Part shown: positions 1 to 41,550 of the stretch, in pieces
Numbering within the stretch: the stretch's first letter is position 1
Layout of the letters: the number at the start of each line of letters is the position of its first letter
Assembly (NCBI GenBank): GCA_040905865.1
Contig: JBBDQU010000028.1
Location: 1-41,550, forward strand
Direction of reading: 5' to 3'
Length of the DNA: 41,550 nt
Source: Alphaproteobacteria bacterium
Lineage (GTDB): Bacteria; Pseudomonadota; Alphaproteobacteria; UBA8366; GCA-2717185
Program-made: the position numbers and the translations under genes
The notes under the pieces: generated by a model
The model's input: only the letters and a program-made list of their open reading frames with translations
What the model was told of the DNA's origin: nothing
The model's database searches: none

Positions 1-105
1 CTTGCAAACGAAACTGTCGCATCCGTCGGGGAGGCCGCCTAGATGATTGTCAGTGTAGTCTCTGCCGGGATTGCACTGTCGCCCTTAATAGATTGAGATG
101 CGTTC

Positions 106-483
106 ATGATGTTCAGCAGCCTGTTCCGCACGATTTTTCCACGCCGCGCGGCAAAGCGCGTCGTCGGTTCGCAGGCGGAGATCCATATCGACGGCGTGCC
201 GCACCACGTCCGGGACTGGAGCGAGACAGGCCTGGGAATCGAGGGTTATGAGGGCTCGCCCGCGGTCGGCGAACGCGTCATGCTCCGCTTTGTTTTGCCG
301 CTGACCAGCGAAGATGTCTTCGAATTCGAGACCTGGGCCGAGGTCATTCATAATGATCAGGCCGGCATCGGGATGCGCTACCTGTCGATCAGCGACGACC
401 TCGTCAGGCGGCTGCGCGCCGTCCTGCGGGTCATGGGCACGACCGATGTGACGATCCCTAAAGGCGCCATCAGCTACGATTGA
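106..483 (+). CDS. PilZ-domain protein
   Basis: A 125-residue single-domain protein. It carries both halves of the PilZ cyclic-di-GMP signature: an RxxxR motif at residues 14-18 (RAAKR) and a DxSxxG motif at residues 37-42 (DWSETG), followed by a beta-rich body. In this family these residues bind c-di-GMP, and stand-alone PilZ proteins usually act as adaptors for motility, adhesion or polysaccharide output; the target cannot be told from this sequence. Two ATG codons lie in tandem (106 and 109), preceded by a weak GAG-type ribosome site, so the start may shift by one codon. It is followed by a 142-nt gap and does not look co-transcribed with the amidohydrolases. Confidence 0.85.
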   Translation: MMFSSLFRTIFPRRAAKRVVGSQAEIHIDGVPHHVRDWSETGLGIEGYEGSPAVGERVMLRFVLPLTSEDVFEFETWAEVIHNDQAGIGMRYLSISDDLVRRLRAVLRVMGTTDVTIPKGAISYD

Positions 484-625
484 GCGCATCCCGGCGTTGC
501 GGGCGGCCGGCAACTGTCGCACGATGCTTGAATCTGCCTGTCATTGAATTTACCGTCCCCTTTCATGCCGCCGCCGGGACAGCCGTCCGGGCCGATACCC
601 GTATGAATTGAGAGGAAATGACGAC

Positions 626-1639
626 ATGGGGACGAATGACGACTGGCTTGCCCAGGTCACCGAGGAGCCTATCGAGCCGGATCTGCCGATCTGCGACCCC
701 CATCACCACCTGTGGGATTTCCAGCACGAGAGGGTCGAGCCCCGCTACATGATCGACGAGATCGTCAAGGATGTCGGCAGCGGGCACAATATCGTTTCCA
801 CTGTCTTCATCGAATGCGGCACCATGTTCCGCGAGGACGGGCCGGAGGCCATGAAACCGGTCGGCGAGGTCGAATTCGCCAACGGAATCGCCGCGATGGC
901 GGCGTCGGGCCTGTACGGGAAGACGCGCGTCGCCGCGGGCATCATCGGTTATGCCGACCTGACGCTGGGCACGGCCGTCGGCGACGTGCTGGATGCGGAG
1001 ATTGCCGCCGGCAACGGTCGCTTCAGGGGCATCCGCCACATGGCCACATACGACGCCGATCCGGCCGTGCCGAACGGCCGCGACATTACCGCCCCCGGCC
1101 TGCTCATGCAGCCCGCGTATCGCGAGGGCTTCAAGGAACTGGCGCGGCGCCGCCTGACATTCGAAGGCTGGTGCTATCATCCGCAACTGCCGGAAATGAT
1201 CGACCTGGCCCGCGCCAATCCGGACCAGGTCATTATCATGAATCACCTCGCCGCGCCGCTGGGACTCGGCGGTTACGCCGGTCGCCGCGATGAAATCTTC
1301 GAGGTCTGGAAGAAGGATTTCGCCGAACTGGCGACCTGCGAAAACGTCGTCGCAAAACTGGGCGGGCTGGGCATGAACTATCTGGGCTTCGGCTGGCAGC
1401 ACCGTCCGAAGCCGCCGACCAGCGACGAACTGGTCGCCGCGACGAAGCCCTATTTCGACTTCGTGATCGAGAAATTCGGCCCCGACCGGTGCATGTGGGA
1501 ATCCAACTTCCCGGTCGATAAGCTGAGCTGCAGCTACAATATCCTGTGGAATTCGTTCAAGAAAATCTCGAAGGATTTCTCCGCCGGTGAAAAGGCGAAG
1601 CTGTTCCACGACACCGCGACGCGGATTTACAGTCTGTAG
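626..1639 (+). CDS. Amidohydrolase-2 family metal-dependent hydrolase, tandem copy 1
   Basis: A 337-residue TIM-barrel hydrolase of the amidohydrolase-2 group (COG3618 type, which includes 2-pyrone-4,6-dicarboxylate and sugar-lactone hydrolases). The N-terminal metal motif DPHHHLW is visible near residue 24, as are a barrel-strand NH motif (NHLAAP) and the C-terminal GPDRC...ESNFPVD block. The substrate is unknown. ATG 626 is chosen over TTG 608 because GAGGA lies nine bases upstream and both paralogues begin at the equivalent position. It is the most divergent of the three copies: it lacks the three-residue insertion present in copies 2 and 3 (GNGRF against GGGPKGRF) and has NHLAAP where they have NHFGGP. 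It is probably the first gene of a three-gene operon. Confidence 0.9.
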   Translation: MGTNDDWLAQVTEEPIEPDLPICDPHHHLWDFQHERVEPRYMIDEIVKDVGSGHNIVSTVFIECGTMFREDGPEAMKPVGEVEFANGIAAMAASGLYGKTRVAAGIIGYADLTLGTAVGDVLDAEIAAGNGRFRGIRHMATYDADPAVPNGRDITAPGLLMQPAYREGFKELARRRLTFEGWCYHPQLPEMIDLARANPDQVIIMNHLAAPLGLGGYAGRRDEIFEVWKKDFAELATCENVVAKLGGLGMNYLGFGWQHRPKPPTSDELVAATKPYFDFVIEKFGPDRCMWESNFPVDKLSCSYNILWNSFKKISKDFSAGEKAKLFHDTATRIYSL

Positions 1640-1684
1640 GGCTTCGCCGCGCGTTTTCGCGACGCATAACAGGGAGGTTTCGAA

Positions 1685-2710
1685 ATGGCGTACAATACCA
1701 ACTGGCTGAACCAGGTGCAGGAAAAGCCCCTGGAGCCCAGACTACCGATCTGCGACCCGCACCACCACCTGTGGGAGTTCCGCCATGAGCGGGTGGCGCA
1801 TCGCTACCTGCTGGACGACATCCTGGAGGACGTACAGGGCGGCGGACACAATATCGTATCCACCGTCTTCATCGAGTGCGGCGCGATGTACCGCAAGACC
1901 GGCCCGAAGCACATGCGATGCGTTGGCGAGACCGAATTCGTCAACGGCGTCGCCGCGATGGCGGCATCGGGACTCTATGGCAACACGCTGGTCGCCGCCG
2001 GCATCGTCGGCACCGCCGACCTGACCCGCGGCAGCAAGGCCGGCGCCGTGCTGGACGCGCAGATCGTCGCCGGCGGCGGTCCGAAGGGCCGGTTCAAGGG
2101 CATCCGCCACAGCGCCAGCTGGGATGCCGACCCCATCATTCCGAGGGGGCGGCTGAATCCCGGCAAGGGATTGTATCTGGACAAGACCTTCCGGGAAGGC
2201 TTCGCCGAACTGGCGCCGCGCAACCTCAGCTTCGAGGGCTGGTGCTATCATCACACGATCCCCGACCTGACCGACCTGGCGAAGGCGTTCCCGGATACGA
2301 CGATCATCCTGAACCATTTCGGCGGGCCGCTCGGCATCGGCCCCTATGCGGGCAAACAGGACGAAATATTCAAGACATGGCGCAAGGACATCACGGACCT
2401 TTCGAAATGCCCGAACGTGGTCGCGAAGCTGGGCGGGCTGAACATGGAAATGAACGGATTCGGCTGGCAGCACCGGCTGCTGCCGCCAACCAGCGATGAA
2501 CTGGTCGCGGCGTACCGGCGCTATTTCGAACACGTCATCGACAGGTTCGGCCCTGACCGCTGCATGTTCGAATCGAACTTCCCGGTGGATATGGTGAGTT
2601 GCAGCTACACCGTGCTCTGGAACGCCAACAAGAAGATGGCGAAGGGCGCGTCCGCGAAGGAGAAGGCGGCGCTGTTCCACGATACGGCAACGCGCATCTA
2701 CAAACTCTGA
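1685..2710 (+). CDS. Amidohydrolase-2 family metal-dependent hydrolase, tandem copy 2
   Basis: A 341-residue paralogue of the preceding gene, aligning end to end. The DPHHHLWEF metal-binding motif lies near residue 24, NHFGGP in the middle of the barrel and GPDRCMFESNFPVD near the C-terminus. Related enzymes hydrolyse lactones or amide-like bonds with a divalent metal; no substrate can be assigned. The start has GGGAGG about seven bases upstream. It lies 45 nt after copy 1 and 31 nt before copy 3 on the same strand, so co-transcription is likely. It resembles copy 3 more than copy 1. Confidence 0.9.
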   Translation: MAYNTNWLNQVQEKPLEPRLPICDPHHHLWEFRHERVAHRYLLDDILEDVQGGGHNIVSTVFIECGAMYRKTGPKHMRCVGETEFVNGVAAMAASGLYGNTLVAAGIVGTADLTRGSKAGAVLDAQIVAGGGPKGRFKGIRHSASWDADPIIPRGRLNPGKGLYLDKTFREGFAELAPRNLSFEGWCYHHTIPDLTDLAKAFPDTTIILNHFGGPLGIGPYAGKQDEIFKTWRKDITDLSKCPNVVAKLGGLNMEMNGFGWQHRLLPPTSDELVAAYRRYFEHVIDRFGPDRCMFESNFPVDMVSCSYTVLWNANKKMAKGASAKEKAALFHDTATRIYKL

Positions 2711-2741
2711 CGCGGCATACGAACCTTTAGGGAGAACCACC

Positions 2742-3773
2742 ATGGCACGCAATACCCCCTGGCTGAACCAGGTGCAGGAAAAGACCATCGACCCCGGCAT
2801 GCCGATCTGCGATCCGCATCACCATCTGTGGGAATTCAAGCATGAACGGGTCGCCGACCGTTACCTGATGAACGAAATTCTGGAAGACCTGAACAGCGGC
2901 CACAACATCGTGTCCACCGTGTTCATCGAAGCCCACGCGATGCACCGGAAAGGCGGCCCGGCGCATCTGCGGGTCGTCGGCGAGACCGAATTCGTCAACG
3001 GCATTTCGGCGATGAGCGCTTCCGGCCTGTATGGCGACACAAAAATCGCCGCAGGAATCGTCGGCACCGTCGACCTGACCCTCGGCGCGAAAAAGGCCGC
3101 GGAGACGCTGGACGCGCATATCGTGGCCGGCGGGGGACCGAAGGGCCGTTTCCGGGGCATTCGCCAGATTGCAACCTGGGACCCGCATCCCGACGTCTAC
3201 AACGGCCGCGCCAATCCGCAGCCGGGCATGTATCTCGACCCGAAATTCCGGGAAGGCTTCGCCGAACTGGCGCCGCGGAACCTCACCTTCGATGCCTGGT
3301 GCTACTTCCACCAGATCCCCGACGTCACGGACCTGGCGAAGGCGTTTCCGGACACCAAAATCGTCCTCAACCATTTCGGCGGCCCGGTCATGACCGGCCA
3401 TTATGCCGACAGGAAGGATGAAGTCTTCAAGCAGTGGCGCAAGAACATGACCGCGTTGTCGAAGTGCCCGAATGTCTACGCCAAGCTTGGCGGGCTGAAC
3501 ATGCATTATATCGGTTTTGGCTGGGAATTCCGGCCGCTGCCGCCGACCAGCGACGAACTGGTGAAGGCCTACAGGCGCTATTTCGGCCACACAATCGAGA
3601 AATTCGGACCGGATCGCTGCATGTTCGAATCCAACTTCCCGGTCGACATGATCAGTTGCAGCTACAACGTGCTGTGGAACGCCAACAAGAAAATGGTGAA
3701 GGGCGCATCGGCCGGCGAGAAGGCGGCGATGTTCCACGACACGGCGACAAAGTTCTACCGCCTGGACGCCTGA
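2742..3773 (+). CDS. Amidohydrolase-2 family metal-dependent hydrolase, tandem copy 3
   Basis: A 343-residue third member of the tandem family. It keeps DPHHHLWEF near the N-terminus, NHFGGP in the barrel and the ESNFPVD block. The short stretch after the conserved VFIE reads AHAMHR, where copies 1 and 2 have CGTMFR and CGAMYR. This may reflect different substrate preference, but that is inference. AGGGAG precedes the ATG. The gene ends exactly where the convergent ZntB-like gene ends (3773/3774), leaving no room for a separate terminator. Confidence 0.9.
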   Translation: MARNTPWLNQVQEKTIDPGMPICDPHHHLWEFKHERVADRYLMNEILEDLNSGHNIVSTVFIEAHAMHRKGGPAHLRVVGETEFVNGISAMSASGLYGDTKIAAGIVGTVDLTLGAKKAAETLDAHIVAGGGPKGRFRGIRQIATWDPHPDVYNGRANPQPGMYLDPKFREGFAELAPRNLTFDAWCYFHQIPDVTDLAKAFPDTKIVLNHFGGPVMTGHYADRKDEVFKQWRKNMTALSKCPNVYAKLGGLNMHYIGFGWEFRPLPPTSDELVKAYRRYFGHTIEKFGPDRCMFESNFPVDMISCSYNVLWNANKKMVKGASAGEKAAMFHDTATKFYRLDA

Positions 3774-4814
3774 TCAAAACCAGTGCAGGCGGCGCAGCAG
3801 CAGCAGTTCGCCGGCCACCACGGCGACCAGTATCAGCGTCACGGTCGCAAAGGCCCAGGGCGACTCCGCGCCGGGGATCCCCGCGACATTGATGCCCAGC
3901 AGGCCCGTGATCACCGTCAGCGGCAGGAAAATACCGGCGACGACGGAAACGACAAACATGTTCCTGTTCATCTTTTCGTTCAGGTTGCTGCTCATTTCGT
4001 CCTGGACGAAGGTCGCCTTCTCCCGCGCGATATCGAGATCTTCCAGATAGCGGATCAGGCGGTCGGCGACGCCGCGCAGCAATTGCCGGTCGACCGGAGT
4101 CAGCCAGTCGACCGGTTCTCCCGTCAGCGCCGCCATGGCGTCGCGCTGCGGTGCGATATACCGGCGCAACCCGATTGATTCGCGCCGCAAATTGCGCAGG
4201 CTGGCGCGCAGGTCGTCCGGTTCCTCGGACAGCAGGTCCACCTCCAGCTGGTCGACCTGGTCGTTCAGGTCGTTGATGACCTGGCTCATGCGTTCGGTCA
4301 GCCGGTCGGTGATGGCGACGAGAAACTCGGAAGTCGTACGCGGCCCGACGCCGACTTCGAGATTTTCCTCGACATCCCGAACCGCCTTCAGGTTGCGGCG
4401 GCGAACGGTGATCACGCGGTCCGCTTCCGCCCAGATCCGGATCGACACCATGTCCGACGGATCGGCGCCCGGGTTGAGATTTACCCCGCGCAGGTTCAAC
4501 AGCACGCCCCCCTCATAGGAAAGACAACGGGGCCGCGATTCCTCCGCCAGCAGCCCCTGGGTCGCGACATCCGAGAGACCGGATACATCGCGGAGCCAGC
4601 GATGGACCGCCGGATAATTCCGGTCGAGTTGCACCCAGAAACAGGGCGCTTTCAGCTCGCCGCGCAGATAGGCGCCCGCATCCACAAGTTTCGCCCGGCC
4701 CGTGCCATCCAGCGCGCGGACGGAAATCCATTCCATCCTGTCGGCGCCGCCTGTAACGGAATCGTCGAATTCAGGCGCTTCGTATACAGGCTCTTCCGAT
4801 TCGCTCTCGCTCAT
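3774..4814 (-). CDS. zntB: CorA/ZntB-family divalent cation transporter
   Basis: A 346-residue protein with a long acidic and helical cytoplasmic N-terminal domain, a coiled-coil-like middle and two C-terminal membrane helices. Between the helices is the loop LLGINVAGIPG. CorA magnesium channels have GMN here, while ZntB zinc transporters have GIN, so ZntB-like zinc (or other divalent cation) transport is the better call. The family works as homopentamers in the inner membrane. The start at 4814 (MSESESEE) has a GGGGGG tract immediately upstream; an ATG six codons earlier (4832) is also possible. The gene lies 28 nt after the acyl-CoA dehydrogenase small subunit on the same strand, so it may be its operon partner by position rather than function. 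Confidence 0.85.
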   Translation of the reverse strand: MSESESEEPVYEAPEFDDSVTGGADRMEWISVRALDGTGRAKLVDAGAYLRGELKAPCFWVQLDRNYPAVHRWLRDVSGLSDVATQGLLAEESRPRCLSYEGGVLLNLRGVNLNPGADPSDMVSIRIWAEADRVITVRRRNLKAVRDVEENLEVGVGPRTTSEFLVAITDRLTERMSQVINDLNDQVDQLEVDLLSEEPDDLRASLRNLRRESIGLRRYIAPQRDAMAALTGEPVDWLTPVDRQLLRGVADRLIRYLEDLDIAREKATFVQDEMSSNLNEKMNRNMFVVSVVAGIFLPLTVITGLLGINVAGIPGAESPWAFATVTLILVAVVAGELLLLRRLHWF

Positions 4815-4842
4815 ATTCCCCCCAAGAGGCATGGCCGCACGA

Positions 4843-5976
4843 TTAGCGGAATGCGGCGTATTGCTTCAGGTGATGGTTCTGGTCGCCGAACATCGTGTCG
4901 ATCATGGTCAGGCGCTTGAAATAATGACCGATGTTCAACTCGTCAGTCATGCCCATGCCGCCATGCAGTTGCACCGATTGCTGGCCGACGAACCGGGCGC
5001 TCTTGCCGATCTGCACCTTGGCGGCCGACGCCGTCTTCGCGCGCAGTTCCGGATCCGGGTCGGACAGCCGCATCGTCGCGACGTAACTCATCGAGCGCGA
5101 TTCCTCGCAGGCGATGAACATGTCGGCCATGCGGTGCTGGATGACCTGGAACTTGCCGATCGGCTGGCCGAACTGCTGGCGCGTCTTCAGGTATTCGTTG
5201 GTCGACGCCAGCAGGACGTCCATGCAGCCGACCGCTTCCGCCGCCAGCGCGGCTATCGCCTGTTCCGCAACCCCTTCAATCAGCACAAGACCATTGTCGA
5301 CCTCGCCCAGAATCGCGTCCGCGCCGACCCGCACCCTGTCGAACGCCAGTTCCGAGGCACGCAGCCCGTCGACGGTCGGATAATCCCGGCGCGTCAGGCC
5401 CGGTGTATTGTTCGGCACGAGAAACAGCGTGATGCCGTCGCGGTCGCGCGAGGCGCCGGCGGTTCGCGCCGATACGACGATCCAGTCGGCGCTGGCCGCG
5501 TGGCAGACGACGCCCTTGGCGCCAGTCAGCACGTAGCCTTCCCCGTCCCGCACCGCGGTGGTTTCCACGTCAAACAGGTCATAGCGCGCCTGCCGTTCCA
5601 CATAGGCGAAAGCCAGCATGGTTTCACCGGCCGCCAGTTTCGGCAGAATGTCATGGCGGCGCGCGGCATCGCCGGCGCGGAGCACAAGGTTGCCGCCAAG
5701 TATTACGGTCGAGAAATATGGCTCAACGATCAGACCCCGGCCGATGCCTTCCATCAGCACCATGGCCTCGACGGGACCGCCGCCGATGCCGCCATATTCC
5801 TCCGGCAGGGTCGCGCCGAGCCAGCCCAGCTCCGCCATCGTCGCCCAGTTCCGCCGGCTGAACCCGTCCTCGGACACCGTCAGTTTCTGGCGCTTTTCCA
5901 GCGGGTATTCCTCGCGCACGAAGCGTTCGACGCTGTCCTTGAGCAGTTGCTGTTCTTCGCTGAGGTCAAAATCCAT
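4843..5976 (-). CDS. Acyl-CoA dehydrogenase, small subunit (PimD-like)
   Basis: A 377-residue flavoprotein of the acyl-CoA dehydrogenase family. The N-terminus MDFDLSEEQQLLKDSVERF and the C-terminal GMGMTDELNIGHYFKRL block match the smaller subunit of two-gene acyl-CoA dehydrogenases, such as the pair annotated as pimeloyl-CoA dehydrogenase. These enzymes introduce a 2,3-double bond into acyl- or dicarboxyl-CoA substrates using FAD. The reading frame runs open far upstream into the next gene, but the family start is at 5976, with GGGA seven bases upstream. It lies 38 nt behind the large subunit and probably forms a heteromer with it. The exact substrate is not determinable. Confidence 0.88.
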   Translation of the reverse strand: MDFDLSEEQQLLKDSVERFVREEYPLEKRQKLTVSEDGFSRRNWATMAELGWLGATLPEEYGGIGGGPVEAMVLMEGIGRGLIVEPYFSTVILGGNLVLRAGDAARRHDILPKLAAGETMLAFAYVERQARYDLFDVETTAVRDGEGYVLTGAKGVVCHAASADWIVVSARTAGASRDRDGITLFLVPNNTPGLTRRDYPTVDGLRASELAFDRVRVGADAILGEVDNGLVLIEGVAEQAIAALAAEAVGCMDVLLASTNEYLKTRQQFGQPIGKFQVIQHRMADMFIACEESRSMSYVATMRLSDPDPELRAKTASAAKVQIGKSARFVGQQSVQLHGGMGMTDELNIGHYFKRLTMIDTMFGDQNHHLKQYAAFR

Positions 5977-6014
5977 GCTGTCCCGCCATGTCCTGTCCGC
6001 AATCCTGATGTGCC

Positions 6015-7211
6015 CTAAAGGCCCAATACCAGCTTGGCGATGATATTGCGCTGTATCTCGTTTGTGCCGCCATAGATCGTCGTCTTGCGCTTGTTGAAAT
6101 AGGCCGCCGCAAGGGGCGCCGCATCCGCCGGACCGACCGGGTCCTCGTTCCAGCCGTATTCCAGCGCATCGGGCAGCCAGGGCTGCGCGTAATAGCCCAT
6201 TGCCTGCATCAGGAGTTCCGAAATCCGCTGCTGGATTTCCGTGCCGCGCAGCTTCAGCAGGCTGGATTCGGCGCCGGGCGGGTTGCCGGCGGCGACCTGC
6301 ATCAGGTAGCGCAGGTCGGTATATTCCAGCGCCTGCAGTTCGATTTCGACTTCCGCGATCCTTGCCCGGAAATCCGGATCGTCGATCAGCAGGCGGCCGC
6401 CGGCTTTTTCCCGCGCCGCGATGTCCTTCAGCCGCCGGATCTGCGCCTTGGAATGGCCGACGCCGGCAGTGCCGGTGCGTTCGTGCTGCAACAGGAACTT
6501 GGCGTAGGTCCAGCCCCTGTTCTCGTCGCCGACCCGGTCGGCGACCGGCACCTTCACGTCGGTCAGGTGGACCATGTTGATTTCGCGGCCGCCATCGAAG
6601 GTGACGATCGGTTTGATCTCTATCCCCGGCTGCGCCATGTCGATCAGCAGGAAGGAGATGCCTTCCTGTTTCTTGCCCTCGGTGCCGGTGCGCACCAGGC
6701 AGAACATCTTCGTTGCCCATTGCGCCAGCGTGGTCCAGGTTTTGGTCCCGTTGACGATATAATGATCGCCGTCGCGCACCGCCCAGGTCTGCAGCGACGC
6801 CAGGTCCGAGCCCGCGCCCGGCTCCGAATAGCCCTGGCACCACCAGTCGTCATTGTTCAGGATGCGCGGCAGGTAATAGCTTTTCTGCGCGTCCGACCCG
6901 AAGGTATAGATGACGGGGCCGACGAATTTGGTGCCGAAGGGAATGACGCCAGGCGCTCCTGCCCGGCTGCATTCCTCATCGAAGATATAGCGCTGCACCG
7001 CCGACCAGCCGGTGCCGCCATATTCCGTCGGCCAGCCCGGCGCGATCCAGCCTTTCGCCGACAGGATATTCTGCCAGCGCTGGTGGTCGTCACGCGCCAG
7101 CCGAAGGCCGCGCGTCACCTTTTCACGAATATCCTGCGGCAGGTTCGCCGCGACAAAGGCCCGAACGTTGTTCTGGAATTCGCGATATTCGCCTGAAAAC
7201 GCCAGATCCAT
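6015..7211 (-). CDS. Acyl-CoA dehydrogenase, large subunit (PimC-like)
   Basis: A 398-residue acyl-CoA dehydrogenase. The start MDLAFSGEYREFQ at 7211 fits the family; 32 further upstream codons are open but look non-coding. Visible blocks are GYSEPGAGSDLA (substrate/FAD contact), KTWTTLAQWA and the C-terminal IYGGTNEIQRNIIA. In medium-chain enzymes the catalytic glutamate lies in the equivalent of YEGT; here that position is glycine, and the HERT glutamate in the middle of the protein is the likelier base, as in isovaleryl-CoA and long-chain types. The gene precedes the small subunit by 38 nt, a layout typical of heteromeric dehydrogenases for dicarboxyl-, sterol- or ring-derived CoA esters. 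Confidence 0.88.
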   Translation of the reverse strand: MDLAFSGEYREFQNNVRAFVAANLPQDIREKVTRGLRLARDDHQRWQNILSAKGWIAPGWPTEYGGTGWSAVQRYIFDEECSRAGAPGVIPFGTKFVGPVIYTFGSDAQKSYYLPRILNNDDWWCQGYSEPGAGSDLASLQTWAVRDGDHYIVNGTKTWTTLAQWATKMFCLVRTGTEGKKQEGISFLLIDMAQPGIEIKPIVTFDGGREINMVHLTDVKVPVADRVGDENRGWTYAKFLLQHERTGTAGVGHSKAQIRRLKDIAAREKAGGRLLIDDPDFRARIAEVEIELQALEYTDLRYLMQVAAGNPPGAESSLLKLRGTEIQQRISELLMQAMGYYAQPWLPDALEYGWNEDPVGPADAAPLAAAYFNKRKTTIYGGTNEIQRNIIAKLVLGL

Positions 7212-7276
7212 GCCCGCTACCCACGCCCCGTATCCGACCCTGTCCCGGATCGCACAACGATGCGCCCGGATAGCCA

Positions 7277-7304
7277 AGTATGACCATTGCGCCGGGGTAA
7301 TCAA
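7277..7304 (-). promoter_or_regulatory. Possible promoter for the acyl-CoA dehydrogenase pair
   Basis: On the minus strand TTGATT (7304-7299) and CATACT (7282-7277) are separated by 16 nt, upstream of the large-subunit start at 7211. Each box matches the sigma-70 consensus at four of six positions, so this is a weak call. Confidence 0.3.
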
Positions 7305-7357
7305 CACCCGGATAGGCGGATAGCGACACCAGAAACGGGCCGCAGCCGCGCCTGCGG

Positions 7358-8857
7358 TCAGGCGTTACGGGTCTGGCCGCGAAGGTTCTGGAACAGCCGG
7401 AACAGTGGCGGGCCGACCCAGATCGCGATGGTCAGAACGCCCAGCGTGGCGGAAATCGGCCGGTCGAAGAAGATCATCGGATCGCCGCGCCCCTTGGCCA
7501 GCGAGTTGAAAAAATTCTCCTCCACCATCCGTCCCAGCACGATGCCGAGGATGGCCGGCGCAATGGGAATGCCGTTTTCCTCCATGAAATAACCCAGAAC
7601 GCCAAGCGCCAGCATCACCGTCACGCCCAGCAGCGAGGAGTTGATCGCGAAGGACCCGACGATACAGAACAGCAGGATAACCGGCACCAGCACTTCACGC
7701 GGCAGGGTAATGATATGCCGCGAGATCCGGATCGCCGCCCAGCCCATGGGAACCATCAGCAGATTGGCCAGGAAGAAGATGATGAACAGCGCATAGAGCA
7801 GGTCGCCCGCATGCATGAAGATGGTCGGCCCCGGCGTCATGCCCTTCATGAACAGCACGCCGATGACGATGGCCGTGATCGCATCGCCGGGAATACCGAA
7901 CACCAGCGCCGGTACCCAAGCCCCGCCAAGACCGGCATTGTTGGACGACGTTGCCTCGCACAGGCCTTCGGGATGCCCGGTGCCGAATTTCTCCGGCTCC
8001 TTGGAAAATTTCTTTGCGAACGCCATCGAGATCCAGGCCGCCATTCCGGCGCCCGCCCCCGGCAGGGCGCCGACGAGCACGCCGGTTGTCCAGCCGCGCA
8101 TCATGTTGATCTTGTAGCGCCAGAGAATTGGCATCAGCCCCGCAAAAATGGACCCGAGATTGGAAAGTTCGGCCCGCTTGTAAACCTTCATGGTCGATGC
8201 ATTGCGGATCAGTTCCGACACGGCGAACATGCCGATCATCGCCGGAATCAGGTCGATGCCGGCGGCCAGTTCCGGATTGCCGAAGGAAAAGCGGGGATAG
8301 CCGCTCATGATGTCTTCGCCGGTTGTCGCAATCATCAGACCGATCAGCAGCGAAACGACCCCCTTGACCGGCGACCCCGTTGTCACCAGCGCGGCGCAGC
8401 TGAGGCCGAGGCAGGCGAGCCAGAAATATTCGAGACTGGTGAAGTTCAATGCAAATTCGGCCAGTACCGGCGCGGATACCGCCAGCACGAGACTGCCGAC
8501 CAATCCGCCCAGCGCCGAACAGATGACGGCAATCCCGAGCGCCCGTTCGGGTTTTCCCGCCCGTGTCATGGCATAGGCTTCGTCGGTATAGGCGGCGGAT
8601 GACGGCGTTCCGGGAATTCGCAGCAGTGCGGCGGGAATATCGCCGGCGAAGATCGCCATGGCGCTACAGGATATGACCGCCCCGATGGCCGGCACCGCTT
8701 CCATGAAGAAGGTGATGGGAATGAGCAGCGCCGTCGCCATTGTCGCCGTAAGGCCGGGAATTGCGCCGACGAACAATCCGAAGATCGCCGCGCCGAAAAC
8801 CACCAGAAGAACATACGGATCGAAGACAAGCCCCAGGGCTATGACAAAATTTTCCAC
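7358..8857 (-). CDS. tctA: Tripartite tricarboxylate transporter, large permease TctA
   Basis: A 499-residue, very hydrophobic inner-membrane protein of the TctA family. It has about a dozen predicted membrane segments and family blocks such as GAIPGLTATMA near residue 29, RIPGTPSSAAY, and a second glycine/proline-rich loop (GALPGAGAGMAAW) in the second half, which shows the internal two-fold repeat of the family. TctA is the sodium- or proton-coupled channel of periplasmic-binding-protein-dependent carboxylate importers. It lies 35 nt after tctB. The binding protein TctC is not adjacent, so the substrate cannot be guessed; the binding protein may be encoded elsewhere, as is common for this family in proteobacteria. 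Confidence 0.93.
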   Translation of the reverse strand: MENFVIALGLVFDPYVLLVVFGAAIFGLFVGAIPGLTATMATALLIPITFFMEAVPAIGAVISCSAMAIFAGDIPAALLRIPGTPSSAAYTDEAYAMTRAGKPERALGIAVICSALGGLVGSLVLAVSAPVLAEFALNFTSLEYFWLACLGLSCAALVTTGSPVKGVVSLLIGLMIATTGEDIMSGYPRFSFGNPELAAGIDLIPAMIGMFAVSELIRNASTMKVYKRAELSNLGSIFAGLMPILWRYKINMMRGWTTGVLVGALPGAGAGMAAWISMAFAKKFSKEPEKFGTGHPEGLCEATSSNNAGLGGAWVPALVFGIPGDAITAIVIGVLFMKGMTPGPTIFMHAGDLLYALFIIFFLANLLMVPMGWAAIRISRHIITLPREVLVPVILLFCIVGSFAINSSLLGVTVMLALGVLGYFMEENGIPIAPAILGIVLGRMVEENFFNSLAKGRGDPMIFFDRPISATLGVLTIAIWVGPPLFRLFQNLRGQTRNA

Positions 8858-8892
8858 GGATCATTTCTCTCTATGCTAGCGAACGGGCTGGT

Positions 8893-9375
8893 TCAGGGAC
8901 CGAAGACGACGGTTTCCAGGAGACCCCAGGGCAGTTGCACCAGCAGAAAGTCGACAAAGACAAAATGCATGCCAAGGGTGGTCACGACGGCGAGCAACGC
9001 GGCATGTAACGGTTTGAGGCCGAAGCGCAGTGCAAGCACCGTCAGGATGATCAGCCCCGTGATTATGAAGCCGAGAAAATCCGAAAACAGGATATAGAAA
9101 AGGATCGCCCCCGGAACGAGGAACACCGTAACGACGGTGCCGGGCTGGCGCCACCACTCGTCGAGCAGGACCCATGCCTGCCCGCCGGACCGTTCCTTGA
9201 TTCCCGTGTAGATAAGCGATATTCCACAGAGTGCGAGGCACACACATAACGTTTGCGGCCAGAATCCCGCACTGAACTGCATCCCCGTCAGTTGCGGGAA
9301 CGTCATCGAATAGGAAAATACCACGACTGCTATAATCAGTAATATCAGTCCGGTAATCGCATCATTTACGCGCAC
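8893..9375 (-). CDS. tctB: Tripartite tricarboxylate transporter, small permease TctB
   Basis: A 160-residue protein with four predicted membrane helices, starting MRVNDAITGLILLIIAVVVF, typical in size and topology for TctB. It assembles with TctA in the inner membrane. The start is GTG at 9375, supported by GGGGGGAGAGAA a few bases upstream; no ATG fits better. It is the first gene of the tctB-tctA pair. Upstream lies a gene-free stretch of about 730 nt, so the pair is transcribed from within that gap. Confidence 0.88.
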   Translation of the reverse strand: MRVNDAITGLILLIIAVVVFSYSMTFPQLTGMQFSAGFWPQTLCVCLALCGISLIYTGIKERSGGQAWVLLDEWWRQPGTVVTVFLVPGAILFYILFSDFLGFIITGLIILTVLALRFGLKPLHAALLAVVTTLGMHFVFVDFLLVQLPWGLLETVVFGP

Positions 9376-9921
9376 AAATTCTCTCCCCCCAAGGGCATTG
9401 CCGGTTGACCTGGAATGACAGCCGGATCGTTTGACTGGATGCTGTAACCGCCCGGGCTATTCGCTGCGGCGGCGTTCGTGTTCAAATGCTGCGTGAAATC
9501 GTCACCCTGCTGCCAGGGAATAGCCTCCCGTAAGTTTATATTAAACGGACTTTCCCCTGTAGCGTCAATGCAACGCTCGAGCATCGGCCCCCTCACGCGA
9601 CCAACAATGGAAATAGAGCATGCCGGGTCATGAATGTGAACCCGCCGGAAGTCAGTTCGCCACGAATAGGAACGTCAATTCCCGCATCCGTTAAAAGCCG
9701 TAAAATGAATTAGTTATGTAGACGTTCCGCATCATCGGACTTCCGCATGACGGATCAGGCACGAATTATTTTTTGCGCATGGCACATCACGTCGTGAGGC
9801 ATGCCTGTATACCGGGTGCCTTTCACTCGCGCACTGCGGGAAATTTCGGATTCAGCCTGTTCCCGCGCGCAGCTTGTATCGCTGGATCTCGCCGGTCGCC
9901 GTTCTGGGCCAACATTGAAAA

Positions 9922-9946
9922 CCGGCGCGTATGAAATACGCGCCGG
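9922..9946. repeat. Perfect 11-bp inverted repeat, 3-nt loop
   Basis: Arms CCGGCGCGTAT and ATACGCGCCGG around GAA form a strong hairpin on either strand. There is no T-tract on either side, so it is not an obvious intrinsic terminator. It lies 61 nt from another, longer hairpin (10007-10045). Confidence 0.7.
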
Positions 9947-10006
9947 CGAATCCGACCGATCGATGATCAAGGTATGATCGCGCATCCCGCCGCCTTTTCC
10001 GTAACC

Positions 10007-10045
10007 CGAACAGGGGCCGGATGCACCGCACCCGGCCCCTGTTCG
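10007..10045 (-). terminator. Strong hairpin downstream of the GcrA-like gene
   Basis: A perfect 14-bp stem (CGAACAGGGGCCGG / CCGGCCCCTGTTCG) encloses an 11-nt loop. It lies about 60 nt beyond the stop of the minus-strand GcrA-like gene, a plausible position for transcription termination or RNA 3'-end protection. No uridine run follows, so a classical rho-independent mechanism is uncertain. Confidence 0.45.
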
Positions 10046-10104
10046 AGGGTAATGGCAGTCTAATGCGCGGGCGGTAGCGCTACAATGCGCGACCCGGCAT
10101 CAGA

Positions 10105-10293
10105 TTACGCTGCAAGCCGGCGCGGTACGAAGACCTGCTTCTGCTCTTCGCTGGTGCGAACAGAGCGGGCATAATGTTCGGCGCAATAGGACTGGCCGTC
10201 CTTCTTCTGCTTGCCGCAGTATTCATGGTTCGGAACCGAAGAATGCGGCCACATGGGCCAAAGGCACCCGCGGCCGGACGTATTGTCAGACAT
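10105..10293 (-). CDS. Short GcrA C-terminal-like cysteine/histidine protein
   Basis: A 62-residue protein. Residues 10-40 (CLWPMWP ... YCG ... SYCAEH) follow the C-terminal pattern of the alphaproteobacterial cell-cycle regulator GcrA (C-x-WP ... FCG ... YC-x2-H), with Cys10, Cys26, Cys37 and His40 as candidate metal ligands. The N-terminal DNA-binding half of GcrA is absent: the sequence begins only nine residues before the motif. In GcrA the C-terminal part contacts sigma-70, so a sigma or RNA polymerase contact is possible here, but that is inference. ATG 10293 is favoured over the upstream frame because TGGAGAAG lies six to eight bases before it. The tail is basic (VFVPRR). Confidence 0.72.
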   Translation of the reverse strand: MSDNTSGRGCLWPMWPHSSVPNHEYCGKQKKDGQSYCAEHYARSVRTSEEQKQVFVPRRLAA

Positions 10294-10406
10294 ATCACTT
10301 CTCCAAATATGGCCTAGTAGGTCATCAGAATATGCTGCATCGCAGCAAAATATCAACAGTTAATCTTGCGACGTTGCGCCGCAGTGTCATAAAACGTTCA
10401 CCTTAC

Positions 10407-10781
10407 TCATGTTTCTATGTCGAGAAGGGCGTCGTCAATTTCCTGCTGAACGCGAATCACGGCCGCATTGGCCCGGTAACTGGCAACGGCCAGGGACTGT
10501 TCAACCGCTTCCTCGACAAAATCGACATTCGGAAAGACCGAAACCCCGCCGGGAACCGACGGATCCGGGCCGGAAACCGTCGCCGGCGCCCTGTCCTGAA
10601 CCGAAGTCGCAACCCCGCCACCCGGGACCGGTTGCGCCACGACCCGTTGCGCCCGAAATACCCCTTCCGGCGCTGACGCCGGGCGGCTTGTCAGGGCATT
10701 GGCGACATTATTGGCGGAGACGCTGACCCTAGCGGTCGCCGCCTGCAATCCGCTGAGCGCTGTGGACAGGATCGGGTTCAT
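10407..10781 (-). CDS. Orphan flagellar basal-body rod-like protein (FlgB/FlgC type)
   Basis: A 124-residue protein. The N-terminus (LSTALSGLQAATARVSVSANN) resembles the flagellar rod/hook N-terminal domain, and the C-terminus (VEEAVEQSLAVASYRANAAV, then a coiled segment) resembles the FlgC-type C-terminal domain in which paired terminal helices build the axial structure. The middle is short and rich in proline and valine. No other flagellar gene is present, so it may be a displaced rod component, a divergent paralogue or a protein with another axial role. The start at 10781 begins exactly at the conserved N-terminal helix; 16 further upstream codons are open but unlike the family. Confidence 0.68.
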   Translation of the reverse strand: MNPILSTALSGLQAATARVSVSANNVANALTSRPASAPEGVFRAQRVVAQPVPGGGVATSVQDRAPATVSGPDPSVPGGVSVFPNVDFVEEAVEQSLAVASYRANAAVIRVQQEIDDALLDIET

Positions 10782-10902
10782 GACTACCTTATAACGGATT
10801 ATCCGGATTGGCGCCGTGACCGGTGTCACAGGGCAGGGGTGGCGGTCACGGCGCCGCCGGTGTTAGCGTTGCCCAATGGAAAACCGGTATCGGGAGGGCG
10901 CC

Positions 10903-11796
10903 ATGTCACGCACCGCGATTTCATTCTATAGCGAGGGATTCAAGCTGGATGGCGACCTGTTCCTGCCCGAAGGCGCCGATAATGCCACCATGCGGGCGGG
11001 AATCGTGCTGTGCCACGGCTATACGGGGGTGAAGGATCTGTACCTGCCGGACAACGCGCGGGTCCTGACCGAGGCGGGCTACGCCGTCCTGACCTTCGAT
11101 TACAAGGGCTGGGGCAAGAGCGAGGGCCCGCGCAGCCGCCTTGCCCCGCACAGCCGGGTCGCGGATGTGCAGGCGGCAATGACCTTTCTCGGCGCGCAGC
11201 CCATGGTCGACGAGGACCGCCTAGGCCTCTACGGCACCAGCTATGGCGGCGCGACCGTGGTATGGACGGCCGCAATCGACGACCGCGCCAGATGCGTCGT
11301 CAGCGTCGTCGGCGTCGGCAATGGCGCGCGCTGGATGCGCAGCGTGCGGCGGCCGGATGAATGGGCCGACCTGCTGGACCGTTCGGCCCGGGATCGGGCG
11401 GCCCGGGCCGCCACCGGTCAGTCGGAGCAGGCCGGGCGCAGCGAAATCCTGCTTCCCGACCGGCAATCGGCTGAACTGGCGGCGGCGGCGCGCAAGAACA
11501 ACCCGAACGCCATCGACACGCTGCCGCTGGAATTCATCGACGACACGCTGGGCTTCAACGCCGAATGGGTGGTGGACAGGATCGCGCCGCGCCCGGTGCT
11601 GTTCATCACCAGCGACGATGACCGGCTGGTCCCGCCGGAGGAATCCGAAGCCATGTTCGCCCGCGCCGGCGCCCCGAAGAAGCTCGTCATGCTGGAAGGA
11701 TACGGCCATTACGAGGTCTATGCGGAGCCGGCGTTCAGCGAGGTCATGGCGGCGGCGACGGACTGGTACCGGGAATACCTGCCGCCGACAGAATAG
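10903..11796 (+). CDS. Alpha/beta hydrolase (dienelactone hydrolase or peptidase-like)
   Basis: A 297-residue alpha/beta-hydrolase. Visible elements are the oxyanion region LCHGYTG (residues 37-42), DYKGWGKSEGP, the nucleophile elbow GTSYG with Ser113, an acid-loop candidate DDDRLVPPEES and the histidine in GYGHYE. All three members of the catalytic triad are therefore likely present. A cap-like insertion lies between the elbow and the acid. The substrate is unknown; esters, lactones or short peptides are all within the family range. ATG 10903 is preferred to ATG 10876 because GGGAGG lies five bases before it. Confidence 0.85.
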   Translation: MSRTAISFYSEGFKLDGDLFLPEGADNATMRAGIVLCHGYTGVKDLYLPDNARVLTEAGYAVLTFDYKGWGKSEGPRSRLAPHSRVADVQAAMTFLGAQPMVDEDRLGLYGTSYGGATVVWTAAIDDRARCVVSVVGVGNGARWMRSVRRPDEWADLLDRSARDRAARAATGQSEQAGRSEILLPDRQSAELAAAARKNNPNAIDTLPLEFIDDTLGFNAEWVVDRIAPRPVLFITSDDDRLVPPEESEAMFARAGAPKKLVMLEGYGHYEVYAEPAFSEVMAAATDWYREYLPPTE

Positions 11797-11800
11797 GCAG

Positions 11801-11815
11801 CCCTGCCTCGCAGGG
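11801..11815. terminator. Small GC-rich hairpin between convergent genes
   Basis: CCCTGC and GCAGGG flank a CTC loop, five bases after the alpha/beta-hydrolase stop and before the convergent methyltransferase end at 11873. No T-run follows on either strand, so a terminator role is only suggested by position. Confidence 0.35.
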
Positions 11816-11872
11816 GACTATGGCACCTTCAATAAGATAGATCACATTTATGCGGCGTGACCGTGCCGGCGG

Positions 11873-12820
11873 TCATGCCGCGATCCTGCAGGCGTTGCAG
11901 ATCTGCTCCACATGGCGGTGATCGGTGCCACAGCAGCCGCCGAGAACCGTAATGTGCGGCAGGCGTTCCCGTATCGCCCGGTACTGGGCGCCGAGTTGGA
12001 CGGGATTTCCCTCGTCCAGTTCGGTCGAATTGTCGAGTTCCTCGTGGCTCCGGGTCGAGGCGTTGGCGCGAATGCCGCGCAGCCGCTTGAGCCACGCCGC
12101 GTCGGTCCGCAGGGCATCGTCGAAATGGGTCGGATGCGCGCAGTTGACCATATAATACACCGGCGCGCTGTCGGTCAGGGCATCGACGGCTTCGACGGCT
12201 TCGCCCAATGTCTGGCCGGTCGGAATCCGCCCGTCGGTTTCGGTCGTGAAGGATATGACGGACGCAATATTCGCGGCCCGCGCGGCGAGGGCGATGCCCG
12301 CGGCCTCGCCGACATGGGTCATGGTCATCGTCGTGACCAGGTCCGCGCCGGCTTCGACGAAGGCATCGATCTGGTCGCGATGATATGCCGCCGCTTCGTC
12401 CGGGGTCATCGTGCTCTCAGGTCTGTAGCCGTCGCCACGCGGACCGATATTCCCGCTGATCACCATCTTCGTGTCGGCGGTTTCATACCGGTCGCGCAGC
12501 GCCATCATGAAGCGGACCGCATCCTGGTTCGCCTCTGCGAGACGCTCACGGTCGTAGCCAAGCCTGGCTGCCCAGTCGGGGTTGGCCCGCCAGGTTGGCG
12601 TCTCCATGATGAAGCCGAGCCTGTTATCGAGAGCGATCCTGATATGGCGTTCCATGTAGCGCGTCACCTCTTCCCGACCAGCGTCGGTTTCCAGCAACGG
12701 AAACACGGCGAATTCCGGCATGTCGATTCCCTGCTGGAAGAACAGGAATGTCTCCAGCCCGCCGTCTGTCAGGAACATATCGCCTTTCAACTGCGGTAAA
12801 CCGTTTCGGTACTTGCTCAT
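11873..12820 (-). CDS. Homocysteine S-methyltransferase family protein
   Basis: A 315-residue single-domain protein of the zinc-dependent homocysteine methyltransferase family. The substrate/metal blocks FLTDGGLET near residue 16, VNCAHP in the last third and GGCCGTDHRHV near the end supply the three cysteines that bind zinc in characterised members. Family members transfer a methyl group from S-methylmethionine, betaine or another donor to homocysteine; the donor here is not predictable. ATG 12820 has AGGAG seven bases upstream. It is divergent from a TetR-family gene (start 13056), so control by that regulator is plausible. Confidence 0.88.
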   Translation of the reverse strand: MSKYRNGLPQLKGDMFLTDGGLETFLFFQQGIDMPEFAVFPLLETDAGREEVTRYMERHIRIALDNRLGFIMETPTWRANPDWAARLGYDRERLAEANQDAVRFMMALRDRYETADTKMVISGNIGPRGDGYRPESTMTPDEAAAYHRDQIDAFVEAGADLVTTMTMTHVGEAAGIALAARAANIASVISFTTETDGRIPTGQTLGEAVEAVDALTDSAPVYYMVNCAHPTHFDDALRTDAAWLKRLRGIRANASTRSHEELDNSTELDEGNPVQLGAQYRAIRERLPHITVLGGCCGTDHRHVEQICNACRIAA

Positions 12821-12912
12821 CTGTTTTCTCCTGTTTCGCGTGGCAGGCGATCCTGCCAGGGGAGGGGAAAATAGGATCAATGGAACCCCGCGAGACAGTG
12901 GACTCGTGGTCC

Positions 12913-12961
12913 GGGTTCTACTCTTTTTCGTTTTCTTCGATATATCAAAGCAGTAGAACCC
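12913..12961. repeat. Ten-bp inverted repeat with 29-nt spacer
   Basis: GGGTTCTACT (12913-12922) and AGTAGAACCC (12952-12961) are exact reverse complements in the divergent intergenic region between the methyltransferase and tetR genes. The 39-bp centre-to-centre distance is close to four helical turns, which would suit paired half-sites of a looping regulator, but the arms may also be chance. Confidence 0.45.
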
Positions 12962-13008
12962 TGCTTGCGGATGGGACGAAGCCTTGGCCCGGAAACCGTG
13001 GAATGCAG

Positions 13009-13025
13009 CTGTACCTGTGGTACAG
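13009..13025. promoter_or_regulatory. Candidate TetR operator
   Basis: CTGTACC-TGT-GGTACAG is a perfect palindrome with seven-base arms and a three-base centre, ending 30 bp before the tetR start. Size, symmetry and position are those of a typical TetR-family autoregulatory operator. It could control both tetR and the divergent methyltransferase gene. Confidence 0.65.
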
Positions 13026-13055
13026 TAACGCCGTTCTCGAAAGCAGGTGAGTCTG

Positions 13056-13688
13056 ATGACGGAAACCGATACCCGGCAGGGACCGGGGAAGAGCACGCGC
13101 GAGATGCTGCTCGACGCCGCCGAAGCGGCTGTCCTGGAAAAGGGATTCGCCGGGACGTCCATCGATGAACTGATCGCCGCCGTGGGTATCACCAAGGGCG
13201 GGTTCTTCTATCACTTCAAGGACAAGGGGGCCTTGGCCAGAACGCTTCTGGAGCGTTATATCCAACGGGAAGACCTGTTGTTCGACGAGCTTTTCGGCCG
13301 CGCCGACGAACTGAACGAAGACCCGCTGCACGGCTTCCTGGTAGGTCTCAGGATGCTGGCGGAAGTGATGGAGGATCTGCCGGCGGGACATCCCGGCTGC
13401 CTCATCGCATCCTACACCTATCAGGAGCGGCTGTTCGATCCCGAAGTCCGCGCCATCAACACAGCCGCAGTCCTTAACTGGCGCAAACGGTTCAGCGACC
13501 GGCTCCACCTGATCGCGGCGCGATATCCGCTGCGGATCGATGCGGATATCGAGGACATGGCGGACATGCTGTCCGTTATCGCCGATGGCGGAATCATCCT
13601 GTCGAAGGCGGTCGGCGACAAGAGCCTGCTACCCCGCCAGATCATGCTGTACCGGGACTTCATCCGCACCGCCTTTACCGGTAATTGA
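13056..13688 (+). CDS. TetR/AcrR family transcriptional regulator
   Basis: A 210-residue regulator. The N-terminal helix-turn-helix (about residues 17-60: TREMLLDAAEAAVLEKGF, then SIDELIAAVGITKGGFFYHF) is canonical, and the rest is a helical ligand-binding domain with the GCLIAS segment common in one AcrR-like subgroup. The ligand is unknown. ATG 13056 is preferred; GTG 13047 in the same frame would add three codons. A 17-bp palindrome lies 30 bp upstream and probably serves autoregulation. The divergent methyltransferase gene is the natural candidate target. Confidence 0.9.
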   Translation: MTETDTRQGPGKSTREMLLDAAEAAVLEKGFAGTSIDELIAAVGITKGGFFYHFKDKGALARTLLERYIQREDLLFDELFGRADELNEDPLHGFLVGLRMLAEVMEDLPAGHPGCLIASYTYQERLFDPEVRAINTAAVLNWRKRFSDRLHLIAARYPLRIDADIEDMADMLSVIADGGIILSKAVGDKSLLPRQIMLYRDFIRTAFTGN

Positions 13689-13699
13689 CCGACCGGTCA
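13686..13699. repeat. Short palindrome over the tetR stop codon
   Basis: TGACCG-AC-CGGTCA is a 14-bp interrupted palindrome whose first three bases are the tetR stop codon. It has the look of a TetR-type half-site pair but differs from the upstream operator, so it may simply be part of the 3' hairpin between the convergent genes. Confidence 0.35.
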
Positions 13700-13758
13700 G
13701 CAGAGCGCGTTCATCCAGGACAGCGGCGTTATCTGATTGTCCCCATCCTGCAACGGCC

Positions 13759-14037
13759 CTAACCGACAAAGCCCCGATAGGGTATGGCGCCGTACATTTC
13801 CACTTCCAGCATGCCCTCCTGCACCAGCGGCAGCGAGTCGATATAGGATTGCGCCTCGGCCTCATCGACGGCCTCGAGAACCAGGATCGCGCCCTTGCCG
13901 TCGGCCCGGCTGTAAATTTCGCGGACTTTCTGCTCCCCATACAGCACCCGGGCGCGCTGCGCTTCCGCATCCAGGACGGGCGCGAACTGATCCATAGTGA
14001 ATTCGGCTTTACGCGTGGCGACGGCAAAAAATTTCAT
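13759..14037 (-). CDS. YciI / muconolactone-isomerase-like small protein
   Basis: A 92-residue protein with the pattern of a single ferredoxin-like alpha/beta fold: MKFFAVATRK at the start, a central GAILVLEAVDEAEAQ strand-helix unit and a closing LPLVQEGMLEVEMY strand. This matches small YciI-related and muconolactone-isomerase-like proteins, which often dimerise and act on ring-cleavage products or have unknown roles. The family choice is uncertain because both share this layout. It is in line, on the same strand, with the broken box genes upstream, which would fit a past role in aromatic breakdown, but a 143-nt gap with a long hairpin separates them. Confidence 0.65.
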   Translation of the reverse strand: MKFFAVATRKAEFTMDQFAPVLDAEAQRARVLYGEQKVREIYSRADGKGAILVLEAVDEAEAQSYIDSLPLVQEGMLEVEMYGAIPYRGFVG

Positions 14038-14130
14038 CGGTCGATCCTCCCGGACCAGATCATGGTTTGCTGGAATCGCCTCCGGCTATCCAGCAGCCAT
14101 GTGGATCTGATCCATCTTACTGACGATATT

Positions 14131-14167
14131 GCACCTTCACAGGTTCAAATGGAACCTGTGAAGGTGC
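14131..14167. repeat. Perfect 16-bp hairpin downstream of the boxB fragment
   Basis: GCACCTTCACAGGTTC and GAACCTGTGAAGGTGC are exact reverse complements around a five-base loop. It lies 14 nt beyond the stop of the boxB fragment and 94 nt before the next minus-strand gene. A perfect 16-bp stem this close to a stop suggests a terminator or a mobile palindromic repeat. No T-tract follows on the minus strand. Confidence 0.65.
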
Positions 14168-14180
14168 TGTGGCCTGCCTG

Positions 14181-14513
14181 TCAGTGAAACCGCACATAGT
14201 CGTAGTCGAGCGGCTGACCGTGGATGCCCCGGCGCGGCGGGGCAATCCATCCGGCCATGCGGCCCGGCTCGGTGACCGGAACCATCAGCGAATTGACGTA
14301 TTCATGATCGGCCGGCGTCGGCAGCCATTCACCCCGCCGCCGCGCCCATTCGGCTTCGTCGATCACCTGCCCCGCCGGTGTCGCGTGGATGCCCGCAAAA
14401 GCGCCGATGCTCCGGTTGAACGCCGCGTGGGGCAGCGTCAGTTCGAAATCGATGCCGTGGTCGCGGATGCCCCTGTTGAACCGGTCGACGCCGCGCTGGC
14501 TGTTATCGGCCCG
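14181..14513 (-). pseudogene. boxB: boxB 3' fragment (benzoyl-CoA 2,3-epoxidase subunit B)
   Basis: About 110 codons, open but without a proper start, that read as the C-terminus of BoxB, the di-iron oxygenase subunit that epoxidises benzoyl-CoA. Recognisable pieces are QRGVDRFN, IDFELTLPHAAF, IGAFAGIHATP, EAEWARRRGEWLPTPADHEY and the ending WIAPPRRGIHGQP ... YDYVRFH. BoxB is normally about 475 residues, so roughly three quarters, including the iron-binding centre, is missing. It abuts the truncated boxC in a different frame at about 14515. It cannot encode a working epoxidase. A GTG at 14366 could start a 61-residue product, but no ribosome site supports it. Confidence 0.75.
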
Positions 14514-15337
14514 CGCACCGTGAAAGCGGCAACGCCGTCGTCGCGGTCCAGCGCGATGGTCAGCGTGCCGTAGCGGATGTCGTCGCCCCTGATCTCCCGG
14601 GCCAGCGGCGTCAGTTCGATCCCCGCACCCGCCGCCGGACGCTCCGACGCGGCGGCGAATGCCGCCGCCCGCGCCCGCGCGGTTTCCCGCATTGCCGAGC
14701 GCGACGCCAGTTCATCCACCAGCCCCCAGTCCAGCGCCCGCCGGCCCCGCATGCCCTCGGTCACAGTGCAGAAGAAATCGGCCCGGTCGCGCCGGACATG
14801 GCGCTTGTCGACAACGCGCGTCAGCCCCCCGGTGCCGGGCAGAACCGCCAGCATCGGCACTTCCGGCAGCGATATGGCGCTGGCGCCGTCATCGACGAGG
14901 ATAATATGGTCGGTCGCGAGCGCCAGTTCATAGCCGCCCCCCGCCGCCGTTCCGGCGATGGCGGCAACATAGCGCTGGCCGGAAAACTTGCTGGCATCCT
15001 CCATCCCCAGCCGCGTCTCGTTGGTGAATTTGCAGAAATTCACCTTCTCCGCATGGGTCGCGCCGCCCAGCATGGCGATATTGGCCCCGGCGCAGAACAC
15101 CCGTTCCTGCGCCGACGTCACCAGGACGGCGCCGACTTCGGGATGCTCGAAGCGCACTCGCTGAATGGCGTCGTAGAGTTCGATATCGACACCCAGATCA
15201 TAGGAATTCAGTTTCAGCGCGTAGCCCGGTTGCAGGCCGCCGTCTTCATCCACGTCCAGAATCAGGGTGGCGACCGCGCCGTCGATCTGCAGGGTCCAGT
15301 GCCGGTACCGGTCCGGATGGGTCGTAAAGTCGATCAT
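14438..15337 (-). pseudogene. boxC: boxC 5' fragment (2,3-epoxybenzoyl-CoA dihydrolase)
   Basis: The open frame encodes 299 residues. The first 275 or so match the N-terminal half of BoxC, a crotonase-fold enzyme that hydrolyses 2,3-epoxybenzoyl-CoA: THPDRYRHW, LKLNSYDLGVDIEL, VFCAGANIAMLGG, VNFCKFTNETR, GGGYELALA, LPGTGGLTRV and DKRHVRRD. Intact BoxC is about 555 residues. After residue ~277 the sequence turns into an Ala/Ser/Thr-rich shadow of the boxB fragment frame, which marks the deletion joint near 14515. The ATG overlaps the COQ9 stop (ATGA), so the fragment may still be translated by coupling. Without its C-terminal half it is unlikely to be active. Confidence 0.8.
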
Positions 15338-15990
15338 GTGCGAGGCGCGGGCCGCGTCACATTGCGCAGTATCCGGAACGGGTCCGGCAGGCGCCCGGCG
15401 AGCCTGCCGATTCCGGCCAGCGCCTTCGGAATCCGCATCACTTCCGCGATGCGGCGGTCAAGGAATGCCCAGGTCGTGGCGAAACCCTCGGAATTGTCGT
15501 TCAGCCAGCACAGCAGCGTCGCGCCATAGACCCCGGCCAGCAGGCCGCGCTTGGTATAGAAATTGTGATCGGTCGACGTATCGCCCGCCGCGTGCCACAT
15601 CGCATCGACGGTGCGGTACAGGAGCCGTGTCGCAAGGCCGCCGTTCTGCGGCAGCGCGAGCAGCGCCAGCGCGCGGCGGATCGCTTCGCGATGCGCCATG
15701 TTCTGTTCCAGGCGGACCCGCACCGCTGTCGCGATCCTGTCGCGTATTTTCATCGATTCCAGGCCGCGTTCCGCCAGTTCCTCCAGCATCAGCCGGTCGG
15801 CATAATGGCTGTGACAGGCGATCAGGTCCGGCGCGCCCTGCGGAAACAGTCGCCGCGCCGTCGCCGCGTCATATCCCGCATCCGCCGCGCCGCGCAGCAA
15901 TGACGCCTCGCCCCAGCCGTCGAACGGCACATGGGACATGGCGGCGAGCATGATGGCGGTGCGCATGGCACCGGCATCGCTTTTGGTCAT
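15334..15990 (-). CDS. coq9: COQ9 family protein (ubiquinone biosynthesis)
   Basis: A 218-residue helical protein of the COQ9 family. It has an N-terminal TetR-like helical part (HVPFDGWGEASLLRGAADAG) and the C-terminal block with YRTVDAMWHAAGDTSTDHNF followed by YTKRGLLAGVYG, which carries the family's WxxAGD...DxxxYTKR pattern. COQ9 is a lipid-binding partner of the ubiquinone hydroxylase COQ7 in mitochondria, and alphaproteobacterial homologues are assumed to act likewise. AGGAGG lies eight bases before the ATG, and the deformylase stop lies inside that same stretch. The neighbourhood def-coq9 with divergent rpsU is typical for this class. The last four bases overlap the boxC fragment start. 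Confidence 0.9.
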   Translation of the reverse strand: MTKSDAGAMRTAIMLAAMSHVPFDGWGEASLLRGAADAGYDAATARRLFPQGAPDLIACHSHYADRLMLEELAERGLESMKIRDRIATAVRVRLEQNMAHREAIRRALALLALPQNGGLATRLLYRTVDAMWHAAGDTSTDHNFYTKRGLLAGVYGATLLCWLNDNSEGFATTWAFLDRRIAEVMRIPKALAGIGRLAGRLPDPFRILRNVTRPAPRT

Positions 15991-16002
15991 GGCGGCGGCC
16001 TC

Positions 16003-16548
16003 CTATTCATCTGCGATATCGTCCGGATTTTCCATATAGTGCCGCAGTTCCTCGCGGAACATGAGAGTTCCGAGATCGGTCATGCGCTGCGGATACAATA
16101 TGCCGTCCAGGTGATCGCATTCATGCTGCACCACCCGCGCATGGAATCCGCTTGCGGTGCGCTCGATCCGTTCGCCCGCTTGCGTGTAGGCCGAATAGCG
16201 GATGTTTTCCCAGCGCGGCACCAGGCCGGTCAGGCCGGGAACCGACAGGCAGCCTTCCCAGTCGGTGCCGGTCGCTTCGCCAAGCGGTTCGATTTCCGGA
16301 TTGATGAGAACCGTCATCGGCACGGTGTCCGCGGCGTTTGCATCCCGGTGTGACGGCGCATGGAAGACCACGACCCGCAATGGCACATGCACCTGCGGCG
16401 CCGCCAGCCCCGCCCCCTGCGCATCCGCCATGGTTTCCACCATGTCGGCGATCAGCCTCGCGATGTCGGGGGCTGTCGGATCCGCGACCGGCGCGGCCAC
16501 GCGGCGCAGCACGGGATGCCCCATCCGGGCGATTTTCAGTATGGCCAT
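16003..16548 (-). CDS. def: Peptide deformylase
   Basis: A 181-residue cytoplasmic metalloenzyme that removes the N-formyl group from new proteins. All three signature motifs are present: GAGLAAPQ (residues 45-52), EGCLS with metal ligand Cys100, and HECDH (142-146), which supplies the two histidines and the catalytic glutamate. There is no Shine-Dalgarno sequence before ATG 16548; instead a -35 TTGACA and a -10-like CATATT place the transcription start at or near the ATG, suggesting a leaderless message. The stop is 12 nt before coq9. Many genomes carry several def paralogues, so this need not be the only one. Confidence 0.94.
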   Translation of the reverse strand: MAILKIARMGHPVLRRVAAPVADPTAPDIARLIADMVETMADAQGAGLAAPQVHVPLRVVVFHAPSHRDANAADTVPMTVLINPEIEPLGEATGTDWEGCLSVPGLTGLVPRWENIRYSAYTQAGERIERTASGFHARVVQHECDHLDGILYPQRMTDLGTLMFREELRHYMENPDDIADE

Positions 16549-16554
16549 GCGGCT

Positions 16555-16582
16555 AATATGCGCACCCGAAGCCCAATGTCAA
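16555..16582 (-). promoter_or_regulatory. def promoter, probably leaderless
   Basis: On the minus strand a perfect TTGACA (16582-16577) is followed after 16 nt by CATATT (16560-16555), and six bases later by the def ATG at 16548. ATATTA with 17-nt spacing is an alternative -10. Either way, initiation would fall on or within a few bases of the start codon. Confidence 0.55.
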
Positions 16583-16584
16583 AG

Positions 16585-16606
16585 CGGTGTTTGACCGCAA
16601 ACACCG
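16585..16606. repeat. Nine-bp palindrome between def and rpsU
   Basis: CGGTGTTTG-ACCG-CAAACACCG lies in the divergent promoter region of def and rpsU, immediately upstream of the def -35 box. It could be an operator or a DNA cruciform; no regulator is identified. Confidence 0.45.
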
Positions 16607-16639
16607 GCCCGTACAGCTGTTTCCAGCCGTTTTCCGCCC

Positions 16640-16668
16640 TTTTCAAGCACACCCCCCTGTGCTATAAG
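16640..16668 (+). promoter_or_regulatory. Probable rpsU promoter
   Basis: TATAAG (16663-16668, within GCTATAAG) lies 17 nt downstream of TTTTCA (16640-16645). The -10 is good and the -35 is weak. Initiation near 16675 would give a short leader before rpsU. Confidence 0.5.
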
Positions 16669-16694
16669 CCGCCCTCCATACACAAACTTTAGAA

Positions 16695-16916
16695 TTGAGG
16701 AGACGAGTTATCGTACAGGTAGTTGTCCGCGAAAATAATGTCGATCAAGCGTTGCGCGTGCTGAAGAAAAAGCTGCAGCGCGAAGGTGTTTTCCGCGAAA
16801 TGAAACTCCGCCAGGCTTTTGAAAAGCCGTCGGAACGGCGCGCCCGCGAAAAAGCGGAAGCCCGGCGCCGTTACCGCAAGCTGATGCGCAAGCGTCTGGA
16901 ACGCGAAGGCTACTAA
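16695..16916 (+). CDS. rpsU: 30S ribosomal protein S21
   Basis: S21 is a small basic protein of the 30S subunit near the anti-Shine-Dalgarno region of 16S rRNA. The conserved body [20 protein letters not shown], then [11 protein letters not shown] and [17 protein letters not shown], is unmistakable. The start is a puzzle. Homologues normally begin MQV at what is here GTA-CAG-GTA (16713), and no ATG or GTG exists there. TTG 16695 would add RRRVIV-type residues but overlaps the only good ribosome site, GAGGAGA (16697-16703). That site is ideally spaced (7 nt) for ATC at 16710, a rare start codon type. Coordinates use TTG; the true start may be 16710. Confidence 0.85.
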
Positions 16917-16943
16917 CCACACGGCGTTACTGCTAGGTTTGGG

Positions 16944-16975
16944 CGTCCCCGGGGGCAGGCTTCAGGGACGTTTTT
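16944..16975 (+). terminator. Intrinsic terminator of rpsU
   Basis: CGTCCC (16944-16949) pairs with GGGACG (16965-16970), followed directly by TTTTT. It lies 28 nt after the rpsU stop, the standard arrangement. It also argues that the OsmC-like gene downstream has its own promoter. Confidence 0.65.
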
Positions 16976-17026
16976 GGCATGCCCGCGATCCGGGCGGCGG
17001 AACTCGTTTTCAATGGGGTGCATGAC

Positions 17027-17509
17027 ATGACGGATAACAGCGACATTCCATCCCGCCGTGAGAACTGGGCAGTATCCGAATTCCGGGGCGGTGCAAAGTC
17101 GCTCATTACCCTTAAAAGCGGCCATGTCCTCGTGGCGGACGAGCCACCCGGATTTGCCGGCGGGACCGGGGGACAGAATACCGGCCCGACGCCGACCGGC
17201 TTCCTTGTCGCGGCCTTCGCCGCCGATATTCCCGTCGTTCTGCAACGGATCGCCAGGGCGCAGGGCATCGAACTGCAGTCGGTCCAGGCCCGCGTGACCA
17301 TCGCCTGGAATCCGCGCGTGATTGCCGGGCTGGACGAAGGCGAACCCACCCCGTTCGAAGCCGTCAGCGATATCGAAATCCGAACCGATGCAGCGCCGGC
17401 GGAAATCGAGCGCATGAAGGCCGCATATCTGAAACGCTGCCCGCTGTATAACCTGCTGCGCCTGAGCGGCTGCCGCATGGTGGAGAACTGGAATATCGCC
17501 GCTCCCTGA
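17027..17509 (+). CDS. OsmC-like protein lacking the peroxidatic cysteine
   Basis: A 160-residue OsmC/Ohr-fold protein. The family blocks are an N-terminal strand region with FRGGAKSLITLKSG, the GPTPTGFLVAAFA helix and a C-terminal KRCPLYNLLRLSGC segment. OsmC and Ohr enzymes reduce organic hydroperoxides with two cysteines. Here the first, normally in the central helix after GPxPxELLLAAL, is missing: the helix reads FAADIPVV. Only the C-terminal cysteines remain. Classical peroxidase activity is therefore doubtful, and a binding or other role is possible. ATG 17027 is preferred (GGGG about nine bases upstream); ATG 16979 sits directly on the rpsU terminator and is less likely. Confidence 0.78.
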   Translation: MTDNSDIPSRRENWAVSEFRGGAKSLITLKSGHVLVADEPPGFAGGTGGQNTGPTPTGFLVAAFAADIPVVLQRIARAQGIELQSVQARVTIAWNPRVIAGLDEGEPTPFEAVSDIEIRTDAAPAEIERMKAAYLKRCPLYNLLRLSGCRMVENWNIAAP

Positions 17510-17554
17510 CGCGAAGGCGACGTTTCCCGTGGACCTGAGGCTAAAGCAAATATA

Positions 17555-17617
17555 TAGAGCAGATTCACGCTTTTATCTGACGCAATTATTGCGTCAGATA
17601 AAAGGCGATCTGCTCTA
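17555..17617. repeat. 63-nt palindromic element between convergent genes
   Basis: Two arms pair almost completely: an outer 10-bp part (TAGAGCAGAT / ATCTGCTCTA) and an inner 17-bp part (CTTTTATCTGACGCAAT / ATTGCGTCAGATAAAAG), separated by a small mismatch (TCACG against GCG) and closed by a single T, or three bases if the tip opens. The right end contains the stop codon of the enolase-family gene. It resembles the short palindromic repeats found between genes in many alphaproteobacteria and may also act as a two-way terminator for the convergent genes. Confidence 0.75.
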
Positions 17618-18724
17618 ACTCAGCACTCCGACTGTCAGGCGCTTGATGGCGTCCATGTCGTACTCGATGCCGAGCCCCGGTCCGTCAGGCGCCGTCACAT
17701 GCCCCTTCTTGTCGATGTCCAGATCGTTGAGAACACCGAACTTATGGGCCTTTCCCGGTAGCAGCACCTCGAACATCTCACTGTTGGGTAGCGCCTGAAT
17801 CAAATGCAGGTTGGCGATGTTGTTGACCGAGTTCCCGCCATGATGGATCTCGTAGTTCATGTGGAACCCGTGCGCGAGCATGGCCGTCATCAGGCACGGC
17901 GTGATGCCGCCCTTCACCGCCACGTCGCCACGCAGGTAGTCGGTGGCGTGCATGGTGATCCACGGTGCGTAGAAGTGGAATCCGCCCGGCTGGTACTCGG
18001 TCGCCATCACCGGAATCTCCAGCTTCTCGCACAGCTTGACGTAGGTCCAGATGTCGGTGTGCGGCAACGGGTCCTCGAACCAGTAGTAACCCATTTCCTT
18101 CAGCGCGATGCCGAGTTTGAGGGAATGGCCATAGTCGAGATGGGCCGCCGCATCGACCATCAGCCGGTAATCGGGACCGACTGCATCGCGGATTTTGCGG
18201 TGCAGCGCGATGTTCTGGTCTACCGTGTAGTGTGCCGGCGGGTGGGTCTTGTAACCGACATAGCCTTCATCCTTCACCTGCAGGCCGAGGTCGACGTATT
18301 CCTCGTCCGTCTTCAGGGTCGGCGAGCTGGCATAGACCGGCACGCTGTGCTGGTGCGTCCCAATCAGCTTGTGGACCGGCAGCCCTGCCACCTTTCCCGC
18401 CAGATCCCATAGCGCCACGTCGATCGAACCGATGGCGCGGAACGAGGTGGCGACGACGCGCTTCAACATATCCTCGTGGATCGCGCCCCGGTCAAAGGGA
18501 TCGCGGCCCATGATGATGGGCTTGAGGATGTTAATCATCGACCAGGCTTCGATCTCGGCGCTGCGATACGACGCGCCGAGGAAGCTCTGTCCCGTCACGC
18601 CTTCGTCGGTGCTGATCGTCACCAGCCCGATCTGGCTACTGTTCACCAGCGGATTGGTTGTGCCGTACTGGGCATGGCCACCGCCCCATTCGAACATGGT
18701 CAGCGTCACATCTGTGATCTTCAC
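17615..18724 (-). CDS. Enolase-superfamily dehydratase (mandelate racemase group)
   Basis: A 369-residue TIM-barrel enzyme of the mandelate racemase/muconate lactonising group. The N-terminal capping domain is followed by the barrel, with metal ligands in VDAAAHLDYGH (Asp), WFEDPLP (Glu) and MATEYQPGG (Glu), and a likely catalytic histidine in IHHGGNS. The second-strand motif, usually KxK, reads KTH here. Relatives dehydrate acid sugars or racemise alpha-hydroxy acids; the KxH variant and DPLP loop suggest a sugar-acid dehydratase, but the substrate is open. GTG 18724 is the start, with GGGAGGAAA upstream. It stands alone, convergent with the OsmC-like gene. Confidence 0.87.
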   Translation of the reverse strand: MKITDVTLTMFEWGGGHAQYGTTNPLVNSSQIGLVTISTDEGVTGQSFLGASYRSAEIEAWSMINILKPIIMGRDPFDRGAIHEDMLKRVVATSFRAIGSIDVALWDLAGKVAGLPVHKLIGTHQHSVPVYASSPTLKTDEEYVDLGLQVKDEGYVGYKTHPPAHYTVDQNIALHRKIRDAVGPDYRLMVDAAAHLDYGHSLKLGIALKEMGYYWFEDPLPHTDIWTYVKLCEKLEIPVMATEYQPGGFHFYAPWITMHATDYLRGDVAVKGGITPCLMTAMLAHGFHMNYEIHHGGNSVNNIANLHLIQALPNSEMFEVLLPGKAHKFGVLNDLDIDKKGHVTAPDGPGLGIEYDMDAIKRLTVGVLS

Positions 18725-18852
18725 GAATGTTTCCTCCCGCCGGATAAGAGTGCCCTGTACCGGGTCGAGAGAAGATTCCGGATCAATATAAAATTCCGGT
18801 CAAGGCTAAAATACGCGGTTTCGCGGGGTCCATAGCGCCAGAACCGGTACCG

Positions 18853-20250
18853 CTACATCGCCTGCAAGGCGTTCACGATGTCTTCGCACATTTTTTTGGC
18901 GTCGTCGAACAGCATCATCGTGTTGTCCCGGTAGAACAGGACATTGTCCACGCCCGCATAGCCAGGGCTGAGCGACCGCTTCACGAACAGTACCGTGCCC
19001 GCATTTTCGACATCCAGGATCGGCATGCCGTAAATCGGGCTTTCCGGGTCCGTCTTGGCGACCGGGTTGGTCACGTCATTGGCGCCGATGACGAAGGCCA
19101 CATCGGTGGACGAGAAATCCCGGTTGACCTGCTCCAGTTCCAGGACGTCGTCATAGGGCACGTTGGCTTCGGCCAGCAACACGTTCATATGCCCCGGCAT
19201 CCGGCCCGCCACGGGATGGATCGCGTAGGTCACCTTGATGCCTTCGGCCTTCAGCAGGTCGCACATCTCCCGCAGGGCGTGCTGCGCCTGCGCCACCGCC
19301 ATGCCGTAACCCGGCACGATGATGACGCTGCCGGCATTCTTCATGATGAAGGCCGCGTCGTCGGCGCTGCCGCGGCGCACCGTCTTGTCGCCATCCGCGC
19401 CCGCCGCCGAGCCGCCGCTTTCCGCGCCGAATCCGCCCAGGATGACGTTGAAGAAAGACCGGTTCATCCCCTTGCACATGACATAGCTGAGGATCGCGCC
19501 GGAAGAGCCGACCAGCGCGCCGGTAATGATCAGCGCCGGGTTGGACAGGGTGAAGCCGATACCGCAGGCCGCCCAGCCGGAATAACTGTTCAGCATCGAA
19601 ATCACGACCGGCATGTCCGCGCCGCCAATCGGGATGATGATCAACACGCCCATCACGCAGGACAGCAGCACGATGACCCAGAACAGGGTGACGCTTTCGC
19701 TGCTGCAGAACCAGTACACCAGCCCCAGCAGGACCAGCGCCAGCAGCGCATTGAGCGCATGCTGCCCGGTAAAGGTGACCGGCGAACCGCCCAGAAAGCC
19801 CTGCAGCTTGCCGAAAGCGACGATCGACCCGGTAAAGGTTATGGCGCCGATAACCGTCCCGATGCTCATCTCGACCAGGCTGCCGAGCGTGATGTGACCC
19901 GCTGTCCCGATCCCGTAGGCGGCCGGTTCGTAAAAGGCGGCCGCCGCGACAAAGACGGCGGCGAGCCCGACCAGGCTGTGGAAGGCCGCGACGAGTTCCG
20001 GCAGCGCCGTCATCTTGATTTTCATCGCGATGAACGTCCCGATACCGGCGCCGATCAGCATGCCGAGCAGGATGATCCAGTAGCTCAACACGCCTGGCGC
20101 CGCCAGGGTGGTGACGATGGCGATGACCATACCAATCATGCCGAAAAGGTTGCCCCTGCGGGCGGTCACCGGCGAGGACAGGCCCCGCAACGACATGATG
20201 AAACAGATACTGGCAAGGAGATAGGCGAATGCGGAAAGATTCTCGCTCAT
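18853..20250 (-). CDS. pntB: NAD(P) transhydrogenase subunit beta
   Basis: A 465-residue inner-membrane protein. The N-terminal half has about nine hydrophobic helices, and the C-terminal cytoplasmic domain III binds NADP(H), with VIIVPGYGMAVAQAQH, YAIHPVAGRMPGHMNVLLAE and FVIGANDVTNPVA all present. The enzyme couples proton re-entry to hydride transfer from NADH to NADP+, supplying NADPH. It is the last gene of the three-gene set, 15 nt after pntAB. The three-gene form is typical of Rhodospirillum and relatives, whereas enterobacteria have two genes. Confidence 0.96.
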   Translation of the reverse strand: MSENLSAFAYLLASICFIMSLRGLSSPVTARRGNLFGMIGMVIAIVTTLAAPGVLSYWIILLGMLIGAGIGTFIAMKIKMTALPELVAAFHSLVGLAAVFVAAAAFYEPAAYGIGTAGHITLGSLVEMSIGTVIGAITFTGSIVAFGKLQGFLGGSPVTFTGQHALNALLALVLLGLVYWFCSSESVTLFWVIVLLSCVMGVLIIIPIGGADMPVVISMLNSYSGWAACGIGFTLSNPALIITGALVGSSGAILSYVMCKGMNRSFFNVILGGFGAESGGSAAGADGDKTVRRGSADDAAFIMKNAGSVIIVPGYGMAVAQAQHALREMCDLLKAEGIKVTYAIHPVAGRMPGHMNVLLAEANVPYDDVLELEQVNRDFSSTDVAFVIGANDVTNPVAKTDPESPIYGMPILDVENAGTVLFVKRSLSPGYAGVDNVLFYRDNTMMLFDDAKKMCEDIVNALQAM

Positions 20251-20265
20251 GATGTGCGGCGCCCG

Positions 20266-20676
20266 CTATTTCTTGCGGAACATCGACAGCATGCGCTGCG
20301 ACACGATGAACCCGCCGAAGATGTTGATGGAGGCAAGGACCACGGCAATGAAACCGAATACCTTGGCAAAGCTCATATCGACGGGGCCGGCCGCAATCAG
20401 CGCGCCGACAATGATGACCGAGGAAATGGCGTTGGTCACGCTCATCAGCGGCGAATGCAGCGCCGGCGTGACGCTCCAGACGACGTAATAGCCGACGAAT
20501 ACGGCAAGCACGAAGATCGTGAAGAAGAATACGAAATTGTCACCGCCGCCACCGGACGAAGCAACCTGCCCGGCGAGCTGATTGGCCTGCACCATCAGCG
20601 CTTCCGCCTTGCCGGCAAGCGCCTTCGCGCCTTCGGCGACGCCCGTCGCCTGCTCGACCAGCTTATCCGTTTCCAT
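20266..20676 (-). CDS. pntAB: NAD(P) transhydrogenase subunit alpha part 2
   Basis: A 136-residue protein that supplies the remaining membrane helices of domain II. A 45-residue polar and helical N-terminal stretch rich in Ala and Gln precedes four hydrophobic segments (NFVFFFTIFVLAVFVGYYVV, then SSVIIVGALIAAG and AVVLASINIFGGFIV) and a short basic tail, MLSMFRKK. It overlaps the end of pntAA by 14 nt, so translation is likely coupled. Confidence 0.95.
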   Translation of the reverse strand: METDKLVEQATGVAEGAKALAGKAEALMVQANQLAGQVASSGGGGDNFVFFFTIFVLAVFVGYYVVWSVTPALHSPLMSVTNAISSVIIVGALIAAGPVDMSFAKVFGFIAVVLASINIFGGFIVSQRMLSMFRKK

Positions 20677-21877
20677 CGACCGCCTCCTCCGTCTTCGCCG
20701 GTTCCCCGTCCGTTGCAGCCGGTGCCGCCGGCTTCGGCGCCAGTGAGGAATGGACCACCGCGCCGTCGCGCGTCACGAGCGTTCCGGCAATTATTTCATC
20801 GTCGGTGTCAATCTTGAGCGCCCCGGTTTCCGTATCGATCATCGGCGTCAGGAAACTGACGATATTGCGCGCGAACAGCCGGCTGGCATCGCCGGACAGC
20901 CGGCCCGGCACATTGGCGTGGCCGACAATCTTGACTCCGTTTCTGACCACGATCTTGCCGAGTTGCGACAGCGGGCAGTTGCCGCCAGCCTCCACCGCCA
21001 GATCGACGATCACCGATCCCGGCTTCATGGTATCGACCATTTCCTCGGTCACCAGCACCGGCGCCGGCCGGCCCGGGATCAGCGCCGTGCAGATCACGAT
21101 ATCCTGCTTCGCGATGGCCGTGGCGATCAGCGCCCCCTGCTTCGCCTTGTATTCAGCGCTCATTTCCTTGGCGTAGCCGCCAGCGGTTTGCGCCTGGGCG
21201 AATTCCGCATCCTCGACGGCGACGAAAGTCGCGCCCAGCGATTCGACCTGTTCCTTGGTCGCCGGCCGCACATCGGTCGCCGATACGATGGCGCCCAGCC
21301 GTCGGGCGGTGGCGATGGCCTGCAGGCCCGCGACGCCGACGCCCATGATCAGCACGCGGGCCGGCGGAATGGTGCCCGCCGCGGTCATCATCATCGGAAA
21401 GGCGCGGCCGAATTCCGACGCAGCGTCCAGCACCGCCTTGTATCCGGCCAGATTGGCCTGCGAGGACAGGATATCCATCGACTGCGCCCGCGAGATACGC
21501 GGCACGAGTTCCAGCGCGAAGCCCGTGACGCCCGATCCCGCAAGTGTTTCGACCCAGGTCTGATCGCTCAGCGCCTGCATCTGGCAGATCAGCGCCTGCC
21601 CCGGCGAGAAATCCGCCAGTTCGTCAATGTCTTCCGCCCCGGTCATGGGACGCTGTATCTTGAGGGCGATATCCGCGCCCTCTAGCGCCGCCTTCGCCGT
21701 ATTGGCGATTGTGGCGCCCGCGTCCCGGTACGCGGCGTCGGAGACGGAGGCGCCTTTACCGGCGCCTGTCTCGACGACAACCTCGGCCCCGAGGGATATG
21801 AGTTTCTTGACGGTTTCGGGAACGCCCGCGACCCTCGTTTCGTGGGGACGCTTTTCTTTCAGAATGGCGATTTTCAT
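20663..21877 (-). CDS. pntAA: NAD(P) transhydrogenase subunit alpha part 1
   Basis: A 404-residue soluble NAD(H)-binding domain I. It begins MKIAILKEKRPHETRVAG, the family start, and has the alanine-dehydrogenase-like double Rossmann fold: GVGVAGLQAIATARRLG (dinucleotide-binding glycines), SATDVRP and KPGSVIVDLAVEAGGNCP. The C-terminus is a Pro/Ala/Glu-rich tail. ATG 21877 has GGGAAAG six bases upstream; the frame is open for 47 more codons but that part is not conserved. It is the first gene of the operon, with a reasonable promoter at 21917-21944. Confidence 0.96.
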   Translation of the reverse strand: MKIAILKEKRPHETRVAGVPETVKKLISLGAEVVVETGAGKGASVSDAAYRDAGATIANTAKAALEGADIALKIQRPMTGAEDIDELADFSPGQALICQMQALSDQTWVETLAGSGVTGFALELVPRISRAQSMDILSSQANLAGYKAVLDAASEFGRAFPMMMTAAGTIPPARVLIMGVGVAGLQAIATARRLGAIVSATDVRPATKEQVESLGATFVAVEDAEFAQAQTAGGYAKEMSAEYKAKQGALIATAIAKQDIVICTALIPGRPAPVLVTEEMVDTMKPGSVIVDLAVEAGGNCPLSQLGKIVVRNGVKIVGHANVPGRLSGDASRLFARNIVSFLTPMIDTETGALKIDTDDEIIAGTLVTRDGAVVHSSLAPKPAAPAATDGEPAKTEEAVDGNG

Positions 21878-21916
21878 CGTCGGCTTTCCCGCCTGCGGTC
21901 GGTTTCCAAGCGGGCC

Positions 21917-21944
21917 AAAATACAGAAAGCACCGCCTTTGCCAA
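21917..21944 (-). promoter_or_regulatory. Probable pnt operon promoter
   Basis: On the minus strand TTGGCA (21944-21939) and TATTTT (21922-21917) are separated by 16 nt. Initiation near 21910 would leave a leader of about 33 nt before pntAA. Five and four of six consensus bases match. Confidence 0.5.
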
Positions 21945-22080
21945 GGGGAAGCTGACGGATATTTGATTTTCCGGACAAAAGTGTCATGCTTTAGGACGCA
22001 GAAACGCCTGAAATACAATCATATGTTCGGATTTATATCGTCGCGCAACCAAATATAGAAACACTGGAGATTCTCTTGTC

Positions 22081-22947
22081 ATGACCGCCTATCGAAAAAT
22101 CGAGGTAACCCCTGTCGCGGGCGCCCTGGGCGCGGAAATCGGCGGAGTCGACCTGTCGGCCCTGCCCGACGAGGCAACATTCGATGAAATCCGGCAGGCC
22201 TTCCATGAGTACCTGGTCATCTTTTTCCGCAACCAGTCCCTGACGCCGGAGCAGCACCGTGATTTCGGCCGGCGCTTCGGCGATCTGGACATTCATCCGT
22301 TTGCAGCGGGCCTGGAGGATTTTCCGGAAGTCATGCCCGTCATCAAGGAAGCCACCGACAACAGCAGCAATTTCGGCGGCACCTGGCATACGGATGTCAC
22401 CTTCTACGAAAGACCGGCGCTGGGTTCGATCCTCTACGCGCTGGATGTCCCGGCATCGGGCGGCGATACCATGTTCGCAAACATGTACATGGCGTACGAT
22501 GCCCTGTCCGACGGGATGAAGCTGATGCTGGACGGCATGACAGCCATGCATGACGCCAGCCGCAGTTATGGCGCCACAAACAGCCGCGCGACCGAAAGGC
22601 TGAAGAAGAACAGCGGTTCGATGCAGATACGTACCGGGATCGACGCCTACAAGCAGGTCGAACACCCGGTGATTCGCACGCACCCCGAAACGGGGCGCAA
22701 GGGACTGTTCGTGAACGCCAACTTCACCCACAATTTCAAGGGCTGGACCGAAGCGGAAAGCGAACCCCTGCTGCGGTACCTGTATGATCACGCGGTGCGC
22801 CCGGAATTCACCTGCCGGTTCCGCTGGCAGCCGGGATCGGTCGCTTTCTGGGACAACCGCTGCACCCAGCATTTCGCGCTGAACGACTATGCCGGGCACC
22901 GGCGCGAAATGCACCGGGTGACGGTGATCGGCGAACGGCCGGTCTGA
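22081..22947 (+). CDS. TauD/TfdA-family 2-oxoglutarate dioxygenase
   Basis: A 288-residue non-haem iron dioxygenase of the TauD/TfdA family. The iron ligands are His103 and Asp105 (WHTDVTF) and the distal histidine in WDNRCTQHF; an arginine shortly after (HRREMHR) would bind 2-oxoglutarate. Members hydroxylate sulfonates, aryloxyacetates, gamma-butyrobetaine-like compounds or others; WHTDVTF and its surroundings are TauD-like, but no sulfonate transporter is nearby, so taurine is not assumed. GGAG lies about eleven bases before the ATG. It is divergent from pnt and converges with the VOC gene, leaving 10 nt between stops. Confidence 0.88.
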   Translation: MTAYRKIEVTPVAGALGAEIGGVDLSALPDEATFDEIRQAFHEYLVIFFRNQSLTPEQHRDFGRRFGDLDIHPFAAGLEDFPEVMPVIKEATDNSSNFGGTWHTDVTFYERPALGSILYALDVPASGGDTMFANMYMAYDALSDGMKLMLDGMTAMHDASRSYGATNSRATERLKKNSGSMQIRTGIDAYKQVEHPVIRTHPETGRKGLFVNANFTHNFKGWTEAESEPLLRYLYDHAVRPEFTCRFRWQPGSVAFWDNRCTQHFALNDYAGHRREMHRVTVIGERPV

Positions 22948-22957
22948 AACACCGTAT

Positions 22958-23344
22958 TTACGGGTAAGGCGGGCCTTTCAGCTCCACCGTATTGCCGTCC
23001 GGGTCCCTGATATAGATCGACGGACCGTTGCCTTCCGCGCCAACGCGGCTTTCGACGCTGCCGGCTTCCACGCCATGGGCTTCCAGATACGTCCGGATGG
23101 CATCCGCATCGAAGGGATCCACTCGCACCGCGAAATGATCCATGTTGCCGGGCCCGTCCGGCGGCGGCGACTGTTTCGCGTCCATCAGGTCGATCATCGA
23201 CGCCCCGGCGCGAAGCTGCACCAGCCCGATCGAGTCCAGCCGCCGTTCCTCGCGGCAGCCCAGCACATCGCAATAAAACCCCAGCGCGCGGTCCATATCC
23301 GCGGTGCGGATGACGACATGGTCGATATTGCGGATCGATATCAC
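22958..23344 (-). CDS. VOC-family (glyoxalase/dioxygenase-like) protein
   Basis: A 128-residue protein made of two beta-alpha-beta-beta-beta units, typical of vicinal oxygen chelate metalloenzymes. HVVIRTADMDRALGFYCDVLG opens the first unit and MDHFAVRVDPFDADAI the second, with GPSIYIRDPDGNTVEL at the end. Histidine, glutamine and glutamate positions that bind the metal in the family are plausible (DHVVIR, the central DHFAVRV and the final NTVEL). The reaction is unknown. It follows the serine hydrolase by 13 nt. Confidence 0.85.
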   Translation of the reverse strand: MISIRNIDHVVIRTADMDRALGFYCDVLGCREERRLDSIGLVQLRAGASMIDLMDAKQSPPPDGPGNMDHFAVRVDPFDADAIRTYLEAHGVEAGSVESRVGAEGNGPSIYIRDPDGNTVELKGPPYP

Positions 23345-23357
23345 GGAGTCCTCCGGA

Positions 23358-24461
23358 TCAGGTCAGGCTGCCCATGACGCGACCGATCAGGTCATTCGTC
23401 TTCCGGGCGTCGATCCAGCGGAAGACCCCGACAAGCTGCAGGGCCGGGTCGATCCAGATGATATGCTGCCCGGCGCCAAGCGCGAAGAAGCTGGTGTCCG
23501 GCGCATTGCTGAAATGCGCGCCGCCGGTGTTCAGCCACCACAGCAGGCCGTAGGTCGGTTTGATCGGGCATGGCGTGCTCAGGGCCTCGAACCAGCTTTC
23601 GGGCAGAAGCTGCTTTCCCTCCCACGCGCCGCGCCGGACGATAAGCTGCCCCATGCGCGCGTGATCCAGGCTGCTGATCCACAATCCGCCGCCCCAATGC
23701 GCGCCGCCGGGCACCGACGCCATCGGCACGCCGTCGATTTCAAAGAAGGAATTGCGGTAGTGATGCCAGGTCCAGCTGTCCGACACGCCGATCGGATCCA
23801 TGATGCGTTCCTTGAGCACCGCGGGCAGCGGGCGGCGGAAGACCTGCATCAGGCACAGGCTCAGCCGGTTGACGCGGACGTCGTTGTATTCCCAGAAACT
23901 GCCGGGCTTCCGCAGGTCGCGATGGGTGCCTTTTTTCGAATTGTCGGCGCCGACGCCGACCTGCCGGTGCCGGTCGACCAGATCCGGTTTGTCCCACAGC
24001 GACCCTTCGAATTCACTGGTCATGTTCAGCAGATGCCGCCAGGTGATATCCCGGTTCTGGTCGGTGTCGAAGGCCGCATCGATGGCGTAGTCGCGGACGG
24101 GATCGTCGATGCTGCGGATCAGCCCGTCGGCCACGGCCAGCCCGGCCAGGATCGACAGGTAGCTTTTCGCCGCGCTGAAGGTCATTTCCACGCTGTCGGG
24201 ATCGCCCCAGCCGGCAACTATGACGCCGTCCTTCAGGATCAGCCCGTTGGGGCCGGTCCGGTCCTTGATCGGTCCGAGCGGTTCGTTCCACGGCGCCGGC
24301 TCGCGCGATTTCTCGATCCTGGCCAGCCCCGCGCCGAGATTGCGCGGCCAGGGCGTTTCCGCCGATTCCGCGAAGGCGACAGCGTCGGCCAGCCGGCTCG
24401 CATCGATGCCGACAGTGCCGGGATCGGCCCGGCGCAAACCGGTTGACAGCATGTCATCCAT
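23358..24461 (-). CDS. Beta-lactamase-fold serine hydrolase (class C/esterase type)
   Basis: A 367-residue penicillin-binding-protein-like serine hydrolase. The catalytic SxxK is Ser96-Ala-Ala-Lys99 (FSAAKS), and the second motif is Tyr192-Asn-Asp (WEYNDVR). No clear signal peptide is seen, so it probably acts in the cytoplasm as an esterase or amidase rather than as a resistance enzyme. AGGAGG lies before the ATG. It follows glnK by 20 nt and precedes the VOC gene by 13 nt, suggesting co-transcription with the ammonium genes. Confidence 0.85.
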   Translation of the reverse strand: MDDMLSTGLRRADPGTVGIDASRLADAVAFAESAETPWPRNLGAGLARIEKSREPAPWNEPLGPIKDRTGPNGLILKDGVIVAGWGDPDSVEMTFSAAKSYLSILAGLAVADGLIRSIDDPVRDYAIDAAFDTDQNRDITWRHLLNMTSEFEGSLWDKPDLVDRHRQVGVGADNSKKGTHRDLRKPGSFWEYNDVRVNRLSLCLMQVFRRPLPAVLKERIMDPIGVSDSWTWHHYRNSFFEIDGVPMASVPGGAHWGGGLWISSLDHARMGQLIVRRGAWEGKQLLPESWFEALSTPCPIKPTYGLLWWLNTGGAHFSNAPDTSFFALGAGQHIIWIDPALQLVGVFRWIDARKTNDLIGRVMGSLT

Positions 24462-24481
24462 GATCGCCTCCTGAAAAGCCG

Positions 24482-24820
24482 CTACAATGCGTCCTCGCCG
24501 GTTTCCCCGGTGCGGATGCGCACGGCACGCCCCATGTCATAAACGAAGACCTTGCCATCGCCAATCTTTCCGGTGCGCGCGGCGTTCTGTATCGCCTCGA
24601 CCACCTGCTCGACCTGGTCTTCGCCGATGGCGACTTCGATCTTCACCTTCGGCAGGAAATTCACCGCGTATTCGGCGCCGCGGTAGATTTCCGTATGCCC
24701 TTTCTGACGGCCGTAACCCCGGACCTCCGTGACGGTCATTCCGTCGATTCCCATCCCGGTCAGCGCTTCCCGGACCGCGTCCAGCTTGTGCGGCTTGATC
24801 ACCGCCATCACCATTTTCAT
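24482..24820 (-). CDS. glnK: PII nitrogen-regulatory protein GlnK
   Basis: A 112-residue PII protein. The T-loop is complete, with the uridylylation residue Tyr51, and residue 54 is Asn (EYAVNF), as in GlnK; GlnB usually has Asp. The C-terminal YDMGRAVRIRTGE block is present. GlnK binds ATP, ADP and 2-oxoglutarate as a trimer and blocks the AmtB channel when nitrogen is plentiful. ATG 24820 follows GGGAGA. It lies 25 nt downstream of amtB, the reverse of the common glnK-amtB order. Confidence 0.94.
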   Translation of the reverse strand: MKMVMAVIKPHKLDAVREALTGMGIDGMTVTEVRGYGRQKGHTEIYRGAEYAVNFLPKVKIEVAIGEDQVEQVVEAIQNAARTGKIGDGKVFVYDMGRAVRIRTGETGEDAL

Positions 24821-24845
24821 GTCTCGGTCTCCCTTTTTCAAATTC

Positions 24846-26153
24846 CTACAGGTCGTAGCTGCGTTCACCATGGGCCGTGATGTCCAGCCCCTCGATCTCG
24901 TCTTCATCGGAAACCCGCAACCCGAAGATCGCCGAGGCCAGCTTGATAATGATGTAACTGGCCAGCGCCGACCAGATCGCCACGGAAACGACGCCGACCG
25001 TCTGCACCCACAGGTGATCGCCGACCCCCATGCCTTCCGCCAGCCCGAGCCCCTGGAAGCTTTCCAGCGCCAGGAAGGACAGCATCAGCGTACCCAGGAT
25101 GCCGCCGATGCCGTGCACCGCGAAGACATCGAGCGAATCGTCGATCCTGATCGTCTGTTTCACCCAGGTCGTCATCCAGTGACAGACGATGCCCGCCACG
25201 AAGCCGATGATCAGCGCCCCGACCGGGCCGACAAAGCCGGAAGCCGGCGTGATCGTCGCCAGGCCGGCAACCATGCCGGTCACGATCCCGATCAGGCTGG
25301 GCTTGCCGAACTTGATCCATTCGACCATGGCCCAGCTCAGCGAGGCGGTTGCGGCGGAAATATGCGTCACCAGCATCGCCATGCCGGCATTGCCGTCCGC
25401 CGCCAGCGCGCTGCCCGCATTGAAGCCGAACCAGCCGACCCACAGCATGGCCGCGCCCATCATGGTGATCCCCGGATTGTGCGGCGGCCGCACCTGATCC
25501 GGAAAGCCGCGGCGGCTGCCCAGCATTGCGGCGAAAACCAGTGCGGACACGCCCGCCGTCACATGGACGACGATTCCGCCGGCGAAATCGCGAATGCCCA
25601 TTTCCGCCAGCCAGCCGCCGCCCCATACCCAATGCGTCACCGGCACATAGACGACAAACAGCCAGACGCCGCTAAAGAACAGCACGGCGGAAAACTTCAC
25701 CCGTTCCGGATAGGCGCCGACGATCAGCGCCGGGGTAATGATCGCGAAGGCCATCTGGAACATGAAGAACACGGCTTCGGGGATCGTTCCTTCCATCGCG
25801 TCGGTGCCGACCCCGGCAAAAAACGCCTTTTCAAGTCCGCCGATAAGCGGGTTGACGTAGCCGCCATCGCCAAAGGCCAGACTGTATCCGGCGACCAGCC
25901 AGAGCACCGATACAAGACAACAGATCGAGAAACAGTGCATCAGCACCGACAGCACGCTGCTGGCCCGCACCAGACCGCCATAGAACAGCGCCAGCCCCGG
26001 CAGCGTCATGAACAGCACCAGCGCCGTCGATGTCAGTATCCAGGCCGTGTCGCCGTCGCTCAGCGTATCCTGCGCCGCGGCCAGTCCCGGCCACAGCATG
26101 GCCCCGATACCGGCCAGCGCCGCGATGGCGCGTGTATTCTTCCCCATCAGCAT
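24846..26153 (-). CDS. amtB: Ammonium transporter AmtB
   Basis: A 435-residue ammonium channel with an N-terminal signal-like segment ending near AAAQD and eleven hydrophobic helices. The recognition aspartate and first channel histidine lie in IRDFAGGIVVHVTAG, and the second in VFAVHGIGGILGT; both pore histidines are therefore present. The C-terminal cytoplasmic tail, ending GLDITAHGERSYDL, is the GlnK contact. ATG 26153 has GGGGGGA six bases upstream. The AT-rich stretch at 26220-26280 probably contains the promoter; no sigma-54 site was found. Confidence 0.95.
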   Translation of the reverse strand: MLMGKNTRAIAALAGIGAMLWPGLAAAQDTLSDGDTAWILTSTALVLFMTLPGLALFYGGLVRASSVLSVLMHCFSICCLVSVLWLVAGYSLAFGDGGYVNPLIGGLEKAFFAGVGTDAMEGTIPEAVFFMFQMAFAIITPALIVGAYPERVKFSAVLFFSGVWLFVVYVPVTHWVWGGGWLAEMGIRDFAGGIVVHVTAGVSALVFAAMLGSRRGFPDQVRPPHNPGITMMGAAMLWVGWFGFNAGSALAADGNAGMAMLVTHISAATASLSWAMVEWIKFGKPSLIGIVTGMVAGLATITPASGFVGPVGALIIGFVAGIVCHWMTTWVKQTIRIDDSLDVFAVHGIGGILGTLMLSFLALESFQGLGLAEGMGVGDHLWVQTVGVVSVAIWSALASYIIIKLASAIFGLRVSDEDEIEGLDITAHGERSYDL

Positions 26154-26200
26154 TCTGTTCCCCCCCTGCTCGGCATGACGCCAGCTTTCGCGCGCCGATA

Positions 26201-26215
26201 GACCGTCATACGGTC
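26201..26215. repeat. Six-bp palindrome upstream of amtB
   Basis: GACCGT-CAT-ACGGTC lies 48 nt upstream of the amtB start. It is a candidate regulator site, but the arms are short and no family consensus fits. Confidence 0.3.
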
Positions 26216-26310
26216 GAATCACGTATGAATGTTTATTTTTTAAGCCTAGTGCAAATTAGTTTACCGATCCATTGCTCAAACATTGGCCTCCTTGAGGCCG
26301 CGTTTGCGCA

Positions 26311-26339
26311 TTGCCGGGGCGGGCGCCAGGCGTGACAAT
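26311..26339 (+). promoter_or_regulatory. Candidate promoter of the CPBP gene (leaderless)
   Basis: TTGCCG (26311-26316) and GACAAT (26334-26339) are 17 nt apart, and the ATG follows six bases later. Each box matches four of six consensus positions, so the call is weaker than for def and the UbiB-like gene. Confidence 0.35.
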
Positions 26340-26345
26340 GCCGGC

Positions 26346-27077
26346 ATGTCCGAACCCTCTCCGGAAAACAACGGCATGCCGCTGGTTTCGATCGACGGCC
26401 GGGACCTGCTGGTCGCCATGGCCATCGGTATCGGCGTTCTGGCCGCGCTGCTGGCGGCGGTCATTTTGCTCGGCGCTATCGTACGGCCCGGGCGATCCGC
26501 CGCGACCGTGATCGACCTCGTCTTCGGATTTGCCGCCTATGCCGGCGTCTTCGCCGCCGTATGGCTCGCTGTCGTGGCGGTCCGGGGCCGCCGCGCGGCG
26601 GATATGGGCCTGCGGCCGTGCAGCCTGCGCCTGCGATGGACGGGCGTAATGCTGGGATTCGCCTGGGTTGCCGCCTCGTGCCTGTTTTACGGGGCGACCG
26701 GCCAATGGGACACCGCCATGTCCGGCGGCAGAAGCCTGGTTCGCCCGTACCTGCAAGGCGGGATTTCCTTTATCCTGCTGATGGCGCTCGCTGGGCCCGT
26801 CGCCGCCTTCGTCGAGGAAACCGTTTTCCGGGGGCTGCTCTATGGCTGGCTGCGCCAAAAGACCGGCGTGGCGATTGCCGCCATGTCCAGCAGCCTGCTG
26901 TTCACGGCGGCGCATTTCTATGTCTATTCGGCCGGAATCGTGTTTGTCGTCGAGATGGTCGCGCTGGCCATCGTGCTGGCGCTGCTGTTCGAATACAGCC
27001 GTTCGCTCTGGCCCGGCATCCTGTGCCACGCGGCAAACAACCTGGCGGTCCTGGGCGTTTACCTGATCGCCGGATAG
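26346..27077 (+). CDS. CPBP-family intramembrane metalloprotease
   Basis: A 243-residue membrane protein with about six to eight hydrophobic helices. The CPBP (CAAX protease/bacteriocin-processing) active-site motifs are present: Glu157-Glu158 with Arg162 (VEETVFRG), His190 in FTAAHFYV and His228 with Asn231-232 in GILCHAANN. Family members cleave prenylated proteins or peptides within the membrane, or act as self-immunity proteins; the target is unknown. ATG 26346 has no ribosome-binding site, but a possible promoter ends six bases before it. Its stop is one base from the stop of the convergent UbiB-like gene. Confidence 0.85.
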   Translation: MSEPSPENNGMPLVSIDGRDLLVAMAIGIGVLAALLAAVILLGAIVRPGRSAATVIDLVFGFAAYAGVFAAVWLAVVAVRGRRAADMGLRPCSLRLRWTGVMLGFAWVAASCLFYGATGQWDTAMSGGRSLVRPYLQGGISFILLMALAGPVAAFVEETVFRGLLYGWLRQKTGVAIAAMSSSLLFTAAHFYVYSAGIVFVVEMVALAIVLALLFEYSRSLWPGILCHAANNLAVLGVYLIAG

Positions 27078-27078
27078 G

Positions 27079-28425
27079 TCAGGCCGCGTCCGGCACTCCG
27101 GCCTTTTTCAGCGCGTCCCTCTGCCGCTTTTCCAGCGTATCCACGTCGAAATCGCCGATCAGGTCGTGGAACATGCGGTGCCAGTTGATCTCCGCGCGCA
27201 GATGCATGAAGACCGAACCAAGGCCGATGGCGGCGCGGTCCATCAGCACGAATTCGCGCGGCGGGGTGACGCCGCCGAGGCGGCGCAATTCCTCATGCAC
27301 CTTGTGGGCGATGCGCGCGCCGTACATGCCGCTTTCCGATTCCTGGATCTTCTGCACCCTGTCATCCATCAGCGGCGCATAGACAAAGTTCGCCCAGATG
27401 TTCAGCACCTCGATGGTTTCCCTGTTCAGCCCGGTAAAACCCCAGGTTTCATAGGCATGCAGCGCCAGGTCCGGGTCGTCGTTGCACAGCCCGTTATAGA
27501 GGTCGATCACCCCTTTCACGAAACTCGGCGGGAAAACGCGGATGCAGCCGAAATCCAGCAGGTTGATGGCGAGGTCCGGCCGGACGCTGTAATTGCCCAG
27601 ATGCGGGTCGCCGTGGATAACGCCATAACCGTAGAACGGCACATACCATGCGCGGAACATGTTCTGCGCGATGGCGTTGCGTTCCGCCAGTTCAGCGTTG
27701 CGGGAATCCATCAGCGGCCGGCCGTCCATCCAGGTCATGGTCAGTAGCCGCGCGGTCGTCAGATCGGCTATCGCTTCCGGCACGTGCACGCCATCTTCCG
27801 TGGCCAGCATGTTGCCGTAGAGCGTCATATGGGCGGCTTCACGGATGTAATCCAGTTCCTCGCGCAGTCGCGCCGACAGTTCGGTGTGTATCTGTTTGGT
27901 GGAAATCGCCTTGTCGTAACGTTCGAATATGGAAAAGGCGAGGCGCAGCTGTTTCAGGTCGGCTTCCACCGCCGAGGCCATGTCCGGGTATTGCAGCTTG
28001 CAGGCCAGCAGCCGCCCATCCAGTCCCGTCGCCCGGTGCACCTGGCCCAGCGAGGCGGCATGGGCGGCTTCGCGTTCGAAGTCCCTGAACTTCTCCTGCC
28101 AGTCGGGGCCCAGTTCGCTCGCCATCCGGCGGCGCACGAAGGGCCAGCCCATCGACGGCGCATTGGTTTGCAACTGCTGCAGTTCCTCGACATATTCCGG
28201 CGGCAGCGCGTCGGGGATGGTCGACATGATCTGGGCCACCTTCATCAGCGGCCCTTTCAGCCCGCCCAGCGCCGCCTTCAGGTCCCCCGCATGCCTGCCC
28301 TTGTCAAGACCGAGGCCGAAATACTTCGAGCCCGCGAAACGTACCGCGAGCCCGCCGACGGCGCCGCCGACCCGGGCGTAACGCCGCGCCCGGCCGGCGA
28401 CGCTGCTGTTTTCATCCGATGCCAT
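27079..28425 (-). CDS. ABC1/AarF/UbiB-family atypical kinase
   Basis: A 448-residue atypical kinase-like protein. Recognisable blocks are GPLMKVAQIMSTIPDALP (the KxGQ position reads KVAQ), AHAASLGQVHRA (the ABC1 Ala-rich loop), the catalytic HGDPHLGNYSV and LLDFGCIR (metal site). UbiB/COQ8 members support ubiquinone synthesis through ATPase activity; this soluble subgroup lacks the C-terminal transmembrane helices of UbiB, so a lipid-linked role is only inferred. There is no ribosome site before ATG 28425, but a perfect -35 TTGACA with appropriately spaced -10 suggests a leaderless message. Confidence 0.88.
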   Translation of the reverse strand: MASDENSSVAGRARRYARVGGAVGGLAVRFAGSKYFGLGLDKGRHAGDLKAALGGLKGPLMKVAQIMSTIPDALPPEYVEELQQLQTNAPSMGWPFVRRRMASELGPDWQEKFRDFEREAAHAASLGQVHRATGLDGRLLACKLQYPDMASAVEADLKQLRLAFSIFERYDKAISTKQIHTELSARLREELDYIREAAHMTLYGNMLATEDGVHVPEAIADLTTARLLTMTWMDGRPLMDSRNAELAERNAIAQNMFRAWYVPFYGYGVIHGDPHLGNYSVRPDLAINLLDFGCIRVFPPSFVKGVIDLYNGLCNDDPDLALHAYETWGFTGLNRETIEVLNIWANFVYAPLMDDRVQKIQESESGMYGARIAHKVHEELRRLGGVTPPREFVLMDRAAIGLGSVFMHLRAEINWHRMFHDLIGDFDVDTLEKRQRDALKKAGVPDAA

Positions 28426-28431
28426 AGCGAA

Positions 28432-28460
28432 TAAATGGGGCGGCGGGGTCCGACTGTCAA
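28432..28460 (-). promoter_or_regulatory. Promoter of the UbiB-like gene, probably leaderless
   Basis: Perfect TTGACA (28460-28455), 17-nt spacer, CATTTA (28437-28432), then six bases to the ATG at 28425. The -10 is poor, but the spacing is exact, matching the def arrangement. Confidence 0.45.
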
Positions 28461-28545
28461 AGCCTTCGCGCGCGCTTTGTAACTTGCGCGGAACGCCGCT
28501 AACATCGTCACGTCGATTGACGGATGACACGGAGGATCCAGGGTC

Positions 28546-29649
28546 ATGAAATGGGGAACGTTCAGCCTGAGCCAGATACCCGATCTCAGCAAGGTACCGG
28601 AAACCTTTGAGACGGATTTCGAGCAATTCCAGCTTGCCGAGGAAATCGGCTTCGATACGATCTGGATCGCCGAACACCTGTTTTCCACCTACGGCGTCGT
28701 GACCTCCACCCAGGTTCTGGCCGCCGCCATCGCGAAGGCGACGAAGACGATCAAGATCGGCATGTCGGTTGTCGTGCTGCCGTTCAATCATCCGCTGCGC
28801 ACCGCATCCGATTTCGCACTGGTCGACATACTGTCAAAGGGACGGCTGCTGTTCGGCGCCGGGCGCGCCTACCAGCCGCATGAATTCGTCGGCCTCGGCA
28901 TCCCGATGGAGCAAAGCCGCGAGATGTACGAGGAAGCGCTCGACGTCATCCTCAAGGCCTGGACCCATGACACCATCACCCATGACGGCGCATTCTGGCA
29001 GATTCCCCAGCCGACCCAGGTCCTGCCCAGACCGGTGCAGCAGCCGCACCCGCCGGTCTATCAGGCCTGCATTTCGCCGGAAAGTTTCAAAACGGCGGCG
29101 CGTCGCGGCTTCGGACTGCAGCTCGCCTCGCCCTTCACCTATCGCACCTACCGGGAGGAATGGATCGACCGGCTGGCGGAATCGGTCGGGGAATACGAGC
29201 GGGAATGCGAAAAGCATGGGCACGACCCCAGGGGCACGGAACGCATGATGCTGCTGCCCTTCTTCGTGCATGAATCGGCGACGGAGGCGCACCGCATTTT
29301 CCGAGAGAGGGTCGAGTGGTTCTACGCCAAGGTGACCGGCAACCAGAAGGCCGTGCCCGGCCAGGCGGAGACGATCAGGGGATACGAGCTGACCATGGCG
29401 GAAAGCCGCAAGACGGCGGCGGGCGGCTACCTGAATTTCGACAAGCTGTATGAACACGGCGCCTGCATCGCCGGCGATCCGGCCACCTGCGCCGAGAAGC
29501 TGAACGAATTGCGCGAGCGGCTGGGCGTCACCGAATTCGTGCTCTGGACCAATATCGGCGGCATGCCGGCGGAAGAATCGAAACAGGCCATGCGGCTGAT
29601 CATGAGCGACGTCGCGCCGCGCGTGAACGCGATGGCCGCGGCGAAATAG
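28546..29649 (+). CDS. LLM-class flavin-dependent oxidoreductase
   Basis: A 367-residue luciferase-like monooxygenase. The N-terminus MKWGTFSLSQIPD is a strand of the TIM barrel; ITIWIAEH-type residues (DTIWIAEHLF), MSVVVLPFNHPLR and GRLLFGAGRAYQPHEF match the FMN- or F420-dependent family. A partner flavin reductase is not adjacent. Substrate unknown. GGAGG and AGGG lie upstream of ATG 28546. It is divergent from the UbiB-like gene. Confidence 0.88.
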   Translation: MKWGTFSLSQIPDLSKVPETFETDFEQFQLAEEIGFDTIWIAEHLFSTYGVVTSTQVLAAAIAKATKTIKIGMSVVVLPFNHPLRTASDFALVDILSKGRLLFGAGRAYQPHEFVGLGIPMEQSREMYEEALDVILKAWTHDTITHDGAFWQIPQPTQVLPRPVQQPHPPVYQACISPESFKTAARRGFGLQLASPFTYRTYREEWIDRLAESVGEYERECEKHGHDPRGTERMMLLPFFVHESATEAHRIFRERVEWFYAKVTGNQKAVPGQAETIRGYELTMAESRKTAAGGYLNFDKLYEHGACIAGDPATCAEKLNELRERLGVTEFVLWTNIGGMPAEESKQAMRLIMSDVAPRVNAMAAAK

Positions 29650-29783
29650 CGCCGCGCCGGTTGCGCGGTTTTCCCGAACCCGTTACCACTGGACCGAAAG
29701 CGCTGCCATCGCATTGCAGATGGGCCGGCCGGTCAGATTGGGCAGCGCGGCCGCCACCCGAACCTCTCCCCGCAGGAGACGTG

Positions 29784-30095
29784 ATGAAACTGACCGAAAT
29801 GCAGATCGTGATCGCCAAGATGGCGGTCAAGGCGGACCCGATTCCCGAAGACCATCCCGCGGCCGTGCAACTGTCCGAGAACTTCGGCGAGCACACATTC
29901 TACCTGGCCGAAGCGGGCCTGCTGGTCTTCCATCCGACCGACGAAAACCCGGACGGGCAACAGACCGCGCGCCTCGTCTTCATCGCCGAATGGGCGGACG
30001 ACGAAAAGACGGAACTCAAGGCCATCGAACCGCAACCGACCGAAATCGCCATCGCCTTCGCCGGCATGGGCGACGGGGACGAGGAAGAAGGCTGA
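29784..30095 (+). CDS. Uncharacterised acidic small protein
   Basis: A 103-residue protein of no recognised family. It starts with an amphipathic helix (MKLTEMQIVIAKMAVKADPI), has several short beta-like segments (FYLAEAGLLVFHP, ARLVFIAEWAD) and ends in an acidic tail, DGDEEEG. AGGAG lies five bases before ATG 29784. It is six bases upstream of the cytosine-deaminase-like gene, so the two are probably co-transcribed and may act together. No signal peptide or membrane segment is seen. Confidence 0.75.
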   Translation: MKLTEMQIVIAKMAVKADPIPEDHPAAVQLSENFGEHTFYLAEAGLLVFHPTDENPDGQQTARLVFIAEWADDEKTELKAIEPQPTEIAIAFAGMGDGDEEEG

Positions 30096-30101
30096 CCGTC
30101 C

Positions 30102-31328
30102 ATGGACCTGATCATCCGCAATGCCCGCCTCGCCGGGCGGGACGGGCCGAATGTCGATATCGGTATCGAAGGCGGATTGATCCGCGCGGTCGAACCGGAC
30201 CTTGCGGCGGAAGGCGACGAAATGGATGCGGGCGGGCGCCTGGTATCGCCCGGCCTGGTGGAATCGCATTTCCATCTCGACAAGGCGCTGATCGTCGACC
30301 GCGCGCCGCCGCCATCGGACCGGCAGATCCGCGACCACATGCAGCGCACGGCGGCGATCAAGCATACCTTCACGGTGGAGGATATCTACGACCGGGCGCG
30401 GCGCACGCTGGAACAATGCGTGCTGAACGGCGTCACCCATATGCGCACCCATGTCGAGGTCGACCCCAATGTCGGCATGAAGGGGTTCGACGCCATCGCG
30501 CAACTGGCGCAGGATTACCGCTGGGCCATCGACCTGGAGCTCTGCGTCTTCCTGCAGGAGGGCTGGACCGCCACGCCGGGCGCGGAGGACAATATCGTCG
30601 AAGGGCTGCGCCGGGGCGCGCCCGTGGTCGGCGGCGCGCCGCGCTACGACCCCGACCGGGCCGGGCAGATCGACCGCATCTTCGCGCTGGCGCGGGAATA
30701 CGACGTGCATGTCGATATCCATCTGGACGGCGGCCACGACACCAGCGAGATCGACGTCTACAGGGTCTGCGACCATGCGGACCGGATTGGCTGGGGCGGA
30801 AGGGTCGCCATAGGCCACGGTTCGAAATACGCCTCCCTGCCGCCGGAACCGCTGCACAGGCTGGGCAGGCGGCTGGGCGAAGCCGGCGTCGCGGTCGCGG
30901 TGCTGCCCGCCACCGACCTGTTCAACAACGGCCGCCACATGGACCACAACGTGCTGCGCGGCGTCGCCGACGCCAATACGCTGGTGGGTCTCGGCGCGAA
31001 CTGTTCGATTTCCACCAACAACGTGCTGAACCCGTTCACGCCCTTCGGCGACTGCTCGCTGGTGCGTATCGCCAACATGTACGCCAATACCGTCCAGCGC
31101 GGCACGAAAGAGGATATGGCGGAAATATTCGCCATGATCACCGACCGCCCGGCCCGGATCATGCGCCGCGACGACTACGGCATCGCGCCGGGCAACCCCG
31201 CCGACCTGGCGCTGTGGAATGTGGACACGCCAGCCGACGTGATCGCCGCCATCGCCCAGCCGGTCGCGGGGTTCAAGCGGGGACGCCGGACCTTCCTGCG
31301 CTCACTGCCCTATCTGCAGCGGCCCTGA
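30102..31328 (+). CDS. Cytosine-deaminase-like amidohydrolase
   Basis: A 408-residue amidohydrolase-superfamily TIM barrel. The N-terminal metal site HFHLDKAL follows PGLVES, the barrel carries HLDGG and GHGSKYASLP, and the general layout is that of CodA-like deaminases. In CodA the conserved HDDVFDPWYPLG loop supplies the metal-binding and catalytic aspartate; the equivalent stretch here reads STNNVLNPFTPFGD, with both aspartates replaced by asparagine. The reaction may thus differ or use another residue. The substrate is unknown. It follows the small acidic protein by six bases. Confidence 0.85.
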   Translation: MDLIIRNARLAGRDGPNVDIGIEGGLIRAVEPDLAAEGDEMDAGGRLVSPGLVESHFHLDKALIVDRAPPPSDRQIRDHMQRTAAIKHTFTVEDIYDRARRTLEQCVLNGVTHMRTHVEVDPNVGMKGFDAIAQLAQDYRWAIDLELCVFLQEGWTATPGAEDNIVEGLRRGAPVVGGAPRYDPDRAGQIDRIFALAREYDVHVDIHLDGGHDTSEIDVYRVCDHADRIGWGGRVAIGHGSKYASLPPEPLHRLGRRLGEAGVAVAVLPATDLFNNGRHMDHNVLRGVADANTLVGLGANCSISTNNVLNPFTPFGDCSLVRIANMYANTVQRGTKEDMAEIFAMITDRPARIMRRDDYGIAPGNPADLALWNVDTPADVIAAIAQPVAGFKRGRRTFLRSLPYLQRP

Positions 31329-31338
31329 GGCGACCCAC

Positions 31339-32235
31339 TCAGAATTTCGACGCGACCTCGTCGACGAAACGGGTCATGGCGCGCAGGTCGGCGGCCTTTT
31401 CAGGCACGCGGAAACCGAGCACCATTTCGTCCAGCCCCGCATCCTCATAGGCGCGGATCAGATCGATCATGTCCGCCGCCGAACCCTGCAGGGTGGTGCG
31501 GTCCGCCACCGGTTTTTCCGATACGGGGGCATCGAAGCGCGTCTGGATGCTGATCGAATATTTAAGCGTCGCGGCGTCGCGCCCGGCCTCCGCCATCATC
31601 GCCGCGATTTTCCGGCGGCCTTCGGCAACCATGTTCGGCGACTGGCGCAACGTGTGCCAGCCGTCGCCATACTGCACGATACGCCGGAAGGCGGCGACGC
31701 TGCCGCCGCCGATCAGCAGCGGCGGATAGGGCTTCCGGAACGGCTTGGGCGAAAACTTCAGACCGCTGTAGTTATAGAACTCGCCGGAGAATTCCGGCAC
31801 GTCCTGCGTCCACAGCGCCTGCAAGGCGCCCAGCACCTCGTTGGTGCGCCGGCCGCGCGACTTGAAATCGACGCCGAGATTTTTGAACTCGTCCTCCGTC
31901 GTCGCGACCCCGACGCCGAGCACGACCCGGCCCCGCGACAGTTGGTCCAGCGTCGCCACCATCTTGCCGAGCCGCGCCGGCTCATGCCACGGCAGCACCA
32001 GCACCGAGGTCCCCAGCCGCACATTCGTGGTCGCCATCGCGGCGGCGGTCAGAATCGTCAGCGCATCGTGATACGGCCGGTCGCCCAGCCGTTCGAGGAC
32101 ATAGCTGGAATGGAACAGGTGCTCCGCCACCCAGACGCTGGAAAACCCCATCTTCTCCGCCGCGACGGCGAGATCGACGAGATCGCGGGGATCCTCGACC
32201 CCCTGGTTGTTGGGAATGCTGTAGCCGAATTTCAT
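31339..32235 (-). CDS. LLM-class F420/flavin-dependent oxidoreductase
   Basis: A 298-residue luciferase-like oxidoreductase, shorter than its neighbour at 28546 and of a different subgroup. MKFGYSIPNNQG opens the barrel, followed by SSVWVAEHLFHSSY, TSVLVLPWHEPARL and RVVLGVGVATTEDEF. F420 or FMN is the probable cofactor. AAGGAG lies before the ATG and the metZ stop lies three bases upstream, so it is the second gene of the metZ operon. Why it follows metZ is unclear; a role in sulfur compound oxidation is conceivable but unsupported. Confidence 0.85.
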   Translation of the reverse strand: MKFGYSIPNNQGVEDPRDLVDLAVAAEKMGFSSVWVAEHLFHSSYVLERLGDRPYHDALTILTAAAMATTNVRLGTSVLVLPWHEPARLGKMVATLDQLSRGRVVLGVGVATTEDEFKNLGVDFKSRGRRTNEVLGALQALWTQDVPEFSGEFYNYSGLKFSPKPFRKPYPPLLIGGGSVAAFRRIVQYGDGWHTLRQSPNMVAEGRRKIAAMMAEAGRDAATLKYSISIQTRFDAPVSEKPVADRTTLQGSAADMIDLIRAYEDAGLDEMVLGFRVPEKAADLRAMTRFVDEVASKF

Positions 32236-32238
32236 GCC

Positions 32239-33441
32239 CTAGCTCCTTGCCGCCGCCAATGCCCGGGCGAGATCGTCGCAGATATCAAGCGGGTCTTCCA
32301 GCCCGACGGACAGGCGCACCACGCCGCCACTGAGACCCAGGGCCGCGCGTTCCTCCTCGCTCAGCCGCTGATGGGTCGTCGTCGCCGGATGGGTGACGAG
32401 GCTTTTCGTATCGCCGAGATTGTTGGATATATCGATGATTTCCAGCGCGTTGAGACATTTGAACGCGGCGGTCTTGCCGCCCGTCAGTTCGAAGGTGACC
32501 ATAGTGCCGCCGCCGCTCATCTGCTTCTGCGCCAGTTCGTATTGCGGATGCGATTTCAGCCCCGGATACAGCACCCGCGTCAGGCCCGGCTGGTCCGACA
32601 GGAATTCCGCGACCTGCAACGCGTTCTCGCAGGCCTGCCGCACGCGGATATCCAGCGTCTCCAGCCCCTTGAGGAAAATCCACGCGTTGAACGGGCTGAT
32701 CGACGGGCCGGTATGGCGCATGAACTGGTTCAGGTGATCGTCGATGAACTGCTGCCGGCACAGGATAGCGCCGCCCATCGCGCGACCCTGCCCGTCGATA
32801 TGCTTGGTGGCGGAATAGACCACGATATCGGCGCCCAGTTCGAGCGGCCGCTGCAGCATCGGCGTGGAAAACACGTTGTCGACAATGACGGTCGCGCCCT
32901 GCGCGTGGGCCAGCTTCGCCACCGCCGGCAGGTCGATGATTTCCAGTAGCGGGTTGGTCGGCGTCTCCAGGAAGACGCAGGCTGTCGGGCGGTCCAGCGC
33001 CGCTTTCCATTCATCCAGGTTGCAGCCGTCCACGACCTTCGTTTCCACGCCCAGGCGCGGCAGGATATCGGTGATGATATACAGGCAGGAGCCGAACAGC
33101 GCCCGCGACGCCACGACATAGTCGCCGGCCTTCACGAAGCACGCCATCGAGGCGAAGACGGCGGCCATGCCGCTGGCGGTCGTGCGGCAGGCTTCCGCCC
33201 CTTCCAGCAGGCAGAGCCGTTCCTCCAGCATGGCGGTGGTGGGATTGGCGTAGCGCGAATAGATGAAGCGCTTCACATCGCCCTTGAACGCCGCCTCCGC
33301 GTCTTCCGCCGTGCGGTAGACATAGCCCGACGTCATGAACAGCGCTTCGCTGGTTTCCTCGAACCGGCTGCGCTGCAGCCCGCCACGCACCATCCGGGTT
33401 GCGGGGCGCCAGCGCTCGTTGTTGCTTTCTCTCTGGGTCAT
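32239..33441 (-). CDS. metZ: O-succinylhomoserine sulfhydrylase
   Basis: A 400-residue PLP enzyme of the Cys/Met metabolism family. The PLP lysine is Lys213 in SATKHIDGQGR, and VFLETPTNPLLEIID and the N-terminal SRYANPTT block are typical. MetZ makes homocysteine from O-succinylhomoserine and sulfide in the cytoplasm. The start at 33441 (MTQRESNN) has a GGGAG upstream. A 16-bp palindrome and a small hairpin lie in the upstream region. No SAM-II riboswitch was recognised. Confidence 0.92.
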   Translation of the reverse strand: MTQRESNNERWRPATRMVRGGLQRSRFEETSEALFMTSGYVYRTAEDAEAAFKGDVKRFIYSRYANPTTAMLEERLCLLEGAEACRTTASGMAAVFASMACFVKAGDYVVASRALFGSCLYIITDILPRLGVETKVVDGCNLDEWKAALDRPTACVFLETPTNPLLEIIDLPAVAKLAHAQGATVIVDNVFSTPMLQRPLELGADIVVYSATKHIDGQGRAMGGAILCRQQFIDDHLNQFMRHTGPSISPFNAWIFLKGLETLDIRVRQACENALQVAEFLSDQPGLTRVLYPGLKSHPQYELAQKQMSGGGTMVTFELTGGKTAAFKCLNALEIIDISNNLGDTKSLVTHPATTTHQRLSEEERAALGLSGGVVRLSVGLEDPLDICDDLARALAAARS

Positions 33442-33472
33442 CTCGTGCCACTCCCTTATCGTCAAAGAATGA

Positions 33473-33495
33473 CCGGGGCACAAAAATAGCCCCGG
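33473..33495 (-). other. Leader hairpin upstream of metZ
   Basis: CCGGGGC and GCCCCGG around a nine-base A/T-rich loop, about 32 nt upstream of the metZ ATG. It may affect translation or attenuation; no riboswitch class fits. Confidence 0.3.
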
Positions 33496-33511
33496 GCGTG
33501 CACGGCCGGAG

Positions 33512-33527
33512 CTTGAATCGATTCAAG
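33512..33527. promoter_or_regulatory. Perfect 16-bp palindrome upstream of metZ
   Basis: CTTGAATCGATTCAAG is its own reverse complement, 71 nt upstream of the metZ start. On the minus strand it overlaps a TTGACT box. It resembles an operator; the TGAA/TTCA half-sites recall MetR (TGAA-N5-TTCA) but with a 4-nt spacer, so the regulator is open. Confidence 0.5.
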
Positions 33528-33716
33528 TCAACCTTTTAGCCGTTGTTTTTACGTGGCCGCAATCCGGTCGGACAAATCACCACGAACAGGTAAACGATTA
33601 CCGCGCCGGGACATGCCCGTCAACCGGGAAGATCAAGCGTCATGTTTTCGTATGACTCGGTTTCGCCGGGAATGGTATGACCGGCACTCCCGCAAACCAC
33701 ACCGGACAGGCGCGCC

Positions 33717-34391
33717 ATGGCCTACACCCTCATCCTCGGCAACAAGGTCTATTCCAGCTGGTCGCTGCGCGGCTGGCTGCTGATGCGGCCTTTCGGCATT
33801 CCCTTCGACCAGAAGGTCATCGAACTGCACTCGGCTGACTTCGCCCGGTTCCGCGAAGAAACGCCACCGGCGCTGACGGTGCCGACGCTGCTGTCCCGCG
33901 AGGGCGGCGAAACCCTGACCGTCTGGGACAGCCTGTCCATCGCGGAATTCCTGCATGAACGCCACCCGGACGCCGGAATCTGGCCGAAAGACCCGGCGGC
34001 GCGGGCGGCGGCGCGCAGCCTCTGCGCGGAAATGCATTCCGGCTACCGGCCGCTGCGGTCGACCATGCCGATGAACATGCGCCGGCAATACAGGACCTTT
34101 ACCCCGGACGCGGAGGCGAAAGCCGATATCGCGCGGATCGCCCTGCTGTGGCGCTGGGCGAAGGAACGATGGGGCGACGGCGGCCCCTACCTGTTCGGCG
34201 ACGCCTTCACCGCGGCGGAAGCCTTCTACGCCCCCGTGGCCTCGCGCTTGCGGACCTACGGGGTCAAACTGGACGATGTGAGCCAGGCCTATGCGGACGC
34301 CGTGCTGGCGCATCCGGCAACCGCCGAATTCTTCGACGACGCGATGCAGGAAATCTGGGTCAGCGAAAAGAACGAAATGGATATCGAGTAA
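33717..34391 (+). CDS. Glutathione S-transferase
   Basis: A 224-residue GST. The thioredoxin-like N-terminal domain begins MAYTLILGNKVYSSWSLRGW, with VPTL (cis-proline) and the glutathione-binding WDSLSIAEFL; the C-terminal helical domain follows from about residue 90. The YSSWSLR stretch suggests a serine rather than tyrosine activator, as in zeta/theta-like bacterial classes. The substrate is unknown. It precedes the MmgE/PrpD gene by 15 nt and is probably its operon mate. Confidence 0.9.
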   Translation: MAYTLILGNKVYSSWSLRGWLLMRPFGIPFDQKVIELHSADFARFREETPPALTVPTLLSREGGETLTVWDSLSIAEFLHERHPDAGIWPKDPAARAAARSLCAEMHSGYRPLRSTMPMNMRRQYRTFTPDAEAKADIARIALLWRWAKERWGDGGPYLFGDAFTAAEAFYAPVASRLRTYGVKLDDVSQAYADAVLAHPATAEFFDDAMQEIWVSEKNEMDIE

Positions 34392-34406
34392 GGGGAGGAA
34401 ACGGTC

Positions 34407-35795
34407 ATGACCAGTGTCGGCAGCATCGCCAGCCGGCTCGCGCGATTTGTCGCCGGGCTGTCGCTGGATGACATTCCCGGCGACAGCCGGCATCACGCGC
34501 GGCTGCAACTGCTCGACGCCATCGGCATCGCGCTGGCCAGTTCGACGCAGGCCTTCGGGCGCCGCGCCGCCGACGGGCTGCAACTGCTCAGCGAGGGCGA
34601 CGCGCTGGTCATCGGCCTGCCGCATCGCCTGGCGGTGCGGGACGCCATCCTGGTCAACGGCATCCTGATCCACGGGCTTGATTTCGACGACACCTCGATC
34701 CATGGCCGGGTCCATCCCAGTTCCTTCTGCGTCCCGCCGGCGCTGACCCTCGCCGTCGAGAAGGGGTTGAGCGGCGCGGAGTTGCTGACCGCCTATATCG
34801 CGGGGCTGGAATGCGCGATCCGAATCGGCGGCGCATCGAAGGGCGGCTTTCCCCGCAACGGTTTCGACGCGGGCGGGATCGTCAGCCCCTTCGCCACGTC
34901 CCTGGTGGCGGGAAAGCTGCTGGGCCTGACCGAAACCGAACTCACCCTGGCCCAAGGCCTCGCGCTCAGCACCGCCGGCGGCACGCGCGAATTCATCGAC
35001 GCCATGGCCTGGACCAAGCGCATGCATCCCGGCTGGGGCGGGGTCGGCGGCGCCACGGCGGCGCTGCTGGCGAAGGGCGGGTTTCGCGGCCCCGCGCTGC
35101 CCTATGAGGGGCGTTTCGGCCTCTACGCCCAGTATGTCCGCGACGGCGCGGAGGCGGTCGACCTCGCGCTCGCGACCGAGGGGCTGGGCACGCGCTGGCA
35201 TCTCGACGACGTATCCTTCAAGCCGCTGCCGGCCTGTTATTTCAACATCGCGCCGATCGACGCGGCGGCCGCGCTGGCGCGGCGGCACGACCTGACCCCC
35301 GGCGACATCGCCCGCGTGACCGTCCTGCTGCCGGAAGCGGCGGTCAATACGGTCTGCGAACCGGCGGCGCTGAAACGGCACCCGGATGACGGCTATGCGG
35401 GCGAGTTCAGCGTCTACTACACAGTCGCGGCGGCGCTGGCGCGGCGCGGCTTTTCCCTCGCCGACCACGGCGACGACGCGCTGGGCGATCCCGTGGTACA
35501 GGCGCTGGCGCAGAAGGTCGATTACGAAATCGACCCGCGGAGCACCTTCCCGAAATACTATTCCGCCGCCGTGATCGTGACCACGAGGGATGGCCGCCGG
35601 CTGGAGCATCGCGAGGATATCCATCGCGGCGCGCCGGAACGCCCGCTCGGCGAGGAAACCGTGACCGCCAAGTTCACCGACAACGCCACCCGCGCGGTGG
35701 ATGCGCGGCGCGCGGATACGATCCGCGACACGGTCATGGGCCTGGAGACGCTGGATGACGCGCGCGTGTTCCGCGACCTGTTGCGACCGGCATAG
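34407..35795 (+). CDS. MmgE/PrpD family protein
   Basis: A 462-residue protein of the MmgE/PrpD family, which includes 2-methylcitrate dehydratase and cis-aconitate decarboxylase. Family blocks seen include GLPHRLAVRDAILVNGILIH with the following LDFDDTS, VHPSSFCVPPALTLA, MHPGWGG and FKPLPACYFN. Since no prpB or prpC is nearby, the substrate is unresolved. A good AGGGGAGGAAAC ribosome site precedes the ATG. Confidence 0.88.
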   Translation: MTSVGSIASRLARFVAGLSLDDIPGDSRHHARLQLLDAIGIALASSTQAFGRRAADGLQLLSEGDALVIGLPHRLAVRDAILVNGILIHGLDFDDTSIHGRVHPSSFCVPPALTLAVEKGLSGAELLTAYIAGLECAIRIGGASKGGFPRNGFDAGGIVSPFATSLVAGKLLGLTETELTLAQGLALSTAGGTREFIDAMAWTKRMHPGWGGVGGATAALLAKGGFRGPALPYEGRFGLYAQYVRDGAEAVDLALATEGLGTRWHLDDVSFKPLPACYFNIAPIDAAAALARRHDLTPGDIARVTVLLPEAAVNTVCEPAALKRHPDDGYAGEFSVYYTVAAALARRGFSLADHGDDALGDPVVQALAQKVDYEIDPRSTFPKYYSAAVIVTTRDGRRLEHREDIHRGAPERPLGEETVTAKFTDNATRAVDARRADTIRDTVMGLETLDDARVFRDLLRPA

Positions 35796-35877
35796 GCAAG
35801 CGTATCGACGGGCGGCCCGGGTCCATTCTCACCGGAATGTGAAGTGAAAATCAGCCGCCACGTTTCTATTTCCGTAA

Positions 35878-36606
35878 TTGATCCCTATCCTGGGATTACA
35901 GGACCAGAATCGGCGAGCGGAGCGGACAATCCCGGAAATCGACAATGTAGCCGTGCTGCGCGGCACGCGCCTCAGCTACCCTACGCCGGCGGGCGATATC
36001 GCGATCCTGAAAGGCATCGACCTGACCGTCGCCGCCGGCGAAACCGTCGCGGTTACCGGCCCTTCGGGTTCGGGCAAATCCTCGTTGATCGCCGTCATGG
36101 CGGGGCTGGAATCGCCGACGGGCGGCAATACCGAAATCCTCGGCCTGGACATGAACGACGCAAGCGAGCGGGACCGCACGCATCTGCGCCGGCGCGATAT
36201 CGGCGTCGTGTTCCAGTCGTATCACCTCGTCCCGGCCATGACGGCCTTGCAAAATGTCTCGCTGCCGCTGGTGCTGGCCGGAATCCGGGATGCGGAGGAA
36301 CGGGCCGGCAGGATGCTCGACCGCATGGGCTTGAGCCATCGCCTGACGCACCGCCCGGCCGCCCTGTCAGGGGGCGAACAGCAGCGGGTGGCAATCGCCC
36401 GCGCCTTTGTCGCCGAACCGAAGCTCGTGCTGGCGGACGAACCCACGGGCAACCTGGATCAGAAAACGGGCGATATCATCGCGGAGGCGATGTTCTCGCT
36501 GACGCGGGACAGCGGCGCCGCAATGGTTCTGGTCACCCATGACCGGGACCTGGCGGCGCGCTGTGACCGGACGGTCGCAATCGACGCCGGCCGGATTGCC
36601 GGATGA
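35878..36606 (+). CDS. ABC exporter ATP-binding protein (YbbA/LolD type)
   Basis: A 242-residue ATPase with Walker A at residues 61-68 (GPSGSGKS), Q-loop VFQSYHLVP, signature LSGGEQQR, Walker [11 protein letters not shown] and switch histidine VTHD. This is the MacB/LolD/YbbA group, whose partners are FtsX-like permeases. The ATPase ends one base before the permease start, so they form one system. No ATG exists at the N-terminus: TTG 35878 is used here, GTG 35953 is another possibility. Confidence 0.9.
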
Positions 36607-36607
36607 C

Positions 36608-39145
36608 ATGACCGACATGAGCAATCGCAGCAGCATCAGTTTCCATGTACTCAGGGAATTGCTGGCGGCCGAACTGGCGTCAGGCATTGTCGGCCTCCGC
36701 CTGTTCATGGCCTGCGTCGTCATGGCGATGTTCGTACTGGGTTCCGTCTGGATGCTGGGCGCCGGGCTGTCGCGCGCCCTGTCGGGCAGCGGCGCGGCGA
36801 TTCTGGGCGGCGACATCGCGATCACGACGGTCAACGCGCCGCTCGGCGAGGGCAGTCTTCGCAGCGTGCAGGATCTCGGGCAGGTATCGCGCACCGTGGA
36901 ACTGCGGACCTCCGCGACCGTGGGCGAGGTGCGGGCGCCCGTCGAACTGAAAGCGGTCGACGATGCCTATCCCCTGTATGGTACGCTGCGCCTTGCCGAC
37001 GGGGTGTTACCGGAGACGCTTTTTGCCGACCGGAACGGCCTGCCCGGCGCCCTGGTCGAGCCCGCGTTCCTTGCCCGCTTCAGCGCCGGGACCGGCGACA
37101 TCATCCGCATCGGCGATACGGAATTCCGCATAGACGGCACGCTGCTGACCGAACCGGACCGGCTGTCCGCCGGCCGGTTCATGGTGGGTCCCCGGATACT
37201 GATCGGGCTGCCGCGGCTGGAGGATACCGGCCTGCTGCGCTTCGGCTCCCTGGTCGAGTACCGGTATCGCATCCGGCTTGACGACGGAACCGGCGTTTCG
37301 GGGGCCTTGGCGGCGATACGCGACCTGAACCCGCAAGGCGGCTGGGAAATCGAGACGCCGCAGGACGCGGGCGACCAGGTCCGCCGCACCGTCGACCGCA
37401 CGACGACGTTCCTCGGCGTCGCCGGCGTGGTCGCCCTGGCCGTCGGACTGGCCGGCGCCTGGGCCGCCGCGAGCGTGTGGGTCGCGCGCCGCGCCCGGAC
37501 CATCGCCCTGTACCGGCTGTCCGGCGCGACCCCGGTTGTCGTCGTCGTCCTGCATGCCGTCATCATCGCGGTCGCGGCCTGTCTGGCCATCGCCGCCGGC
37601 CTGGGGCTGGCCGGTATCGTTGCGGCGATAATGATGGATACGGTGGCGACCCGCCTGCAACTGCTGTGGTCCCCCGCGGCGCTTGTGATGCCCGCCTTGC
37701 AGGTCACGGCGATTCTGGCCGTCGGCATCGCGGGCGCCAGCATCGCAACGCTGTCGGGCGCGGCGCGACTGTCGCCGGGGGCGGCCATGCGCAGCGGCGA
37801 TGCGCCGCTCAGCCCCGCCCCGCATCATCTGCTGATCGGCGCCGCCGTCATGGGGACAGCAATCGTTTTCGCCATCTTCACCCTGCCCTTCCCGGCGCTC
37901 GCCGCCACCGCGGGTTTCGGCCTCGGCGCCGCCGCCGGAATACTCGGGCTTTGCGGCTGGGCCCTCGCCCGTATCGCGGCCCGTGGCCGGGCCCCGGGAT
38001 TCATCGCCCTGGTCGCGCGGCAGGGGCTGAGCATGCCGGGCGCCGTCGCGACCAAGGCCGTGGCCATCGGAATCGGCATCGCGGGCGTCACCGCCATCAT
38101 CGCGGCGCAGAGTTCCCTGGAGCAGTCGCTGAAGTCGGAACTGCCTGACCGGATTCCCGATATCATCCTGATGGACGTGCAGCCATCGCAGGTGGATCGG
38201 ATCGCCGCCCGGATCGAAGGCGATCCGGCCCTGTCGGACCTGCAATCCTCGCCCTTCATGCGCGCGATAATCCTGTCGGTGAACGATATCCCCGCGGCGG
38301 ATGCCCTGAAGCGGCCGGGCAAGTCCTGGGTCATCGAAGGCGACCGCAGCTTCGCCTGGGCCGCCGAGCCGACGGGGGCGGAGCTTCTGGCCGGCGAATG
38401 GTGGGATGCGGCGTATGACGGTCCGCCGCTCATTTCCGCCGAGGAGGACGTCCAGGAAGCCTTCGACCTGAAACCGGGCGACCGGATCACCTACAGCGTG
38501 CTGGGCCGGACCTTCACCTCGGAAGTCGCCAATATCCGCAAGGAATACCACCGGACCTTCCGCCCCGAATTCCTGATGGTCGCTTCGCCGCAGCCCTTCC
38601 GGGACGCGCCCCATTCATGGGTCATGAGCCTTGAAGGCCGCGACGGGACAGCCGTCGACAACCTGATCCGCGAACTTGCAACGACGGCGCCCAATATCAC
38701 CGCCATCGACATCCGGCGCATCGTCGCCCAGGTTACCGACGTCATCGCGGGCGCGGTGCTCGCCTCGCTTGCCGTCGCGGTAACGCTGCTGGTCTCGGGC
38801 GCGCTCTCGGTCACGGCGGTTTTCGCCGCGGACGTGGATGCCCGCAGGCGGGAAGCGCTCGCCTTCGTCCTGATCGGCGCATCGCGCCGGGAAGTGGCGC
38901 TGGCGCGGCTGGCGGAAGCCGCCGCCATTGGCGCGGGCGCGGCGGTGCTGGGCGGCATGGCGGGGCAGGTCGGCGGCTACTGGCTGGTCGCCGAGGCCCT
39001 GCACATCGCATGGGCACCGGGGGTCGTTTCGTTTCTGCTGCCGCTTGCGCTGGGCGTCATCGCGGCCATTGCCGCCGGCCTGACCGGCGGCATAAGCGCC
39101 CTGCCCAAAGGCCCCGGCGCCGTTGCCCGGCAATTGAGCGCCTGA
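36608..39145 (+). CDS. FtsX-like ABC permease (YbbP type)
   Basis: An 845-residue inner-membrane permease. It has an N-terminal helix (about residues 25-50), a long periplasmic domain, three helices around residue 275-400, then further helices around 415-530, a second periplasmic domain and three C-terminal helices (about 715-835): two FtsX domains as in YbbP. It lacks a lipoprotein-sorting or outer-membrane channel partner in the window. The substrate is unknown; YbbAP-type transporters handle lipophilic compounds or extract membrane molecules by mechanotransmission. ATG 36608 follows the ATPase stop by one base; ATG 36617 is also possible. Confidence 0.88.
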   Translation: MTDMSNRSSISFHVLRELLAAELASGIVGLRLFMACVVMAMFVLGSVWMLGAGLSRALSGSGAAILGGDIAITTVNAPLGEGSLRSVQDLGQVSRTVELRTSATVGEVRAPVELKAVDDAYPLYGTLRLADGVLPETLFADRNGLPGALVEPAFLARFSAGTGDIIRIGDTEFRIDGTLLTEPDRLSAGRFMVGPRILIGLPRLEDTGLLRFGSLVEYRYRIRLDDGTGVSGALAAIRDLNPQGGWEIETPQDAGDQVRRTVDRTTTFLGVAGVVALAVGLAGAWAAASVWVARRARTIALYRLSGATPVVVVVLHAVIIAVAACLAIAAGLGLAGIVAAIMMDTVATRLQLLWSPAALVMPALQVTAILAVGIAGASIATLSGAARLSPGAAMRSGDAPLSPAPHHLLIGAAVMGTAIVFAIFTLPFPALAATAGFGLGAAAGILGLCGWALARIAARGRAPGFIALVARQGLSMPGAVATKAVAIGIGIAGVTAIIAAQSSLEQSLKSELPDRIPDIILMDVQPSQVDRIAARIEGDPALSDLQSSPFMRAIILSVNDIPAADALKRPGKSWVIEGDRSFAWAAEPTGAELLAGEWWDAAYDGPPLISAEEDVQEAFDLKPGDRITYSVLGRTFTSEVANIRKEYHRTFRPEFLMVASPQPFRDAPHSWVMSLEGRDGTAVDNLIRELATTAPNITAIDIRRIVAQVTDVIAGAVLASLAVAVTLLVSGALSVTAVFAADVDARRREALAFVLIGASRREVALARLAEAAAIGAGAAVLGGMAGQVGGYWLVAEALHIAWAPGVVSFLLPLALGVIAAIAAGLTGGISALPKGPGAVARQLSA

Positions 39146-39154
39146 AACAGGCCC

Positions 39155-40381
39155 CTATTCCGCCGCCCGCAGCGCATTCCCCTTTATCCGCATCCGCATC
39201 ACGATGCCCAGCACCGGCAGGATCACGGCGGCCAGCGTGAAGGCCGGCACCGGGCCGAAATGGGCGTAGAGGAAGCCGGTCAGCAGCACACCCACCGTCT
39301 GCGACAGGAACAGCGTCGCGGCGAACAGCGACATGCCGGGGCCGCGCCTGTCCGGCGCCATCTGGGTCGCATAGGTCTGCATCGTGTTGTGCAGCATGTA
39401 GAGCCCCATCCCGTTGGCGAAGATGATGGCGATGAACGGATACCAGGAGCCGGAAAACACCACCCCCGCATAGGACAGGCCGAGCAGCGCGCCGCCCGTG
39501 AGCACGATGCCGATCTGCCCGACCTTGCGCAGCAGGTAGGGCGCGCAGGTGAAATAGAACAGCGCCCCCAGCGCGTTCAGCGTGATCAGCAAGCCGATAT
39601 GGTCGTAGCCGAGGCCGAAACTTTCCCGCAGATGGGTGGCGACGAAGGTGAAGGTCCCCATGCCGAAGGCCGCCTCGAAGAACAGCAGCGCCAGCACCAT
39701 GCGGATATTGCGCCGCTTCAGCAGCGACAGGGTCGATACCGTGCCCGCGATCAGTTGCAGCCGCCCGGTCGGGCGCACCCGCTTGCGCTTGCGGGCTTCG
39801 AAGTAAAGCGCGAAGGCGGCCACCGCGAACAGCCCCGCCAGGCAGCCGAAGGTATAGCGCCAGCCCAGATGCGCGGTCAGCACCCCGCCGACCGACTGGC
39901 CGAAGACCTGCCCCAGCGTGGTGCCCAGCGCGAAGCGGGCCAGCATCGCCTGCCGCCGGTCGAAATGCACCGTGTCGCCGATGAAGGCCAGCGCGGACGG
40001 CACGATCCCCGCCGCCATCCCGCCGGAAACCGCGCGCAGCACCGTCAGCATGGTCAACGAGGTGGAGAACGCGCAGGCGATGCCCGCGAACCCCGCCAGG
40101 CCGGCGGCGATGGTGACGACCCAGAGCCGCCCGTAACGGTCGCCAAGCTGCCCGTAGAGCAGCTGAAGCACGCCGAAGGTGACCGCATAGGCCGCCACGA
40201 CGACCGAGGCCTGCGCCGCCGACACGCCGAACCCGTCGCCGATCGCCGGCAGCATCGTATCCACCACCCGGAAATTCGCCGCCGCCGCGAAACTCGCGGT
40301 CGACAGCCAGAATATGGCCCGGTAGGGAATATCGGACCCATCGGCGCGGGGCGCGCCCGGATCGTCCGGTGCTGTGGTCAT
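39155..40381 (-). CDS. MFS transporter
   Basis: A 408-residue major facilitator with twelve predicted membrane helices. The A-motif loop between helices 2 and 3 is visible as GQLGDRYGRLWV, and a basic central loop (ARKRKRVRP) separates the two halves. It resembles drug or metabolite proton antiporters; the substrate is unknown. It converges with the FtsX-like gene, leaving nine bases between stops. A TTGACA box lies about 125 nt upstream. Confidence 0.9.
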   Translation of the reverse strand: MTTAPDDPGAPRADGSDIPYRAIFWLSTASFAAAANFRVVDTMLPAIGDGFGVSAAQASVVVAAYAVTFGVLQLLYGQLGDRYGRLWVVTIAAGLAGFAGIACAFSTSLTMLTVLRAVSGGMAAGIVPSALAFIGDTVHFDRRQAMLARFALGTTLGQVFGQSVGGVLTAHLGWRYTFGCLAGLFAVAAFALYFEARKRKRVRPTGRLQLIAGTVSTLSLLKRRNIRMVLALLFFEAAFGMGTFTFVATHLRESFGLGYDHIGLLITLNALGALFYFTCAPYLLRKVGQIGIVLTGGALLGLSYAGVVFSGSWYPFIAIIFANGMGLYMLHNTMQTYATQMAPDRRGPGMSLFAATLFLSQTVGVLLTGFLYAHFGPVPAFTLAAVILPVLGIVMRMRIKGNALRAAE

Positions 40382-40486
40382 TGTCGGCGGACCTTTTGCG
40401 GCGCATGAATACGGAGCCGGCAGGACCGGCGGTATCGTACCGTCTCGTTATCGGATGGGTTGCTCTGGTTGTCGGCGCGATTGATC

Positions 40487-40510
40487 ATCCATCCGCAGCT
40501 TCCCTGTCAA
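40487..40510 (-). promoter_or_regulatory. Possible MFS promoter
   Basis: A perfect TTGACA (40510-40505) lies just downstream of the terminase-like gene stop on the minus strand; the expected -10 region reads TGATCA, a poor match. Confidence 0.3.
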
Positions 40511-40516
40511 CCGGCA

Positions 40517-41173
40517 TTATACCGCAGCGCCGGGCGGCGCGGATTGAGCGGCCCGCGCCGCAAAAAAAGTATCCGATGGTTGGCTTTTATTGGCATTTAT
40601 CGGCATGCCGGGGAGCGGAACCGGCGGAATCTCCCGCGCGCGGGCGGCATCCGGCCCGGGCGGGCGGGACGGGAAAGGTTCGTCGGGCAAGGCCGGGGAT
40701 GGCGCGTCGGGCAAGGCCGGGGATGGCGCGTCGGGCATGGCCGGAGCTTCGCCTTGCGCCGTGACCTCCGGCGGCAGGCTCGCCTCCAGCGCCGCCAGCA
40801 TCGCATCGAAATCCGGTGTTGCAGCGGCGGGTGCCGGGCGGGCCGCCTTCCGCCACGCGGGGATCGCCTCGGATACCTTCAGCTGCATCGCCACGGCGCG
40901 CAGCGCGGTATTCAGCTGGTTCTGCTCCAGCGCCAGTTCGTAGATCGATTGCAGCCGCGCCAGCACCGCATTGGAATCCGCCACCTGCCGGGCGGCGACT
41001 TCCTCGCGCAGCGCCGCGATCCGCGCCTGGATATCCGGCCGCGCCAGCAGCCGGCAGGCCTGCCCCGCCGCATTATCCTCGCCGTACCCCGCCGCAATGG
41101 CGGCGGCACTACCCACCGGCCGCCGGACATATTCCCGGCAGAACAATTCATGCCGCCCGTTCGGTCTGTTCAT
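40517..41173 (-). CDS. Phage terminase small-subunit-like protein with Pro/Ala-rich tail
   Basis: A 218-residue protein. Residues 1-60 (HELFCREYVRRPVGSAAAIAAGYG, then AGQACRLLARPDIQARIAAL) match the DNA-binding helix-turn-helix region of small terminase subunits, with the typical AGYS/N...SRLLRNPxVQARI pattern. The central helix-rich part could serve oligomerisation. The C-terminal 90 residues are Pro/Ala-rich with a short repeat (PDAPSPAL) and look disordered. No large terminase, portal or other phage gene is present, so it is either a prophage remnant or a repurposed DNA-binding protein. GGAGG lies nine bases before ATG 41173. Confidence 0.75.
   Translation of the reverse strand: MNRPNGRHELFCREYVRRPVGSAAAIAAGYGEDNAAGQACRLLARPDIQARIAALREEVAARQVADSNAVLARLQSIYELALEQNQLNTALRAVAMQLKVSEAIPAWRKAARPAPAAATPDFDAMLAALEASLPPEVTAQGEAPAMPDAPSPALPDAPSPALPDEPFPSRPPGPDAARAREIPPVPLPGMPINANKSQPSDTFFAARAAQSAPPGAAV
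40681..40744. repeat. 24-bp tandem repeat in the terminase-like gene
   Basis: Two identical 24-bp units (40681-40704, 40705-40728) are followed by a partial third. They encode the PDAPSPAL repeat. The length is a multiple of three, so unit number can vary without breaking the frame. Confidence 0.85.
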
Positions 41174-41208
41174 ATCCCTGACCTCCGTGAAAGGGAGAAA
41201 ACAGGAAT

Positions 41209-41235
41209 ATTATACTATTTAATGCAAAAAGTCAA
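41209..41235 (-). promoter_or_regulatory. Strong promoter of the terminase-like gene
   Basis: On the minus strand TTGACT (41235-41230) and a perfect TATAAT (41214-41209) are 15 nt apart in an unusually A/T-rich stretch. Initiation near 41202 would give a leader of about 30 nt with a good ribosome site. This is the best sigma-70 -10 box in the window. Confidence 0.55.
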
Positions 41236-41550
41236 TGAAGCCCGGCCATCGCGGAAACGGCCGGGCCACATCCCGCACGAGCCTTCCGATCAGGAATCCG
41301 AATGGCGGCAACAGCCCGCCTTTCATCTTTTCGCCTGAAAAATAGTGCAGCGTTACCGTATTTGCCCGTATTTGCACGGATGGCCTGCTCGACCCGTTCC
41401 ACATCCCCGCAGACGCAGGGACAACCCCGGGATACAATGGCATCGTGAATTTTTCCTGTTCACGTGCGCCGCTTTCCGACGGTCCTGGAAAATTTGGTGA
41501 CACCCATTAGGCGTTAAGTTGCAAGAGGGAATATTTTTCCTTGCCGCCGG
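41236..41550. other. Intergenic stretch with possible repeat element
   Basis: No convincing gene. An open frame on the minus strand (41219-41503) contains the translated phrase PGVVPASAGMWNGSSRP, reminiscent of the spurious peptides produced by interspersed palindromic repeats in proteobacterial genomes, so the DNA at about 41380-41450 may be such a repeat. No second copy is present in the window to confirm this. Confidence 0.4.

Follow-up and report, generated by a model that had tools for sequence, protein, structure and literature searches.

Between the genes for a TetR-family regulator and Coq9, the window (the whole stretch of 41,550 nucleotides that was analyzed) carries the beginning of boxC followed by the end of boxB. 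This arrangement raises the question of whether the aerobic benzoyl-CoA (box) pathway has truly been lost at this locus and, if so, by which events. The reading that we favor, with a probability of roughly 0.8, is a recent two-hit loss of the pathway by two real deletions. One of these would have run from inside boxC to inside boxB and the other would have fallen within the gene for benzoate-CoA ligase, after which the pathway would have been either not needed or selected against.

Remnants of boxC and boxB are joined out of frame

The features at the box junction and beside it are the following.

13047 to 13688, plus strand: gene for a TetR-family regulator (PF00440), convergent with the boxB remnant; its aligned part is common to relative G001
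14181 to 14503, minus strand: boxB remnant, the last ~107 codons and the stop, without a start codon, in a different frame from boxC
14504 to 14506, no strand assigned: junction, a 3-nt filler (TAT) where relatives carry 1916 bp
14507 to 15337, minus strand: boxC remnant, the start codon and residues 1–276, comprising the N-terminal crotonase domain
14438 to 15337, minus strand: chimeric open reading frame of 299 amino acids, 276 BoxC residues and an out-of-frame tail through the boxB remnant
15334 to 15990, minus strand: coq9, intact, with an ATGA overlap with the start of boxC (TIGR02396, 184 bits)
16003 to 16548, minus strand: def (peptide deformylase, PF01327), intact and common to relatives

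The open reading frame at 14438–15337 (minus strand) matches positions 1–285 of the 548 positions of the BoxC model TIGR03222 with 461 bits. The boxC remnant scores 371 bits against PDB 2w3p and is 88.5% identical, across 279 residues, to BoxC of G001, a relative of the same genus. Positions 365–471 of the 471 in the BoxB model TIGR03225 are matched by 112 codons at 14184–14519 (minus strand) with 142 bits, and the boxB remnant, which ends with a TGA stop at 14181–14183, is 94% identical to residues 365–471 of G001 BoxB. Both remnants fall short of the curated cut-offs: boxC in the window misses the 712.3 bits of TIGR03222 (548 positions), where the full-length G001 ortholog scores 890 bits, and boxB, without a start codon, reaches 142 of the 499.1 bits set for TIGR03225. 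The C-terminal second crotonase domain of BoxC is deleted, as are BoxB residues 1–364, so that the di-iron ligands of BoxB, which we take to lie at residues ~120 to 243, are missing. The two remnants occupy minus-strand frames −3 (boxC) and −2 (boxB), and their old reading frames are uninterrupted by any stop.

DNA alignment to G001 places the switch between the two genes at 14503/14507. Window position 14507 corresponds to position 6499 of the G001 locus L137 and 14503 to position 4582, leaving 1916 bp missing. Alignment to a second same-genus relative, G003, gives identical values of 1916 bp missing and 3 bp inserted, and the corresponding boxC–boxB interval is 1936 bp in G002 and 1940 bp in G005. 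The first-pass annotation of this DNA had proposed a deletion scar joining ~275 residues of BoxC to ~110 residues of BoxB near 14515, in another frame, with a loss of ~1.9 kb; the domain matches and the clean breakpoints against both relatives bear this out, with measured lengths of 276 and ~107 residues. The TAT at 14504–14506 agrees with the sequence of neither flank, whether that of G001, G003, or G005, a comparison that scores the filler against the sequence of relatives, from which the true ancestor may differ.

Relatives of the same genus retain the ancestral order

The gene order in both G001 and G003 is coq9–boxC–boxB, so that the side-by-side arrangement that had been supposed for the ancestor is seen directly. 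Both boxC (549 amino acids) and boxB (471 amino acids) are whole in G001, where contig C31 contains JAQCHR010000065.1 (metagenome-assembled 'Proteobacteria bacterium', casp40-mb.248). The ATGA overlap of coq9 with boxC noted earlier is likewise present there (L137 7326–7329). It had also been proposed that a related genome with intact boxC and boxB would point to an assembly collapse. Such a genome was obtained, but G001 is a different species, with ~85–91% DNA identity to the window here, and shows the ancestral arrangement rather than a collapse. The boxB gene of G003 is whole, and its boxC carries a 1-nt frameshift near codon 172 (L139 ~9475); the frameshift falls in a C-rich run and could reflect either a sequencing error or a separate loss within the genus.

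The searches covered 59 genomes, the window's own and 58 relatives. BoxB exceeds its curated cut-off in 23 of the 59; of the 10 other genomes in the family, 9 are among these 23. Relatives of boxC reach an E value of at most 1e-60 likewise in 23 of the 59 genomes, a count that includes the own genome. The exception among the ten is G004 (95% complete), the only other family genome without boxB and boxC matches at the thresholds used, perhaps through an independent loss. In G010, boxB is present at contig position 174 and no boxC match was found at E 1e-60.

The benzoate-CoA ligase gene carries a second scar

A second scar lies at 9909/9910, 4.6 kb from the box deletion, where the benzoate-CoA ligase gene is short of 1453 bp in comparison with both G001 and G003. 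The features on this side of the window are as follows.

7358 to 8857, minus strand: TctA transporter gene, beyond the ligase remnant (PF01970, 433 bits)
8893 to 9375, minus strand: TctB transporter gene (PF07331, 57 bits)
9852 to 9909, minus strand: 3′ part of the benzoate-CoA ligase remnant, the last 18 codons and the stop, from alignment to relatives
9910 to 9985, minus strand: 5′ part of the benzoate-CoA ligase remnant, the start codon and the first 25 codons, from alignment to L137 and L139

The junction is blunt, and the two pieces are mutually out of frame. At the same place, G001 and G003 have full-length ligase genes that score 635 and 637 bits with TIGR02262; the remnants in the window do not reach the cut-off of 375.25 bits. 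Among 11 family genomes, 6 have a ligase above this cut-off, and the own genome is not one of the 6. Partial matches occur in G002 (287 bits) and G008 (327 bits), G004 reaches 301 bits, below the cut-off, and G007 has no ligase match at E 1e-80. The G005 ligase (G005:C20:11976-13484, L284) contains one in-frame TAA. The TctB region also adjoins the ligase gene in G003, with window 9010–9391 corresponding to L139 567–947 at the DNA level.

Because the breakpoints are collinear with G001 and G003 and the missing lengths, 1916 and 1453 bp, are identical against both, and because boxB and the ligase exceed their cut-offs in other genomes of the family, these data argue for loss of a pathway that the lineage possessed. 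As far as the searches go, benzoate activation and ring epoxidation have both been lost. The first-pass annotation had the pathway broken through boxC and boxB; with the ligase gene cut as well, a scar absent from that account, the loss is larger than claimed, and the earlier description covers half of the damage.

The junctions carry no direct repeats above chance level

Within 50 bp, direct repeats between the two flanks reach 8–9 bases at most, and random pairs of places in the same sequences give up to 9–10; neither junction therefore has a direct repeat beyond chance. The genome encodes Ku (299.6 bits, cut-off 150). Blunt or filler junctions without a repeat, together with Ku, fit repeat-independent DNA end joining, which we infer as the mode of joining; it was perhaps Ku-dependent, although joining by other repeat-independent routes would leave similar junctions. 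Repeat-free junctions also argue against deletion between homologous repeats and against collapse of a repeat by the assembler.

It is very unlikely that a mobile element, or a homologous or dispersed repeat, drove the losses. Such an origin is suggested by the IS1380-family transposase that adjoins the ligase gene in G003 (L139 1179–2549), and by a strong hairpin repeat at 14053–14170, ~330 bp from the box junction. However, family searches found no transposase among the neighbors tested, alignment shows the insertion sequence of G003 to be missing between window positions 9391 and 9868, and neither junction coincides with the hairpin repeat.

The remnants show no detectable decay

The boxC remnant and the boxB tail lie at synonymous distances of 0.33 and 0.40 from G001, and the coq9, hydrolase, and MR_MLE genes at 0.37, 0.29, and 0.27, respectively. 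The aligned part of the TetR gene gives 0.59, and def gives 0.82, measured on 107 codons with a broken reading in G001. Of the codon changes in the remnants, those assigned to the window branch comprise 16 synonymous and 10 nonsynonymous, and those assigned to the branch of G001 comprise 22 and 11 (Fisher P 0.79); set against coq9 and the hydrolase on the window branch, the remnants give P 1.0. Thus, the comparison of synonymous and nonsynonymous changes detected no decay of the remnants, and we infer that the two deletions happened recently in comparison with the divergence from G001. On the branch leading to the window, nonsynonymous changes in the boxC fragment (5 of 15) stay below the number expected had the whole branch been neutral (P 0.0013), and the boxB tail is likewise below expectation, weakly (P 0.03); its nonsynonymous changes, 5 on the window branch and 1 on that of G001, are too few to weigh. 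Recent deletion is a simpler reading than retention of both fragments, given that the boxB tail lacks a start codon.

The low count of nonsynonymous changes in boxC could also be taken to mean that the fragment was kept as a working single-domain crotonase, with translation coupled to coq9 and activity in another reaction. The fragment retains the start codon, the coq9 overlap, and the N-terminal domain, which aligns to 2w3p, as well as C102, E137, and E159, presumably the catalytic residues of BoxC, which are invariant in seven aligned sequences. However, a recent deletion alone would give the same figures, the fragment carries an out-of-frame tail at its end, and its pathway partners, the ligase among them, are gone, which makes a kept gene highly improbable. 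An AlphaFold model of the fragment, built from a seven-row alignment, had a mean pLDDT of 39 and was unusable. BoxC has two crotonase domains, and a review places the active center in the N-terminal domain alone and names two glutamates there (PMC4498308). We take the BoxC fragment to be a probable pseudogene with a small chance of kept function. It may still be translated behind coq9, although this route would supply it with no substrate.

The two scars could further represent one coordinated step: after the loss of one of the linked steps, selection would have quickly removed the other, since benzoyl-CoA or epoxide that is not consumed does harm, and the N-terminal domain of BoxC would have been spared and retained as an independent crotonase downstream of coq9. 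We consider this very unlikely.

Cuts inside genes appear rare elsewhere in the assembly

Recent deletions leave remnants that look as fresh as working genes, and so would an artefact of assembly or strain mixture, in which misjoins or minority deletion variants were assembled while boxC, boxB, and the ligase gene are whole in the cells. The background of cuts bears on this alternative. The comparison set about 1.22 Mb of the genome against 21 stretches of G001 and 20 of G003, and the aligned pieces sum to 66 kb and 105 kb. Gaps of at least 300 bp numbered 21 in ~171 kb of alignment, 11 in this contig and 10 outside it. Open reading frames of the relatives were covered by less than 80% in 15 of 146 cases considered, antisense frames included: three are box genes, two are antisense frames that belong to this locus by position, and ten are others. 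At 11 of the 21 gaps, the frames listed were mostly a whole frame between the edges, corresponding to whole-gene or intergenic differences, and one gap (L230 6474–6922) may cut into a 412-amino-acid frame. The ligase scar itself is missing from both counts, its leftover pieces being too short for the filters. These figures suggest a background of gene cuts that is low, although not zero by demonstration. No cut other than the box and ligase scars could be shown to fall within a gene identified by family.

That both deletions fall within one 41.5-kb contig is a further point in favor of an artefact. Against it, there is no shared junction sequence for an assembler to collapse, no displaced second copy was found in the genome, and the assembly is not visibly riddled with cuts, with the gaps examined mostly at gene edges. 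We therefore regard an artefact as unlikely, and two real deletions as the better account. Two deletions in one pathway without decay are a coincidence in any case, one that an artefact or strain mixture must also explain.

No second set of box genes or replacement route was found

A search of the own genome with the BoxB tail returned the tail as its sole match, with no other boxB. The BoxC fragment found itself and then ordinary crotonases at no more than 44 bits, with no other full BoxC-like gene. No benzoate-CoA ligase exceeded the cut-off (best 199.8 bits against 375.25). Of boxB and boxC, the own genome thus shows the remnants alone. It comprises 85 contigs, and absences within it rest on one assembly; the assemblies of the genus relatives are fragmented as well, with 60–540 contigs, and are 64–88% complete.

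A BoxA search had also been called for. BoxA was not found in the own genome, but its absence is not part of the event, since it is found at E 1e-30 in 0 of the 59 genomes, carriers of boxB included. Among 12 control genomes, selected through their BoxC loci, the same model detected BoxA in 7: six are betaproteobacterial by name and one is a Rhodobium. Two Bradyrhizobium are among the five negatives. A loss of boxA along with the other genes was accordingly rejected. By these profile matches, boxC and boxB without a recognizable BoxA appear to be the usual state of this lineage, which raises the question of the reductant of BoxB in the relatives.

A BenA-like oxygenase was considered as a replacement route for benzoate and rejected, with a best score of 418 bits against a cut-off of 781 (TIGR03229). 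Its BenB-like neighbor is below the cut-off, and no benzoate genes were found among nine open reading frames tested around it. No clear replacement route is thus apparent from the TIGR03229 search and the nine-frame neighborhood.

Relation to known systems

The remnants and their full-length orthologs match TIGR02262, TIGR03225, and TIGR03222, as expected for the benzoate-CoA ligase, BoxAB epoxidase, and BoxC dihydrolase of the box pathway. The window differs in having all three genes cut, and the family in having no BoxA match. Pseudogenization in bacteria by repeat-independent deletion leaves blunt or short-filler junctions inside genes, with the neighbors untouched, and the window departs from this pattern only in having two such scars in one pathway. 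The case is one of ordinary gene loss in kind, unusually clearly resolved.

Incomplete Box clusters have been described, with partial box sets beside or apart from benzoate-CoA ligase and one alphaproteobacterial case, Ferrovibrio (PMC10803450). There, clusters are judged by gene presence, whereas in the window the cut points are known to single-base precision and extend to the ligase gene. A search of open-licence literature found no paper on this locus or on paired box and ligase deletion scars. The locus offers a base-level view of a compact aromatic-acid pathway dismantled with its neighbors whole, both committed steps having been cut in a seemingly short time. Fragment-based calls of gene presence, from the BoxC-like frame of 299 amino acids or the BoxB tail, would wrongly credit the organism with benzoate degradation.

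Other elements in the window

Window positions 11796–13094 and 13685–14182 are missing from the corresponding place in G001. A gene for homocysteine S-methyltransferase lies in these stretches, together with a 92-amino-acid open reading frame without a Pfam match. The dispersed hairpin repeat at 14053–14170 is ~107 bp long, gives no Rfam match at the gathering threshold, and recurs at 26 further places in its own genome, with copies in G001, G003, G005, G007, G009, and G010. A SAM_alpha riboswitch (RF00521, 59.8 bits) is found at 33516–33593 (minus strand), upstream of a 414-amino-acid open reading frame at 32239–33483 (minus strand).
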